Shown piece by piece: positions 1 to 64,000 of a stretch of 64,000 nt of DNA. The notes under the pieces were generated by a model. The model was not told the DNA's origin. It was given only the letters and a program-made list of their open reading frames with translations, and did no database searches. A program made the position numbers and the translations under genes. The stretch comes from Argopecten irradians (Eukaryota > Mollusca > Bivalvia > Pectinida > Pectinidae), in NCBI RefSeq assembly GCF_041381155.1, contig NC_091144.1, positions 20,903,544 to 20,967,543 on the forward strand, read 5' to 3'. Numbering within the stretch: the first letter of the stretch is position 1; each line of letters starts with the position of its first letter.

Positions 1-437
1 CCAAACACAAAACATCAAATTAGAATGTCCAAACACAAAACATCAAATTAGACTGACCAAACACAAACCATGAAATTAGACTGTCCAAACACAAACCATG
101 AAATTAGACTGTCCAAACACAAAAAATTAAATTAGACTGGCCAAACACAAAACATTAAATTAGACTGTCCAAACACAAAACATTAAATTAGACTGTCCAA
201 ACACAATACATTAAATTAGTCTGTCCAAACACAAAACATCAAATTAGACTGTCCAAACACAAACCATCAAATTAGACGGACCAAACACAAATCATCAAAT
301 TAGACTGTCCAAACACAAACTATCAAATTAGACTGACCAAACACAAACCATCAAATTAGACTGTCCGAACACAAAACATTTAATTAGACTGACCAAACAC
401 AAACCATCAAATTAGACTGTCCAAACACAAAATATCA
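1..437. repeat. 28-bp minisatellite
   Basis: About 15.6 head-to-tail copies of a 28-bp unit (consensus begins CCAAACACAAAMCATCAAAT and ends TAGACTGT). Variants are mostly single-base changes such as ACC/AAC and GTCC/GACC. The array runs off the left edge, so its true length is unknown. It lies beyond the last visible astacin exon (634-734), probably in an intron of that gene. Confidence 0.95.
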
Positions 438-633
438 GATTACTATAAAGTGAATCAGTTATGTTATCCACCTAATTCCATATTAGATATTGTAATCTAA
501 CTTATATTCGCGTCGACTAAATTTCGCGTTTTCATGTCTAACGATCTTTTCATGACAATTTAAACAAATATTTGCATGCAAAAATATTTTGGTTTACAGT
601 TTATGGGTCTGTTATAAGCCTTGTCTTATTTAC

Positions 634-3600
634 CTTAATGAGCCAGACACACCTGGCCTTCTTGTACGACTTTGGGTAGTTTGGAGAACTAATTGTTTGA
701 CTGTCCGATGAAAGATTGATCATTCCTCCGCAGCCTTCAATGGTTTACAAAATAAGGGATTTTCTTTTTATTGAAAGACATGTTTTTCAAGCAACATAAT
801 CATGATGATGACATATCGAAGACATTGGTTTAGTCGTTGTCGTGTCAACGTGTCTCAAAATGCTATCGCTACGGGATGTGCAAGGTCTATAGAAGCTTTC
901 AGAATATCACATGGTTACTTCGAAGTCAACAATATAAATCATTAGAACCTAAAAGTTACTCTATAGAAAATATACATGTATGTCATAATTGTGTGGGTGT
1001 TTTTTCCATCATTTAGGACATATACACTCTTCTAAATAAATTTCCAGAAGACAGCTTTAAATGTTTCTCTGAAAATTTCTGTCGGAGCCTTTATTTACAC
1101 ATCTATATCTCCCAATGCTATAAGAAGCATGCATACATAAATGTATAGTTAATTTAATACCGGAAGATCAAACTGACATTGACGTCAAGGTCAACGGCAA
1201 ATGAACAACTGAATAATTCTTTTTCTGATAAGAACATTTAAATCTTTTAAAATGTATTGTTTAAAACTTTACCATTGAGGGTCCATGAGGTATCAATTTT
1301 CTCACATTTGTCGCCACTCAGCCCCTCTGGACACAGGCATTCACAATTTTTGAACGGTCTGCCACCATTTTGACATTTAAGCATGTCACATCCTCCTACA
1401 CATACCAATTACACAAGGTTAGTTGTGCTCCTTATATAATTACGAAGATGAAACATTGACTCAATTATTATATGGTTACCGAGCCCTTCTGAAAATGCTT
1501 TGTGAAGAGGTAGAAAAGCCCCACTTTTAAAGTGCTTTTTAAGACGTGTCTAGGAAAAATGATACAGAAATACACCATCTAACTTCCTATTAAAACCATG
1601 TTTCGTCATGTTATAACATACACGTAGAAGCAAACAGTTGCCAAGAATCTCTCAAAGTGTATTCAATTTTAAAATAATGTTGATCCTTTATCTAGACAGT
1701 GAGCTTTTGGTAACAGTTGTTAATTTTACATTTAAGTTTATCATTGCTTTAAAACAGCTTTAAAATAATGTTTCAATATATACTTTAATCAAACGCTGCT
1801 TACACTTTTATATAAAAAAGTACGATGTCAAACTGTCGCCTGGTTGTGTGAAACAAATGGCAACTGATAAAACGTACCTGAGCAGTTGTACGCGTTATTG
1901 GCAGCGACTACGTCATAGAAGCTTAGCCCTATCCGACGTCCCAGTAGAAAGTTTAGGTTGGAATCTCGGGCCTTGATGGTACAGCTGCCATTTTTACTGA
2001 AATACTGTCAAAAAGTTTGTCTTTGATAAGGGAACCAACAGTAAACACGAACTCGTGTTGTTATACAAAACAACTGCTATAGTAGTAGAAGAGGATAAGT
2101 GGACATCGACATGCAATTAACTATTTAACTATTAACTGTATGTTATTCTGCTATGGTTCATTACACTTTACAAATGTGCAGTGAAAACGGCGGTCATGCG
2201 ATGTCGTTTTGACAGGCACACACATCAAATCCGTTTGAAGGAGGATCAGACAACATCCCATCAGAGGTCACGTTCTGGTGACCTTTCAAACTAGCCAATC
2301 AAATTACTACTTCCAGAATCTTGGAAGTAAATTAAAGGGACGAAAGCGATTTCAAGAGCTGTCGGAATCATTTTCGTACATGTAGTCATATCGTCCAATG
2401 AATACAACATTATATATGAATATGTGGGCTGGAATGCCGCTTCCAGTTGATGTAGCTACATACGATAGGTGGCTAAAATCCATTTGAACTTAAGTACAGA
2501 AAGTATAAAGGCCCCCAGAATGTGACCTCCTAGTGGGATGTTGTCAGATCCTTGTTAAAACGAAGTGGTTATATGGATTTGCATTTAAATCAGATTGAAC
2601 AGAGGTCATGGTAATATCATCGGTCAAACATAATTACCACGACAGCTGTTAGATTATATTTTTCAAACGAAAGTGACCCGAGAGGCACCCAAGGTTGCGT
2701 TTCTTAGAATAACCCGGGACTGTACATTGCAAAGGCGGTGTAAACCTTAGTCTGCTAAACCGGCTTACATCGGTTTTTTAGGTCATCTGACCCGAAGGGT
2801 CAAGATTACCTTTTGTCATCGTGGATCGTCCGTCGTCGTGCGCCGTGCGCCGTGCGTAAACTTTTCCTTTATATCGCTACTAGTCAAAAGCTCTTAATGG
2901 ATTTTAACCAAATTTGACCAGAAACATGCTTGGGGGAAGGGGAACAGATTTTGTATAAATGGTGACTCTGACCCCCCTCGGGCAGAAGGGACGGGCCCAA
3001 TATTGGAAATTTTGATAATTCTTTAAAACGCTACTAGTCATAAAGTTTCGAAAGAATTTCAACCAGATTTGGTCTAAAATATCTTTATGAGAAAGGTAAC
3101 AGATTTTGTATAGATGGTTACTCTGACCCTCCTGCGGCAGGAGGGGCGGGCCCAATAGGGGAAATAGACGAAAATTTCTTCAAAACGCTACTTGTCATAA
3201 AGTTCTCATTGGATTTTTACCAAATTTGGTCTGAAAAATCTTTAGGGGAATGTGAAGAATTTTTTTTATAAATGATGGCTCTGACCCCTCCCTGGGGCAG
3301 GACGGGCGGGGCCTCAATAGGAGAAGATGAGGAATTTGTTTTGAAAAAGCTAGTAGTCATAAACACATCATAAAATTTTGGCCAAATTTTATCAAACAAC
3401 CTTTTGGGAATGAGAAAAGATTTTGTATAGTGACTCTGCCCAACACCGATGTTTCGGTTTCTATTTCACCAAATATTTGTTTTCCCTCACTCTTGTTTTA
3501 ATTTGTTGAAATGATTTTCAGATGACCGTTCCTTAACGGGCCTCTTATTTTTTAGGCAAAAACAAATGAATAAATAAAATCTTAAAATATAGACATGTTT

Positions 3601-6600
3601 AGTGGACTATGCAGACCTTTGAAGGTGAGGTATACCTTTGATCCGTAGTGCATGGTGGAGGCGAGATCGTACGGAGCTATTTCTGTTTGCGTGATGACTT
3701 TGGCGAAATTCTTCTTTCCTGATTTCTTGATCAGGTCAAGATTAACATTAACGAAGTGATCCCTGTCCTCGCGACACTGCTCGTGGTAGAAACCAACAGC
3801 ATGGCCAATCTCGTGTACCACGATACCGGGCTGAAACAGAAACCAATAACATGGCCAATCTCGTGTATCACGATACCGGGCTGAAACAGAAATCAATAAC
3901 ATGGCCATTCTCGTGTATCACGATACCGGGCTGAAACAGAAACCAATAACATGGCCAATCTCGTGTATCACGATACCGGGCTGAAACAGAAAGCAGGAAC
4001 CAATAGCATGGCCAATCTCGTGTCTCACGATACCGGGCTGAAACAGAAACCAATAGTACGGTCAATCTCGTGTACCATGATACCGGGCTGAAACAGAAAC
4101 CAATAACATGGCCAATCTCGTGTATCACGATACCGGGCTGAAACAGAAAGCAGGAACCAATAGCATGGCCAAACGCGTGTCTCACGATACCGGGCTGAAA
4201 CAGAAACCAATAGTACGGTCAATCTCGTGTACCATGATACCGGGCTGAAACAGAAACCAATAGTACGGTCAATCCAGAAACCAATAATACGGTCAATCCC
4301 GTGTACCATGATACAACGCTGGAAAAGAAACCAATAGTACGGTCAATCTCGTGTACCGCGATACCGGGCTGAAACAGAAATCAATAGCATTAGCAATCTC
4401 GTGAACCACGATACCGTGCTTGAACAGAAACCAAAAACATGGCCAATCTCATATAGCACAATACCGTGCTCAAACAGAACCCAACAGCATGGCCAATCTC
4501 ATGTGCCACGATACCTGGTTGGAACAGAACCACGATACCGGGCTGAAACAGAAACCAACAGCATGGCCAATCTCATGTACCACATACCTGGCTGGAACAG
4601 AACCACGATACCGGGCTGAAACAGAAACCAACAGCATGGCCAATCTCATGTGACATGATACCTGGCTGGAACAGAACCACGATACCGGGCTGAAACAGAA
4701 ACCAACAGCATGGCCAATCTCATGTACCACGATACCTGGCTGGAACAGAACCACGATACCGGGCTGAAACAGAAACCAACAGCATGGCCAATCTCATATA
4801 GTTCAATACCGAGCTGGAACAGAAACCAAAAACGTGGGCAATCACGTGTACCACGATACATGGCAATTTGAATGTACCTTATATTCGTTAAGGTAAAGAT
4901 ATATATTCGTAAAGGTAAAGATATCGATAGCTGTGAGTTTCTGGCACAAAATAAAGGGTTTATGGAGTTCAGTAACGAAATTAACTCCCTTACCATTGTA
5001 CATCCAGGTTCCTTCAGGTATATAGGCTGGGCATGTCTACTAGTGTAGCCTACCATTGACGCGCACCTATAACAAACAGTGATTAAAACTGTGACATTCA
5101 TTACAGGTTATAAAATGTCCCTGTATTCATAGTATAACCTACCAAAAATCAACAAAAGCAGACTTGGCAAATTATCATATCTCTGCTAAAGGTCACATTG
5201 AAATAAATGTATATCCCAACTTTATTTCCAGTCTCCTACCAGAATAAGACACATTGACATCTCACCCTTTTCCCGTTCCAAACGAGAGATAGTGGTCGTG
5301 TTTGATCACTTTCCTCAGATCTGAATATCGCTGCTTCTGTTTGACGATGTCTACAAACTCCAGACATGTGTATCTCTCCCAGTGCTTCATCGCTATCCGG
5401 ATGTAGATTTTCGATTTGGCATTCACTGGAAAATTGTTTATAATTGATGCATATAAATAGCAGGACAATAAAAACTATCTTTCAAAAACTGTCCAATTTC
5501 TTACACACATTATACTTCAAATATTGTAAACCAACTTATTTTCGCGGAGATTTAATTTAGCGTTTTCATACCTAAGGACGTTTTCGCGGAGATTTGATTT
5601 CACGTTTTTATACCTATGGACATTTTCGCGGAGATTTGATTTCACGTTTTTATACCTAAGTTTAATTTTGCGGTTTTTTTGTGTGTGTGTGTTGTTGGTT
5701 TTTTTTTTTTTTTTTTTTTTACCTCAGGACGTTTTAATTTGATGTCGCGTTTTTATACCTAAGGACGTTTTTGTGAAGATTTAATGTCGCGTTTTTATAC
5801 CAAAGGACGTTTTCGTGGAGATTTAATGTCGCGTTTTTATACCAAAGGAGGTTTTCATGAAGATTTAATGTCGCGTTTTTATACCTAAGGACGTTTCCGT
5901 GGAGATTTAATGTCTCGTTTTTATACCTAAGGACGTTTCGTAAAGATTTAATGTCGCGTTTTTATACCAAAGGACCTTTTCGTGGAGATTTGATTTCACG
6001 TTTTTAAACCTAAGGACGTTTTCGCGGAGATTTGATTTCACGTTTTTATAACTAAGGACGTTTTCGTGGAGATTTGATTTCACGTTTTTATACCTAAGGA
6101 CGTTTTCGTGGAGATTTGATTTCACGTTTTTATACCTAAGGACGTTTTCGTGGAGATTTGATTTCACGTTTTTATACCTAAGGACGTTTTCGTGGGCATT
6201 TAATTTTACGTTTTTTTACCCAAGAACGTTTTCGTTGACATTTCATTTCACGTTTTTATACCTAAGGACGTTTTCGTTGAGATTCCATTTCGCACTCTAA
6301 ACTTCTAGAGTTCTACTTCAGTTGTATTTGAAAGTTTTGTCGAAAATTATTTATATTATTTCCTTTCGCCCGTCATCGTCGATACTGCAGGGCTAATTAT
6401 AACTGACGTATAGTAACCCAGGGGTTATTATCACTGACGTAAAATAACCCAGGGGTTATTATAACTGAGGTAAGGTAACCCAGGGGTTATTATAACTGAC
6501 GTATAGTAATCATCACTGACGTAAAGTAACCTAGGGGTTATTATGACTGAGGTAAGGTAACCCAGGGGTTATTATAACTGACGTATAGTAACCCAGGGGT

Positions 6601-9329
6601 TATCATAACTGACGTAAGGTAACCCAGGGGTTATCATAACTGACGTAAGGTAACCTAGGGGTTATTATAACTGACTTATAGTAACCCAGGGGTTAATATG
6701 ATTGGCGTAAAGTAACACAGTGTTATTATAACTGACGTATAGTAACCCAGGGGTTATAACTGACGTAAGGTAACCTAGGGGTTATTTTAACTGATGTATA
6801 GTAACCCAGGGGTTATTATAATTGGCGAAAAGTAACACAGTGTTATTATAACTGACGTATAGTAACCCAGGAATTATTTTCAATGACGTGTAGTAACCAA
6901 GGGGTTAATATAATTGACGTATAGTAACCCCTGGAGTATCGACGAGGATCGCACGCGAAAATAAGTTGGTAGGCTGAAATACTATAGTTTTATATTCCCA
7001 GAAAGTATTCGATGTTATGAACTACTATATTGACATGGTTACATGTGGATACGGAGGTTAATTAACCTCAGATAACACTATATTAAGTAGGGCCTCACTA
7101 AAGCGACGCCGCCTGGTCTCGAACTTGTACGGTATGACACCATGTGGCCATATCCTGGACACAAATCGGATCAGCTTGCGTTTGACAAGAGAGATATCTT
7201 CTTCCTGTATGGAGAAATCAAACACTCAACTACAGAGAGCTGGAATTAAGTAATACTTGATATTTATGCTCACATACAAACGCTACAGTGTATCCTAAGC
7301 ACTTTAGATCATTTTCAGAAATTAGGGGTTCAATATCATAGGCAAAATCAGTGAACACCTCTAGCATACACAGTTTATAATCCATTCATTTGAATTAACG
7401 TATAAATATTTTTGTGTAACCTCTAAATCATGTGCGGAATGAGATATGGATCGGTTACTGAGAAAAAAAGTTGTAAATATGGACGACTCTTGTCGGACGA
7501 CAACGAGCAAAAAAAGAACTTAAATACATGTATATGTAATAACTTTTGCAAGTCTACATAATCTCGTTTTTATTCAAAAGCCGTTTCGGAAATTTAGTGG
7601 CCCTTAATATATAGTAATACACGAAGTATCCAGTTTGCCTTTATCACATTCCTAAATTTAGTACTTCGATTTCAACAGTATGTGTTACCTTAAAATCGTC
7701 AGGTAATACGTCACCCATAGCCTCTAGTATTTGGTGAGACTCGTTTTCATCTTCGGGGCCCGTTACATTATCGATGTCCTGGTAAAAGAATACAAAGATT
7801 GTATACGACAGAAATAATAACACAACATACGAGTTAATGGAGAACCACATAAAACAGTTAGATCCATTTAGACATTATAATGCATCTTCACTGATCGATG
7901 CATCCTCGATACTCCAGGGTTCCGATCACTTACGATCTCTACACCCCTGGACTATCTCATAGTGAAATTGAAGGCAGCTCAGCGGAAAACATTTGACCAA
8001 TCACAGACTATCAAAGATTTCCTTTGAAGACTACAGAGAGAGCGACACCTAACATCAAAGCCACACAGTCAACCACAGTGTACCGTTATACGGCTCTTTT
8101 GATGTACATCAAATGACTAAATTACCTGTTCTACTCTGTAGCCTCCAGTTTTACCATGAGATAGTCCAGGGGTGTAGAGATCGTAAGTGATCGGAACCCC
8201 TGGAATATCGAGGATGTGATCGATGGTACAATCACGGAATCACCTTTATAGTAAAGTTAACGTGTGAGAAGTTTATAAAGACATTACATAAGTAAACCTT
8301 ACACAATTCTCCTCTGTACCGTTGCCAAGCACCACAAAGCTACTGCAAGGTTGGAATTGGCTTGCATTCTGAAACGACCATAAAATAAGTATTTCTGAAA
8401 TATGCGTACGATTACCCAATGTTAATCAGCCTACGGTATAAACGAAGCGTAATGGAATTTAGACACTGTGTTTCCTAGGGTGAAAGGTAATAATATTTTG
8501 TATAATTCTAATGACATCTACGTTTTCTACAGTTAATCATTTATAGCATCCTCGATACTCAAGGGGTTATTATCACTGTCGTTATGGACACTGCAGTAAT
8601 GATATCTTGGGTGTCCATCCTCGATACTCTAGGCTTACATGTTATGGATACTGCAGTAATTATATCTTGGATGTTCATCCTCGATACTCCATGGGTTACT
8701 ATCACTGTCGTTATGGATACTGCAGTAATTATATCTTGGATGTCCATTCTCGATACTCCAGAGATTACTATCACTGATGTTATATCCACATCAATGTTAG
8801 TTAACCCATGGAGTATCGAGGATGGAGTTGTAATATCGCGATGTCAGGGCGTTGCTGTCAGTTATTTTTTAGTGTTTCTGTATCAGAAAGGACAAGTTGT
8901 ATTGCGATAAACATTATGGATATCTGTAAGATCACTTTACAATTTCCGATGTTTTGGTTACATCAGGCTGTTTTGCGGCGTCACGCAGTTATATAATAAT
9001 TTTGTGTCACTAAGTTGTCATTATTTGATTGAAACATTGTATTGTATCTGAAATATACAACTGGACTTGGCACATGATTTCAAACTCCTGCTATCCCCTC
9101 CTCAAATATATTTACAATGTCTCTCGGATTCGAGAAGTAATGATATTGTAAGAATGTATTACCGTAGATTTAGATTACATAATGCAGCTATACATAGATA
9201 CATATAAACTATATATAAGAAAAAAACCCATCTACATGAGCGATCTTAATGCAAATTCAAAATAAATACCTGTTGTATTACATTCACGGCGACGAGGATG
9301 AAGAGAAGTAGACGAGGACACCCCGACAT
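634..9329 (-). CDS. Secreted astacin-family zinc metalloprotease with EGF and CUB domains (3' end off window)
   Basis: Ten exons with matching phases: 9270-9329, 8303-8368, 7689-7778, 7099-7204, 5266-5425, 4994-5066, 3636-3830, 1878-2004, 1273-1395, 634-734; 367 residues so far, no stop reached. Residues 1-20 are a signal peptide (MSGCPRLLLFILVAV...). The prodomain has MGDV (63-66), like the astacin aspartate-switch FxGD. The catalytic domain starts near WPHGVIPY and carries HEIGHAVGFYHEQ with zinc ligands H191, H195, H201 and base E192, then the Met-turn STMHY (M245, Y247). Next come a six-cysteine EGF module (about 295-323) and the start of a CUB (SSPNYP, CVWLI). The layout matches the blastula protease 10/tolloid group: an extracellular endopeptidase activated by prodomain removal. 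Its introns hold several minisatellites and MITEs. The exact substrate cannot be told. No further exon is visible below 634, so the CUB must continue beyond the window. Confidence 0.95.
2244..2555. mobile_element. Short inverted-repeat MITE, copy 1
   Basis: The left end (GGATCAGACAACATCCCATC, then a GAGGTCAC..CTGG stretch) is matched inverted at the right end (CCAGAATGTGACCTCC, then GGGATGTTGTCAGATCC). The arms are about 35-40 bp. A related copy lies at 19430-19612. There is no coding capacity. It sits in an astacin intron. Confidence 0.7.
2780..3546. repeat. Interspersed element with GGTCATCTGA ends
   Basis: It starts at AGGTCATCTGACCCGAAGGG and ends with an inverted TTTCAGATGACC. The interior holds two to three diverged copies of a roughly 150-bp unit (ACGCTACTAGTCATAAAGTT, then GGCAGGAGGGGCGGGCCC). 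A CGTCGTCGTGCGCCGTGCGC run near the left end is typical of this kind of mollusc repeat as I remember it. The open frames here (for example 2904-3155 minus) are by-products of the repeat. Located in an astacin intron. Confidence 0.6.
3831..4862 (-). repeat. Tandem array of astacin splice acceptor plus zinc-site exon start
   Basis: Units of about 50 bp, with 57-bp and about 74-bp variants, lie head to tail and directly abut the true acceptor of the catalytic exon (exon starts at 3830). Read on the minus strand each unit is TTTCTGTTTCAG, then CCCGGTATCGTG, then the codons for HEIGH and the following Val/Ile-Gly-Phe. That is the intron's polypyrimidine tract, its AG, and the first 12-15 codons of the exon. 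About 21 acceptor-like CAG ends can be counted. Many units keep HEIGH; others drifted to HENGH, HEIDR or HAFGH. Because 50 is not a multiple of three, the frame shifts at each unit. The whole array lies in intron 6, between exons 4994-5066 and 3636-3830. Confidence 0.93.
5545..6290. repeat. 42-bp minisatellite
   Basis: About 17 copies of a 42-bp unit (core CACGTTTTTATACCTAAGGA followed by CGTTTTCGTGGAGATTTGAT). Since 42 is a multiple of three, the minus strand reads as a false 14-residue repeat. A pure T tract interrupts it around 5698-5720. The unit looks like an amplified version of the element's own end, which also has ACTTATTTTCGCGGAGATTT. Confidence 0.92.
6385..6935. repeat. 32-bp minisatellite derived from a MITE end
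   Basis: About 17 copies of a 32-bp unit (GGGGTTATTATAACTGACGT then ATAGTAACCCAG). It is bracketed by ATCGTCGATACTGCAGGG on the left and CCCCTGGAGTATCGACGA on the right. These are the ends of the CATCCTCGATACTCCAGGGG MITE family found at 7901, 8546, 12773 and 14622. The unit matches the sub-terminal part of that MITE, so the array seems to have grown inside a copy of it. Confidence 0.88.
7901..8216. mobile_element. Mutator-type MITE, 316 bp, with 9-bp target duplication
   Basis: Terminal inverted repeats of about 75 bp start CATCCTCGATACTCCAGGG. The copy is flanked on both sides by the identical 9-mer TGATCGATG (7892-7900 and 8217-8225). Nine-base duplications are the norm for Mutator-like elements. 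The length is exactly that of the copy at 12773-13088. No coding capacity. It lies in an astacin intron. Confidence 0.88.
8546..8826. mobile_element. Rearranged copy of the same MITE with internal tandem units
   Basis: It begins CATCCTCGATACTCAAGGGG and ends CCATGGAGTATCGAGGATGG. Inside, a block of about 80 bp (MITE end, ACTATCACTGTCGTTATGGA, CACTGCAGTAATTATATCTT) is repeated three times, each with its own CATCCTCGATACTC end. No matching 9-bp flank is seen. The small ORFs here on both strands are repeat artefacts. Confidence 0.75.
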
Positions 9330-9375
9330 CTTTCTGGTAGGACGAGTGATCACTCGAGTAGACAACGTCAAAATA

Positions 9376-9503
9376 CACCTGTATCCGCTAATCACTGGTA
9401 CGTACTCACCTGTATGGGTATCCGCGCGCGCAGGTATGCCTACCTGTGAACACTTATCCGCGCGCGCAGGTAACTACATATCACAAGCTTTGGTGATTAC
9501 CTG
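9376..9503 (-). promoter_or_regulatory. E-box cluster upstream of the astacin start
   Basis: Six CACCTG/CAGGTA-type sites lie within 128 bp: 9376-9381, 9407-9412, 9431-9436, 9441-9446, 9467-9472 and 9498-9503. They sit 47-174 bp upstream of the astacin ATG at 9329. Two are inside an exact 18-bp direct repeat, TATCCGCGCGCGCAGGTA (9419-9436 and 9455-9472). This core motif is bound by Snail/ZEB-type repressors and some bHLH factors. No TATA box is clear. A regulatory role is inferred from position and density only. Confidence 0.45.
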
Positions 9504-9767
9504 TCTTTGATTTATGCACGTGCTTTTCCTCGACCCTCGTAGCAGTGATTAATTGTAAATTTTAATTTTTATTTCAGATTTCATCCTATCGGAAACATAT
9601 ATATGAATATATGTTTCTGATCCTAGAATAATTTATTCTTTATATCGGTTAGCTAACTGGTAAAAAGGATTTATAAGTGTGTTAATTTCATATATTCGTT
9701 TATCTATTTTTAAAAGTCCTCGATGTGATTTAATTGCTTTTTTATGAAAAACAAGGACATAGTCATT

Positions 9768-10730
9768 CAGATCCCCCGCCAATGGAGATATCAAAGCTGA
9801 AGTAAGTTTGATTGTGGAGACTTATGTGTATGAAAAAAAAAACAGGAAAAAGTGCAAAAAATGAAAACCTAAAAATAGCAAAAGATACTACTAGACCATA
9901 AAATGAATGTGTCTATGAAGTGGAAATATCTCTGCTGGTTTTAGAGTTATGCTCCGGAAATGAACCTGCTACAAAAATATGATATTTTCAGCAATGTTTC
10001 TATGGTTACAGAAAAAAGCACAAAAAGTGAAAACCTAAAAATAACAAAAGGCACTACTAGACCATAAGAACAATGTGTCTATGAAGTTTCATGGAAATAT
10101 CTCTGCTGGTTTTAGAGTTGTGCTCCGGAAACGATTCTTACACAAAAATCTGCCATTTTCAGCAATGTTTCCATGGTTACAGAAAAAAGTACAAAAAGTG
10201 AAAACCTTAAAATAGCAAAAGGCACTACTAGACCATAAGACTAATGTGCCTATGGAGTTCCGTGCATATATCTCAACCAGTTTTCCAGTTATGCTGCGGA
10301 AATGAACCTGCTACAAAAATATGATATTTTCAGCAATATTTCCATGGTTACGGAAAAAGTGCAAAAAATGATAACCTAAAAATATCAAAAGGCACTACTA
10401 GACCATAAGACCAATGTGTCTATGAAGTTTCGTGGAAATATCTCTTCTGGTTTTAGAGTTATGCTCCGGAAACGAACCTGGTACAAAACTATGATATTTT
10501 CAGCAATGTTTCCATGGTTACGGAAAATATGCAAAAAATGAAAACCTAAAAATAGCAAAAGGCACTATTAGACCATAACACCAATGTGTGTATGAAGTTT
10601 CGTGGAAATATCTCCACTGGTTTTAGAGTTATGCTCCGGAAACCATTCGTACGGACGGACGGACGGACGGAAGGACGGACGGACGGAACCCATTTGTATA
10701 TCCCCGCCAACTTCGTTGGGCGGGGGATAA
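9768..10730. mobile_element. Non-autonomous element with ATCCCCCGCC ends and five 170-bp units
   Basis: Left end GATCCCCCGCCAATGG, right end TTGGGCGGGGGAT in inverted orientation. The interior has five copies of a roughly 170-bp unit (starts near 9854, 10021, 10192, 10361 and 10531). It is followed by a GGAC/CGGA microsatellite (about 10650-10687) and a terminal hairpin (CCCCGCCAACTTCGTTGGGC). No protein is encoded. It lies between the astacin and CUTC genes. Confidence 0.7.
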
Positions 10731-10795
10731 AAATGTTCTTCATATGTCACAACGGTAAGAGTTGATTGGATTACTAGTAATTTGATAAAATTTAA

Positions 10796-11160
10796 AGGCC
10801 CAATACCTTTCTGAAACGGCTTTTTTAAAATGTGAATGTAAAACGAGATCGATAATTTTGTAGAGTCGCAAAATTTATTAACTTACCGTTAATACTACAC
10901 TTATCATCATCTTCTGGATAATTTGATTAAAACAAATAAAATGTTAATTTTCATAACGCGGGTCGTATCATATTTCCCATCGTCTTCCTAAATACCACTC
11001 GGTAGTTGACTATCACTCTCCCCTGTTATCATATATTACGCAGGAAATCTTGCATATGTTTGGTGTTGTAACCTGATATTTGGCCATCGATATATATTTT
11101 CTTGTAATATTTATGTTTTTAAGAAAACTTTAAATTTTGCTCCGGAAAGGTAGTGGGCCT
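10796..11160. mobile_element. TTAA-flanked MITE (piggyBac-like), copy 1
   Basis: The ends AGGCCCAATACCTTTC and, inverted, AGGCCCACTACCTTTC are each flanked by TTAA (10792-10795 and 11161-11164). TTAA target duplications are typical of piggyBac-type transposition. The interior shares AACGCGGGTCG and following sequence with a second copy at 49005-49315. No coding capacity. Confidence 0.75.
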
Positions 11161-11164
11161 TTAA

Positions 11165-11667
11165 GCATTTGTATGCATGGCTATTGTCTAATGATCAATA
11201 AGATCATGTATAAATATATTTCATAAAATATATAAACATTGTTCTGTTATGATGAATGTAAATGTATAAGCCGTAAACATGAGAGAATAATTTAACTAAT
11301 AATTCAGGTAGTAAATTGTGCGATGTTAGAATCTGTCGCGGTGTAATCCCAGCTTGAATGCATATATATATGATAGTGAACCCGCGAAATATATCCCTCA
11401 CTAAAATCATCGTGTTTGCAGCATTATTGATATAGCTTTATAGCCACATGCATTGCAGCCTTACCGACACAATAAGAGTTCTTAAAAAAATACCTACCAC
11501 AAAATATATGCATAACAATCATTACACGATTCATTACAAAGTTGTCCTTGTACAAACTAGGCTTCTTTAAAGAAAAACTAGCAAGGGGCATAACCACGAT
11601 TCATAAACGTAGCTCGATCTCAACCACTGCGTTTATTGTAGGGCTGAACTGTTTTGAACTGTAAACG
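11165..11667. other. Intergenic, upstream of CUTC
   Basis: About 500 bp of AT-rich sequence between the TTAA MITE and the CUTC start codon. I see no gene and no clear TATA box. It should contain the CUTC promoter and 5' UTR. Confidence 0.6.
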
Positions 11668-14600
11668 ATGGAGGTGTGTGTAGACTCCGTGGAATCTGCC
11701 ATTAATGCACAGGAAGGCGGTGTGTATTTATAGAGGAAGGTTTGAATGTAGCTGACAGGATTAAATATACTAATCTTCAATAAAAATAGCATCAGGTTTT
11801 GGGCGGATAAGTTTTACCGGTGTATGAAGGGAAATAACTCATATAGGAAATCCAGCCCACCACGTGGAGTGAGTTCGATCCGAAAGATTGCTTAAAGAGG
11901 ATTGCTCACTAAAAATGTGTCGATGGTTTCTTAAATAAATATTTATGAAAATGCTATCTAAAAAGAGTTAGGATCAATTATTGAAAATAGAGAGACACCG
12001 ACATCACTGAAATATGTGCTCAACCTTTATTTTTCACATGGAAATTCTATCAGTAACAAATGCAGGGTAATTTTGGATCCTACAAAAGTAGCAGGTTGTT
12101 TTTGAACAGAAGTGGTCACTAAAGCAAGTTATTGTATATGTTTTTGATTCCATAAATCAGACCATGATGTGAATTTTGATATTAATGAATAGAAATCATT
12201 TAGATATAACAATAATCATATTTCTGACTAAGTTCTGTTTAATTAACATGACCTTATAAGGTTTAACTTAATTTGTATTGTCGACAAACTTTCACATAAA
12301 GATTTTCTACCTAATGTACCATCAATATCTGTGAATAGTAATAACATCACACATACATTTAAGTACTACATAATACAAAGTAGCAATACTAAATGTTTGT
12401 TTATTTGATACCACTTACTTGATATGACTTCCAGTATCTTATATGGTGATGGTCTTATTATATTTCATTATTTTCGTCTATCTATTTCCATTTCTCATCT
12501 AGGCCTATGATAAACAAAAGCTTAATTTTGCCATAATTGGTATAAATTGAAAATACTCTCAATATTTTGGATTAGGTGCAAAACGTGTGGAACTTTGTGG
12601 ATCTCTAGTGGAGGGAGGAACAACACCAAGTCTAGGTAATCACCAAGTCTGTGTGGCTCCATGTGACAGGTTCCCATGGAAACCAAGTAACTATACCTAC
12701 ACAGTCTTACTGGTATGTCCTTTATCAAAATGTAAAATGTCCAGCACTGTAAGTTTTGAGTATCACCATTTGCATCCTCGATATTCCAGGGCTTCCGATC
12801 ACTTACGATCTCTACACCCCTGGACTATCTCATAGTAAAACTGGAGGCAACAGAATAGAACAGGTAATTTAGTCATTTGATGTACATCAAAAGAGCGTAT
12901 AACGGTACACTGTGGTCGACTGTGTGGCTTTGATATTAGTCATCGCTCTCTCTGTAGTCTTCAAAGGAAATCTTTGCTGGCCTGTGATTGGTCAAATGTT
13001 TTCGGCTGAACTGCCTTCAATTTCACTATGAGATAGTCCAGGGGTGTAGAGATCGCTAGTGATCGGGAGCCCTGGAGTATCGAGGATGCACCATTTGTGG
13101 TTGCTGTGGAAACAAACTCATAAATAGCTGCTATGTATAGTAACCTATGGGATTGTCATGAAAATCAGGCCAATATACAAACGTGTGGTTGCCATGGAAG
13201 GATAGTATGTTGTTGCCAGGACAACAAGTTTACAACTGTTTTTGTATCAATTATATATATTATAATGCATGTTGTTTATCTTGGTATTTAACATCATTTC
13301 AAAGAGGTTTTGTGCATCAATATTTGTAATTGACATGGCTATCTTGTTCTTATTTGCCATGGTTTATCAGTTATTCAATATACAAGGTTAGATAATGATA
13401 TCATTACCTGGGTATATACCGGTATTCACCACCTCTAAACCCAGCATGTCCAGAAATGACCTTGAGTGAAAACAAAACGTTAAAAAAACCACCCAACTAA
13501 TTATCAAAGTAACAATTATGTAGCAAATATGTGATGAATATATATTTTTTACCAGGACTTTTCCGGATCATCAAGTCCCGCCTTTCCATCCCAGTCTATG
13601 TTATCATTCGGCCTCGTGGTGGGGACTTCCTCTACAGTGACACAGAGGTCGAGGTCATGAAGAAGGATGTGGCCTTATTTATGTCCTCACCTGAACGACC
13701 TGATGGTTTCGTGATTGGCTGTCTTAATGCGTAAATATTTTAATGGCTCTTCCTCGTTTTAACGGAGACATCTCCGCTATTTCACAGGGCAATGGTGTTG
13801 TGTCCGAAAATAAAATCCAAAAAAAATGATAAATTACTCTTCAGTATATGTTCAATTTCTTTTTCCGCATTTCAAATTGATAGTGACATATGATGACTGG
13901 ATATCAAATTAGATAGTGATATATGATGATTAGATATCAAATTGATAGTGATATATGATGAATGGATATCAAATTGATAGTGATATATGATGACTGGACA
14001 TCAAATTGATAGTGATATATGTTAAATGGATATCAGATTTAACATTTGATTTCAGAGATGGCACTGTCAACACAGTCTTATGTAAAGAGTTTGTAGGTAA
14101 ATACTTTTCTACAGTACAATTCAATTACATGAACCATCATAGTAAATCTAAATAAAAATATAGTGTATGAAAGGTCAGAGGTGGAATACTTATTTCATGT
14201 CAATAAAACCTGCCATGAAAACATACTTTTTTTTGGAGATTTGGAAAAAAAAGCAGGTTAAACCATCCATAATTTGCAGGAAAGTTTGATATACAATTCA
14301 ATAATTGTTCAAATGACACTTGTTGATCGATTGCCTCAACTTCTAATTATGAAATGTTGGTCTTTTCCGAAACTGCTCTTTCTAAAATGAGAATAAATTT
14401 TTCATGTCATGAGTTTTTGTATGGTTTGCTATATTATTTTTTTTCCAGCCCTGGCTCAGCCATTAGGAATGACATTTCACAGAGGTAGGACATTGTTTTT
14501 ATCACCTTGTCTAGGTTCTACTTAATATTAACAGGACTGAGACATGGTGGCAGAGTGATTAAGGAGTCCAACATTCTACCACTAATTCTATCTGGGTCAT

Positions 14601-16207
14601 GAGTAAAAGACTCAAGTAGGGCATCCTCAATATTCCAGGGGTTACTATCACTGATTCACTCCTTAACTATCTCATAGTAAAGTTGGGGGCAACAAAACAT
14701 CAAGGTAATTCTTGATCCTTTGATGTACATCAATGGAATTGTATAACGGTGGTACACTATAATTGCTTTAAGTAATCTTCAAAGGTAGTGCCCGCAGGCC
14801 TGTTTTACTGCCTCCAGTTTTACTATGAGATAGTCCAGGGGAAAATATAACATCAGTGATAGTAACCCCTGGAGTATTGAGGATGCAGGAAGGACAACTG
14901 CCAACGTAGACTATAAGTCAGTGCTTTTCAAAAAGTCTGCTTCATATCTGAAAAGGTGAGAATAAATGTGCTAATTTGATGTCATTATCCCTAACTTTTA
15001 TATGGCTAATAAAATTGAAATGACTCTGAAACATCTGTGCTACTCATTGCAAATTTCTGACCATTTCCATCTATTTTTGTTTTGTTTTATCTCTATTGCT
15101 TGTTCGGTCTGTTTTGACTGTGTAGTTGTAATCTTTTTAAGCATTTGATGTGACCCCTGACCTGAGAGCAGCTTTAGAGGCTGTGATTGGCTGTGGATTT
15201 GACAGAATCTTGACCAGTGGTGGTCAGTCTACTGCCCTAGAAGGACTGCCAGCACTGTCATCACTTGTTCAGCAGGTTTATGTACCATGAGTTTATTGAT
15301 TGCAGCTAAACAGATTATGATGAAAACATAATTGGTCACTAATTATAGAAAATCATATCAAAATCAGTGGTGGTGTATTTATAGTGGTAATTACATAAAT
15401 TAGAAGCATTACGTATCACACATGTAATATCTGTACATGTAATATCACCCCAAAGAAAATATCTTGCCGGTCTCACTTTGACTAATCAAGGGCCACTTTG
15501 TTTTATACATATTGATTCGATGTGTTCTAAAGCGCACAGAACCATCAGTAGTGACGTCATGCAACTTGACGCTAAAGCAGAATTATATATTTTTCTTTTC
15601 TTGACGTTTCTTTTCCTTTATTTATATTTAGGCCAAAGACAGAGTAGTAATTATGCCAGGTCAGTATTCATGAATTTATAGAAACACATGTACAATTCTT
15701 ATCACTTATATTAATCATATCATAACCAATATTAAAACTTCTGATGGAATCTATCTATATTTTTTTTTGTGAAGACAGAGATATGGACATTAAAATGAAA
15801 ATTCCTTAAATGTTACTCTTCCTTAAAGTCTGAGTGGATTACATCCAAGTTTGGCACAAACCATGTCATTATGGCAAAGACTAGGAGAGGGGCTATAAAT
15901 GCCTTCAATATTTCCAGTAAATGGATGTAAAATAAAAGGACTGTTTGAGCATTAAATGCGATTAATGCTATGAATGCTGTTCACAGGAGGAGGTATAACA
16001 GACAACAATATAGCCAGGATCATCCAGGGCTGTGGTTGTTCAGAGTTCCACTGTTCAGCACGATCGTCACGTCCCTCTTCAATGACGTACCAGAAAGCAG
16101 GTGTTCCAATGGGAGCCTCCTTCTCACCCCCGGAATTCAGTACCAAGGCAGCAGACGTGTGTAAAATCAGGAACATTTTAAGTATAGCAAAAAGTGAAAT
16201 AAACTAG
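11668..16207 (+). CDS. CUTC: CutC-family copper homeostasis protein
   Basis: Eight exons with consistent phases: 11668-11719, 12576-12635, 13556-13730, 14056-14096, 14449-14484, 15142-15275, 15632-15659, 15987-16207. They give 248 aa ending at TAG (16205-16207), against 273 in human, which has a longer N-terminus. The start fits because MEVCVDSVESA opens the CutC core. Recognisable blocks are RVELCGSLVEGGTTPS, IRPRGGDFLYS, MTFHRAFDV, ILTSGGQSTALEGLP, VIMPGGGITD and EFHCSARSS, which line the TIM-barrel top in this family. The family is linked to copper handling and binds Cu(I) in human, though a catalytic function is not settled. A nine-residue change (SSPERPDGF) replaces the vertebrate KLYGADGL stretch. 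Introns 2 and 5 each contain a copy of the Mutator-type MITE. Confidence 0.97.
12773..13088. mobile_element. Mutator-type MITE, 316 bp, with 9-bp target duplication
   Basis: Same family and same length as 7901-8216. It is flanked on both sides by CACCATTTG (12764-12772 and 13089-13097), an exact 9-bp duplication. Terminal repeats are about 75 bp. It lies in CUTC intron 2. The near-perfect ends and flanks suggest a fairly recent insertion. Confidence 0.9.
13877..14035. repeat. 32-bp minisatellite in CUTC intron 3
   Basis: About five copies of GATAGTGATATATGATGACT followed by GGATATCAAATT. It ends about 20 bp before the acceptor of exon 14056-14096. Confidence 0.85.
14622..14885. mobile_element. 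Diverged Mutator-type MITE, 264 bp
   Basis: Starts CATCCTCAATATTCCAGGGG and ends inverted as CCCCTGGAGTATTGAGGATG. The interior shares TGATGTACATCAA and ATCTCATAGTAAA with the 316-bp copies but is shorter. The flanking 9-mers (CAAGTAGGG and CAGGAAGGA) agree at only 6 of 9 positions, so the target duplication is decayed or absent. In CUTC intron 5. Confidence 0.75.
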
Positions 16208-16265
16208 TTTTCTAATGTACAACTGTGTTTGTTACTCTTGGAATGTGTATTAAAGTCATGGCCAG

Positions 16266-16271
16266 AATAAA
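16266..16271 (+). terminator. Likely CUTC poly(A) signal
   Basis: AATAAA 59 bp after the CUTC stop codon. A second AATAAA lies at about 16349. Which is used cannot be told from sequence. Confidence 0.4.
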
Positions 16272-16751
16272 TTTAGGTTACCATACTCAAAATATACTGT
16301 AAACTACCTTTCTTTGGCAGTGATAAAGATTCGATAGTTCTGTTTCAAATAAAATTCACAACAGAGATCAACTTTTACAAATAACAAATTTCTTTTAATA
16401 AAACTGAGGTCAATATTGATTTGCGATATAAACTTTGTGAATTTACCTTGATTTTGAAAGTAAATCACATGTGATGGAAAGTGAGTTTACAGTATATGTA
16501 GGTAAGAATTTGTCATAACACAAAATCTTGTTCCAAATTCCGAACCCTAACAGGCTCTTGTTTATTGACCTGAAACATCTTTGTACAAATGGAAAATTTA
16601 CATGTCCATAAAATATCACAGAGGTAATTTTACTTTATAATGAAATATACAACTTGATGAAGAAATATATTAAAAATTCACGAAGAATTCATGAATATAT
16701 GTATAGATGACTGTATGATAAAATGTGCTTATCATTTGGTATATGATAATC
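16272..16751. other. Intergenic between convergent CUTC and DENND10
   Basis: About 480 bp of AT-rich sequence after the CUTC stop with no gene seen. It may hold the 3' UTR of CUTC and, on the other strand, the distal 3' end of DENND10 transcripts. Confidence 0.5.
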
Positions 16752-19140
16752 CATAACTTGATGAGATATTGATAAATGATAATACCTAACTTGATGAGAT
16801 ATTGATAAATGATAATCCCTAACTTGATGAGATATTGATAAATGATAATCCCTAACTTGATGAGATATTGATAAATGATAATCCCTAACTTGATGAGATA
16901 TTGATAAATGATCATTCACAACTTGATGAGATATTGATAAATGATCATTCATAACTTGATGAGATATTGATAAATGATCATTCATAACTTGATGAGATAT
17001 TGATAAATGATCATTCATAACTTGATGAGATATTGATAAATGATCATTCATAACTTGATGAGATATTGATAAATGATAATCCCTAACTTGATGAGATATT
17101 GATAAATGATCTTCATAACTTGATAAGTGTTGATAAATGATCATTCCTAACTTGATTAGATATTGATAAATGATCATTCATAACTTGATGAGATATTGAT
17201 AAATGCTAATCCCTAATTTGATTAGATATTGATAAATGATCATTCATAACTTGATGAGATATTGATAAATGATAATCCCTAACTTGATGAGATATTGATA
17301 AATGATAATCCCTAACTTGATGAGATATTGATAAATGATCATTCATAACTTGATGAGATATTGAATAATGATCATCATTCAAAACTTGATGAGATATTGA
17401 TAAATGATCTTCATAACTTGATAAGAGTTGATAAATGATCATTCATAACTTGATGAGATATTGATAAATGATCTTCATAACATGATAAGTGTTGATAAAT
17501 GATCATTCATAACTTGATGAGATATTGATAAATGCTAATCCCTAATTTGATGAGATATTGATAAACCATCATTCATAACTTGATGAGATATTGATAAATG
17601 ATAACCCCTAACTTGATGAGATATTGATAAATGATCATTCACTAACTTGATGAGATATTGATAAATGATCATTCATAACTAGATGAGATATTGATAAATA
17701 ATCATTCAGAACTTGATGAGTGTTGATAAATGATCATTCATAACTTGATGAGATATTGATAAATGATCATTCATAACTTGATGAGATATTGATAAATAAT
17801 CATTCAGAACTTGATGAGTGTTGATAAATGATCATTCATAACTTGATTAGATATTGATAAATGATCATTCAAAACTTAATGACATATTGATAAATGATAA
17901 TCCCTAACTTGATGAGATATTGATAAATGATAATCCCTAACTTGATGAGATATTGATAAATGATCATTCATAACTTGATGAGATATTGATAAATGATCAT
18001 TCATAACTTGATGAGATATTGATAAATGATCATTCATAACTTGATGAGTGTTGATAAATGATCATTCATAACTTGATTAGATATTGATAAATGATCATTC
18101 ATAACTTGATGAGATATTGATAAATGATCATTCATAACTTTATGAGATATTGATAAATGATCATTCACAACTTGATGAAATATTAATAAATGATCATTCA
18201 TAACTTGATGAGATATTGATAAATGATCATTCACAACTTGATGAGATATTGATAAATGATCATTCACAACTTGATGAGATATTGATAAATGATCATTCAT
18301 AACTTGATGAGATATTGATAAATGATCATTCATAACTTGATGATATATTGATAAATGATCATTCATAACTTGATGAGATATTGATAAATGATCATTCATA
18401 ACTTGATGAGATATTGATAAATGATCATTCATAACTTGATGAGTGTTGATAAATGATAATCCCTAACTTGATGAGATATTGATAAATGATCATTCACAAT
18501 TTGATGAGATATTGACAAATGATCATTCATAACTTAATGAGATATTGATAAATGATCATTCACAACTTGATGAGATATTGACAAATGATCATTCATAACT
18601 TAATGAGATATTGATAAATGATCATTCATAACTTGATGAGATATTGATAAATGATCATTCACAACTTGATGAGATATTGACAAATGATCATTCATAACTT
18701 AATGAGATATTGATAAATGATCATTCACAACTTGATGAGATATTGACAAATGATCATTCATAACTTAATGAGATATTGTTAAATTATCATTCATAACTTG
18801 ATGAGATATTGATAAATGATCATTCATAACTTGATTAGATATTTATAAATGATCATTCATAACTTGATTAGATATTGATAAATGATCATTCATAACTTGA
18901 TGAGATATTGATAAAAGATCATTCATAACTTGATGAGTGTTGATAAATGATCATTCATAACTTGATGAGATATTGATAATGATCATTCATAACTTGATGA
19001 GTGTTGATAAATGATAATCCCTAACTTGATGAGATATTGATAAATGATAATCCCTAACTTGATGAGATATTGATAAATGATAATCCCTAACTTGATGAGA
19101 TATATAGATCAATGATCATTTATAACTTGATAAGATATTT
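16752..19140. repeat. 33-bp minisatellite, about 72 copies, with higher-order structure
   Basis: Unit AACTTGATGAGATATTGATA then AATGATCATTCAT. Main variants end in GATAATCCCT or GATCATTCAC, or have the shortened GATGAGTGTTG core. Around 18490-18780 two variants alternate (GATATTGACAAATG with GATATTGATAAATG plus TTAATGAG) to form a 66-bp dimer repeated about four times. Because 33 is a multiple of three, long false ORFs appear on the minus strand. The array ends about 25 bp from the DENND10 stop codon and should lie in its 3' UTR. Confidence 0.96.
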
Positions 19141-19165
19141 AACAATACATTCAGAAGAAACCTAT

Positions 19166-22100
19166 TCATAACTTGACCAGCCCTTCACATGCCGCTAACG
19201 AAAAGAGGAAGTTTTCTGTAGCAGGGTTCATTTTTCTTGCTCTCAAAGTCTCTAATGTAATAAATAATTTCCCATCCTCTCCTTCCTCCGCCAAACTCTT
19301 CAAGTTGTTTAAAAGTTCACTTGTCTTCTTGGCTATTTCCTATTGGAAAAAAAATCACTAAGATTAGAATGTTTTAGATTCAATCTGATTAAATACAGAT
19401 CCTTTTTCTCGCTCTGTTTCATAGAGGATTTGACAATTAACATCCCATAAGGGGTCACGTCCTGGTGACCTCTATATGCATAAGCATGTAGCTATGCTTT
19501 GCTCTATGGGCGAAATGACTACATACATGAAAATAATTATGACAGCTCTGTAAACTATTTTTTACCGAATTTTGATTGGCCACCAGAATGTGACCTCTAA
19601 TGGGATTAATCAGATTGTTTAAAAATTCATAAATACAGATTACACTTCTTTTTATTTACCAGTAGTTGAATGTAGGACGGCAAATGGAAATAATTAATAT
19701 ATGATCAGTCTGGAAAACTGAAAAGTGAGCTCAAATATCTTGGATGGATTCTACACTCCTTACTTTAGTAAACTAGTAATACTTATTGTTATATATAAGA
19801 CATCATACTGATCAATACCTGAACTATGTCTTCTTCAGATAAATTCTCGTTCTCAGCACACTGTACCATAAAGGCTGCTGTGTCTTTGTGTAACTTACTC
19901 ATGGATAATGCTTCTGAAAATCACAAAAGTAGGGAAACATAGAAAATTGGGCTTCAAGGACAAAACAACCCGACATGGAATGTGACCTGATCAATTGTAG
20001 ACAACCAAGAACCTTAATTTTGGAAAACATTATTCTAGATTAAGAGTCCAGAGTCTCAGTGACAGTAACCCCTGGAGTATTGAGGATGTGTCTGGTTGAT
20101 CATAGTATTTCCTTCGTTATATACACTGTACTATCATAGATCATAGAACCCTATGCCAGCAAAGTTTAACTGCCATGATCAAGATAAAGACTAAGAGTAC
20201 AAGACAAAATTGCCTTACTTTCATAATTCTAATACTAGATTATCTCCCCCTTGTTTCAAACTAGAATCAGACATGTTGCCGAGACAAAAATCTTCCAGCC
20301 AAATTTTAGTTTAGATTTTAAATTTTTGATATTCTAGAGACACCAAAACCAGTCTACCTATCTCTGGCTGCAGTTGTTATGGATACCTGCTGATTTACAT
20401 AATGCTGCTTACCTTTGGCTTGCGTTGCTATGGAAACCTGTCCTGATGTCGGACTCACATATACGTCATACAAATCATTCCTGTTAAGTGAAATGAGCAG
20501 TTATTTAAAGCTTTCGACAAAACATGCTAAAATGTGATTCAAACTGTGGTATGTATATCCCTTTGAACTATACCAATCAATCTATAATTTCACAATTGCA
20601 GTGTCAACTTTCATAAGAAATAGTTAATTTTGACTTTTAGGCAAGTTTTGAGTACATCATTTCTTAAACAATGATAACAAGGATTTGTCAATATTAAATG
20701 CCTTACTAACCTTCCTTCTAATGAGGCATCTGTAAATCCTGCTACATAAGAGTTAGCTCCCTTTAAAAGTTCTAATTCCTCTTGGTTCATCTCTATAAAC
20801 GGAAAAGCTATATTCCAGTTTTGCCGATGCCAAACTAATGCAGGAAGTGATCTGAAAATCAAGTAAAAATGAATTTAAATGTAACCAAATGAATATTCAT
20901 GCCACAAAAATATGGGTTTAATATCTTAGGAAAAAATCTTTTGTTAAGTTTCCGTTTTCATTTTTGAGCAACATGAAAAGAAAGCATGTCCACAGCATGT
21001 TCTGATATTGATATACAGCACTTGGTCATTATTTCAGACATTCTCTTTTCTTGTACCCTCAAACACTAGCTTTCATTTTCTGTACAAACTGTTCAGATTA
21101 ATGGCTTTAATGTTAACAATATGCTTATGATTACGGTAATCTTACCTTACAAACGTCAAAAGTTGGTGAATTTGATCTGGGGGGAAATACACTGCAATTC
21201 TTTTCTTCAACATCAGAGCAGTGTAGATAATCACTGCTGACATTCCAAACATGTCTATAATACCTATACAGAAATATAAATTTGTCTGTAATATCTGTAC
21301 CAATATATACATAATTGTTTATAGTGCACTTTACTAAAAGTGAATTTCTATAATACCTGCATACATATACATAACATATAAAGTGTAACAATTATATAAT
21401 ATCTGTGCAATATACAAATACAGTGCAAAAAAATATAAATGTTTCTGTCATTTCTGTACAAATATATACAAAGCTGTTTACAGTACACCTTTAATTAATA
21501 TAATATCTGCATACACATATATAACAAATAAAGTATAACAGTTCTATAATGTCTGTTCCGTATACAAATAGCATAGTGTATATAAATATTTATTAATACA
21601 TGCACATGAAGAGATATCTTTCATACAACACTTTTTGAATACAATGTACATTGTATGTTGCTTGTCCAAACAAACAGGTACTGGATAGTTAAAAAACAAT
21701 AAATAAATTTTAAAATTATTTACCTCTTAATTCTGACTTTAAATAAGCTTTCCTATTGTCATATTCTTTCGCAGAAAAGCGTCCATTTTCATCTGTAGAA
21801 CATGAGCCTCTTGTAAAAACACTCAAGTAACTTTCCAAAATTGAGGCTGGACTTCCTGTTCTCTGGTATTTCTTGGATAATACCTTACAAAGTTCTTCAT
21901 ATCTTTCTGGGTTGAAATCTTTGGCTACAAGCACCAGACAGAAGTGAGTCACCTGTCAAGAAATTGGTTGGTACATTTTATTATAGGTTTTGTGATGTGT
22001 TTGTGTGATCAGTACTACATTGTAGTAACAATAGAAACACAGGACATCCAGTTGGCATTTGACTTTTTAGCAGTTTCAGAAGTCAAATACCCATTCCTCA

Positions 22101-23416
22101 AAATTCTGATGTGTCAAAAATTCAAAATATATGACAAAAACTAGACATGTGCTTCAAACCCAAACATTAAATCTAATTTTGGAGAGCCAAAAACTCTCAA
22201 GGGTCTATTGGATGCCCCAAAACAAGTCAATTGATAGATTTTGGAAGTGATATAGTGTTTTAACACAAAGAAACAAGAAGTACAACAACATAATGCTCAA
22301 CTAAGAACAAGTTGTGTATATCATAATAGTAATTAGAAAGTTACTACATGTATGTTGCAAGGTAACATAAATGATAGTGATAAACATCATCTGTGACATT
22401 TTATCAAGAGATTAAATTCAATGTTTTTTGGTCACTATTGAAGATATGTTTTGTGATGTAAAGTTTAACCTTTGGTAGATTACTGCTGTCTGTCACTGCC
22501 TCGCTGTACATGTAATACCAGTCTCCTTTCCACTGACTGTACAGGAAGGGTACAGGGATCTTTCCAGTCTGGAGCTGACATTTCTCCATAAAGAATTTCC
22601 GGTCTGCTGCTGATACAGATGGATAAGACCATGTCCATAATACATCTCCATTAGTGTCTCTTTCTGAAATAATAAAATTCCGTTAAATATCATATTATTT
22701 ATCTGATGCAATTGAAATCACATAAAGAATGTTTTAAAAAACGAAACATTTACTGCTAAATGCCTAATGATAAGTTCTCTTCAGCCGCATGGTTGAGCAT
22801 ATCAGTAACCAAATTACATTCTAACATTTCATATCAATTGAAGTGAAAATGGTTGCATAGTATTAAACATTCATTACAACATTGATATATTTGATCTTTA
22901 CATGCCACCGCACCATTCCCTTGCGACAAAAAAAAACCCTCATCACTATTGGTGGCATAGTTTTGTTACTCAAAGAAGATTTGATAGATAGATCTACATG
23001 TAGATAAATACGTTGTTCTTTTTGCATATTGTCTATATCATATCCTTCTTCAACGCTCGTATATAAAATTGTTTGCTTTATGATGTGTTTAGTGTATACA
23101 ATTTCCAGCTGAAAAATGAGACAATAAAACAACTAGTTTTCGACGATATGCTTAAATCGGAAATTTTGCAAAGTGAAACTAGAAAAGGGGCGTTTCACTA
23201 AGTAAGCGATAAGTAAGATCTAGAACGATTGTATATACGATAATGCTATTCGGGGCTAAATCACTGAAAGTCGTTAATGCAGTATATAAGATACAAGTGT
23301 GGGCATATATTGAACATGTCCAAATACATACATTACTAAGAATATGTTATTAAACACAAGAAATTACCAATCAAGCCTGCAGATTTCCCGGATAGGAAAC
23401 CCGTGCTTGCTGACAT
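19166..23416 (-). CDS. DENND10: DENN domain-containing protein 10 (FAM45A)
   Basis: Eight exons: 23368-23416, 22470-22663, 21724-21952, 21146-21254, 20711-20851, 20413-20480, 19819-19913, 19166-19339. They encode 352 aa, against 357 in human. Phases agree at every junction. Diagnostic stretches are ERDTNGDVLWTWSYPSV, VTHFCLVLVAKDFNPERY, the ALMLKKRIAVY strand, SLPALVWHRQNWN, SYVAGFTD and the C-terminal PATENFLFSLAA. This is a single compact DENN module without extra domains. In mammals DENND10 is linked to late endosomes and exosome release through Rab27; that role here is by homology. The gene is head to head with eIF3a, 328 bp between start codons. Intron 7 carries a MITE, and the 3' flank is a large minisatellite that reaches the stop codon. 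Confidence 0.97.
19430..19612. mobile_element. Short inverted-repeat MITE, copy 2
   Basis: Left CAATTAACATCCCATAAGGG then GTCACGTCCTGG; right arm inverted CCAGAATGTGACCTCTAATG then GGATTAATCAGATTG. Same family as 2244-2555. It lies in DENND10 intron 7. Confidence 0.65.
20043..20090. repeat. Solo end of the Mutator-type MITE
   Basis: GACAGTAACCCCTGGAGTAT then TGAGGATG matches one terminus of the family at 7901, 12773 and 14622. No opposite end is found nearby, so this is a remnant. It lies in DENND10 intron 6. Confidence 0.6.
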
Positions 23417-23744
23417 CTTGAATATTACCCAGAATGCCATTCAATTTCCGGGTATTTTTATTAACTATTTTTTTCTATTTTATTAGCAAAGAAATACAGC
23501 ATTGAAAAACCATTTTTCTAAATAAAAAAAACCATACCCACTGTATTTGTATTGTCATTTAATGATATTTTAACAACTGATTTTAACCCCGATGTGACGT
23601 CACGACATCCATTTTCCCCACATGTTCTGAGGTGGTTGCCGCCATATTGCCAACCCATTCAGACATTTGTTCTGGAAAAACCTAATTTGTTAAATAAGTC
23701 ATGATCTTTGCTTAAGAAGGTGGATGATTGAGTAAACCATCAAC
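23417..23744. promoter_or_regulatory. Shared bidirectional promoter of DENND10 and eIF3a
   Basis: The 328 bp between the two divergent start codons must contain both promoters. A perfect palindromic CRE, TGACGTCA, lies at 23595-23602 (CREB/ATF site). GCCGCCATATTG at 23638-23649 is close to a YY1 site, a common element of housekeeping promoters near transcription starts. No TATA box is placed sensibly for either gene. Activity in both directions is inferred from layout. Confidence 0.75.
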
Positions 23745-26700
23745 ATGCCTACCTACTTTCAGCGACCAGAGAACGCTCTGAAACGAGCAAATGGTAAATG
23801 AATTTCGCCTTATGTCCGGTCGTTTCGTCCCATGAAGATCCCTTTCTGATTGATGGACATATAGGCCTATCTTTCTAACGTTAAAGTTTAAGCTTAATTA
23901 TCAATAACCCATATGTTTGAAATTTATTTATACGAAATATAATTTCTTTTCCGGTATAAATTTAAACCTGAATCGCTATCCCCAAACCCTATTTTCCCTC
24001 GACCCCCCCTTTCCCATCTTATTTCAGCAAAGATGGCGAAATCATTAACTAAACGGCTGTGATGAATAGCCTTTGACTTATCCTAGTGTTGCTGGGTTTG
24101 AATCGTTCCTCTGGTTGTGCATTTTCCAATCTTACTTCAGAAATGCATGTTTTTGAAACAGGAAAGCAGAAAATTTAGAGACTGGACGATGAGACTGAGG
24201 TTTAAACCTCGTGTTTGAATCTGGTTTGAATGTGTATTTTCCAATCCTACAATAATACAAGTATATTAAGAAATGAAAATATGTGACGGTCAGACTGGGG
24301 CTTGAATCTAAGATCTCCAAACACTAGGGGTAGATCCTCTCCCAATATTGGGCTATCAGTAGGTCACCGATGATTGACCCAATTGAGCTTCACCAAGCCC
24401 CTATCCATGTCTTCATCCATGATTTCCAAGTTTGCATATTCTGTGCTAAGCATAATCCCAATTCTTGAAACAGGTTTGCAAGCTCCCTTACTTTGTAACA
24501 GAAGGTGGAGGGAGGGGGGGGGGGGTTACTTGCCTAACTGGGTTGCTAACCAAAGACCTCTGAACACTAGCCAGATGCTCTACCAGTTGAGCTTTCTGGT
24601 CACTGATGATCGACAGTCCAACTCTCCTGTTTCACATGTATGAATTGAAAAAAATTGAAATTGTTGCCCACAAATAAGATTACTATATAATTCTATTTCA
24701 TTTCTTTTCTTGTAGAATTTATTGATGTTGGAAAGAAGCAAAGAGCTTTGGATGCATTGTACGATGTCATCAAGAGCAAAAAGCATCGAACATGGCAGAA
24801 AATTCACGAGCCTATTATGGAAAAGTACCTCCAGCTCTGTGTCGAGCTCCGCAAAAGTCACATTGCTAAGGAAGGACTTTACCAGTACAAAAACATATGC
24901 CAACAGGTATAAATGGCATTTTATATTTAAGGAAATAACAAACTTGGAATGGCACGGCTTTAATGAAGAAATAAATTTAATGATTTGTCTATTTATCATT
25001 GGTAGACTGTAAAAAGGAGTAAGATTGTACTAGACTTCAAATGTTGCCTTATTGCTACAGATTCTATGAAAAAATTGTCTGATTGCTAATTATTGTAACT
25101 GCTGTAAGTTATACAAAATTTTTGCAACTGATACATGAATACACGGCATCAAAAGAAGCAGGTGATGAGTTACTTGTTCATAGATATATTGTTGTTGCCT
25201 AGGTGAATATCAAATCCCTGGAAGATGTAGTAAGGAAGTACATTCGTTTAGCTGAGTCCAAGACAGAAGGAGCTCGTCAGGAGTCCCACCAAGCTGTAGT
25301 AGACATAGATGATCTTGATATCCCTGACACTCCTGAAAGGTATTAATTATCTGAGTATTCAGTATTTGAATGGAAACCTTGTGATTTAATGTTACAATGT
25401 TATTATGTCTTTGCATATTACAGAGTTCGCTCCCTTGCGGGTAGGAATCGATTGTTACATTATTATTTTGTGAGCGCAATTCACGTCGTTTTCTACGAAA
25501 TGTGTGACGTTACGCTCCTAAATGCATGACGTCACAATCAGTACTGTACCTACCCACAAGTGCAGATAACTCTGTAATATGCAAATTCGGAATATAATTA
25601 ACAACTCCTGGAGACATAGAAACATCTATTTTTGTAATAGAATCATAATCAGTTTTAAATACGGTTTTGTTGAAGACCTTTGAAGTTAATGTGATTTCTG
25701 TTTATTATTGAATAATTTATTTGCACAACATTTATGAATTCTTAAATTACTATAGATGATAGGTATGTTGGGAATACACAACTCATAACTGTTTAAAATA
25801 TAAAAACAAAAAGGCGGAGTAAAAGAACATTGCGATCATAATCTGATTTAGTATATATTTAAGCAGATATTGTGGCTGTTGCTGTTAAATTGAGTGTCTT
25901 GAATTTTTGTGCTTCAGCCTGTTGTTGAAGGCTGTAAGCGGTGAAGACACACAGGACCGAACGGATCGAGCCATCCTCACACCATGGGTGAAGTTCCTGT
26001 GGGAATCCTACAGACAGTGTTTGGATCTGCTGAGGAACAACTCACGAGTGGAAAGACTTTATCAAGACATTGCTCAGCAGGGTAGATAGAATGGGATTGA
26101 TTATTACTCAAAATACAACTGCATTACATTAAAATACAGTAATCATGTTTGAAGTATAGGACGTCCATTAACCATTTGCAGTTTAATTTCTATGGCGATA
26201 TTGTTAACAAGCCCTATTATTGTAATATATATATAAATTGCACTACGATAGAGTCAAGAATACAAGATCTTAGTATTTTCATTTTGGAAAATCTATTTAG
26301 CATCAGCACTAGAAATGAAAAGTAAACATGTGTTATGATGCAGAGCAGATCTCTGGTACTTTATTTAAAACTTATTTTGGTTTTTAATGCAGCATTCAAG
26401 TTCTGCTTGGAGTACACAAGGAAGACAGAGTTCAGAAAGCTATGTGATAATGTAAGTATTGCAGATACTTTTGTTGTCAAAATATGTATGAATATAAAGT
26501 ATCTTGTAATTTGTAATGGCTGCTTTGCTGAATATTTTCTCTCATTAATTACATTTTAATTGAAATTTGTGGACTTTTTTTGGTGAAACATGTACAATAC
26601 AATTTATCAAAGCCAGCCCTTGTGTAATCCAGATCCATGTCTATTCTGGTGTTATTTCATGCCATTGTCCTTCTTCATTGTTAGTCTTAATTAAAACATG

Positions 26701-29700
26701 CATAATCTGGAAACTTGGCTATACCAGCCAAATATGCTGGTCCCCGTGACATCCTGTTTTGACAAGTTACATTGTATCAGAATAATGCCAAGATGCTGCT
26801 AACACTTAATATTTAAACATGTTTGATATTTAAACATTTTTTCCTTTGGTTTGCAGTTAAGAACCCATCTTGGGCATATCCACAAGCATCAGAACCAGCA
26901 GACGGCTATCAATCTCAACAACCCCGAGTCACAAGCCATGCACCTGGAGACAAGGCTTGTTCAGCTTGACAGTGCTATTAACATGGAGCTCTGGCAGGTA
27001 AATGAGAAATAAATCAGATTCTTTTATATCAAATCATCATATTAAAAGTAGTGTGGTGACAGGATAATGGTTAAAGTTCATGATTGACTTAAGGGTAATG
27101 GCACCAAGGTCAACTATTGGATAAAGCAACTGGCTGTACATGACTATTATAAAAACTTGTGTGGTGAAAGGATAAAGGTCATAGTTGAGGCACATATATA
27201 ATGCTTGTATGCATTATATTTTAACCAAACTCCTGATCACATTAAATACATTCTCCCACTTTAGCGTAACAGCATCAAGATCAACTATTGGATAATAGGT
27301 CATAAGCTGCACTATTAAATACTGGTACAAACTTGTAAACCTTTGTTTGATTTATTTTTGTTTGTCTTTAGGAAGCATTCAAGGCCGTAGAGGACATTCA
27401 TGGTTTAATCTGTTTGTCAAAGAAGCCTCCAAAACCATCGCTCATGGCTAACTACTACCAGAAGCTAGGCCTGGTGTTCTGGAAGTCCGGCAATGCTCTG
27501 TTTCATGCTAGCACACTCCACCGATTGTTCCACTTATCTAGAGAGCAACGTAAAAATCTTACGCAAGAGGAACTCCAGAAGTATGTTTGATTTGTTTTAA
27601 CTGCTATTATTTAGAAATGATTTTTACCAGAATAATGTTGCTGTTACCTACAATTTGATATTTTGCTTACAGTTTGAAAGTGGGCTGCAGAATTTTCATT
27701 TACAAAAGTGAAATCCTTTTCATGCATCATTGTGAAATGAGAGGGCATATATTTGTTACCTAAACCTGTCAAGTCCTTTTGCATTCAATCCCTAGAAAAA
27801 TTGATGTCTTGCAGAATTTCTAGTTTCAGAAGCTGTCCTGATCAGCTAATGTATCTTTTTCTACTCGCGAAACATTGCTATAAAATAATCTTTTGCCTGT
27901 ATTACAAGTTTGTGTGTCTTCACATTTAAAAGCCTTTCCCTTTATACACAGAATGGCGTCCAAGGTGTTGTGTGCCACTTTGGCTGTGCCCATCCCACCA
28001 TCCAGAAATGCTATTGATCAACTCCTCGAGACCAATGAAAGCACGATGGAAAAGCAACGTCGACTGGCTACCCTACTGATGTTGAACAGCCCACCTACTC
28101 GACAAGGCCTCATCAAAGATCTGGTATGTCAGTGTTGAAGGCTTTGTAATGATAGCCCTATGGAGCTTAATATTTATAGTGAAAAATAACAAACAAGTTT
28201 TCAACCAACATATCCCTGACACTCGAGTAGTTTATTTTCTTACAATTAGCATCTGACTAAAACATGTTATGGTTTGAGAGTACTAGAAAATCTAGATTGA
28301 GTATGCCTTTAATGTTACTGTAAAGTCATTCTGTAGATTTTGCAGCGTCAAAGGGGGCAGAAAGAAATTCAGCTGCCTGTACATCTGTGGATTATTTTTG
28401 TAATGTTCACAAGTTACAGTTTGCTTACATGATCACCTATGTTAGATCTAATTTGATTAGTTGTCCGTCTGATATACTTTAGCTATCTTAGTACCTGCAG
28501 ATTTAAACAAATTTCTTTGATTCCATAAATGCATTAGTATAATGAGAGCAAGACTTTAACAGCAGTTTACAATAACAAGGTAGGTTTAGCAGTTTGCAAT
28601 AACAAGGTAGGTTTTATTGTCAAGAGTTATTATTAGTTTTCGATGAAAGCATAATAGATTTTGTATGTAGTCAAAAAAAGTATTTAGCTATTGTCTCAAG
28701 AGATGTTTTTGAGGTTCAGGGTTATTTAATGAAACAATTCTTCTGACTTTGGGACTTGCATTGATTTATTTTATGGAGAAAGAGACTCGTCAACAAATCT
28801 AAATTGGTCTATTACTAGAATGTCTCTAATACTAGAAAGCAAATAGGGTAAGAATATGGAAAATGCAGAGGCCATGAATATGCCCTTAATGTTACTGTAA
28901 AGTCATTCTGTAGATTTTACAGCGTCAAAGGGGGCAGAAAGAAATTCAGCTGACTGTACATCTGTGGATTGTTTTTGTATTATTCACAAGTTATTGTCTG
29001 CTTACAAGATTAATCTGATAAAAAAAGATGCAAAATGCTTGAAAATAGAGAAAATTAATTTGAAAGGAAATAATTTTATGGCTTTTCATCAAATTTGTTT
29101 CTTGTCAGGCATAATGATTTGATTATAGATCTACAGGTATCTTTACCTTTTAACCATCTTTACTTTTCAACTCTTATTGAATTGTTATCTTGAAGATTAA
29201 AGTGGAAGATTAAATATTTAAAAATGGATTTTTAAGGCTTAATTTTTTTGCAAATATATGAATCGAATCTAATCTGCACGTTGCTAATTAAAGCTGCAAT
29301 TCTGTAAAGAAATTGATTCTTCACTGAAGTGATTATACCTGAATTTGTGAACAAATTGTAGTTCTTCATTGGATTTTACTGAAGTTGTGAACTTTCTCGG
29401 ATAACCAGTTTAGGCCTAGGTCCTATAAGTATCTTGTCAAATTTGCCTTTAATGTTACTGTAAAGTCATTTGTGGATTTTACAGCGTCAAAGGGGGCAGA
29501 CAGAAAAAAGCTAACTGTGTCAATGTAAATGCCAACAATGACATTTATAGATAAATCTGTGAGCTGACAAAACATGACAAAGTTAAAATCCTATTAAAAC
29601 ACCCAAACAATAGGTTGATAGGTTGATATAGCTTTCATATTCCATTCCTTCTTTTCTAGTACTGTAGACTTTATTCTGTTTGATTTAGAAAGACAATACA

Positions 29701-32700
29701 TTTGTGTTTTTCTCCGGGTGAAAACAATAATTAAGATTTATAAAATATCTTGTTTGTGTTTAGGTGAAGTACAACATCATCCAGTTTGTGAACCCAGAGC
29801 TTCAGAACTTATACAACTGGTTAGAGGTGGACTTCCATCCGCTGTGTCTGTATGATCGAGTCAAGGCCCCTGTCGAGTTCATTGCCGGCGTGGACGATCT
29901 CAACCAGTACATGAACTGCCTGGAGAACATCATTATTACTCGAGTCCTCAAACAGGTATATTCGTGGGAAAAAATGTGCTTTTTCAAAAAGTTCAGATAT
30001 TCAGCTTTGACAGTGTATAGGCCATGCAATTCTGAGCTTAAAATCTGGACTTAAGTCATTGTATTGCAAATTTGCAAGTTGAAGTAAAGCAAGATGTGAA
30101 GACATTCCTGTAACACCAATGTGTCTCCTACATTTTTGCTAGGTCCAAAATAATACTTTTGTATTTCGGTTTTCATGCGAGAAAAAGAAAAGATAGATAG
30201 GTAAAGAAGATGCAAAAAATCAGCATGATGCTTAAAAGCGTGTTATAGGCAGAACAAATTGATATGATTATGTAGTTGAAATTCAGAGATTGTTCAGTCA
30301 CTTAACTTTGCATTGTTGTTTTCCAGGTGTCTCAAGTCTATCAGACTATTGAGTTTTCTAGAATAGCAGCTCTAGTTCCATTCGCCTCAAGTTTCCGCCT
30401 GGAAAGAGTTATTGTTGAATCTGCTAGAACTTTGGATCTCCAGGTACGTCATGACAACATCTACAAAAGGCCAAGGTCACGTAATTGTACCTGGCACCCA
30501 TTATGTTAATTCTTGCTTTATACAAAATTTCAATTCACATAATGTAAAAGCAAGTGTTAAATGTAGTTGTTTAATTTTAAAGACATAGAATTAAGGTAAT
30601 TTATTGGCTTCTAGCCCTGAAATTTTCTTGACTTTGTGAAATTCTAATCCAAATGCAAATAATAATTTACTTACAAAAATATCTAAGCTCCAAAACCTTG
30701 GAAGAAAATATACCCAGAGATGGATTTCCACGCTTACAAGTTGACATTATCACACTGCTCTTTACAGGTGAGAATTGACCACCGTAAGGCCTGTCTCAGT
30801 TTTGGTACCGATCTGATGGTGGCTCAGAAGGAGGATGTGCCGGAGGGTCCGTACATACAGAGCATGCCTAGTGAACAGATCCGTAACCAACTCACCAGTA
30901 TTGCAGAGGCTCTTCACAAGTCTGTCATCCTTATTGAACCTAAGGAACGCAAGGTTAGTATCACCCGTGGTTTGGTATGTATCTATTGGGCAGTATGGAT
31001 TTTGCTCTCATGAAGTAGTTTAATGTGGAACTCTTACAAAGTGAAATACCACACCCTCTTCTTATTTCTTCTTTGTCATTGATATAATGTGTGTGAATAA
31101 ATAATAAGAAATCGCAAAAATGAATTGCTGAAAATTCTTTCATGTACATATAAAGTAGAACCAAAGTGATCTCGATCATGAAATGAAATCTTGATAGAAA
31201 AATGTGTGATAAAGCGAAATTAAGTCGGTGCGAAAAACGGTGGTTTACGGTTTTTGTCCCTTGAACAGAAGATATTCTTTTTGAATATCACATAATTTGA
31301 AAGTATCAAACTCATCTGATATGTTTGTGTATAAGCATAAATGTAAATCTTTGATTACTTGTAGGTCCAGAGAGAAGAGCTGCGTATGCAGATCATTAAC
31401 AACTATAGAATGACGTACAAGAAGGATCACAGCCGAATCCTCCAGCGTAGACAGATCATTGAGAGCCGTAAGGAAGAGCTGGAACACATGAACGACCAGA
31501 GGGTAGGTGAATTGAAATCTTAACACAACAGACATAATTCTAAATTAAGATGGCCACCATTGCATGCTTCTTGTTTTCAGGTCTTGATTTTTGGTTTGAT
31601 TTGGTATATAAAGCCTACTAGGGATGTATTGACATTTTCAAATAGAACAGTTTATATAATATGATAACAAAATGAGGCTTCTGATTGATCAAAGATTGAG
31701 ATGATTTCATGTTGAGAGAAAAACTGGTACATAATCTACTCCAACAATGTTAGAGGTATAGCACGACGAGACACTTTTGATCATTACGTCGTGTCTAACC
31801 TCTAACAATCGAGGCAGGATTCACACGGCGCAGAAATGGGCTCGATATAAATTCAAAATTTCAAGTTGTGTTTACACTAACCTTTTATATCCTGAAAGAA
31901 TTATCCCAAATCATGTTAAATCCAAAATTCAAAACGTCACTATTGCACTGTTATACCGAATTTAGACATTTCTATACCCCCACCACTATTTGTAAGTCTA
32001 CCCGGTCGCCATTTTTACTCGGTTGTTACAAATTACGGAATGGTGACGGAAAGTAAAAGTATCATTATCTATGAAATATTTTGCAGTATTTCGACTAAAA
32101 TGCATCAATTCATTTAAAAATTTACAGAATCAATCAGAACTAATAAAAAATACTTGTTTCCGTGCATACAAACAACCTTGGTTACCACTATTAATATTAT
32201 CTTTCCATTTGATACACCGTACTATAATTTGATAAACCGGAAGTGACGAAAATTTGAATAGGAATTAACCTACATTTGTAGATTATACAGCGATGCTATG
32301 GGTCAGCTCTTAAATGTGTGATTATTCCGCGGATTAATGTTATGTCATACCTATTCTTATACCAGGATGTGTTCATGGATAACTACTGATTCACGCTATA
32401 CATGTTTTTTGACATTCTGGTAAGTTTTTCACTTGGTAATTAAGTGTCAAAGTTCCGCTCTAATTCGAGGGCGGAACTTGCGAAGACTCGTATAGGGTTC
32501 GGGCATTAGATCTCGATATTGCACATCAGAAGTTTCTCAATATCGAGATCTAATATTATTGGATTAGTACATAATCTAGAGGTTAAGGATACCAAACGTC
32601 CTTGACTTACTGTGGGATTGTTTGGGGGGGGACATCATTGCTATGTCGCATAAATGTTTAATGAAATAATTTGTTTTGGTTTTAGGAGCGAGAAGAGTTG

Positions 32701-35700
32701 GAACAGGCAGAAGAAATCAGGAAGAAAGCTTACGATGCTGAAATGGCTCGTTTGGATAGAGAGGCCAAAGAGCGTGAGAGACAACGACGTGTTGAGGAGC
32801 ATAAAGAGATTCAGAAAAAACATGCCATGGAGAAAATTGAACAGCTCAAAAAAACCGAGATTGGCTCCAAGGTTTTACAAAATCTTGATGAAGAGGTAAT
32901 AGAAATGTATAAAATCAAATTGTCAGTTTCTGCTAAAGATTTACATTCCAATGAAAGAAAATTGAAAATACTATATGCCTCAAAAAGATGTAGGGAGAAA
33001 AAATCATGCCGCTGTTATTTTCATGCAAAATCGGGGAAAATATTTATCAAAAAAAAAATAAATAAATAAAAAGAACCATCACAAAACAAGAAGTTATTGA
33101 CAGTTAATACAAAGGTAGTGATTTTGCATCAAATTATATTGTAAATTCAATTATCTAGATGTTGAAAAATATATTACATTTCCTTCAAGGACTTTGAGAA
33201 ACTTGATGTTGACGAAATCATGCAGAAACAGTTAGAGCAGCTTGAGAAAGAGAAGAAGGAATTACAAGAACGACTGAAAAGTCAGGAAAAGAAGGTATTA
33301 AACGATTGTGCACTATTATCAGCTATGTTTCCTAATAATTAAGTTCTCATTGATGTTAGTATCTTTGGTGTGTCATTGTGTTTGATGGAATTAGAATTCA
33401 GGAAATCAGATAATTTCCATGAAGTGAAGATCTATCAAACTTCTGAGATCAACTCATTTTGCACTCTTATAAGAGAAGTCTTTTCAGAAGATCTTCCTTT
33501 ATATATATGGAAGAGCTTTTAGAAGCAGAAGAGCTACAAATCAAGTGATCAAAGTTATGGCAAACTTGTAATAGATTGGGTAATTGGGAGTACAATGTTT
33601 GTACACTATTGACTACAATATTCTAAACTTTCAGATTGTACATTGATTGATAGAATGAAATTTTTCAGTGCAAAAAAAAAACTCATTCTCTTTTATTTCA
33701 TACAAAACGTGATGTTGCATCGGTATAGGGAACTAATGCAATTTTCTCTGGACACTGTTAATTATATATTTATCTGTGCTTATTTTCAGATTGACTACTT
33801 CGCTCGTGCCAAGCGTGTTGAAGAAATTCCTCTGCTTGTTGATCAATATGAGAAAGAAAGCAAGGAAGCCAGGGCATTTTGGGAGCACATGGAAGAAGAA
33901 AGGGTAAAAATTCACTTCAATATTCTTTCGAAATAAAAAGACCATGTCCTTATCCCGAAACTGGAATGTATAAACTAAGATTGAAAAAATATAAATGAAA
34001 GGCAAGGTTTTCCTGTAGGTATTTCAAAATTGGTAGAAGATTGAACATTGTTACTTTATGTAATCTCACAATCATGAAGGAAAATATTAATGCTTCCCTT
34101 ATTTGCTGCCTCGCTGAAATGAGGTCATTGGTTATTTTAAACTTGGCAGTTTAAACTTGATCCTGAAAAAACTCATGCAAAATTCACCTTAAAAAAACCC
34201 CAAATAATATAATAACTGTCACTGATGTTGCTGTTACTACCACTAATGCCAGTTCAAACATCATTTCTAAACATATTTATTTATAGATTGAGAGGATGAA
34301 ATCTGAGCGGAAATTGGCGCTCGAGACTCAAACTCGTCTAATTCGCATGGTAAAGGACAAGGATGACTTCCTCAACAGACTGAAGGACCAGAGGAAGGAA
34401 GAATTCAAGGTAACTACCAAAAATGAACCTTACCAATATTACAAATGAACACTTAAATAAATTAGACAATACTTTGCTTTTAAGTGATAGATAATCTTCG
34501 AACATATTGATATAGAGAAATGAATGTTTCAAGTTTCAATTCCTTAATTGTCAGATTATGATATTTTAACAAGTTAAAATTCCCTGAAGTGTTCAATCCT
34601 GCTATAGACTCCTTCCTCTGTGAATAGAAAAAGATGCTCCTCCACGACAGAGCATAAATGATATTCATCATTTGAACAATGTTTGGTGTTTAATCATGTA
34701 TATATGTGCCTAATTAACACAAAAAATAAAATGAAATAATTTATTTCACCTTTGGTGCATGCGCCATCAGTACTTTATTTCAATAGAATATAGTGCCACA
34801 GAATTTTTTTCGGGATGCAATTAATTATTTTTCATATTTTTTACTTGAAGTAAAATCAGAAGCTCAATCTTTTCAATGGTGGTAATGGTGTAAAGTAAGT
34901 AACTTTTGTAACTAAAGAAAAATACCAAATTGTCTTTCTGTTTTTGATAGTGAAAAAATTCCATTTGCCAGTGGTGGAGCATCTTTAAGGATTGGCAACA
35001 TGCATATCTGCTCTGTAAATCTCCAGCATTCCTCTGATTTGGTGTCTTTTAATTTTAGAAAAAGTTACAAGAATTTGATGAAAAGATGAAGGAAGAGCGC
35101 AAGAGACGCATCAAAGAAAGAAAAGAGAAAAGGAAGGAAGAAAGGAAAAACAAGTGGAGGGCTGAGAAAGAAGAAGCAGAACAGAAAGCAAGGGATGAGG
35201 CACTTATCAGAGGTAGGTTTTGGTATTTTGGTACAAAGTGCTGGAAGCATTTCTCTATCAAAATCGAAGAGCCTAGGCTTGCTGTTTTTCTTATCATTTG
35301 AATATTGCATTAGTATGCAGGTAATACCTGAAATTTATATAAACTTGCACTGAACTGGTTTGTGCTGGTTTTCCAAGTTATTAACCTGTGTATCGGCATG
35401 TAGGGGAGTCTCCATTTGTGAAGTCTTGTTCATAGGTTTTAATTGGAGCATTATTTTATCTTTATTAGCATTTACACAATACTAACATCCGATGGAAAAT
35501 TGTCTTGATGAAAGTGAAATCTTTTCTTACAGAGAGGGAAGAAAAAGAACAAGAAGAGATGGAAAGAATAGAGGAAGAACAACGTGCCTACGAGGCAAGA
35601 ATAGCCAAACTGGAAGAAATGGAGAATAAACGCAAAGCCAGGGAACGAGAGATTGAGGAGAAGGAGATGAGAAGACGCGAGGAGGAAAAGTCTTCTCAGA

Positions 35701-38700
35701 GGTAAGGGGCTACTGTAAGGGAGTTTGAAAGCAATACTGTAAACTGACTTTCTTTCACAGCTACAAATTATTGCAATTTCCATTAGAAAGCTCTTGAATA
35801 TTGACATTTTTGGATTTAAAACTAAATGCAAAGTAGATATTGATTTGGGGAAATAAACTTATCACAAATATTCTTTGATCATGAAATTAGCGAAAGTTAA
35901 TCCTACATGATATAAGTTGGATTACAGTAGGCAGTCATGTAGTTGAAAACTGATAAGAACATATGTAGACAGTCATCCAGAAAGAAAGTTAAAATTGTTC
36001 TGTAGATGGGATCAGCTTTATCATCAGGTTTGAAGTTCCCCTTGCTTTTATTTGTGTCTTAATAATTTTGAATTGGCCAAATAAAATTACTGAATGATAT
36101 GAACTGTTGGCTGAGTAGAAATTTTAATTGGTTTCCTGGTTGCTATGAGAACACCAATAAAAAAGAACAAATTTTGTTTTTGTCATTATTGCTCCCATGA
36201 CTTACTTCAAATATTTCTATCCCCGACATGGTAACTCCAAGCTTCAAAACATCAAAAAAGTGTACATAAATATCATTACAAGTATTTCAGATTGATTTCA
36301 AAATCTGAAGGACAATCTGGGATTTTTACAAAATTTTGTTAGGACATTTTGAAAGAGCACTGGCAAAATGGCCTAAATTTAGCCCTAATCTGAAACACTG
36401 CATACTATTTCATGTTTAATATACAATAATTGGCCATTTATCCAATATTAAGGCTATCTCAAGTCATTGAAAACTCAAGTATCACCCAGTTATAACAGAT
36501 CACAGAGTCATGCATTAAGATAAGGATGTATTGTTTGTAGCAGCTTCAGGGACGAGAAACCTGCCTGGAGACCAGAAGGAGCCCGTGAAGGAGGAGGATG
36601 GCGTGAAAGGGAGAAACAAAGGACAGACAGCTGGAAAAAGGAATCAAGCCCGGTTAAACAGTGAGTTACATAATTACCTGGTCTCACTGGAGTAAAAAGA
36701 AGATACATTTTTGATTGCACTGAAAATGGAAAAGCTTTTAGTTAAAGTAATGTTTGGAAATTCTTAATGTATTTAATTTATAGTTGTTTCTCACAAGTCA
36801 ATAGATGAGTTCATGTTTTCCTGATTTGTACTTTGCTATTTTAATCACTCTGGTTTCATATAGTGTTCTAAATATTGTTTCTCCTGATATATGGTTTGAA
36901 CTATGAAGACATTGTTAAATAATATGGACTTATATCTGATTGTCTCTGCCTTTCAGACCTGAGGAAGATAGATGGCGTCGGGACGGTAGTAGGCCTGACG
37001 AAGGCAGGGAACCATGGCGAGGTGGCCGTGAGGGACGTGAAGATGGAGAGAGAGATAGCTGGAGAGGCCGAGATGAAAGAGACGGCGATGGATATAAACC
37101 TCCTCTCAGAGAAGATCGTGGTGGATTTGAGAGAGGCCCTCGAGAGGGTAGAGATGGATACGGAGATAGAGGACCTAGAGATGATAAAGACAGCTACCGC
37201 CCACCAAGAGATGAAGGACGATGGGGTGATAGAGGTCCAAGAGACGATCAGGAAGGAGGATCACGCTGGCGACAAGATGACCGAGGCCCGAGAGAGGAAA
37301 GGAAAGAGGAGAGGCCTTGGAGAGGAAGTCGTGGAGGTGACAGTGAAGGAGGAAGATGGGGTTCCAGAGGAGGGGGCTCAAGAGGAGGAGATCCTGAAGG
37401 TGGTAGGTGGGGCTCCCGCGGAGGGGACTCTGAAGGTGGAAGGTCTGAAGGTGGCCGATGGGGTTCTCGTGGAGGAGACTCTGAAGGTGGTAGCCGTTGG
37501 TCTCGAGGAGGAGACTCGGAAGGCGGAAGGTCTGAAGGCGGACGATGGGGCTCACGTGGAGGAGACTCGGAAGGTGGTAACCGTTGGTCACGAGGAGGAG
37601 ACTCAGAGGGTGGCAGAAGAGGTGGTGACTCTGAGGGCAGATGGGGCTCAAGGGGGGGAGATTCGGAAGGAGGAAGCAGATGGGGGTCAAGAGGAGGTGA
37701 TTCTGAAGGAGGAAGCAGATGGGGCTCAAGAGGGGGCGATTCTGAAGGAGGAAGAGAACGTGACTCAGATGGCGGAAGTAGATGGGGAAGAGGGGGAGAC
37801 TCCGACAGAAGGGGAGGTGACTCTGATGGTGGAAGTAGATGGAGATCAGGAAGAGCAGGAATGCCTCGGGATGTACGACTGGATGATCCTATCCCAGAAA
37901 ACAGACCACCACGTGATGATTGGAAAAAAGGTAAATTAGTTTAAGTTTTGTCCAATTGCCTCGGCGTTGCCAGGGTTTATTTGTTGAACTGTGGTGTTAC
38001 TTAGGGGCATATATCAACAACTGATATTGTCTTCTTGTTCATGCCACTTGTTCATGCCTAATTCATGGTTTTGAACTAATGTACGTCAGTTTACAAACAT
38101 TTGTGGCATAATTATACAAAATGGATTACATTATTTATAGAGAAAACGGAGTGAAGAAGATTGTTTAATGCTTAGTCAACTCCATTCCTAAAAAAAAAAA
38201 AAAAAAAATGATTTCCCAAGGCTATGTATTTTGATGAATTTTTACTTGTCTTGTTTAGAGATGTCTGCATTTTGTTTTTATGATGAATTGCTTCGGTGTT
38301 GCCTCAGTTTATTTGTTGAACTTTAGTTTTACTAAGGGGCAAATATCAAACAGATCAATAGAATTCTAGATCTTGTTAGAACTTTAAAGTGGTTTATCAA
38401 TCATTGGATGTAATCACGTTCATGTTTGACTTTGTAATAATGGATTACTGAAAAGTCTTTAATTTTTCTTATACAGAGGATCAATTCAATGAAGTTTAAG
38501 AGGAGATTTATGGGGAGAAAGAAATAATCTTTTTCATTTAAACAACTTCTTGTGTCAAATATCGTTTAAATTCATCTTTGTGACGAATTGCCTCGGCGTT
38601 GCCAGGGTTTATTTGTTGAACTGTGGTGTTACTTAGGGGCATATATAAACAACTGATATTGTCTACTTGTTCACGCTTAATTAATGGCTTTGAACAAATG

Positions 38701-41700
38701 TACGTCAGTTTACAACTTACATGTGACATAATAATATATAAACCTTACTCGTTGCATGTTTATACGAAATTGATTACATTGTTAATAGAGAAAACTGAAT
38801 GAAGAAGTTTGTATAACTCTTTCACCCCTGAAATTCCAAAATTGACTATTCCTTCCTTTGAACTAGAAGAATCAAAATGCAACTTCAAGGGTGGATTGGT
38901 TAAGGCTTAGTGAATTTTATTTCTCGAACTTTTCCATGTAATTTGGAGGGCATTTCACCTGTCGTGTTTAAGAGATGTCTGCATTTTTGGCGTTGCCACA
39001 GTTTAGTTGTTGAACTTTGGTGTTACATTAGGGGTACAGAGGATTCCGCTTATTTGCATAGGTCATTTTCCAGAAGAAAATATGCAAATAACCGGAGTAT
39101 TGGAATAGGCGGAGATGACATTTTGCACCTCCGTTTGACCCCACACATATGTATGTGAATAGGCAAATATATATCGTTTCGTTAACTTGATAAATACGTA
39201 AATTATTAACACTTAAAACGAACAACAAGTAATTATTTTCGAAGTTGTAAATCGATTTTAATTTTTTAATAACAAAAAATATTCCAATATTAGATTCTTG
39301 TTTACGTTAGATCGACACGTGAATTTTTGAGAAACAGCTAAACGATCGATATCAAATGCAATTAGATTCTACTAAACAGGATTGGATTTGTGTCTACAAT
39401 TCTGAACCTAAATAATAAACAAATTTACGTACATTTGCCTGGCAAAATGAACTTACGATCGTGATTAAACTTCAAAGTGCCGATCAACTAGTAGTGTTGT
39501 TTTTACAAATGTACTGTATGTGTATATGAATTCGAAAATGGCGGCAGGTGATGAAGCCATGCGTTCACTCGACCTAAATGTGTTTTGAGAATTCTCCCTG
39601 TATTGTTGATCTATACGGCGAATAGCTTGATAACATTTCAGAAATTAATGCATATTCAAGTAGCAATGAAACAACGTAGCAAGTATCTTTTGTATCCTAA
39701 GCTTACATACTGTACGAAACTTGCGGTAGTCATTGCACGCCGACTTTGCATGCTTTTATGTCTCGTTCAACGAGACGCTTGTTACGCACATGTCTGTCGT
39801 AGTCAACAAGACTCTGGTTGAACGAGACTACTAATGAATGGAGATTGTTGTAAGGAAGCATGGTTTCTCCAAGCGATCGCGAACTAAGGTACGTTACGTT
39901 AATAAATAAACATATTTGAAAGTGCAAATGCTTTAATTAGATGTTTGAGTCAGTGATTGTACTAAAGTAATGATCTACCGCTGCTGATGTAAATCGTAAC
40001 AGCGTCGAATACCTTTGCAGATTCATGCATAAAATAACAAGCAATACTATAACGTTAATCTGTCACCATGATGATTTCTAGTAAAAGCGAAGTATCTTGA
40101 AACATATATCGGCGAATTTCGCTAAAAATATATTGCAAAATTGAAAAATATTCGATTTTATTTTTAGAATTTCCCAAATATTTTATTCAAATAACCGGAG
40201 GTCATGTAAAAGTCTATGCAAATACACGGAGTTGAAAAACAAAGATAAAGAAGGAAAAAATCGGGACCGCAGAATTTTATTCAAATAACCGAAATATTCG
40301 AATAACCGTTATTCGATTATGTGGAGTCCTCTGTATATATATATCAAACAGATTAACAGAATTGTAAATTGTGCTAGAACTTGAAAGTGGTTTATCAATC
40401 ATTGGCTGTTCATATTTGACTTTGTAATGATATATGGCTTACTGAAAACTTTGTAAACAGAGGACCAATTCAGTGAAGTATAAGGGGAGACTCGGAGTAA
40501 AAAATCTTCTATATTGTTACCACTACATTTCATGTCAAATATTGATTAATAGTGTTGGGAATCGGTTGAAATTTTATGATCGATCACTTTTGTTTGTCAA
40601 GATATCGGGCAATTCTGATGAAACTCAATTACATAATTCTTAATCGATTAATTGGTCAAACACCCCAAACCAATGATGTTCAATGAACTTGATTAATCGG
40701 AACACTACTATTGATTAGTTTTGTGTTTGTAATGAATTGCCTCGGCGTTGCCAGGGTTTATTTGTTGAACTGTGGTGTTACTTAGGGGCATATATTAACA
40801 ACTGATATTGTCTACTTGTTCACGCTTAATTAATGGTTTTGAACAAATGTACATCAGTTTACAAACATTTGTTACATAATTATACAAAATGGATTTTGTT
40901 AAGACAAAACTGAGTGAAGAAATTTGTTTAATGCTAATGAAATGAACTCTATTTCTCAAAAAAAAAAAAAAAAAAAAAAATTGAAACTTCTGCAGGCTAT
41001 TTACTTTGATGGGTTTTTACTTGTCTTGTTAAAGAGATGTCTGCATTTTGTTTTCAGGATGAATTGCTTCGGCATTGCCTCAGTTTATTTGTTGAACTTT
41101 TGTGTTACTTAGGGGCAAATATCAAACAGATCAATAGAATTCTAAATCTTGTTAGAACTTTAAAGTGGTTTATCAATCATTTCATGTAATCACCTTCATG
41201 TTTGACTTGGTAATAATGGCTTACTGAAAATTCTTACACAGAGGATCAATTCAATGTAGTTTAAGGGGAGATTGTAATAATGGCTTACTGAAAATTCTTA
41301 CACAGAGGATCAATTCAATGTAGTTTAAGGGGATATTGTAATAATGGCTTACTGAAAATTCTTACACAGAGGATCAATTCAATGTAGTTTAAGGGGATAT
41401 TGTAATAATGGCTTACTGAAAATTCTTACACAGAGGATCAATTCAATGTAGTTTAAGGGGAGATTGTAATAATGGCTTACTGAAAATTCTTACACAGAGA
41501 ATCAATTCAATGTAGTTTAAGGGGATATTGTAATAATGGCTTACTGAAAATTCTTACACAGAGGATCAATTCAATGTAGTTTAAGGGGATATTGTAATAA
41601 TGGCTTACTGAAAATTCTTACACAGAGGATCAATTCAATGTAGTTTAAGGGGAGATTGTAATAATGGCTTACTGAAAATTCTTACACAGAGAATCAATTC

Positions 41701-44700
41701 AATGTAGTTTAAGGGGAGATTGTAATAATGGCTTACTGAAAATTCTTACACAGAGGATCAATTCAATGTAGTTTAAAGGGGATATTGTAATAATGGCTTA
41801 CTGAAAATTCTTACACAGAGGATCAATTCAATGTAGTTTAAGGGGAGATTGTAATAATGGCTTACTGAAAATTCTTACACAGAGGATCAATTCAATGTAG
41901 TTTAAGGGGATATTGTAATAATGGCTTACTGAAAATTCTTACACAGAGAATCAATTCAATGTAGTTTAAGGGGATATTGTAATAATGGCTTACTGAAAAT
42001 TCTTACACAGAGGATCAATTCAATGTAGTTTAAGGGGATATTGTAATAATGGCTTACTGAAAATTCTTACACAGAGGATCAATTCAATGTAGTTTAAGGG
42101 GATATTGTAATAATGGCTTACTGAAAATTCTTACACAGAGGATCAATTCAAGTTTCAATGTAGAAAATTTTAAGGGGATCAATTGTAATAATGGCTTACT
42201 GAAAATTCTTACACAGAGGATCAATTCAATGTAGTTTAAGGGGAATTGTAATAATGGCTTACTGAAAATTCTTACACAGAGGATCAATTCAATGTAGTTT
42301 AAGGGGATATTGTAATAATGGCTTACTGAAAATTCTTACACAGAGGATCAATTCAATGTAGTTTAAGGGGATATTGTAATAATGGCTTACTGAAAATTCT
42401 TACACAGAGGATCAATTCAATGTAGTTTAAGGGGATATTGTAATAATGGCTTACTGAAAATTCTTACACAGAGGATCAATTCAATGTAGTTTAAGGGGAG
42501 ATTGTAATAATGGCTTACTGAAAATTCTTACACAGAGGATCAATTCAATGTAGTTTAAGGGGAGATTGTAATAATGGCTTACTGAAAATTCTTACACAGA
42601 GAATCAATTCAATGATTTAAGGGATTGTAATAATGGCTTACTGAAAATTCTTACACAGAATCATTCAATGTATTTAAGGGAATTGTAATAATGGCTTACT
42701 GAAAATTCTTACACAGAGAATCAATTCAATGTAGTTTAAGGGGAGATTGTAATAATGGCTTACTGAAAATTCTTACACAGAGGATCAATTCAATGTAGTT
42801 TAAGGGGAGATTGTAATAATGGCTTACTGAAAATTCTTACACAGAGGATCAATTCAATGTAGTTTAAGGGGATATTGTAATAATGGCTTACTGAAAATTC
42901 TTACACAGAGGATCAATTCAATGTAGTTTAAGGGGAGATTGTAATAATGGCTTACTGAAAATTCTTACACAGAGGATCAATTCAATGTAGTTTAAGGGGA
43001 TATTGTAATAATGGCTTACTGAAAATTCTTACACAGAGGATCAATTCAATGTAGTTTAAGGGGAGATTTAGGGGGAGAAAGAAATAATCTTTTTATTACC
43101 ACTTCTGATGTCAAATATTGTTTAAATCTGTTATTGTGATGCATTGCCTCGGCGTTGCCAGGGTTTATTTGTTGAACTGTGGTGTTACTTAGGGGCATAT
43201 ATAAACAACTCATATTGTCTACTTGTTCACGCTTAATTAATGGCTTTGAACAAATGTACGTCAGTTTACAACTTACATGTGACATAATTATACAAAAACT
43301 TAACTCGTGGCATAATTATACGAAATTGATTGCATTGTTAATAGAGAAAACTGAATGAAGAAGTTTGTATAACTCTTTCACCCCTGAAATTCTAAAATTG
43401 ACTATTCCTTCCTTTGAACTAAAGAATCAAAATGCATCTTCAAGGGTGGATTGGTTAAGGCTTTATGAATTTTATTTCTCGGAACTTGTAACTTAGAGAG
43501 CTTTTCATGTTAAAGAGATGTCTGCATTTTGTTTTTGTGATGAATTGCTTCGGTATTACCATGGTTTAGTTGTTGAACTTTGGTGTTATTTAGGGGCAAA
43601 CATCAAATGGATTGATAGAATTACAAATTTTGTTAGAACTTAAAAGTGGTTTATCAATCATTGGCTGTTCATATTTGACTTTGTAATGATATATGGCCTA
43701 CTGAAAACTTTGTAAACAGAGGACTAAATCAGTGAAGTATAAGGGGAGTAAAAAATGTTGTTTATTATCATTACCACTGCATTTCATGTCGTATATTGTT
43801 TAAATCTGTTTATGTGATGAATTGCCTTGGCGTTGCCAGGGTTTATTTGTTGAACTTTGGTGTTACTTAAGGGCATATATCAATATAGACTGAAAGAATT
43901 CTTAGTTAGAACTTGAAATTGGTTATAACTATTGTATATCAGTCTAACAAGTTCTTTTCTTATCTGTTGTATGGCGATAAACAATTTAGTTTTTCGACTT
44001 TTTCTCCAAAACTACCGAACCAAATTTGTTGAAATTTTGCAGAAACCTTCCATAGCCAAAGGTCAACCAAAATTGTGAATTATATGGTGGGGCTGGGGTG
44101 GGGCCAAAAGTAGTCAAATAGGCTAAAACTTCAAAAATCTTCTTCTTATATTCCAGAAATGGTAGAATCAAATACTTTTCATAGGTTAAATGGTCCTTTT
44201 TAAGGCTCTTTACAAAAATTGTGAATTTCATGGCCCTGGTATCTCGGATTTTCCCCCCGAGTAGGGGGTCAAATCTATTACAGTTTGTATTGGAAAAACA
44301 CATTTATGGGCATCACTTGCTTAATTTTCATAGGAAATGAGGCAAACTTGGTTAGAATTATTACCCTGCGATAGCAATTTTAGCATCATATCCATATTGG
44401 TCCTGGCTGACCCTCTGTGGCAGATGGGCAGGGCCAAAAGGGGTAAAAATGGCTAGATTTAAAAAAAACTCTTCTGAATTCACAGATTTGATGGAACCAG
44501 AAACTCTTCATAGATTGAAAAGTCAAATCAAAGTTATAAAATTACTGACTGGTTTCAAGGGTCTGATAGGCCAATATATAGTGTTTATATGTCTTTGTTT
44601 CATTCTGTATCCGAACTCCTGCAGAAGCCCAATGGCCTCTTGTTTAGATCCTTGAAAAATGAGTCATAGATTATGAAATTTAGTCACTATCATTTTGTTT

Positions 44701-45655
44701 GGGAATGATTCCAGTAATTTGAATGATTGATATTCCTGCTTCAGATGAACCAAAGAGAGAAGGTGGCAAGGCTTGGAGAGATCAACCATCCCCTGAAAAA
44801 GGTAAGAATACATTCCTGTGATCTAGTTAGGAAAGAAACAATGAATATCTATTGTGTAGTGTTCCATAACTTAACCCATTAACACATATTTAAGTTCTTC
44901 TAGCTCAATAGTTGGGACAGTCCATTTGGAAATGGAAGCTTGTGTTTCCTATATACATTTCTCAAAATTGCCACAACTTCTAGAATTACTTGTTAGAAAT
45001 TGAAAGTGGGTCATAACAATTATCAGTCAATACAATTTTCAATATTTTTGTCTAGCATAGCCATTATAAATTCTTATGAAACATTGGCAAATAGTTACTG
45101 CTTGTGTACACATAACTCTCAGTAATGACCTAGAATTCAAATATATAGGTGTACATTACTACCAATAATCTGGATCCTTTCATATCCTAATCCAGATTAG
45201 TATAAGCCAAAGCTGTATCACCTTAATGTTGATCATAATTAAAGGAGTTGATGGGGAATAATCATCGTGTAGAAATTTGTATTGTTCTGTTGTTGCAGGG
45301 GAACATTGAACATGAAAACAAGGAAAGATGTTATATATATCATTAGCATTAAACTGCATGTGACTTTGCATTTTGTATTGTGTATGCTTGGTTCTTCCGA
45401 CATTGAAAAGGTGTACATGTGTTGCTAGCACGAGGCGTTGCTATATTACACCTGGTGATCAGTCAATGTTCTACTCAAAATAAATTCTTTGAATGCTCTC
45501 GATAAGACTTTAAAGCCAAGGAAAGTAATGATGCACAAACACTTCGTGTAATATTGTACTTCCATTAGCTTTGCTGTCTTTTCTTTCCAGGCAAACCTCG
45601 CAGTGGTGATGCTGACAAACAGGATGATGGCTGGACTACTGTCAACTATAAGTAA
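23745..45655 (+). CDS. EIF3A: Eukaryotic translation initiation factor 3 subunit A
   Basis: Twenty-two exons: 23745-23793, 24716-24906, 25203-25339, 25918-26081, 26393-26451, 26857-26997, 27372-27580, 27952-28123, 29764-29955, 30327-30443, 30768-30953, 31365-31502, 32686-32895, 33190-33294, 33790-33903, 34287-34409, 35059-35212, 35533-35701, 36544-36660, 36957-37930, 44745-44801, 45591-45655. They total 3843 bp, 1280 aa, against 1382 in human. The start is [16 protein letters not shown], nearly as in human. The N-terminal helical region and PCI domain (to about residue 540) scaffold the eIF3 core on the 40S subunit. A long charged coiled coil follows (about 540-900, rich in [12 protein letters not shown]-type repeats), then a low-complexity RGGDSEGG tail, and the protein ends [10 protein letters not shown], like the human EDGWTTVRR end. 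The 6.8-kb intron 20 is built of nested tandem repeats with a transposon insertion. Confidence 0.98.
24280..24392 (-). repeat. Decayed tRNA-derived SINE fragment
   Basis: On the minus strand GAAGCTCAATTGGGT resembles a tRNA A-box, and after TAGTGTTTGGAGATCT the GATTCAAGCCCCAGTCTGAC stretch resembles a B-box with following SINE body. Both are degenerate. In eIF3a intron 1. Confidence 0.4.
24495..24612 (-). repeat. Second decayed tRNA-derived SINE fragment
   Basis: The minus strand reads AAGCTCAACTGGTAGAGCAT then CTGGCTAGTGTTCAGAGGTC and GGTTAGCAACCCAG. This follows a tRNA-Lys/Asn-like pattern (GCTCAGTTGGTAGAGCA ... GGTTCGAATCC), with a broken B-box. It shares TAGTGTTcaGAGgTCT with the fragment at 24280-24392. 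It is probably not a functional tRNA gene, since no acceptor stem can be closed. Confidence 0.5.
28311..29515 (+). repeat. Three spaced copies of an 85-bp block in eIF3a intron 8
   Basis: AATGTTACTGTAAAGTCATT followed by GTAGATTTTRCAG and CGTCAAAGGGGGCAGAAAGA begins near 28311, 28890 and 29447. Homology extends past the core for the first two copies (TTCACAAGTTA, GCTTACA). Spacing of about 560-580 bp suggests a decayed tandem duplication of a unit that size. Each core has a TTTTRCAG acceptor-like end. Confidence 0.75.
31748..32560. repeat. Insertion-like segment with hairpins at both ends, eIF3a intron 12
   Basis: GTTAGAGGTATAGCACGACG (31748) pairs with CGTCGTGTCTAACCTCTAAC (ending about 31806). 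Near the other end AGATCTCGATATTG pairs with CAATATCGAGATCT (about 32510-32553). Flanking GTACATAATCTA occurs directly repeated on both sides (about 31729 and 32566). It looks like a foldback element about 0.8 kb long. No coding capacity. Confidence 0.45.
34631..34989. mobile_element. TTAA-type MITE with AGATGCTCC ends
   Basis: The left end AGATGCTCCTCCACGACAGA is matched by an inverted right end GTGGTGGAGCATCT followed by TTAA. The left TTAA has decayed. A truncated copy with an intact TTAA lies at 63446. The interior has TATTTCACCTTTGGTGCATG. In eIF3a intron 16. Confidence 0.65.
37322..37850 (+). repeat. Coding repeat: RGGDSEGG tail of eIF3a
   Basis: Within exon 20 the frame encodes about 15 imperfect copies of a 9-12 residue unit, [12 protein letters not shown], at roughly residues 1038-1213. 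Vertebrate eIF3a has a tail of DDRGPRRG-type decads in the same place. The composition (Arg, Gly, Asp, Ser, Glu) points to a disordered, probably RNA-binding or phosphorylated segment. Purine-rich DNA leaves the +2 frame and the antisense strand open too, but those frames are not genes. Confidence 0.92.
39037..40333. mobile_element. pogo/Tigger-like non-autonomous DNA transposon
   Basis: Starts CAGAGGATTCCGCTTATTTG and ends inverted CAGAGGACTCCACATAATCG, flanked by TA on both sides (39035-39036 and 40334-40335). TA duplication and a CAG...CGCTTA-like terminus fit the pogo branch of Tc1/mariner. The 1297 bp hold no transposase that I can recognise. It interrupts unit 2 of the intron 20 macrosatellite, because the sequence left and right of it is continuous in the other units. 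Confidence 0.8.
41212..43070 (+). repeat. 64-bp tandem array, 29 copies, in eIF3a intron 20
   Basis: Unit GGCTTACTGAAAATTCTTAC, ACAGAGGATCAATTCAATGT, AGTTTAAGGGGATATTGTAA, TAAT. Copies are almost identical (ATATTG versus AGATTG, GAGGATC versus GAGAATC), with three damaged units near 42130-42180 and 42600-42690. It grew from the B part of macrosatellite unit 3; the single-copy forms are at 38478, 40458 and 43719. High identity indicates recent expansion or gene-conversion-like homogenisation. Confidence 0.95.
43975..44650. repeat. Interspersed repeat related to 2780-3546
   Basis: Shares the GGCAGATGGGCAGGGCCAAA-type block, the GATTTGATGGAACCAGAA motif and the GGCCTCTTGTTT end with the element in the astacin intron, in diverged form. 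It fills the right end of eIF3a intron 20, just before exon 44745-44801. The 105-aa minus ORF and 68-aa plus ORF in it are not supported as genes. Confidence 0.5.
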
Positions 45656-46930
45656 ACTACAGACTGGTGTTATTACAACTCTGCATGACTGTATATCATT
45701 GGACATGAACTATTTAATAGTGTCTATGGATGATTCGATCTATTATTTCCCATTGTTGTCTAAACCAGTTAGGATTACCAACACTTTTGATCTTTTGAGA
45801 TCAAACAAAATATTGGTGCAGATTATCAAAGGTTACAATCTATACTTGTTGTAAAATTAAGTTATCTTTTTGTTTTCTTCAATTTATGATAACATGGTTC
45901 GAAATAGACTGCATTGTATATATGATTATAAAATGTTCTGGTATTGAAATGAAATTTGAAAGTTATAGAAAAATCATAATTTACAGGAATGTGATTCTTC
46001 CTCTTTTGAGAAGCTTTTCTTTAATTGAAGGGTATGAGAAAAAATCATGTCAGATGTGATCTGAAAAAGGGGGAAGAGTTTCCTCTTATTAACCAAGAGT
46101 TTCCTCCCTTTTCTATATGATCAATCACATCCCTGTGGATACCTCTTGATAATGGATAGGTAAAAGCGAAGAAATTAAATAATAAACTACATTTGCTAGA
46201 CACACTAGAAATTCATGATTCGTGCAAAGGATGAACAAGGATTTCGAGTTATTGTGGAATGTGATTTCTGTTTAATTCATCATTAGTATTACTAGCATCA
46301 TGTTGGTTAACAAAATTAACAGTGCATTCTTTGGATTATTATTGAAAATAAAATTTGGTTATTTTGTGATTTATCATGCTTAATATTTAATACTTACTTT
46401 CAAACTGAAGGTAAATTGAAAGAATGTTTGAAATTATGTGATGTCCTGATTTTGAATTGAAGCACTAGCACTGTGCTTATAGAGCGACAGTTTTGTTGAA
46501 AGTTAAGGGATGTATGTCAAAACCATTTAAAAAAAACGTGTGGACGCCATCCAAACAGAAACTGTGATATCAGTTAGTAGACCAAGGTCTAGTCTCTAAA
46601 TATGGAAGAAATTACCAGATGGGCTGAACACAAAGTGAACCATGTCACAGTTAGTATGTAAGTGTTACTGATCATTGATTGGTTAGTGTTAACCGACATA
46701 AGATTGGCTGGTATTTGGTTAGTGTTAACCGTAAGTTGATTGGCTGGTGTTAATTATCATTGATAGGTGTTAACCATCATATTATAGGTATATGTTATAC
46801 TGTTTTAATAGATACATCGTAACATGAAACTATGGTCGATGGTTGAATTTCTCTTGCTCTACAAGTGTTTAGCAGTTCTGTATCTCGAATGAAAGTGCTG
46901 AAACAATAAATCCTTTCAATTATATTTGAT
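45656..46930 (+). other. Likely eIF3a 3' UTR
   Basis: AT-rich non-coding sequence after the eIF3a stop. AATAAA occurs at 46181, 46347 and 46905. A small repeat (TTGGTTAGTGTTAACC and variants, about 46672-46785) lies near its end. No gene is seen. Confidence 0.6.
46905..46910 (+). terminator. Likely eIF3a poly(A) signal
   Basis: AATAAA followed within 20-35 bp by a TG-rich stretch (TTTGATGTTTGTTGTC), the usual downstream element. Earlier AATAAA copies at 46181 and 46347 could serve shorter forms. Confidence 0.5.
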
Positions 46931-49000
46931 GTTTGTTGTCATTTGAAGGGCCAGATTCGCCATTAGCAGGATAAACAAAGGAAAGAAAAGGCATCCATGT
47001 CTTTCAGGACTAACCACCGAATTGCATTCCATCAAGCTGAAGATAGCTGTAAATAATTTTCATTGGATGCAGATGACTTGAATCTAAAGTCTAGCAACTT
47101 ATTTCAAATACTGATGACGATTTCCTGAAGTCAACTGAAGATAGCAACAGTCATGAACTAAAACTAGTCGAATAGCTTCTCTAAAAAATGAATTCTTGAC
47201 ATGATCCACAATTTACAAGTGTAAGCAGAAGATGACGATTTCTTCCAAGCGGAAGTCAATGCCTTCCCAAATTTGGAATACATGTTGCTAACCCTATAAC
47301 CCTCCATAGATGATGCCGATCCATCAAGCTGCACTTTGTGTAACCATGTGTACGATGGTCTGCTAGGTGGTGGTAGCCAAGGAGGTAGGGACCCCTAGCA
47401 CCAATTTCTAACCAGCAGTATATAGTCTGATACCAAATACTATTGTTCAGAAAAAAATGCCAAGCCCCTGTGGCCGAGGATGCACCTTCGTTTGGCTAGC
47501 CTAGGATGAGTCGGAGAGCTTACCAACACGGACGAACCTTTTTGCGCCATTAGAGGAAGCATTGTATTGATAAAATGACTTAAAATTAGCAAGGAATACT
47601 GCTGATATTTTAAGTCGAAGAAATAGCCGATACCATTTTCAAATACATACACTATAGTGTAATATTTGTAAGAGTTTGGTTGGTTTCGTTATATTATATC
47701 GACTAATTGAATGAACTATAAAACTGTTCGTCAGATTGGCAAGATCTTTGCATGTCCGTCCAATTTTATTAATTGTTATCTAACTAAATGAGCTCATTAA
47801 ACGGTTCATAGAACGCCATTATGCATTTAATGTTATTGATTCCCAGTTTTGTGCAGGCCACCGACCGCTATTAACCCCAATCTAATCCTAGCAATATTGG
47901 TAATAAAAACTTTCCCATCAGTGGTGAGACTCGGGACGCTCGGCCTCTTGTTTGGTATACCAGAGGGATACAAGCCTTGGGAAGGTCACCGCTTCCAATG
48001 CTTGATTTTTACACGTAAACTACGGAACCACTTCGGAGAAATAAGACTATTGTTTTCGATAAATCTCGTTCCTTATGAGTTTTCCCTCTCATTGCGGCAT
48101 TGTCTCGTTTTCGGAGGTATTTTTTGTTGTTCTTGGAACCGGGATCATAGGGATTTGGCACAAACGTCTAACTAATATATATACACGTATATTGGTCTTT
48201 TAAAGTGCTATATATTCATTGGCTGGATATTTGCGCCAAGTCCCTGTGAACGAGATTTGCCTCCAAACGGGCTCCGTATGAAGCGTTGATGAACTCGTTA
48301 CTGTAGAGTAAGTGGTAATCATAATGTTTGCTAATGGATAGGCAGTAATAAAATGTACAATATATGGATTCATTCATTATTGGGAAGTCATATTTTATTC
48401 AACATTCAGTTAATAATTCAGCAACAACAAAACGCCCGTGGGTTTGTTCTGCTACTCTGGTGGACATATATTGCTTTCACAACTAGGCCAACGTTCCCTC
48501 GTGTCCAAGGTTTTCACCACGCATCTTTTCCCAACACCTTCCTTCCCTTATTACGTACCTGTATTTGTCTATTATGTCTCGGTGATTATCGCACCTATTC
48601 GTGAATTCCGACACCGCCAAATTATCGCCACGGATCGATATTGTGTTACTCGGAAAAGACGAAACAAAAAGAAGGGCATAGTAGCACTCCTTTCCGAAAA
48701 AAGAAAATATAGCAATCTTGAAGAAAAAAAATGACTTCGGATTCATGCAAGTGGGATAGGCCTATACGTCCATGTAAAGGTGAAAATTAACAACCAGTCT
48801 TCATTATCATCTATTTTAACTGTTTGCTTGTTTTTTATTTGTCGAAAAGACGCCAATAAAAAGATCATGAAAATAAAACAAATCCATGATAACGCTCCTT
48901 TCCGAAAAGGAAAACATATAGTAATCTTATAGACAAAATTAATTCGGCCGATTGATAAATCGAAAAATATTTGAAGCCAATAATTAATATGGGAGATGTT
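46931..49000. other. Gene-free intergenic sequence
   Basis: Several ORFs of 70-108 codons occur (for example 47849-48175 and 48438-48734), but none has recognisable domains, good context or splice partners. I see no RNA gene. Confidence 0.55.
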
Positions 49001-49004
49001 TTAA

Positions 49005-49315
49005 AAGCCCACTACCTTTTCGAAATGAATTTTTAAAACGGGAACTCAAGAGTTATTAGGGGACTGTTTTTACTGCAGTTATCATCTCCTTCTGAACAAT
49101 TTAATTAAACTTATCAAATGTTAACTTTCAGAACGCGGGTCGTCTTATGTTTCCCGCCATGTCTTATGTTTCCCGCCATCGTCTTATGTTTCCCGCCATC
49201 GTCTTATGTTTCCCGCCAGGTTAGAACTTCGTCTTATGTTTCCTGCCAGGTTAGAACTTTGACTACCGAGTATATCGCCGCGCTTTGAATTTTTTTAAAT
49301 GACATTTAATGGGCC
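49005..49315. mobile_element. TTAA-flanked MITE (piggyBac-like), copy 2, with internal 20-bp array
   Basis: TTAA at 49001-49004 and 49316-49319 flank ends AAGCCCACTACCTTTT and GGGCC. The middle contains GAACGCGGGTCG, as in the copy at 10796-11160. In this copy the following CGTCTTATGTTTCCCGCCAT is repeated four to five times (about 49140-49250) while the other has a single version. Confidence 0.7.
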
Positions 49316-49319
49316 TTAA

Positions 49320-50277
49320 AGGCTTTGCATTTATGTCACTTCAAACAAATATTGATAAAATTCTGTTGGTGTTACCATAATTTGAAGTGATCAAGTAGAT
49401 CTATATAGGCCTACCAAAACATATATTAGAGCTATATATGTTGGTTGGAATTTGTCCCATATTTACAATTTCCTACAGACATACGTTTGATCGGATCCCG
49501 TGTCATCTGGAAAATCCTTGTGATATTAAGGTTAGGCCTACTTCTTTCTGTATACCATCTGGTACAGGTTTATTAATTTAAAAAAAAAATCATGCGCTTT
49601 AAAACTCCGAAATACAGGACTGCATAAAAGAAATAAAGGAAATTGTACTGTGTTTAAATTTGCATTTCTGTTGACGTGTAATTAAGTTATTGAGTTTGTC
49701 CTCATTGGTGAAACCGGAGACTGTCCGACGTTCATTCTCCACTAAATGTACCAATTCCATTATTAAGTGTCCTCTATCAATATCGAGACTTAAAAATCAT
49801 GTTTGTTTCACACGTGAAATGTATTGATTGATCTTCGAAAATAATCAAGTGTGGTTCCTCAGACCAATTAAGATTTTTCTCATCATCACATTAAATATGG
49901 CTCTCGTGACGAATTTCGACTGTCCTCTTAAGCTATAATGTATTTCATAAATCATTTGTGACTAAGTAAAAGGGCAAATGTTTCATTTTTTTTCTATCAT
50001 ATCATAGATGTTAGCATACGCAATGAGAATAGACAAGTATTGGCACACAAAATGCTTAGATATTTTTTATATAACTCATTTTATCATTGTCACAAATTAT
50101 GCTGGCAGATACGTTACCAGCAAATAAAATCATGTACACAATTGATATATTATCAAATATCCACGTTTTTTTCGTGATAATTAACTTTAATATCTATACT
50201 AACTTTAACCTTTATGACATGGACACATCCATTAACAATTAAATGGACAGGTGCGATCTAATCTTGAAAATATACAT
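49320..50277. other. Gene-free intergenic sequence
   Basis: AT-rich, no convincing ORF, no repeat that I recognise. Confidence 0.5.
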
Positions 50278-51368
50278 CAGTGGCGTAGGAAGATGAAACG
50301 TAATGGGGGGGGGGGGGGGGGCAAAGGTCCTCAATATTTTAACCCCCCCCCCCCCCCCCCCCCCCCCGCCGCACCTACAGGAGGAGATTAACAACCATAT
50401 ATACTTTTTATATACTTTTTTTAAATATCATTAAATATAATCCTTGTACACATTTATTGACAGTAGGGTCGCTAAAAGGAAATTAACGAATACGCAAATT
50501 GGCCAAACTAGCGTGTGAGCGCCGATGGCGCGAGATTTTGGGGTCTGGGGGTCGACCCCGGGAAAAATATTACGATTTAGAATGGCTGAGGTGAGTTTTA
50601 CAATGTATTTTGATAATTTTGCGAGCGCGAGATTTTGGTGTTTGGGGGGTTCGGGGGTCTCCCCCGGGAAAAAATATTTATTATTACGATTTAGAATGCC
50701 TAAGATGAGTTTTGCGATGCATTTGGATGAATTTATGAGCGCCCGAAGGCGCGAGATTTTGGTGTTTTGGGGGTCCGGGGGTCTCCCCCGAGAAAAAAAA
50801 TTACGATTTAGAATGGCTGAGATGAGTTTTACGATGTATTTTAATAATTTTAAAGCGTTCTTACCATGGTAATTTTTCGATTTAAAGTAACATGCATTTA
50901 GAAATGATAATTGTGATAATTGTGTCGTTATATCATTGTGCAACCCTGCTCGATCTGAACTCAAAATGATAATGAATTAATTGTCTTGCTAAGACATATA
51001 AGCAAAGTATAATCTTTTAAGAGACATTTTTTGAAATACAAATGTAGTACGTAGAATCCCTTAATGGACATTTTCAGTGTAGTTCATGTGTATTGAATTT
51101 CTGCTATTAAAAGTTTGAACATTATGTGGTTGAACGTCTTAGGAAATTGCCGCGCAGCGGAAAATTTTTTTAGAATGAAGAACGAAAAATGTGCAGGAGG
51201 ACCCATTTTTCTTTCAAATATGCATTTTTAGAACATTTCAGTCGGCGAAAATGGGGGGGGGGCAAAAAGACATGTTTGCCCCCCCCCCCCCCGTCCTGGG
51301 GAAACGGGGGGGGGGGGGGGCAGTTGCCCCCCTGCCCCCCCCCCCCCCCCCCGCTTCCTACGCCCCTG
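50278..51368. mobile_element. hAT-like non-autonomous element with terminal G/C tracts
   Basis: Left end CAGTGGCGTAGGAAG, right end CTTCCTACGCCCCTG in inverted orientation. CAGNGGCGTAG ends are widespread in hAT-type elements. Long G and C runs lie just inside both ends (50309-50367 and 51252-51352). The interior carries three copies of a roughly 115-bp unit (GAGCGCGAGATTTTGGTGTT, GGGGGTCTCCCCCG, ATTACGATTTAGAATGGCTG) at about 50520-50860. An 8-bp target duplication is not clear. No transposase. The ORFs on both strands follow the repeat. Confidence 0.6.
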
Positions 51369-51480
51369 TACATGTTACGCAACAACATCAACAGATACGT
51401 TACTACCCCTGCCCCCCCCCCCCCCGCTTCCTACGCCCCTGTACATGTTACGCAACAACATCAACAGATACGTTACTACT
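51353..51480. repeat. Tandem duplication of the element's right end
   Basis: GCTTCCTACGCCCCTGTACA through CAGATACGTTACTAC occurs twice, starting at about 51353 and 51426, the second preceded by a new C tract. About 73 bp per copy. It likely formed by slippage or unequal exchange between C tracts. Confidence 0.8.
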
Positions 51481-52290
51481 ATGTACTTGATTACATAAGA
51501 TGACACTTTCCCACAGAGATAAATTCACATCACAGTTTGAAAAGTATATAATACTAAGTGTTTTTTTTTTTTTTTTAACATAAAAGTTTATTCATAATAG
51601 GCATGTTATCATGATACATTTTGTGTCCTCTCACAGGAGGAGATCCATTCATCATTCCCACTTTCATACATAACTAGGCCTAGAACCTACAGATTTATGT
51701 CGTGATACCTTATATTAAGGGAGGTAACTCTTAATACCACCCGGAAGTCAGTAATTTCACGCGAAACACTAGTCCGCTAAACCTGCCTATATTATTAGGC
51801 TTTTTTAATTTTTTTTTTTTTTTTTTTTGCCTAATATATAGTCAGCTCGCGGTACCTCTTAAAAATGTGAAATCGTAGGCCAGATTTGGCCTACGCTACG
51901 TCAGCGGCATATTTCTAATATATCGTCCATGCAATGCCGGGAAAACGTACACATACCTTTATATTGGGATCTTATGTACTCCTTTGCCCCCATGTTACAT
52001 CCCATTTATGAAATTAAACAACAGTGAACAATGAAATACTTCCGAGACCCTTCTATTTCACACATTTGTAATGGCCGCCGTATACACATTTAGTAGAGCA
52101 AACGGCAGCCAATCAACTTCGCTTCCGGTTTTATTTTTAAAAAACCACGTGTAGTTGAAAGATAAACAAAATTCTACCGTGCATATGCTACATGTATATG
52201 CAACGTGAATATCGCGAAAGTGATGCGGTACCAGCAATAGTCGTGTTCAATTTGAATATTTGACAACATGTCGTGTACGCGACCATGATT
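51481..52290. other. Non-coding sequence downstream of the LINE ORF2 remnant
   Basis: Contains T-rich runs (51560-51578 and 51806-51829) and no reverse-transcriptase sequence on either strand, so the missing 3' half of the LINE is not here. No gene is seen. Confidence 0.55.
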
Positions 52291-54069
52291 TTACTTTAAA
52301 AACTGTAACTGGCTAGCATTTTGTATTTGTCGTATATTAAACCCAATAAACCTATTTTTGATGTAACCATTTTGATCTGTATGTATAACTTTAGGCATTA
52401 TTTTTTTCAATCTTTGAGCTAATACAAATGCTGCAATTTTATAGTCTATATTTAGTAAGGTGATCGGTCTCCAATTTTGTAATGAAGTTTCATCATCCTT
52501 TTTGTATATTAAAGAAAGTAAACCTATTTTTTGTGACTCTGACATTTCTCCTGCATAATACCCTTCATTTAAGGCGTTGATTACATCATCTCCAATAATA
52601 CTCCAGAAATGCTCATAGAATTCTACTGTTAGACCGTCTAAACCAGGGCTTTTATTTTTTTTCATATTTTTGATAGCATGTGTACATTCAGATTTTGTTA
52701 GGGGTCCATCACAAATAGCCTTTTCCGTTTCATTTAGGGTGTTTTGACAATTTGTATTTCTGAGATATTGCTTTATAGATTCTTCATTAGGATTTTTACT
52801 TTTGTATAGGTCTTCGTAAAACAAACGAATAATATCCAGGATTTTACTCTCTTTCATTACTAATTTATTATTCTTGTCTTTAACCTTATGTATAACTTTT
52901 TTAGCTTGTCTTTGTTTTTCTAAGCCCAAAAAGTATTTATTTGGTTTCTCTCCCTTTTTTATGTATTGACATCTTGACCTAATTTGTTCACCCTGTGCTT
53001 TGTGTTCATAATATTCTTCTATTTCTTTTTCCAATATAAGGATTTGCTCTTCATTTTCCTTTTCTGATTTACTTTCATTTCTTTCATGAACCATTTTAAG
53101 TTTTTCTTCAAGGTATATAACTTTATCCTTCCTCTGTTTACTTAAATTTTTACAGTAACCAATTGTTGCTTCTTTAATTAGAATTTTTATATAATCCCAT
53201 GTTTGCCTTTTATTTAGATTACTCCTTCGACATTCTTTTTTCGCATTTACAATTACATTTTTAATTTTTTCAGTATAGTTTATGTCTTTTAGCACACTGT
53301 TGTTCATTTTCCAAATTCCCTTTCCGCGTGTTTCGCCTACATTTATCAGTTTTAGTGATATAGCCATATGATCAGTTGAGCGTATCTGAGCTGGTCTTAT
53401 ATCACAGGAGTTAATTCTATTTAAGAAATCTTTTGCTATAAGCCAGTAATCTATCCTGCTTGCTTCTTTTCCATTTTTTCTTCTCCAACTGTATTGTATT
53501 GTATTTGAGTGTTTACTTCGCCATATATCAATAAGATTAAATGATTTAATTAGATCCGTCAGACCAAACACTGGTTTTCTATTTTTGATATTATTTGTTT
53601 TTCTGTCAATTGGTTTCAGAGTTTCATTGAAATCTCCCCCAATGATATTTATTCCAACACTTAATTCATTTAAGTTTTCTTTTAATCTTTTAAAAAATGC
53701 ATTTCGTTTTATCGGCTCATTTGGTGCATAAACATTTGTTAATGTATATGTGTTATTATTTATTTTCAAGATTAACATCAAAATCCTACCATCTTCAGAC
53801 TTAAATTGATCTATCAAATTATAATGCACATTTTTATTAATATAAATTGAAACTCCTCTACTATCGCTTTTCCCAATACTATTATAGATGTGTCCATCAT
53901 ATTCTTGTTCTATCAAGGGAAATAACTCTAGAGTATAATGTGTTTCTTGTAGAAAAATTATGTCACATTTCTGTTGTTTAATATATTGTAATAGACGTTG
54001 TCTTTTAGATGAGTCTCTCAATCCCTGTGCATTCAAAGAGATAAGATGGAAATTTTTTATACCATTCAT
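52291..54069 (-). pseudogene. LINE ORF2, endonuclease and partial reverse transcriptase (L1/Tx1 type)
   Basis: An uninterrupted 592-codon frame. The apurinic-type endonuclease occupies about residues 5-240, with motifs LNAQG, QETHY, SRGVSIYI, NVYAPNEP, GGDFNET, SRIDYW and STDHMA. A linker follows, then the reverse-transcriptase fingers/palm start (KNKSPGLDGLTVEFY, NWRPITLLNIDYKIAA, HTDQNGYIKNRFIG). It stops before the YADD catalytic box, so roughly the C-terminal half of a normal 1200-residue ORF2 is missing. The motif wording is closest to the L1/Tx1 branch. It is unusual that the 3' rather than the 5' part is lost. It cannot retrotranspose on its own. Confidence 0.93.
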
Positions 54070-55271
54070 ATCTTGGTTTTTTTTTTGTTTTTTTTTTTAT
54101 ATATATGGTATTATGCTGTTAAAATGTATCTCTATTTTACATAAAATGTATGTAGTTTTGGTGTTGTATGTACACAAATAGATGTATATCTTTTTTATCC
54201 ACATTTCAAAATTTGTTATCCCCTTTGGGGGTATCATACAGTCACACCCATGTATACTAATACAGCATGTATAGTTTACATTAATGTTCACATTACATTT
54301 TACTTTGATATAAAAATACCATGATGTCATATATACACTCATATATTGCATGTACATTAGTCCTAAATATTTACATGCAAAAACCTGAATTGGTAGTTTA
54401 TTATTTACACTCTTACAAAACAACTTTTGTTTAACATTTTTACATACTTGTTTCTTTTGTTTTAAAATATTATATGTACATGCACATATTTGTTTTCCTA
54501 ATTTGAAATATACACCCATATAATGAAAGCACTTTTGCCGTTTACACATTAATACCTTGTTAATATTTACACATAATTGTTTTGTTAGTTTCTTATATAC
54601 ATCCACATACTGCATGTATATTTGTATTTTACAAATTAACATTTTGCACAAACATGGTTTTCTTGATAATTTCGTATCGATATTCATACAATATGTATGT
54701 ATGCTTATTTGTTTCTTACAAAAACCCACAACCTCAGTTCTAAGTCTTAATATGCGAAAAAAAAAACAAGTGTGTATACAATCGTATTTTCGAATGAAGA
54801 ATAAGCATTTCATATATGCAGTTTAAAAATTCTATATACACATATACACTATATATACACACAAAGTATACAATATACACATATACACTATATATACACA
54901 CAAAGTATACACATGCTTTCATCACTTTATACCATTTACTACATAGGCTGGTGCTTACATGTACTATTTTTATTGTCTCTATGTACACATATTTGCACCT
55001 ACTAGTACACCAATGTATGTTTCTGTTGCATTTTTTGATTTCCAGGTCAAAATTATTGAACCAAATATAAATTTTGTTCATTGATAATATGATTGACGTG
55101 AATATTTTGGTAAACAATATGATATATTTAAAGAATTTCTCATGTTTATACATTTTTATTTTTACATGTTTAATATTTCATATCTGTTGATTTTTTTTAT
55201 TAAATAAAACTTTCTTAACAAATTTTATTTGTTTTTTAACTTATTTTACTTACTTAATTACTGATTACTAA
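54070..55271. other. AT-rich spacer between LINE ORF1 and ORF2
   Basis: About 1.2 kb, rich in T/A on the plus strand, with a duplicated 43-bp TATACACATATACACTATAT-type unit at 54835-54915. The 238-codon minus frame (54097-54813) is Cys/Tyr/Ile/Lys-rich from AT bias and shows no domain. A spacer this long is unusual for a LINE, so it may be partly inserted sequence. Confidence 0.5.
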
Positions 55272-56529
55272 TTACTGAGGAGGGTGCTTTGTACTGTCTC
55301 TATGCACTTGTACTTGCACCTTTGTTTTTTTTGCAGGACCATCCTCCAGTGGAGAAGGTGGGGTTCTACCCTGGTGTTTCACAGTATTTGCCCTTTGATT
55401 TGTGGGAGTGTTCTCATTGTTCACTTTCATGAAATCTTCAAGGGAAAATTTTTTGACCTTTTTTTCCCTTAGACCTTTTAGCCCTTTTCTTCCTGCGTTG
55501 TGTTTTACTTGCACTCGCGCGCGAGGGAGTCTCATATGGTCTAATTGCATCATCAGATGTATCACTGTCTCTGCTGTCATCTGTGGATGTACTCGAGTAA
55601 TTGTTTATATCATTGTCATTGGTTACCGGTGCTTCATGCACTATGTCATTGCCTTCGAATTCGTGGAGGTCTTGTCGAATTTCCTCTCTTCTGTCTGGAG
55701 AAGGGAGGGACATTCCATCATACGATGCCCTGGCATATTACACTGTCGGCATACCCATGAATTTATACAGTCTCTTGCTACATGGCCTGTTTGCAAACAC
55801 TTTTTGCAGTTCATGGTGTCGGAGTTAGTGTTGTGCCCATCTGGTTTGGGCTGTTCAGCGTGGAACACTAATGCATTATATCTTCCGATTTTCATGTTTC
55901 TGGGGAGGGGGGTGGTAAGTTTTTCGGTTATCACTATCCTATCCCCTGTATCACAGTTAGTTAGTTGATTGTCAATTCTCAACTTTTCTCGATACATGGA
56001 CTTAATGTTACAGTTTAACAATGTTAGTGCCCTCTTGATCTGTCCGTCATCAGCAGATAAGGGTACATTTGACACTCTGACTCGGGATGTGTGTTCGGGG
56101 TTGTTATCCGGGCGTCTGGGGTTGGTTGATATTAATTGGACCATCTTTTTACGTATTACGATACCTGTTGTCAGGAGTTTTGTTCGGTCTGCCATGTTGT
56201 CCACGTATATTCGCCACATTTTGCCTGTCCGTTGCAGACCACATACATGGTTTGCCTCTACTTTTTCGCCGATGGCCTTGTACAGTTCTTGGTGTGTAAG
56301 CCAGTCTTTTTTTCTGCGGCTGGATTAAACCAAATATGTCTTTTTCCATTAAGAAGATTGGTTTTGCTGAGCCATATCCTTCAGCTGTATTTGGCGTATC
56401 ATTCGTTGATGCCACAATATTGGCGAAAAATGTTTCTCTCGGTCCGTTTCCCGCCATATTGTCTTCCATTGTCTGTGGGAGACTTTGTTTAGAATCCATT
56501 TTCCTCGCAAAAGGAGCACAGTTTTTCAC
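55272..56529 (-). pseudogene. LINE ORF1, zinc-knuckle nucleic-acid-binding protein
   Basis: The minus strand encodes a Gag-like ORF1 spread over three or four frames. The N-terminal part starts at 56529. A central part has an RRM-like VRVSNVPLSADDGQIKRAL. Two CCHC knuckles follow, CKKCLQTGHVARDC and CRQCNMPGHRMMEC. An acidic Ser/Asp segment and a basic KTQRRKKRAKRSKGKK tail come last (to 55272). One frame change is at an A7 run near 56305-56315, another just after the second knuckle and a third in the A-rich basic tail. Homopolymer placement means some could be assembly errors. It lies 5' of the ORF2 remnant in the same orientation, as expected for one element. Confidence 0.85.
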
Positions 56530-57737
56530 TATTTTTCAGAAATCAGTATTTCTGAACAATGTATATAGTTAATACTTCACATATATCCAAGAAATATTGC
56601 AGTATTCTCAATATTTTCAGTGAAATTCCAAAACACGTTGGAGCGGAGAGCAAAAACCCGTCACCTTGGTTCAAGGGCGTTAACTCTCCTTCGTTAATAC
56701 TAAGTGTTACAATGTTTGTGGTTTGGTCGACAAGTCACACGGTGTCATTTAAATGATGAGAGGGGTTAGTGTCGGTCAGTACGTTACCGACAGATACGTT
56801 ATGGAAAAAAAAAAACCATACCGACAGAAATTATCACGCTTGTCATAAAACATTCTAAATTAGCTTAACCACGTGGCAAGTGTCCGAGAGTTTGTCATAT
56901 TTACAAGCGGGAAGATTCGTTGCGTTCCCAGCGTTGGGAAATAAAGACAAGTTGCTTTCGAGACGGACAAATGGCTTTGAATAGAAAGAAAAGTCCAAAA
57001 CCAAAGCAAAAATTCAGTTAAAGTGTATATTTTGTGGCATTTCTAATGACAAACCTCAATTTAGTTCATTTTAACAAAGTCACTTATCTGTTATTTCCCA
57101 AAATATGATGGTTGACTGTAACAATTATAACTTTTCTATGAGGAAAGATAGGAGCCAGCCCTTTTGGATTTAAAAAGTAGAGATATTTGCCAAACAAATG
57201 ACAATACATATGAAGTTTGCTTTCAATTTTCATATTTTATGTTTTTATTTCTGGAAACATGCAAATTAGTGGAGAATGAACGTGAAAACTGATGCTGTAT
57301 CCGTCCAGAGCGGGTAAGGAACGACAACTCTAGTCTAAATCGTTTTGCTGACTCTGATGCTGAAAATAGGAACCAGTCTAACGATCACCCTTGTCAGCGC
57401 CGGTAGCTGGGATGATTTTGTGTAAATCAGTTTCGTATTTGTAGGTATGCGATTCCCTGTGTGTCAATATACGAAAAATATAATTTAATGTTATCATTAA
57501 ATTAAGCAAGAAATAATAATTGCCAACAATATGACAATTTATATATATAAAAGAATATAAGAATTCGTGTAAGTTTTACAATGGAAGAGTGCCGAGTTTT
57601 CCGAAGGAACGTCAATTCTTCCGAATGTCTCAGACTTCCTTTCGCGCTGCCAGTTTAGAAGCACGTGTTTGAGGGTAAGGTTATCATTGAAGTGTTCGCT
57701 GTTTTTTGCTATTTAGGCCCTTTTTCTTATTTAAACT
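56530..57737. other. Upstream flank of the LINE and of the SGNH ORF
   Basis: No gene seen. The first few hundred bp should include the LINE 5' UTR. CAGATACGTTA motifs near 56780 echo those at 51390-51475. Confidence 0.45.
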
Positions 57738-58286
57738 ATGCTAAGAGTTGCCATTTTAGGATCTTCGCACGTAAGGCGCATGGATCAATCCATTCCGTTC
57801 TTCTACGGAGCCACAATCTCCCGTTTTTTCTGGAGAAGTGGCGGGTTAGTGGAACACATGTATGGGTTCATGTCCGACTTACAGGCGTTTGGTCCGCAGG
57901 TCATTTTCCTACAAATCGGAGGGAATGACATTAAGGGGAATACATGTCCAGAGCATTTGGCTATGGACATTTTTTCTCTTTGTCGTGAACTCGACAGTAG
58001 GATAAGTGGCCTGAAATGTGTAATTATCGGTTCATTGTTTGTTAGACTTCGTCCACGTGGTGTGCCATCAGCTCAATATGAGTTAATGCGACAACACGTC
58101 AACGAAAGTCTGAATCGATTGGTGTACAATCGCTTTGTCTTCTGGAAGCACAAGAGGCTCGCACCTTCTTGTCTCAGTGATGATCAGGTGCACCTCAATG
58201 CTGAAGGGAACAGGCGTTTGCACCAGTCGATTAAAGGTGCTATATGTACCTTTTTAAGGGGTAATTTTAATTTTCAAAAGAATTAA
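57738..58286 (+). CDS. SGNH-hydrolase-like protein, 182 aa, intronless
   Basis: A single uninterrupted frame with the four landmarks of the SGNH/GDSL fold: GSSHVRR (8-14) in place of GDS, with S10 as the likely nucleophile; a glycine in RSGG (33-36); GGND (61-64); and DQVH (149-152) supplying the Asp and His. No signal peptide or membrane segment. The usual GDS aspartate is replaced by Ser. Small intronless SGNH ORFs are common in mollusc and cnidarian genomes and are carried by some retroelements, such as Ngaro-like tyrosine-recombinase elements and some LINEs. No reverse transcriptase or recombinase is recognisable close by on this strand. It is probably mobile-element-derived cargo; a domesticated host enzyme is possible. 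Substrate unknown. Confidence 0.75.
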   Translation: MLRVAILGSSHVRRMDQSIPFFYGATISRFFWRSGGLVEHMYGFMSDLQAFGPQVIFLQIGGNDIKGNTCPEHLAMDIFSLCRELDSRISGLKCVIIGSLFVRLRPRGVPSAQYELMRQHVNESLNRLVYNRFVFWKHKRLAPSCLSDDQVHLNAEGNRRLHQSIKGAICTFLRGNFNFQKN

Positions 58287-58386
58287 GGTAAATTTAGGGG
58301 GTGTAATGTCATTTTAAATATCATGAATCTACTAGAGATTAGATCATGAATTTTAGTTTTAACACGAGGCAATACTGACTAACTGA

Positions 58387-58572
58387 GCAGCACATGGTAT
58401 GTTACCCCACTAGTCACATTATACTGACAAATGTTGATGAACCAATAAAAAAGTTGATAGCTGAGAGTTAAGCTAGGACTCTGAGCAGTACATAGTTACC
58501 TTACGCCACTAGTCACATTATACTGACAAATGGTGATGAACCAATAATTAAGTTGATATCTGAGAGTTAAGC
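58387..58572 (+). repeat. Direct duplication of about 100 bp
   Basis: CACTAGTCACATTATACTGA then CAAATGTTGATGAACCAATA and GCTGAGAGTTAAGCT occurs twice, about 100 bp apart, with roughly 90% identity. Confidence 0.85.
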
Positions 58573-58767
58573 TTTAATTGCCATGATTATTTACTTTTGG
58601 TAATACAGAGATGGAAGTAAAACTAATTTTAAGAAATATATAGTTGTGGACCTGTGAATCGTGCAGACACAACTTGATAAAATGTATTCGTGAGGGAGGG
58701 GGAGGCTGAATGGTTAAAACAATGTTACTTCTAAGCCTGCACATCTCATTCAGCTTTAAACTGTGTT

Positions 58768-58905
58768 CGTATGGATTCTATAGTCTATATAAATGCCAAA
58801 GCTTTGTAGACAATCATGTCATAATGCATGCTAGGGCATTATAAAATGATTGTCTGCAAAGCTCACTGCTCTGGCATCTATATAGACCATAGATTCCGTA
58901 GGAAC
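58768..58905. mobile_element. Foldback MITE
   Basis: Arms GATTCTATAGTCTATATAAA TGCC ... AAAGCTTTGTAGACAATCAT and, inverted, GGCATCTATATAGACCATAG ... ATGATTGTCTGCAAAGCT surround a loop of about 30 bp (TGTCATAATGCATGCTAGGG). One long hairpin with no coding capacity. Confidence 0.7.
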
Positions 58906-58934
58906 TGGAAAATAGCTTAATACTTATATTTACT

Positions 58935-59153
58935 TTTGTTTTATTAGTTTAACGTCCTATTAACAACCAGGGTCATGTAAGGACATGCCAGGTTTGTTGG
59001 TGGTGGAAAGCCAGAGTACCCAGAGAAAAACCACAAACCAATGGTCAGTACCTGTCAACTGCCCCACATGGGATTCTAAACTCGCGACCCAGAGGTGGAG
59101 GGCTTGTGGCTTGTTTCGAGACATCTTAACCACTCGGCCACCGCGCCTCCTGA
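58935..59153 (-). mobile_element. tRNA-derived SINE (bivalve/MetaSINE type)
   Basis: The minus strand starts GGCGCGGTGGCCGAGTGGTT with the A-box TGGCCGAGTGG. It continues to a B-box-like GGTCGCGAGTTTAGAATCCC, which has a small insertion. The 3' domain ends ACATGACCCTGGTTGTTAAT and AGGACGTTAAACTAATAAAA, resembling the conserved tail shared by many lophotrochozoan SINEs. The head is Ser/Leu-tRNA-like. About 215 bp, moderately decayed. The ORFs at 58960-59200 on both strands are artefacts. Confidence 0.85.
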
Positions 59154-59259
59154 TTATAAACTCATTTGATGTTACCATGTCAGCATTAGTGACGTCATAA
59201 TGGTCACGTTTTGGGTTTCAGTTATACCACCATAGACTTTACTTTGCCTTGTCAACTTA

Positions 59260-60556
59260 GATTGTCTCTAGACGGAATCATCACATTTGAGCCAGATTTC
59301 TACTGTTTTAGTTTATATAGTACAAGTGGCAAGTGAATGTAAATGTAACAAATCAATATTCATGACTATGAGAGAACTTAATTTTGTCTAAAAGTTGGAG
59401 AATTTCCTGGCTTTTATTCTTCAACTTGTAATTTTACCAACAAAATTGACAAACATGTAAAACAAAATCTTTTTCACTTGTGTTATCCTAGTACAATACA
59501 AATATCTTAACTACACAATAAAATATAATATTCTTAGTTATAGAGTCAGTTACTGTACTTACTGACCCCAAAAAGTTAAGCCATAGAATTTGAGTAAGAT
59601 GTATAGGGACAAGGGCATATTTGGCAACAACCTGGACCTGTTAGAATCTTACATCAACCCTGAAAGTGATTGTAATGCCATGCAATGTAAGATTTCTGTA
59701 TTTGGGTACATGATCTTTGAGAATTTTATATCAACTATTATATCAAGGAATTATTTAGTTTGGAATTTTCTGTTGATCCATTTCGTGTACATGTGCATTG
59801 TTGATAGAAAATGTAGTTTCAGCCCATTAGAAGTGAGTAAAACACAGCCATATTAGATATAATAAAACAAAGGACTATGTATGGTTTGGGCCCTTTTGGC
59901 ACTCAAATCCATCAAATTTTCAAAACAGTTATTAAGTTATTAAATTGTTGTATTTGAAATATTTAGTACATCCCTGATTCAACTTTAATCACTGTTTTGT
60001 AACTATAGAACATCCTTGTACAAACTTGGTACTTACTGAGAATAACACATATGTTTGTTCAAGGATGTGCTCTATGGTTTCTGAAACAAAAAATGTCCAA
60101 AGTTGTCAAATTTTCATATTTTCATGATTCATGCAATTTTTGGATGGTTACCATGGAAACTACATCATGGCAACTACATCTGCAAAATTAAAAAGTAGTT
60201 ATTATAGTTTAACTTAATCAGGGATGTACTGTGTCAAATTTAATAATTTAAAAACAAAATGACAGTTTTGAAAATTCAAACCATACATAAAGACTTTTTA
60301 AAAGTCCTTTATCACATTAACATTATGACAAAACTAGTATCTCAAGCCATATCTTAAGACACAATGTAATAACACTAGTATGACGTCACACTATAAAAAT
60401 ATTTCATGGGTTACTGTGCTCTAGTTCATAATATTTAACCCGAGGTGGTGGTAATCAACTAATGTTACATTGCACGAGGCCGAAGGGTATTATTGTAATC
60501 TAGGATTGTCTCTGTAGACGGAAACATCACATTTGAGCCAGATTTCTACTGTTTTG
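59260..60556 (+). repeat. Pair of 52-bp direct repeats
   Basis: GATTGTCTCTAGACGGAATC then ATCACATTTGAGCCAGATTT and CTACTGTTTT at 59260-59310 recurs at 60504-60556 with four or five changes. The 59876-60292 foldback lies between them. Confidence 0.75.
59876..60292. mobile_element. Large foldback element of about 417 bp
   Basis: The left arm (ATGTATGGTTTG, ATTTTCAAAACAGTTATT, AGTACATCCCTGATT) is mirrored by the right arm (AATCAGGGATGTACTG, ATGACAGTTTTGAAAATTCA, CAAACCATACAT). An inner pair is ATAGAACATCCTTGTACAAA and TTGTTCAAGGATGTGCTCTA. No coding capacity. Confidence 0.75.
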
Positions 60557-62790
60557 TAGTGACGAGATTAAAAGTTTCACTAAAGTTATTTGATAAATTG
60601 AATCTGACGGGCTCGTGGCATATCAAATTATTCAACTCATTTGATAAGTTTCGTATTACAATAGCAACTCATTTGAGTTCCTCTATTTATCACATCTAAG
60701 GTAAGAACATTTTCAAGGATATCTGATAAAAGGAACACAAAATTCAGATTATGTCTTTATATAGCTACCAGGTATATATCATTGACATCTTAAAAGCCAG
60801 AAGCAGTTTTCACATCTTTCAAATGATAAAACTATTATTTGGATTACTTTAGAAATTTATGTTGCTTTGCAGTCATTCAGGTCAAACTCCTTGCATTAAT
60901 GTTACTATTGAAATGTATTCAAAGTCAGCGGAATGTAAAGCTTTATGTTTATTTGTATATTCTAGGTCTGCTTACATTACATATCTGCGAAATTGACATA
61001 TTGATTTTGAAATCATAGTTTGCCATTGTTTCTTACAATAGTGTAATAGATATTGTTTGAAGATAATAATATTAAGATGGTGTGAATACTGCTTAAGGTA
61101 AGCTATGAACAATTGTATAAGGATGCCAAATGTTAAAGTATGTTAGAATATTATTATTTAAAAAATTGCCAAATTGAAAAAAAAAAAATTGAGATGAGTT
61201 TGCAAAAGAAAAAGTTTTGAATTTTGATTTACTATTTATTCAGTTCATAGCTTACTGCTAGGGGGCACTCTCACAAACCAACATAAAGTGGTGTCATTAT
61301 GACAATATACATTAAGTGCTTAATATTGCACATTCCTCAGACATCATTTGAAGAGAGTGAATGTTTCAATAAAACCGAAACACACACCTGCTCAGTGATC
61401 ATTTAGTGTATCTCAACACAAATTTATAGTGTAAACTATGTACAAAATGTACAATGACTTTAGTTTAATTGCACATTTATGTATGAGGACTTGATCATCT
61501 AATCCCAGTTTATTTTTGTTCACATTTGCATATTGCTGGTCATCATAATGGTTTTTCAACAGTTCTGAATGCTCTGTCTGGTGTCAGCAAAAGGTAAGGC
61601 ACTATATATACTATGTACAGAACAAAGATTTGTGTGTACATGTATGTGGATTAACAGTGTAAGGTTCCCTCAGAGCACCTGTGTGTACATGTATATGGAT
61701 TAAAAATTTATTTAAGGTTCTCTCAGGGCACCTGTGTGTACATGCATGTGGATTAACGAGCCTATGGGGATCTCAACCCTTGGGTTGGGCATTCATTGAA
61801 TTACCCCTAAGGTTGTGATTTCATTGTAACACCCTGGTTCCCACAAGTAATTGACATGATTTTGAATAAAACCTTATCATTTTATACATACCTTTATCAT
61901 TAATCAGCTACTTTCATTCATTCATTTTATTCATTTGATTTGTTTAATCATTCATTTATTTTGTTTCAGTCATGCTAATAATTGTACCGTTCGGTCCTGC
62001 ATTGAGTTGAATTTGACCATATATTATTTCCAACATGTAGACACCATCAAGAGGAGTTAACTACTTTCTCGAAAATACCAGACACAGTTACCTGTCTATA
62101 AATGACCATAGTATTAATTGGTGAGCATAATTTGTCTGTTTTCTTTTAATAATTTTTCTTCTTTTTTTTTCAACTTTGGTTAGATAGTCAAGCAGAGTGA
62201 TGAGTTGTCTCCCTTCCACTGTCTGTAGGTCTCTGATGAAGGGCAGTCATCCTGAACTCATCGTGTATTATCGCGGAAATAACCAATTCCCCCTATTCCC
62301 AGAGGAGTTCCGGATGATTTAGCAATCAGATGACCTAAGATGGTAGACCACAATTACATGCTTCCCGTTCCATTACCCACGAATGAAGTTCCTTCAGAAA
62401 TGTATGTATTTTATGAAGACATGCAGCATGTCTCTGTGAACTTAGTATTTGTCAACTTTAATATAGTATAGATGTCTCCTATGCATGTTAATATTAGTAG
62501 TGTGAGATCACAGGCGTTTGGCTCTATATATAAGTTTCTTTTCTACCTAACTTTTTGAAGCTGAAGTATTGACATGCAGTGGTTTTCGAGCTACCCATTA
62601 GAACCCTGACGTGTTCATCGGAGGACAACACAGTATCCGACCAGATGAAATCTGACTGTTTTACGATGTTTCTGGATACCTAGTGACATTTATATGGCAT
62701 GATATATTTTTATATATTATTGCCTTCTTTTGAGCGCACTATGGCCTCATAGTGACTGTGTTCTCGAGGTATGGCATAGTGCCCGAGCCG
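60557..62790. other. Gene-free sequence with a small tandem repeat
   Basis: AT-rich with no convincing ORF or splice pattern. At 61630-61757 a roughly 55-bp unit (CACCTGTGTGTACATGTATG then TGGATTAA, GGTTCYCTCAG) is repeated about 2.5 times. Confidence 0.55.
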
Positions 62791-62814
62791 GTGTCATATA
62801 AAATTTTGACCCCC

Positions 62815-62935
62815 TCCCCCCCCCCCCATTAAATACAATATTTTATGCATAAAATATTAATACAATATTTTATGCATAAAATATTGACCCCCCCCCCCCC
62901 CCCCCCCTATAAAATATTGATCCCCCCTAATGCAG
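62815..62935. repeat. C tracts alternating with a perfect AT palindrome
   Basis: AATATTTTATGCATAAAATA TT (a 22-bp self-complementary sequence) occurs twice, separated and followed by C10-C18 tracts with GACCCCC and GATCCCC junctions. Confidence 0.85.
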
Positions 62936-63445
62936 TATAATCATTGATAAACTGCACCCTAGATATATACATTGTAGTCCTGAGAAGTAAAATCATCAGT
63001 ACCTATGGATTTGCTCAGGTAATACACAAGGTGTCACACTTACCTCTAAGTGTGGGGATGGCCCCCTGGGGCTACATGTACATACTTATCTATATACATA
63101 TATAGGCCTGCCCCATGTATCATTAAAGGTGACAAGTTGAATGTATGGATTAATTATAGTGTTATCATGGGACTATTAATACAGTTTTTGTTGAATTATT
63201 ATGTCGTTTTTAAAAGAAAGTTATTTATAAATATACATATTATATACAAAGCATATACATTTTCAGTATATATATAAATAACTGGGATTTACATGTACAC
63301 TATGTATTTAACATTGCAGTATAAATGAAATGTGATATTAGGGAAGAAATAATTTTACATGTTATTATTTATATAAATGATCATAATAATTACGAAAATG
63401 TAAAGCAAAAAACAAAGATTAAATAAAGGTGTTAATTTGTTAAAG

Positions 63446-63530
63446 ATGCTCCACCGCCGACAGAGCATAAATGATATTCATCATTTTAACAATAATAGGT
63501 GTTTAATCGTGTATATATATGCCTATCTAT
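63446..63530. mobile_element. Truncated TTAA-type MITE
   Basis: After TTAA the AGATGCTCCACCGCCGACAG end and AGCATAAATGATATTCATCA match the element at 34631-34989. The copy stops after about 85 bp, where the next tandem repeat begins. Confidence 0.65.
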
Positions 63531-63735
63531 ATCTCCTATATCTCCACCCATAAGATATTGACCTACCCTATCTATATCGCCTATATCTCTACCCATAAAA
63601 TATTGACCCACCCTATCTATATCTCCTATATCTCTACCCATAAAATATTGACCCACCCTGTATTGTAATTGTATAAATTATCCATATAATAATCATCTAC
63701 TCTATAACTCCAATCATAAAATACTCATCCACCCC
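63520..63735. repeat. 46-47-bp minisatellite
   Basis: Three full copies and a diverged fourth of CCTATCTATATCTCCTATAT then CTCTACCCATAAAATATTGA and CCCACC. Confidence 0.85.
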
Positions 63736-64000
63736 ATATAAATAAATGTATATCGATGATCAGTATAATGCTTCCATACATGTATCAATTGCCATTTATT
63801 TATTTCTTTTACATGTACTGACTAACTTATCAAAATCTATAATTAATTCTTGTTTTTTCCTTTTCCTCGTCTTCATAAGATAATTTGATTACATGTCTCC
63901 CTCAGGTATCATACGTACATTGCATCATTTATGTACTGTACGTATTTAATATATATTTGATACATTGTATAATAGATATACATAACTTTATTTGTAACAT
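63736..64000. other. AT-rich window end
   Basis: No gene, RNA or repeat that I can support. Confidence 0.5.

Follow-up and report, generated by a model that had tools for sequence, protein, structure and literature searches.

Within the 64,000-nucleotide stretch of Argopecten irradians DNA analysed here (the window), the intron before the catalytic exon of an astacin gene carries a tandem array of copies of its own 3′ splice site together with the start of that exon. This raises the question of whether such an array serves the gene, by diversifying the protease or by setting how much of it is active, or whether it is a minisatellite that the gene tolerates. The reading favoured here, with a probability of about 0.8, is that the array is a near-neutral, homogenising minisatellite of the 'mirage' kind at the astacin catalytic exon, of which the last acceptor would be used while errors would pass to nonsense-mediated decay (NMD). 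The neutral reading is backed by the anatomy of the array, the open frame of ten exons, the stops behind upstream copies, the lack of codon constraint, the arrays found in unrelated genes and the absence of an array excess at junctions.

The host gene

Astacins are defined by an HExxHxxGxxHE zinc motif and an SxMHY Met-turn. Both are present, as HEIGHAVGFYHE and STMHY, in a full astacin (M12A) catalytic domain encoded on the minus strand by a gene of ten exons with GT-AG introns in consistent phase and 367 joined residues. The joined product scores 168.7 bits against Pfam Astacin PF01400, where it aligns to positions 2-189 of 189, and it matches Pfam CUB over profile positions 1-32 of 110. From 5′ to 3′, the exons comprise a possible first exon with a signal-peptide-like MSGCPRLLLFILVAVNVIQQ (9270-9329, by eye) and a possible propeptide exon whose phase fits (8303-8368), these being the two weakest calls and the latter the weakest; a putative propeptide exon (7689-7778); an exon that would hold the end of the propeptide and the start of the catalytic domain (7099-7204); an astacin exon (FMNAKSKIYIRIAMKHWERYTCLEFV..., 5266-5425); the exon before the catalytic exon (CASMVGYTSRHAQPIYLKEPGCTM, 4994-5066, donor GTAAGG); the catalytic or zinc-ligand exon, from HEIGHAVGFYHE to the Met-turn STMHYGSK (3636-3830); the last catalytic-domain exon (YFSKNGSCTIK..., 1878-2004); an EGF-like exon recognised by its cysteine pattern, with no Pfam match (1273-1395); and the first third of a CUB domain, seen with Pfam (634-734). 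Among 17 solved sequences matched, the one whose alignment was inspected (3lqb) crosses the junction GCTM|PGIVVHEIGHAVGFYHE without an insert.

Anatomy of the array

A junction minisatellite is confirmed: on the minus strand it fills 4863-3831 of the intron 4993-3831, in 22 segments flanked by the donor at 4994/4993 and the putative true acceptor at 3831/3830, the 3′ splice site of which (GTTATTGGTTTCTGTTTCAG, 3831-3850) would be made from the last repeat unit. Most segments measure 50 bp, with variants of 24, 49, 57 and 74 bp, and between successive unit starts there are 18 full units (at least 45 nt) and four partial units of 24 bp. A full unit joins the 43 nt of the exon start (PGIVVHEIGHAVGF) to 7 nt of the intron end and reads, substitutions aside, CCCGGTATCGTGGTACACGAGATTGGCCATGCTGTTGGTTTCT (exon nt 1-43) followed by GTTTCAG (the last 7 intron nt). 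A 20-base junction pattern, TTTCTGTTTCAGCCCGGTAT, occurs 20 times at up to three mismatches, the true junction included, where shuffles expect 0.01, and the exact 24-mer TTTCTGTTTCAGCCCGGTATCGTG occurs 11 times, again including the true junction. A preliminary description of the locus is thereby borne out in its main points, namely about 20 junction copies before the catalytic exon, a duplicated unit that spans the intron/exon junction, and a 50-bp period that breaks the frame between units. Its statement that every unit holds the HEIGH codons stands only in part: the four partial units among the 22 segments end before these codons, and across the 18 full units HEIGH is exact in eight and HExxH intact in nine, one of the motif-intact units (4591) having a 1-nt deletion farther upstream within the unit. 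The outermost unit (4863) has no AG in front, so that the ancestral intron end is not recognisable there.

Reading frame and choice of acceptor

When 22 upstream starts were tested in the phase of the upstream exon, all ran into a stop, and only 3830 gave an open exon; the test covered the unit-boundary starts between 3830 and the outermost unit (4863). An AG precedes 20 of the 22 starts, the two others being 4518, which reads CCAA, and 4294, an internal break of the 74-bp unit, and all 20 lead to a stop. Most copies can be regarded as plausible acceptors, as had been proposed, with the exception of 4518, 4294 and 4863, and the zinc-ligand codons into which they would feed have decayed to varying degrees. 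Stops are met even where the offset is divisible by three, as at 3980 (+150). A hypothetical unit that kept the exon sequence unchanged would have no stop in any of the three frames; TGA codons created by the change of GTGGTA to GTGATA (four proximal units, 4137, 3980, 3930 and 3880) or to GTGAGA (units 4194 and 4037) account for many of those observed, and from acceptor 3880 the stop is located in the exon itself, in a shifted frame.

The 23-mer of the true site, including three exon bases, is identical at copies 3930 and 4087, so that local splice-site strength cannot explain the choice of the last copy. The last acceptor (3830) would nonetheless be the one used by the spliceosome, in keeping with the earlier suggestion, as the only choice tested with an open reading frame; the simplest explanation would be exon definition, pairing 3830 with the nearby donor at 3636/3635. 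Because stops follow the upstream acceptors, their use would yield truncated, presumably NMD-sensitive messages and not modified proteases. Of the two outcomes of alternative splicing envisaged earlier, extra in-frame inserts are unsupported in this allele, given the stops behind all 20 acceptors, and out-of-frame or truncated products persist only as predicted messages. In the proximal units, a change from GCTGTT to GTTATT creates a UNA motif within the 27 nt upstream of the true acceptor that contain no AG; on a reading of the sequence it might be a branch point.

These same features could suit regulated unproductive splicing, in which the array would be a sink of decoy acceptors whose length, differing between alleles, sets the amount of active protease. 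Every one of the 20 upstream AG acceptors tested leads to a stop, copies 4087 and 3930 equal the true site as 23-mers, the AG is invariant in 18/18 full units, and many stops arose through GTGATA or GTGAGA, where an unchanged copy of the exon sequence would be open in three frames. Homogenisation alone, however, is expected to spread substitutions over several units, and this explanation is considered unlikely in view of the divergence among units and of the distribution of similar arrays, both described below.

Divergence among the units

Compared with the exon, the 18 full units carry 71 differences that are non-synonymous and 19 that are synonymous (a synonymous share of 21%, with 27% expected for random change), a tally that counts shared changes once per unit and excludes the inserted stretch of three units; when each distinct change is counted once, the synonymous ones number 9 of 37. 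Minority bases per column amount to 1.73 in HEIGH, 2.11 elsewhere in the exon portion and 0.86 in the intron columns. A slower change of the HEIGH codons than of the polypyrimidine part had been suggested earlier as a test, and these figures do not support it; across the 18 full units no codon constraint was found, the HEIGH columns being about as variable as the others and the synonymous share standing at 21% against 27%. Variation in the seven intron columns, at 0.86 minority bases per column, lies below the 1.98 of the exon columns, and their AG is invariant, as noted above. Selection for acceptors might be suspected from this, but 4 of the 37 windows of seven columns in the exon part are equally conserved. 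The idea that the acceptor is better conserved than the remainder of the unit was accordingly rejected, the effect being weak and not distinguishable, and intron columns that are not clearly more conserved than exon windows weigh against a decoy sink.

Units 3880, 3980 and 4137 are identical, the outermost units have diverged, and the true exon start matches none of the 18 full units exactly. Judged from the unit sequences, this divergence pattern is the usual picture of an array homogenising inside and not at its edges.

Junction arrays elsewhere in the genome

When the 846-Mb assembly was searched for the array at the DNA level, with very common words skipped, nine matches were returned, all at this locus. 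Unrelated arrays of the same kind were sought in a non-random sample of 115 exons from five protein families (astacin, CCT/TCP1, myosin, esterase and ABC). The astacin sample consisted of 25 loci retrieved by a search with the catalytic exon, the CCT/TCP1 sample of the best-scoring 30 of 59 exon matches, near-identical copies on contigs C4 and C451 included, and the remainder of 40 of 82 myosin, 14 of 86 esterase and 6 of 25 ABC matches, these last three being hand-chosen from tables and mostly short exons. Positives were junction arrays with at least three copies of an acceptor or donor, each inspected by eye. Such arrays were present at 8/115 sampled exons, or 7/114 without the window locus: three of 25 astacins (L017, which is the window locus, L029 and L040), one of 30 CCT exons (L054, a donor array at 1640-1878), three of 40 myosins (L077, L092 and L102, all at acceptors) and one of the 20 esterase and ABC exons (L132, an ABC-transporter-type exon with a donor array at 396-732).

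At the second astacin, L029 (764-1519; C15, 13234864 region), an unrelated 43-bp array lies at the acceptor of the zinc-ligand exon, with 16 junction copies by pattern, 15 of them with AG, and all 14 upstream candidates matched give stops. The third, L040, repeats the donor of the catalytic exon in 19-bp units; the pattern matches 23 times across this locus, in 19 cases with GT. A further astacin, L038 (reverse strand 83-1335; C2, 3676515 region), bears a 62-bp array at the donor of the exon preceding the zinc-ligand exon, with 20 copies by pattern, 19 with GT, repeating GYQILSLKQDVCMQ|GTAAGT; it was excluded from the 8/115, since the array sits at the preceding exon, outside the sampled junctions. 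The myosin-head exon L092 (reverse strand 1-330; C5, 36365841 region) has a 60-bp acceptor array, the period being a multiple of 3, and its five upstream acceptors in the fetched stretch, past which the array extends, would all be in-frame, each unit adding a 20-residue insert without a stop. Decayed arrays were also met, with AG in 2/3 copies at L077 and GT in 3/4 at L054. Two-copy cases were counted apart (L052, L088 and L131), as was a 118-bp duplication of 2.1 copies at L101, and three loci were dropped from the survey count: L086 (an intronic array), L127 (16 bp, 2 copies, 8 nt outside the match) and L047 (the whole exon repeated 0.8 kb away, visible with 1.5-kb flanks only). Direct repeats of the exon match in 300-nt flanks occurred at 12/115 loci, L086 and L101 included, against 0/115 for the inverted control; L040 was found by TRF and missed by this direct-repeat test. 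The genome is thus rich in splice-junction minisatellites, which is a new observation here.

Whether junctions are favoured by such arrays was judged from TRF arrays with a period of at least 10 and at least 2.5 copies, in a rough test that uses exon-match edges as a proxy for junctions, with a by-eye check in the positives only. Coverage was 3.5% within 3 nt of the edges and 3.9-5.2% at 30-300 nt, the latter produced in part by junction arrays reaching into the adjacent intron; it was 6.8-11% at 300-1500 nt (from the 55 long-flank loci only) and fell to 1.1% within exon matches at more than 30 nt from the edge. Without the astacins the edge and 30-300-nt values were 2.8% and 3.0-3.5%, and for astacins alone 6.0% and 6.0-13.2%. 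By TRF coverage of the sampled exons there is no array excess at junctions relative to nearby intron, which leaves a splice-site-specific amplification unsupported. Most simply, a genome rich in minisatellites would give rise to arrays at many sites and would tolerate those that copy splice junctions.

This distribution also bears on the decoy sink, against which stand both the lack of a junction excess and the occurrence of junction arrays in unrelated, housekeeping-type genes, on donors as well as acceptors. A broader and likewise unlikely proposition is that junction minisatellites are pervasive in the lineage (about 1/15 sampled exons) and that at least some of them, varying in length between alleles, regulate productive splicing through tens of near-identical competing sites; in some genes, myosin L092 among them, upstream acceptors would in addition give in-frame 20-residue inserts.

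Integrity of the gene, the assembly and the product

Somewhat less probable than a decoy sink is a decaying gene, in which the array would be tolerated because its host is dead. The region read did not yield a complete CUB domain, and the next CUB-like piece adjoins a 2.8-kb array of 28-bp units, where no fitting-phase acceptor was seen by eye, whereas the ten exons are open and in phase with GT-AG introns, and the active-site and Met-turn motifs are intact. An array created or stretched by misassembly is more improbable still: tandem arrays are prone to this error, but the units differ in substitutions and in length (24, 49, 50, 57 and 74 bp), all nine matches in the 846-Mb assembly fall at this locus, and similar yet unrelated arrays occur elsewhere in the genome. 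Least credible of all, to the point of being very nearly dismissed, is protein diversity through acceptors that would yield proteases with inserts before the active site, since some upstream acceptors do lie at a multiple of 3 from 3830 (3980, +150) but each of these meets a stop in this allele, for which in-frame insert isoforms from unit-boundary acceptors were rejected, and the units are without codon constraint.

Origin of the array and comparison with known systems

In the near-neutral reading, the founding duplication would by chance have straddled the acceptor of the astacin catalytic exon, probably through a slip at TTTCT, which the polypyrimidine tract (TTTCT-GTTTCAG) shares with the exon (GGTTTCTACC). 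Its second copy follows 38 nt into the exon, and it is proposed as the slip site because slippage between both copies predicts exactly a 50-bp unit. The array would then have grown and homogenised by unequal exchange or slippage. The spliceosome would take the last copy (3830), occasional use of an upstream copy would lead to a premature stop and NMD, and the array would be close to neutral.

Minisatellites with units that span an exon-intron boundary are described in amphioxus as 'mirages', for Adh3, the globins BflGb6 and BflGb9 and troponin C, with units of 10-160 bp, and were proposed there as raw material for intron gain (PMC3087553). PGBD5 repeats are described as similar to amphioxus mirages (PMC3902484), and both sources report that amphioxus mirages do not disturb regular splicing (PMC3087553, PMC3902484). 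The astacin array has the same architecture and belongs to this known kind: its tandem units span the exon-intron boundary with exon and intron sequence in each, are mostly 50 bp long, carry AG before 20/22 upstream starts tested, and show by inspection concerted evolution inside the array, boundary copies left out. BflGb6 has the same layout, with the 3′ intron end and 5′ part of the exon repeated, but has 6 and 3 copies of 150-160-bp units, compared with 22 segments and a 50-bp unit here. In BflGb9 it is a 3′ exon boundary that is duplicated, as on the donor side of L040, L038, L054 and L132. The amphioxus cases differ also in belonging to another animal group, whereas the arrays reported here occur at 8/115 sampled exons and are known from the DNA of one assembly. 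No mollusc example of a mirage was found in the open-licence literature searched. The earlier remark that no astacin with such an array had been described may hold in print, but L029 is an astacin with a different array at the same exon, and mirages are known from amphioxus.

A duplicated junction is also known from human CBS, in which 844ins68 duplicates the intron 7/exon 8 junction and the more distal site is strongly favoured in splicing, according to a source that calls the sites donors while a reference title in it speaks of 3′ splice site selection (PMC2630376). In this respect, 844ins68 resembles the astacin array in its duplicated intron-exon junction, the distal copy being preferred in CBS, and differs in having two copies only and a known effect on a linked mutation. 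A 31-bp VNTR of human CBS sits on the donor side, at the exon 13/intron 13 boundary, and is unlike the astacin array in side and unit position; it has reportedly been linked to reduced CBS activity. Tandem repeats modifying human gene structure are also the subject of a published study.

Should the rate of the non-random sample hold genome-wide, thousands of exons would stand beside near-identical copies of their own splice site, which would amount to a large natural experiment on intron gain and on how the spliceosome chooses among equivalent sites. Gene annotation and long-read assembly call for caution, because a valid splice site seems to be present in most units.

Other repeats in the window

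Arrays account for 15.5% of the bases in the window. At its left end (1-442, continuing left as L042 3630-6442), about 100 copies of a 28-bp unit extend over 2.8 kb, most with an acceptor-like TTTGGACAG. A CUB-like piece adjoins it. This array was considered as a second junction array of the astacin gene and was rejected and left out of the count, because by eye no AG stands in fitting phase beside that piece. Further minisatellites lie at 5737-6291 (42 bp x 13), 6388-6930 (62 bp x 9), 16736-19139 (33 bp x 73) and 41210-43068 (64 bp x 29). On the plus strand, 36940-37944 is an open frame with repeats that, by eye, resembles an eIF4B-like RNA-binding protein.
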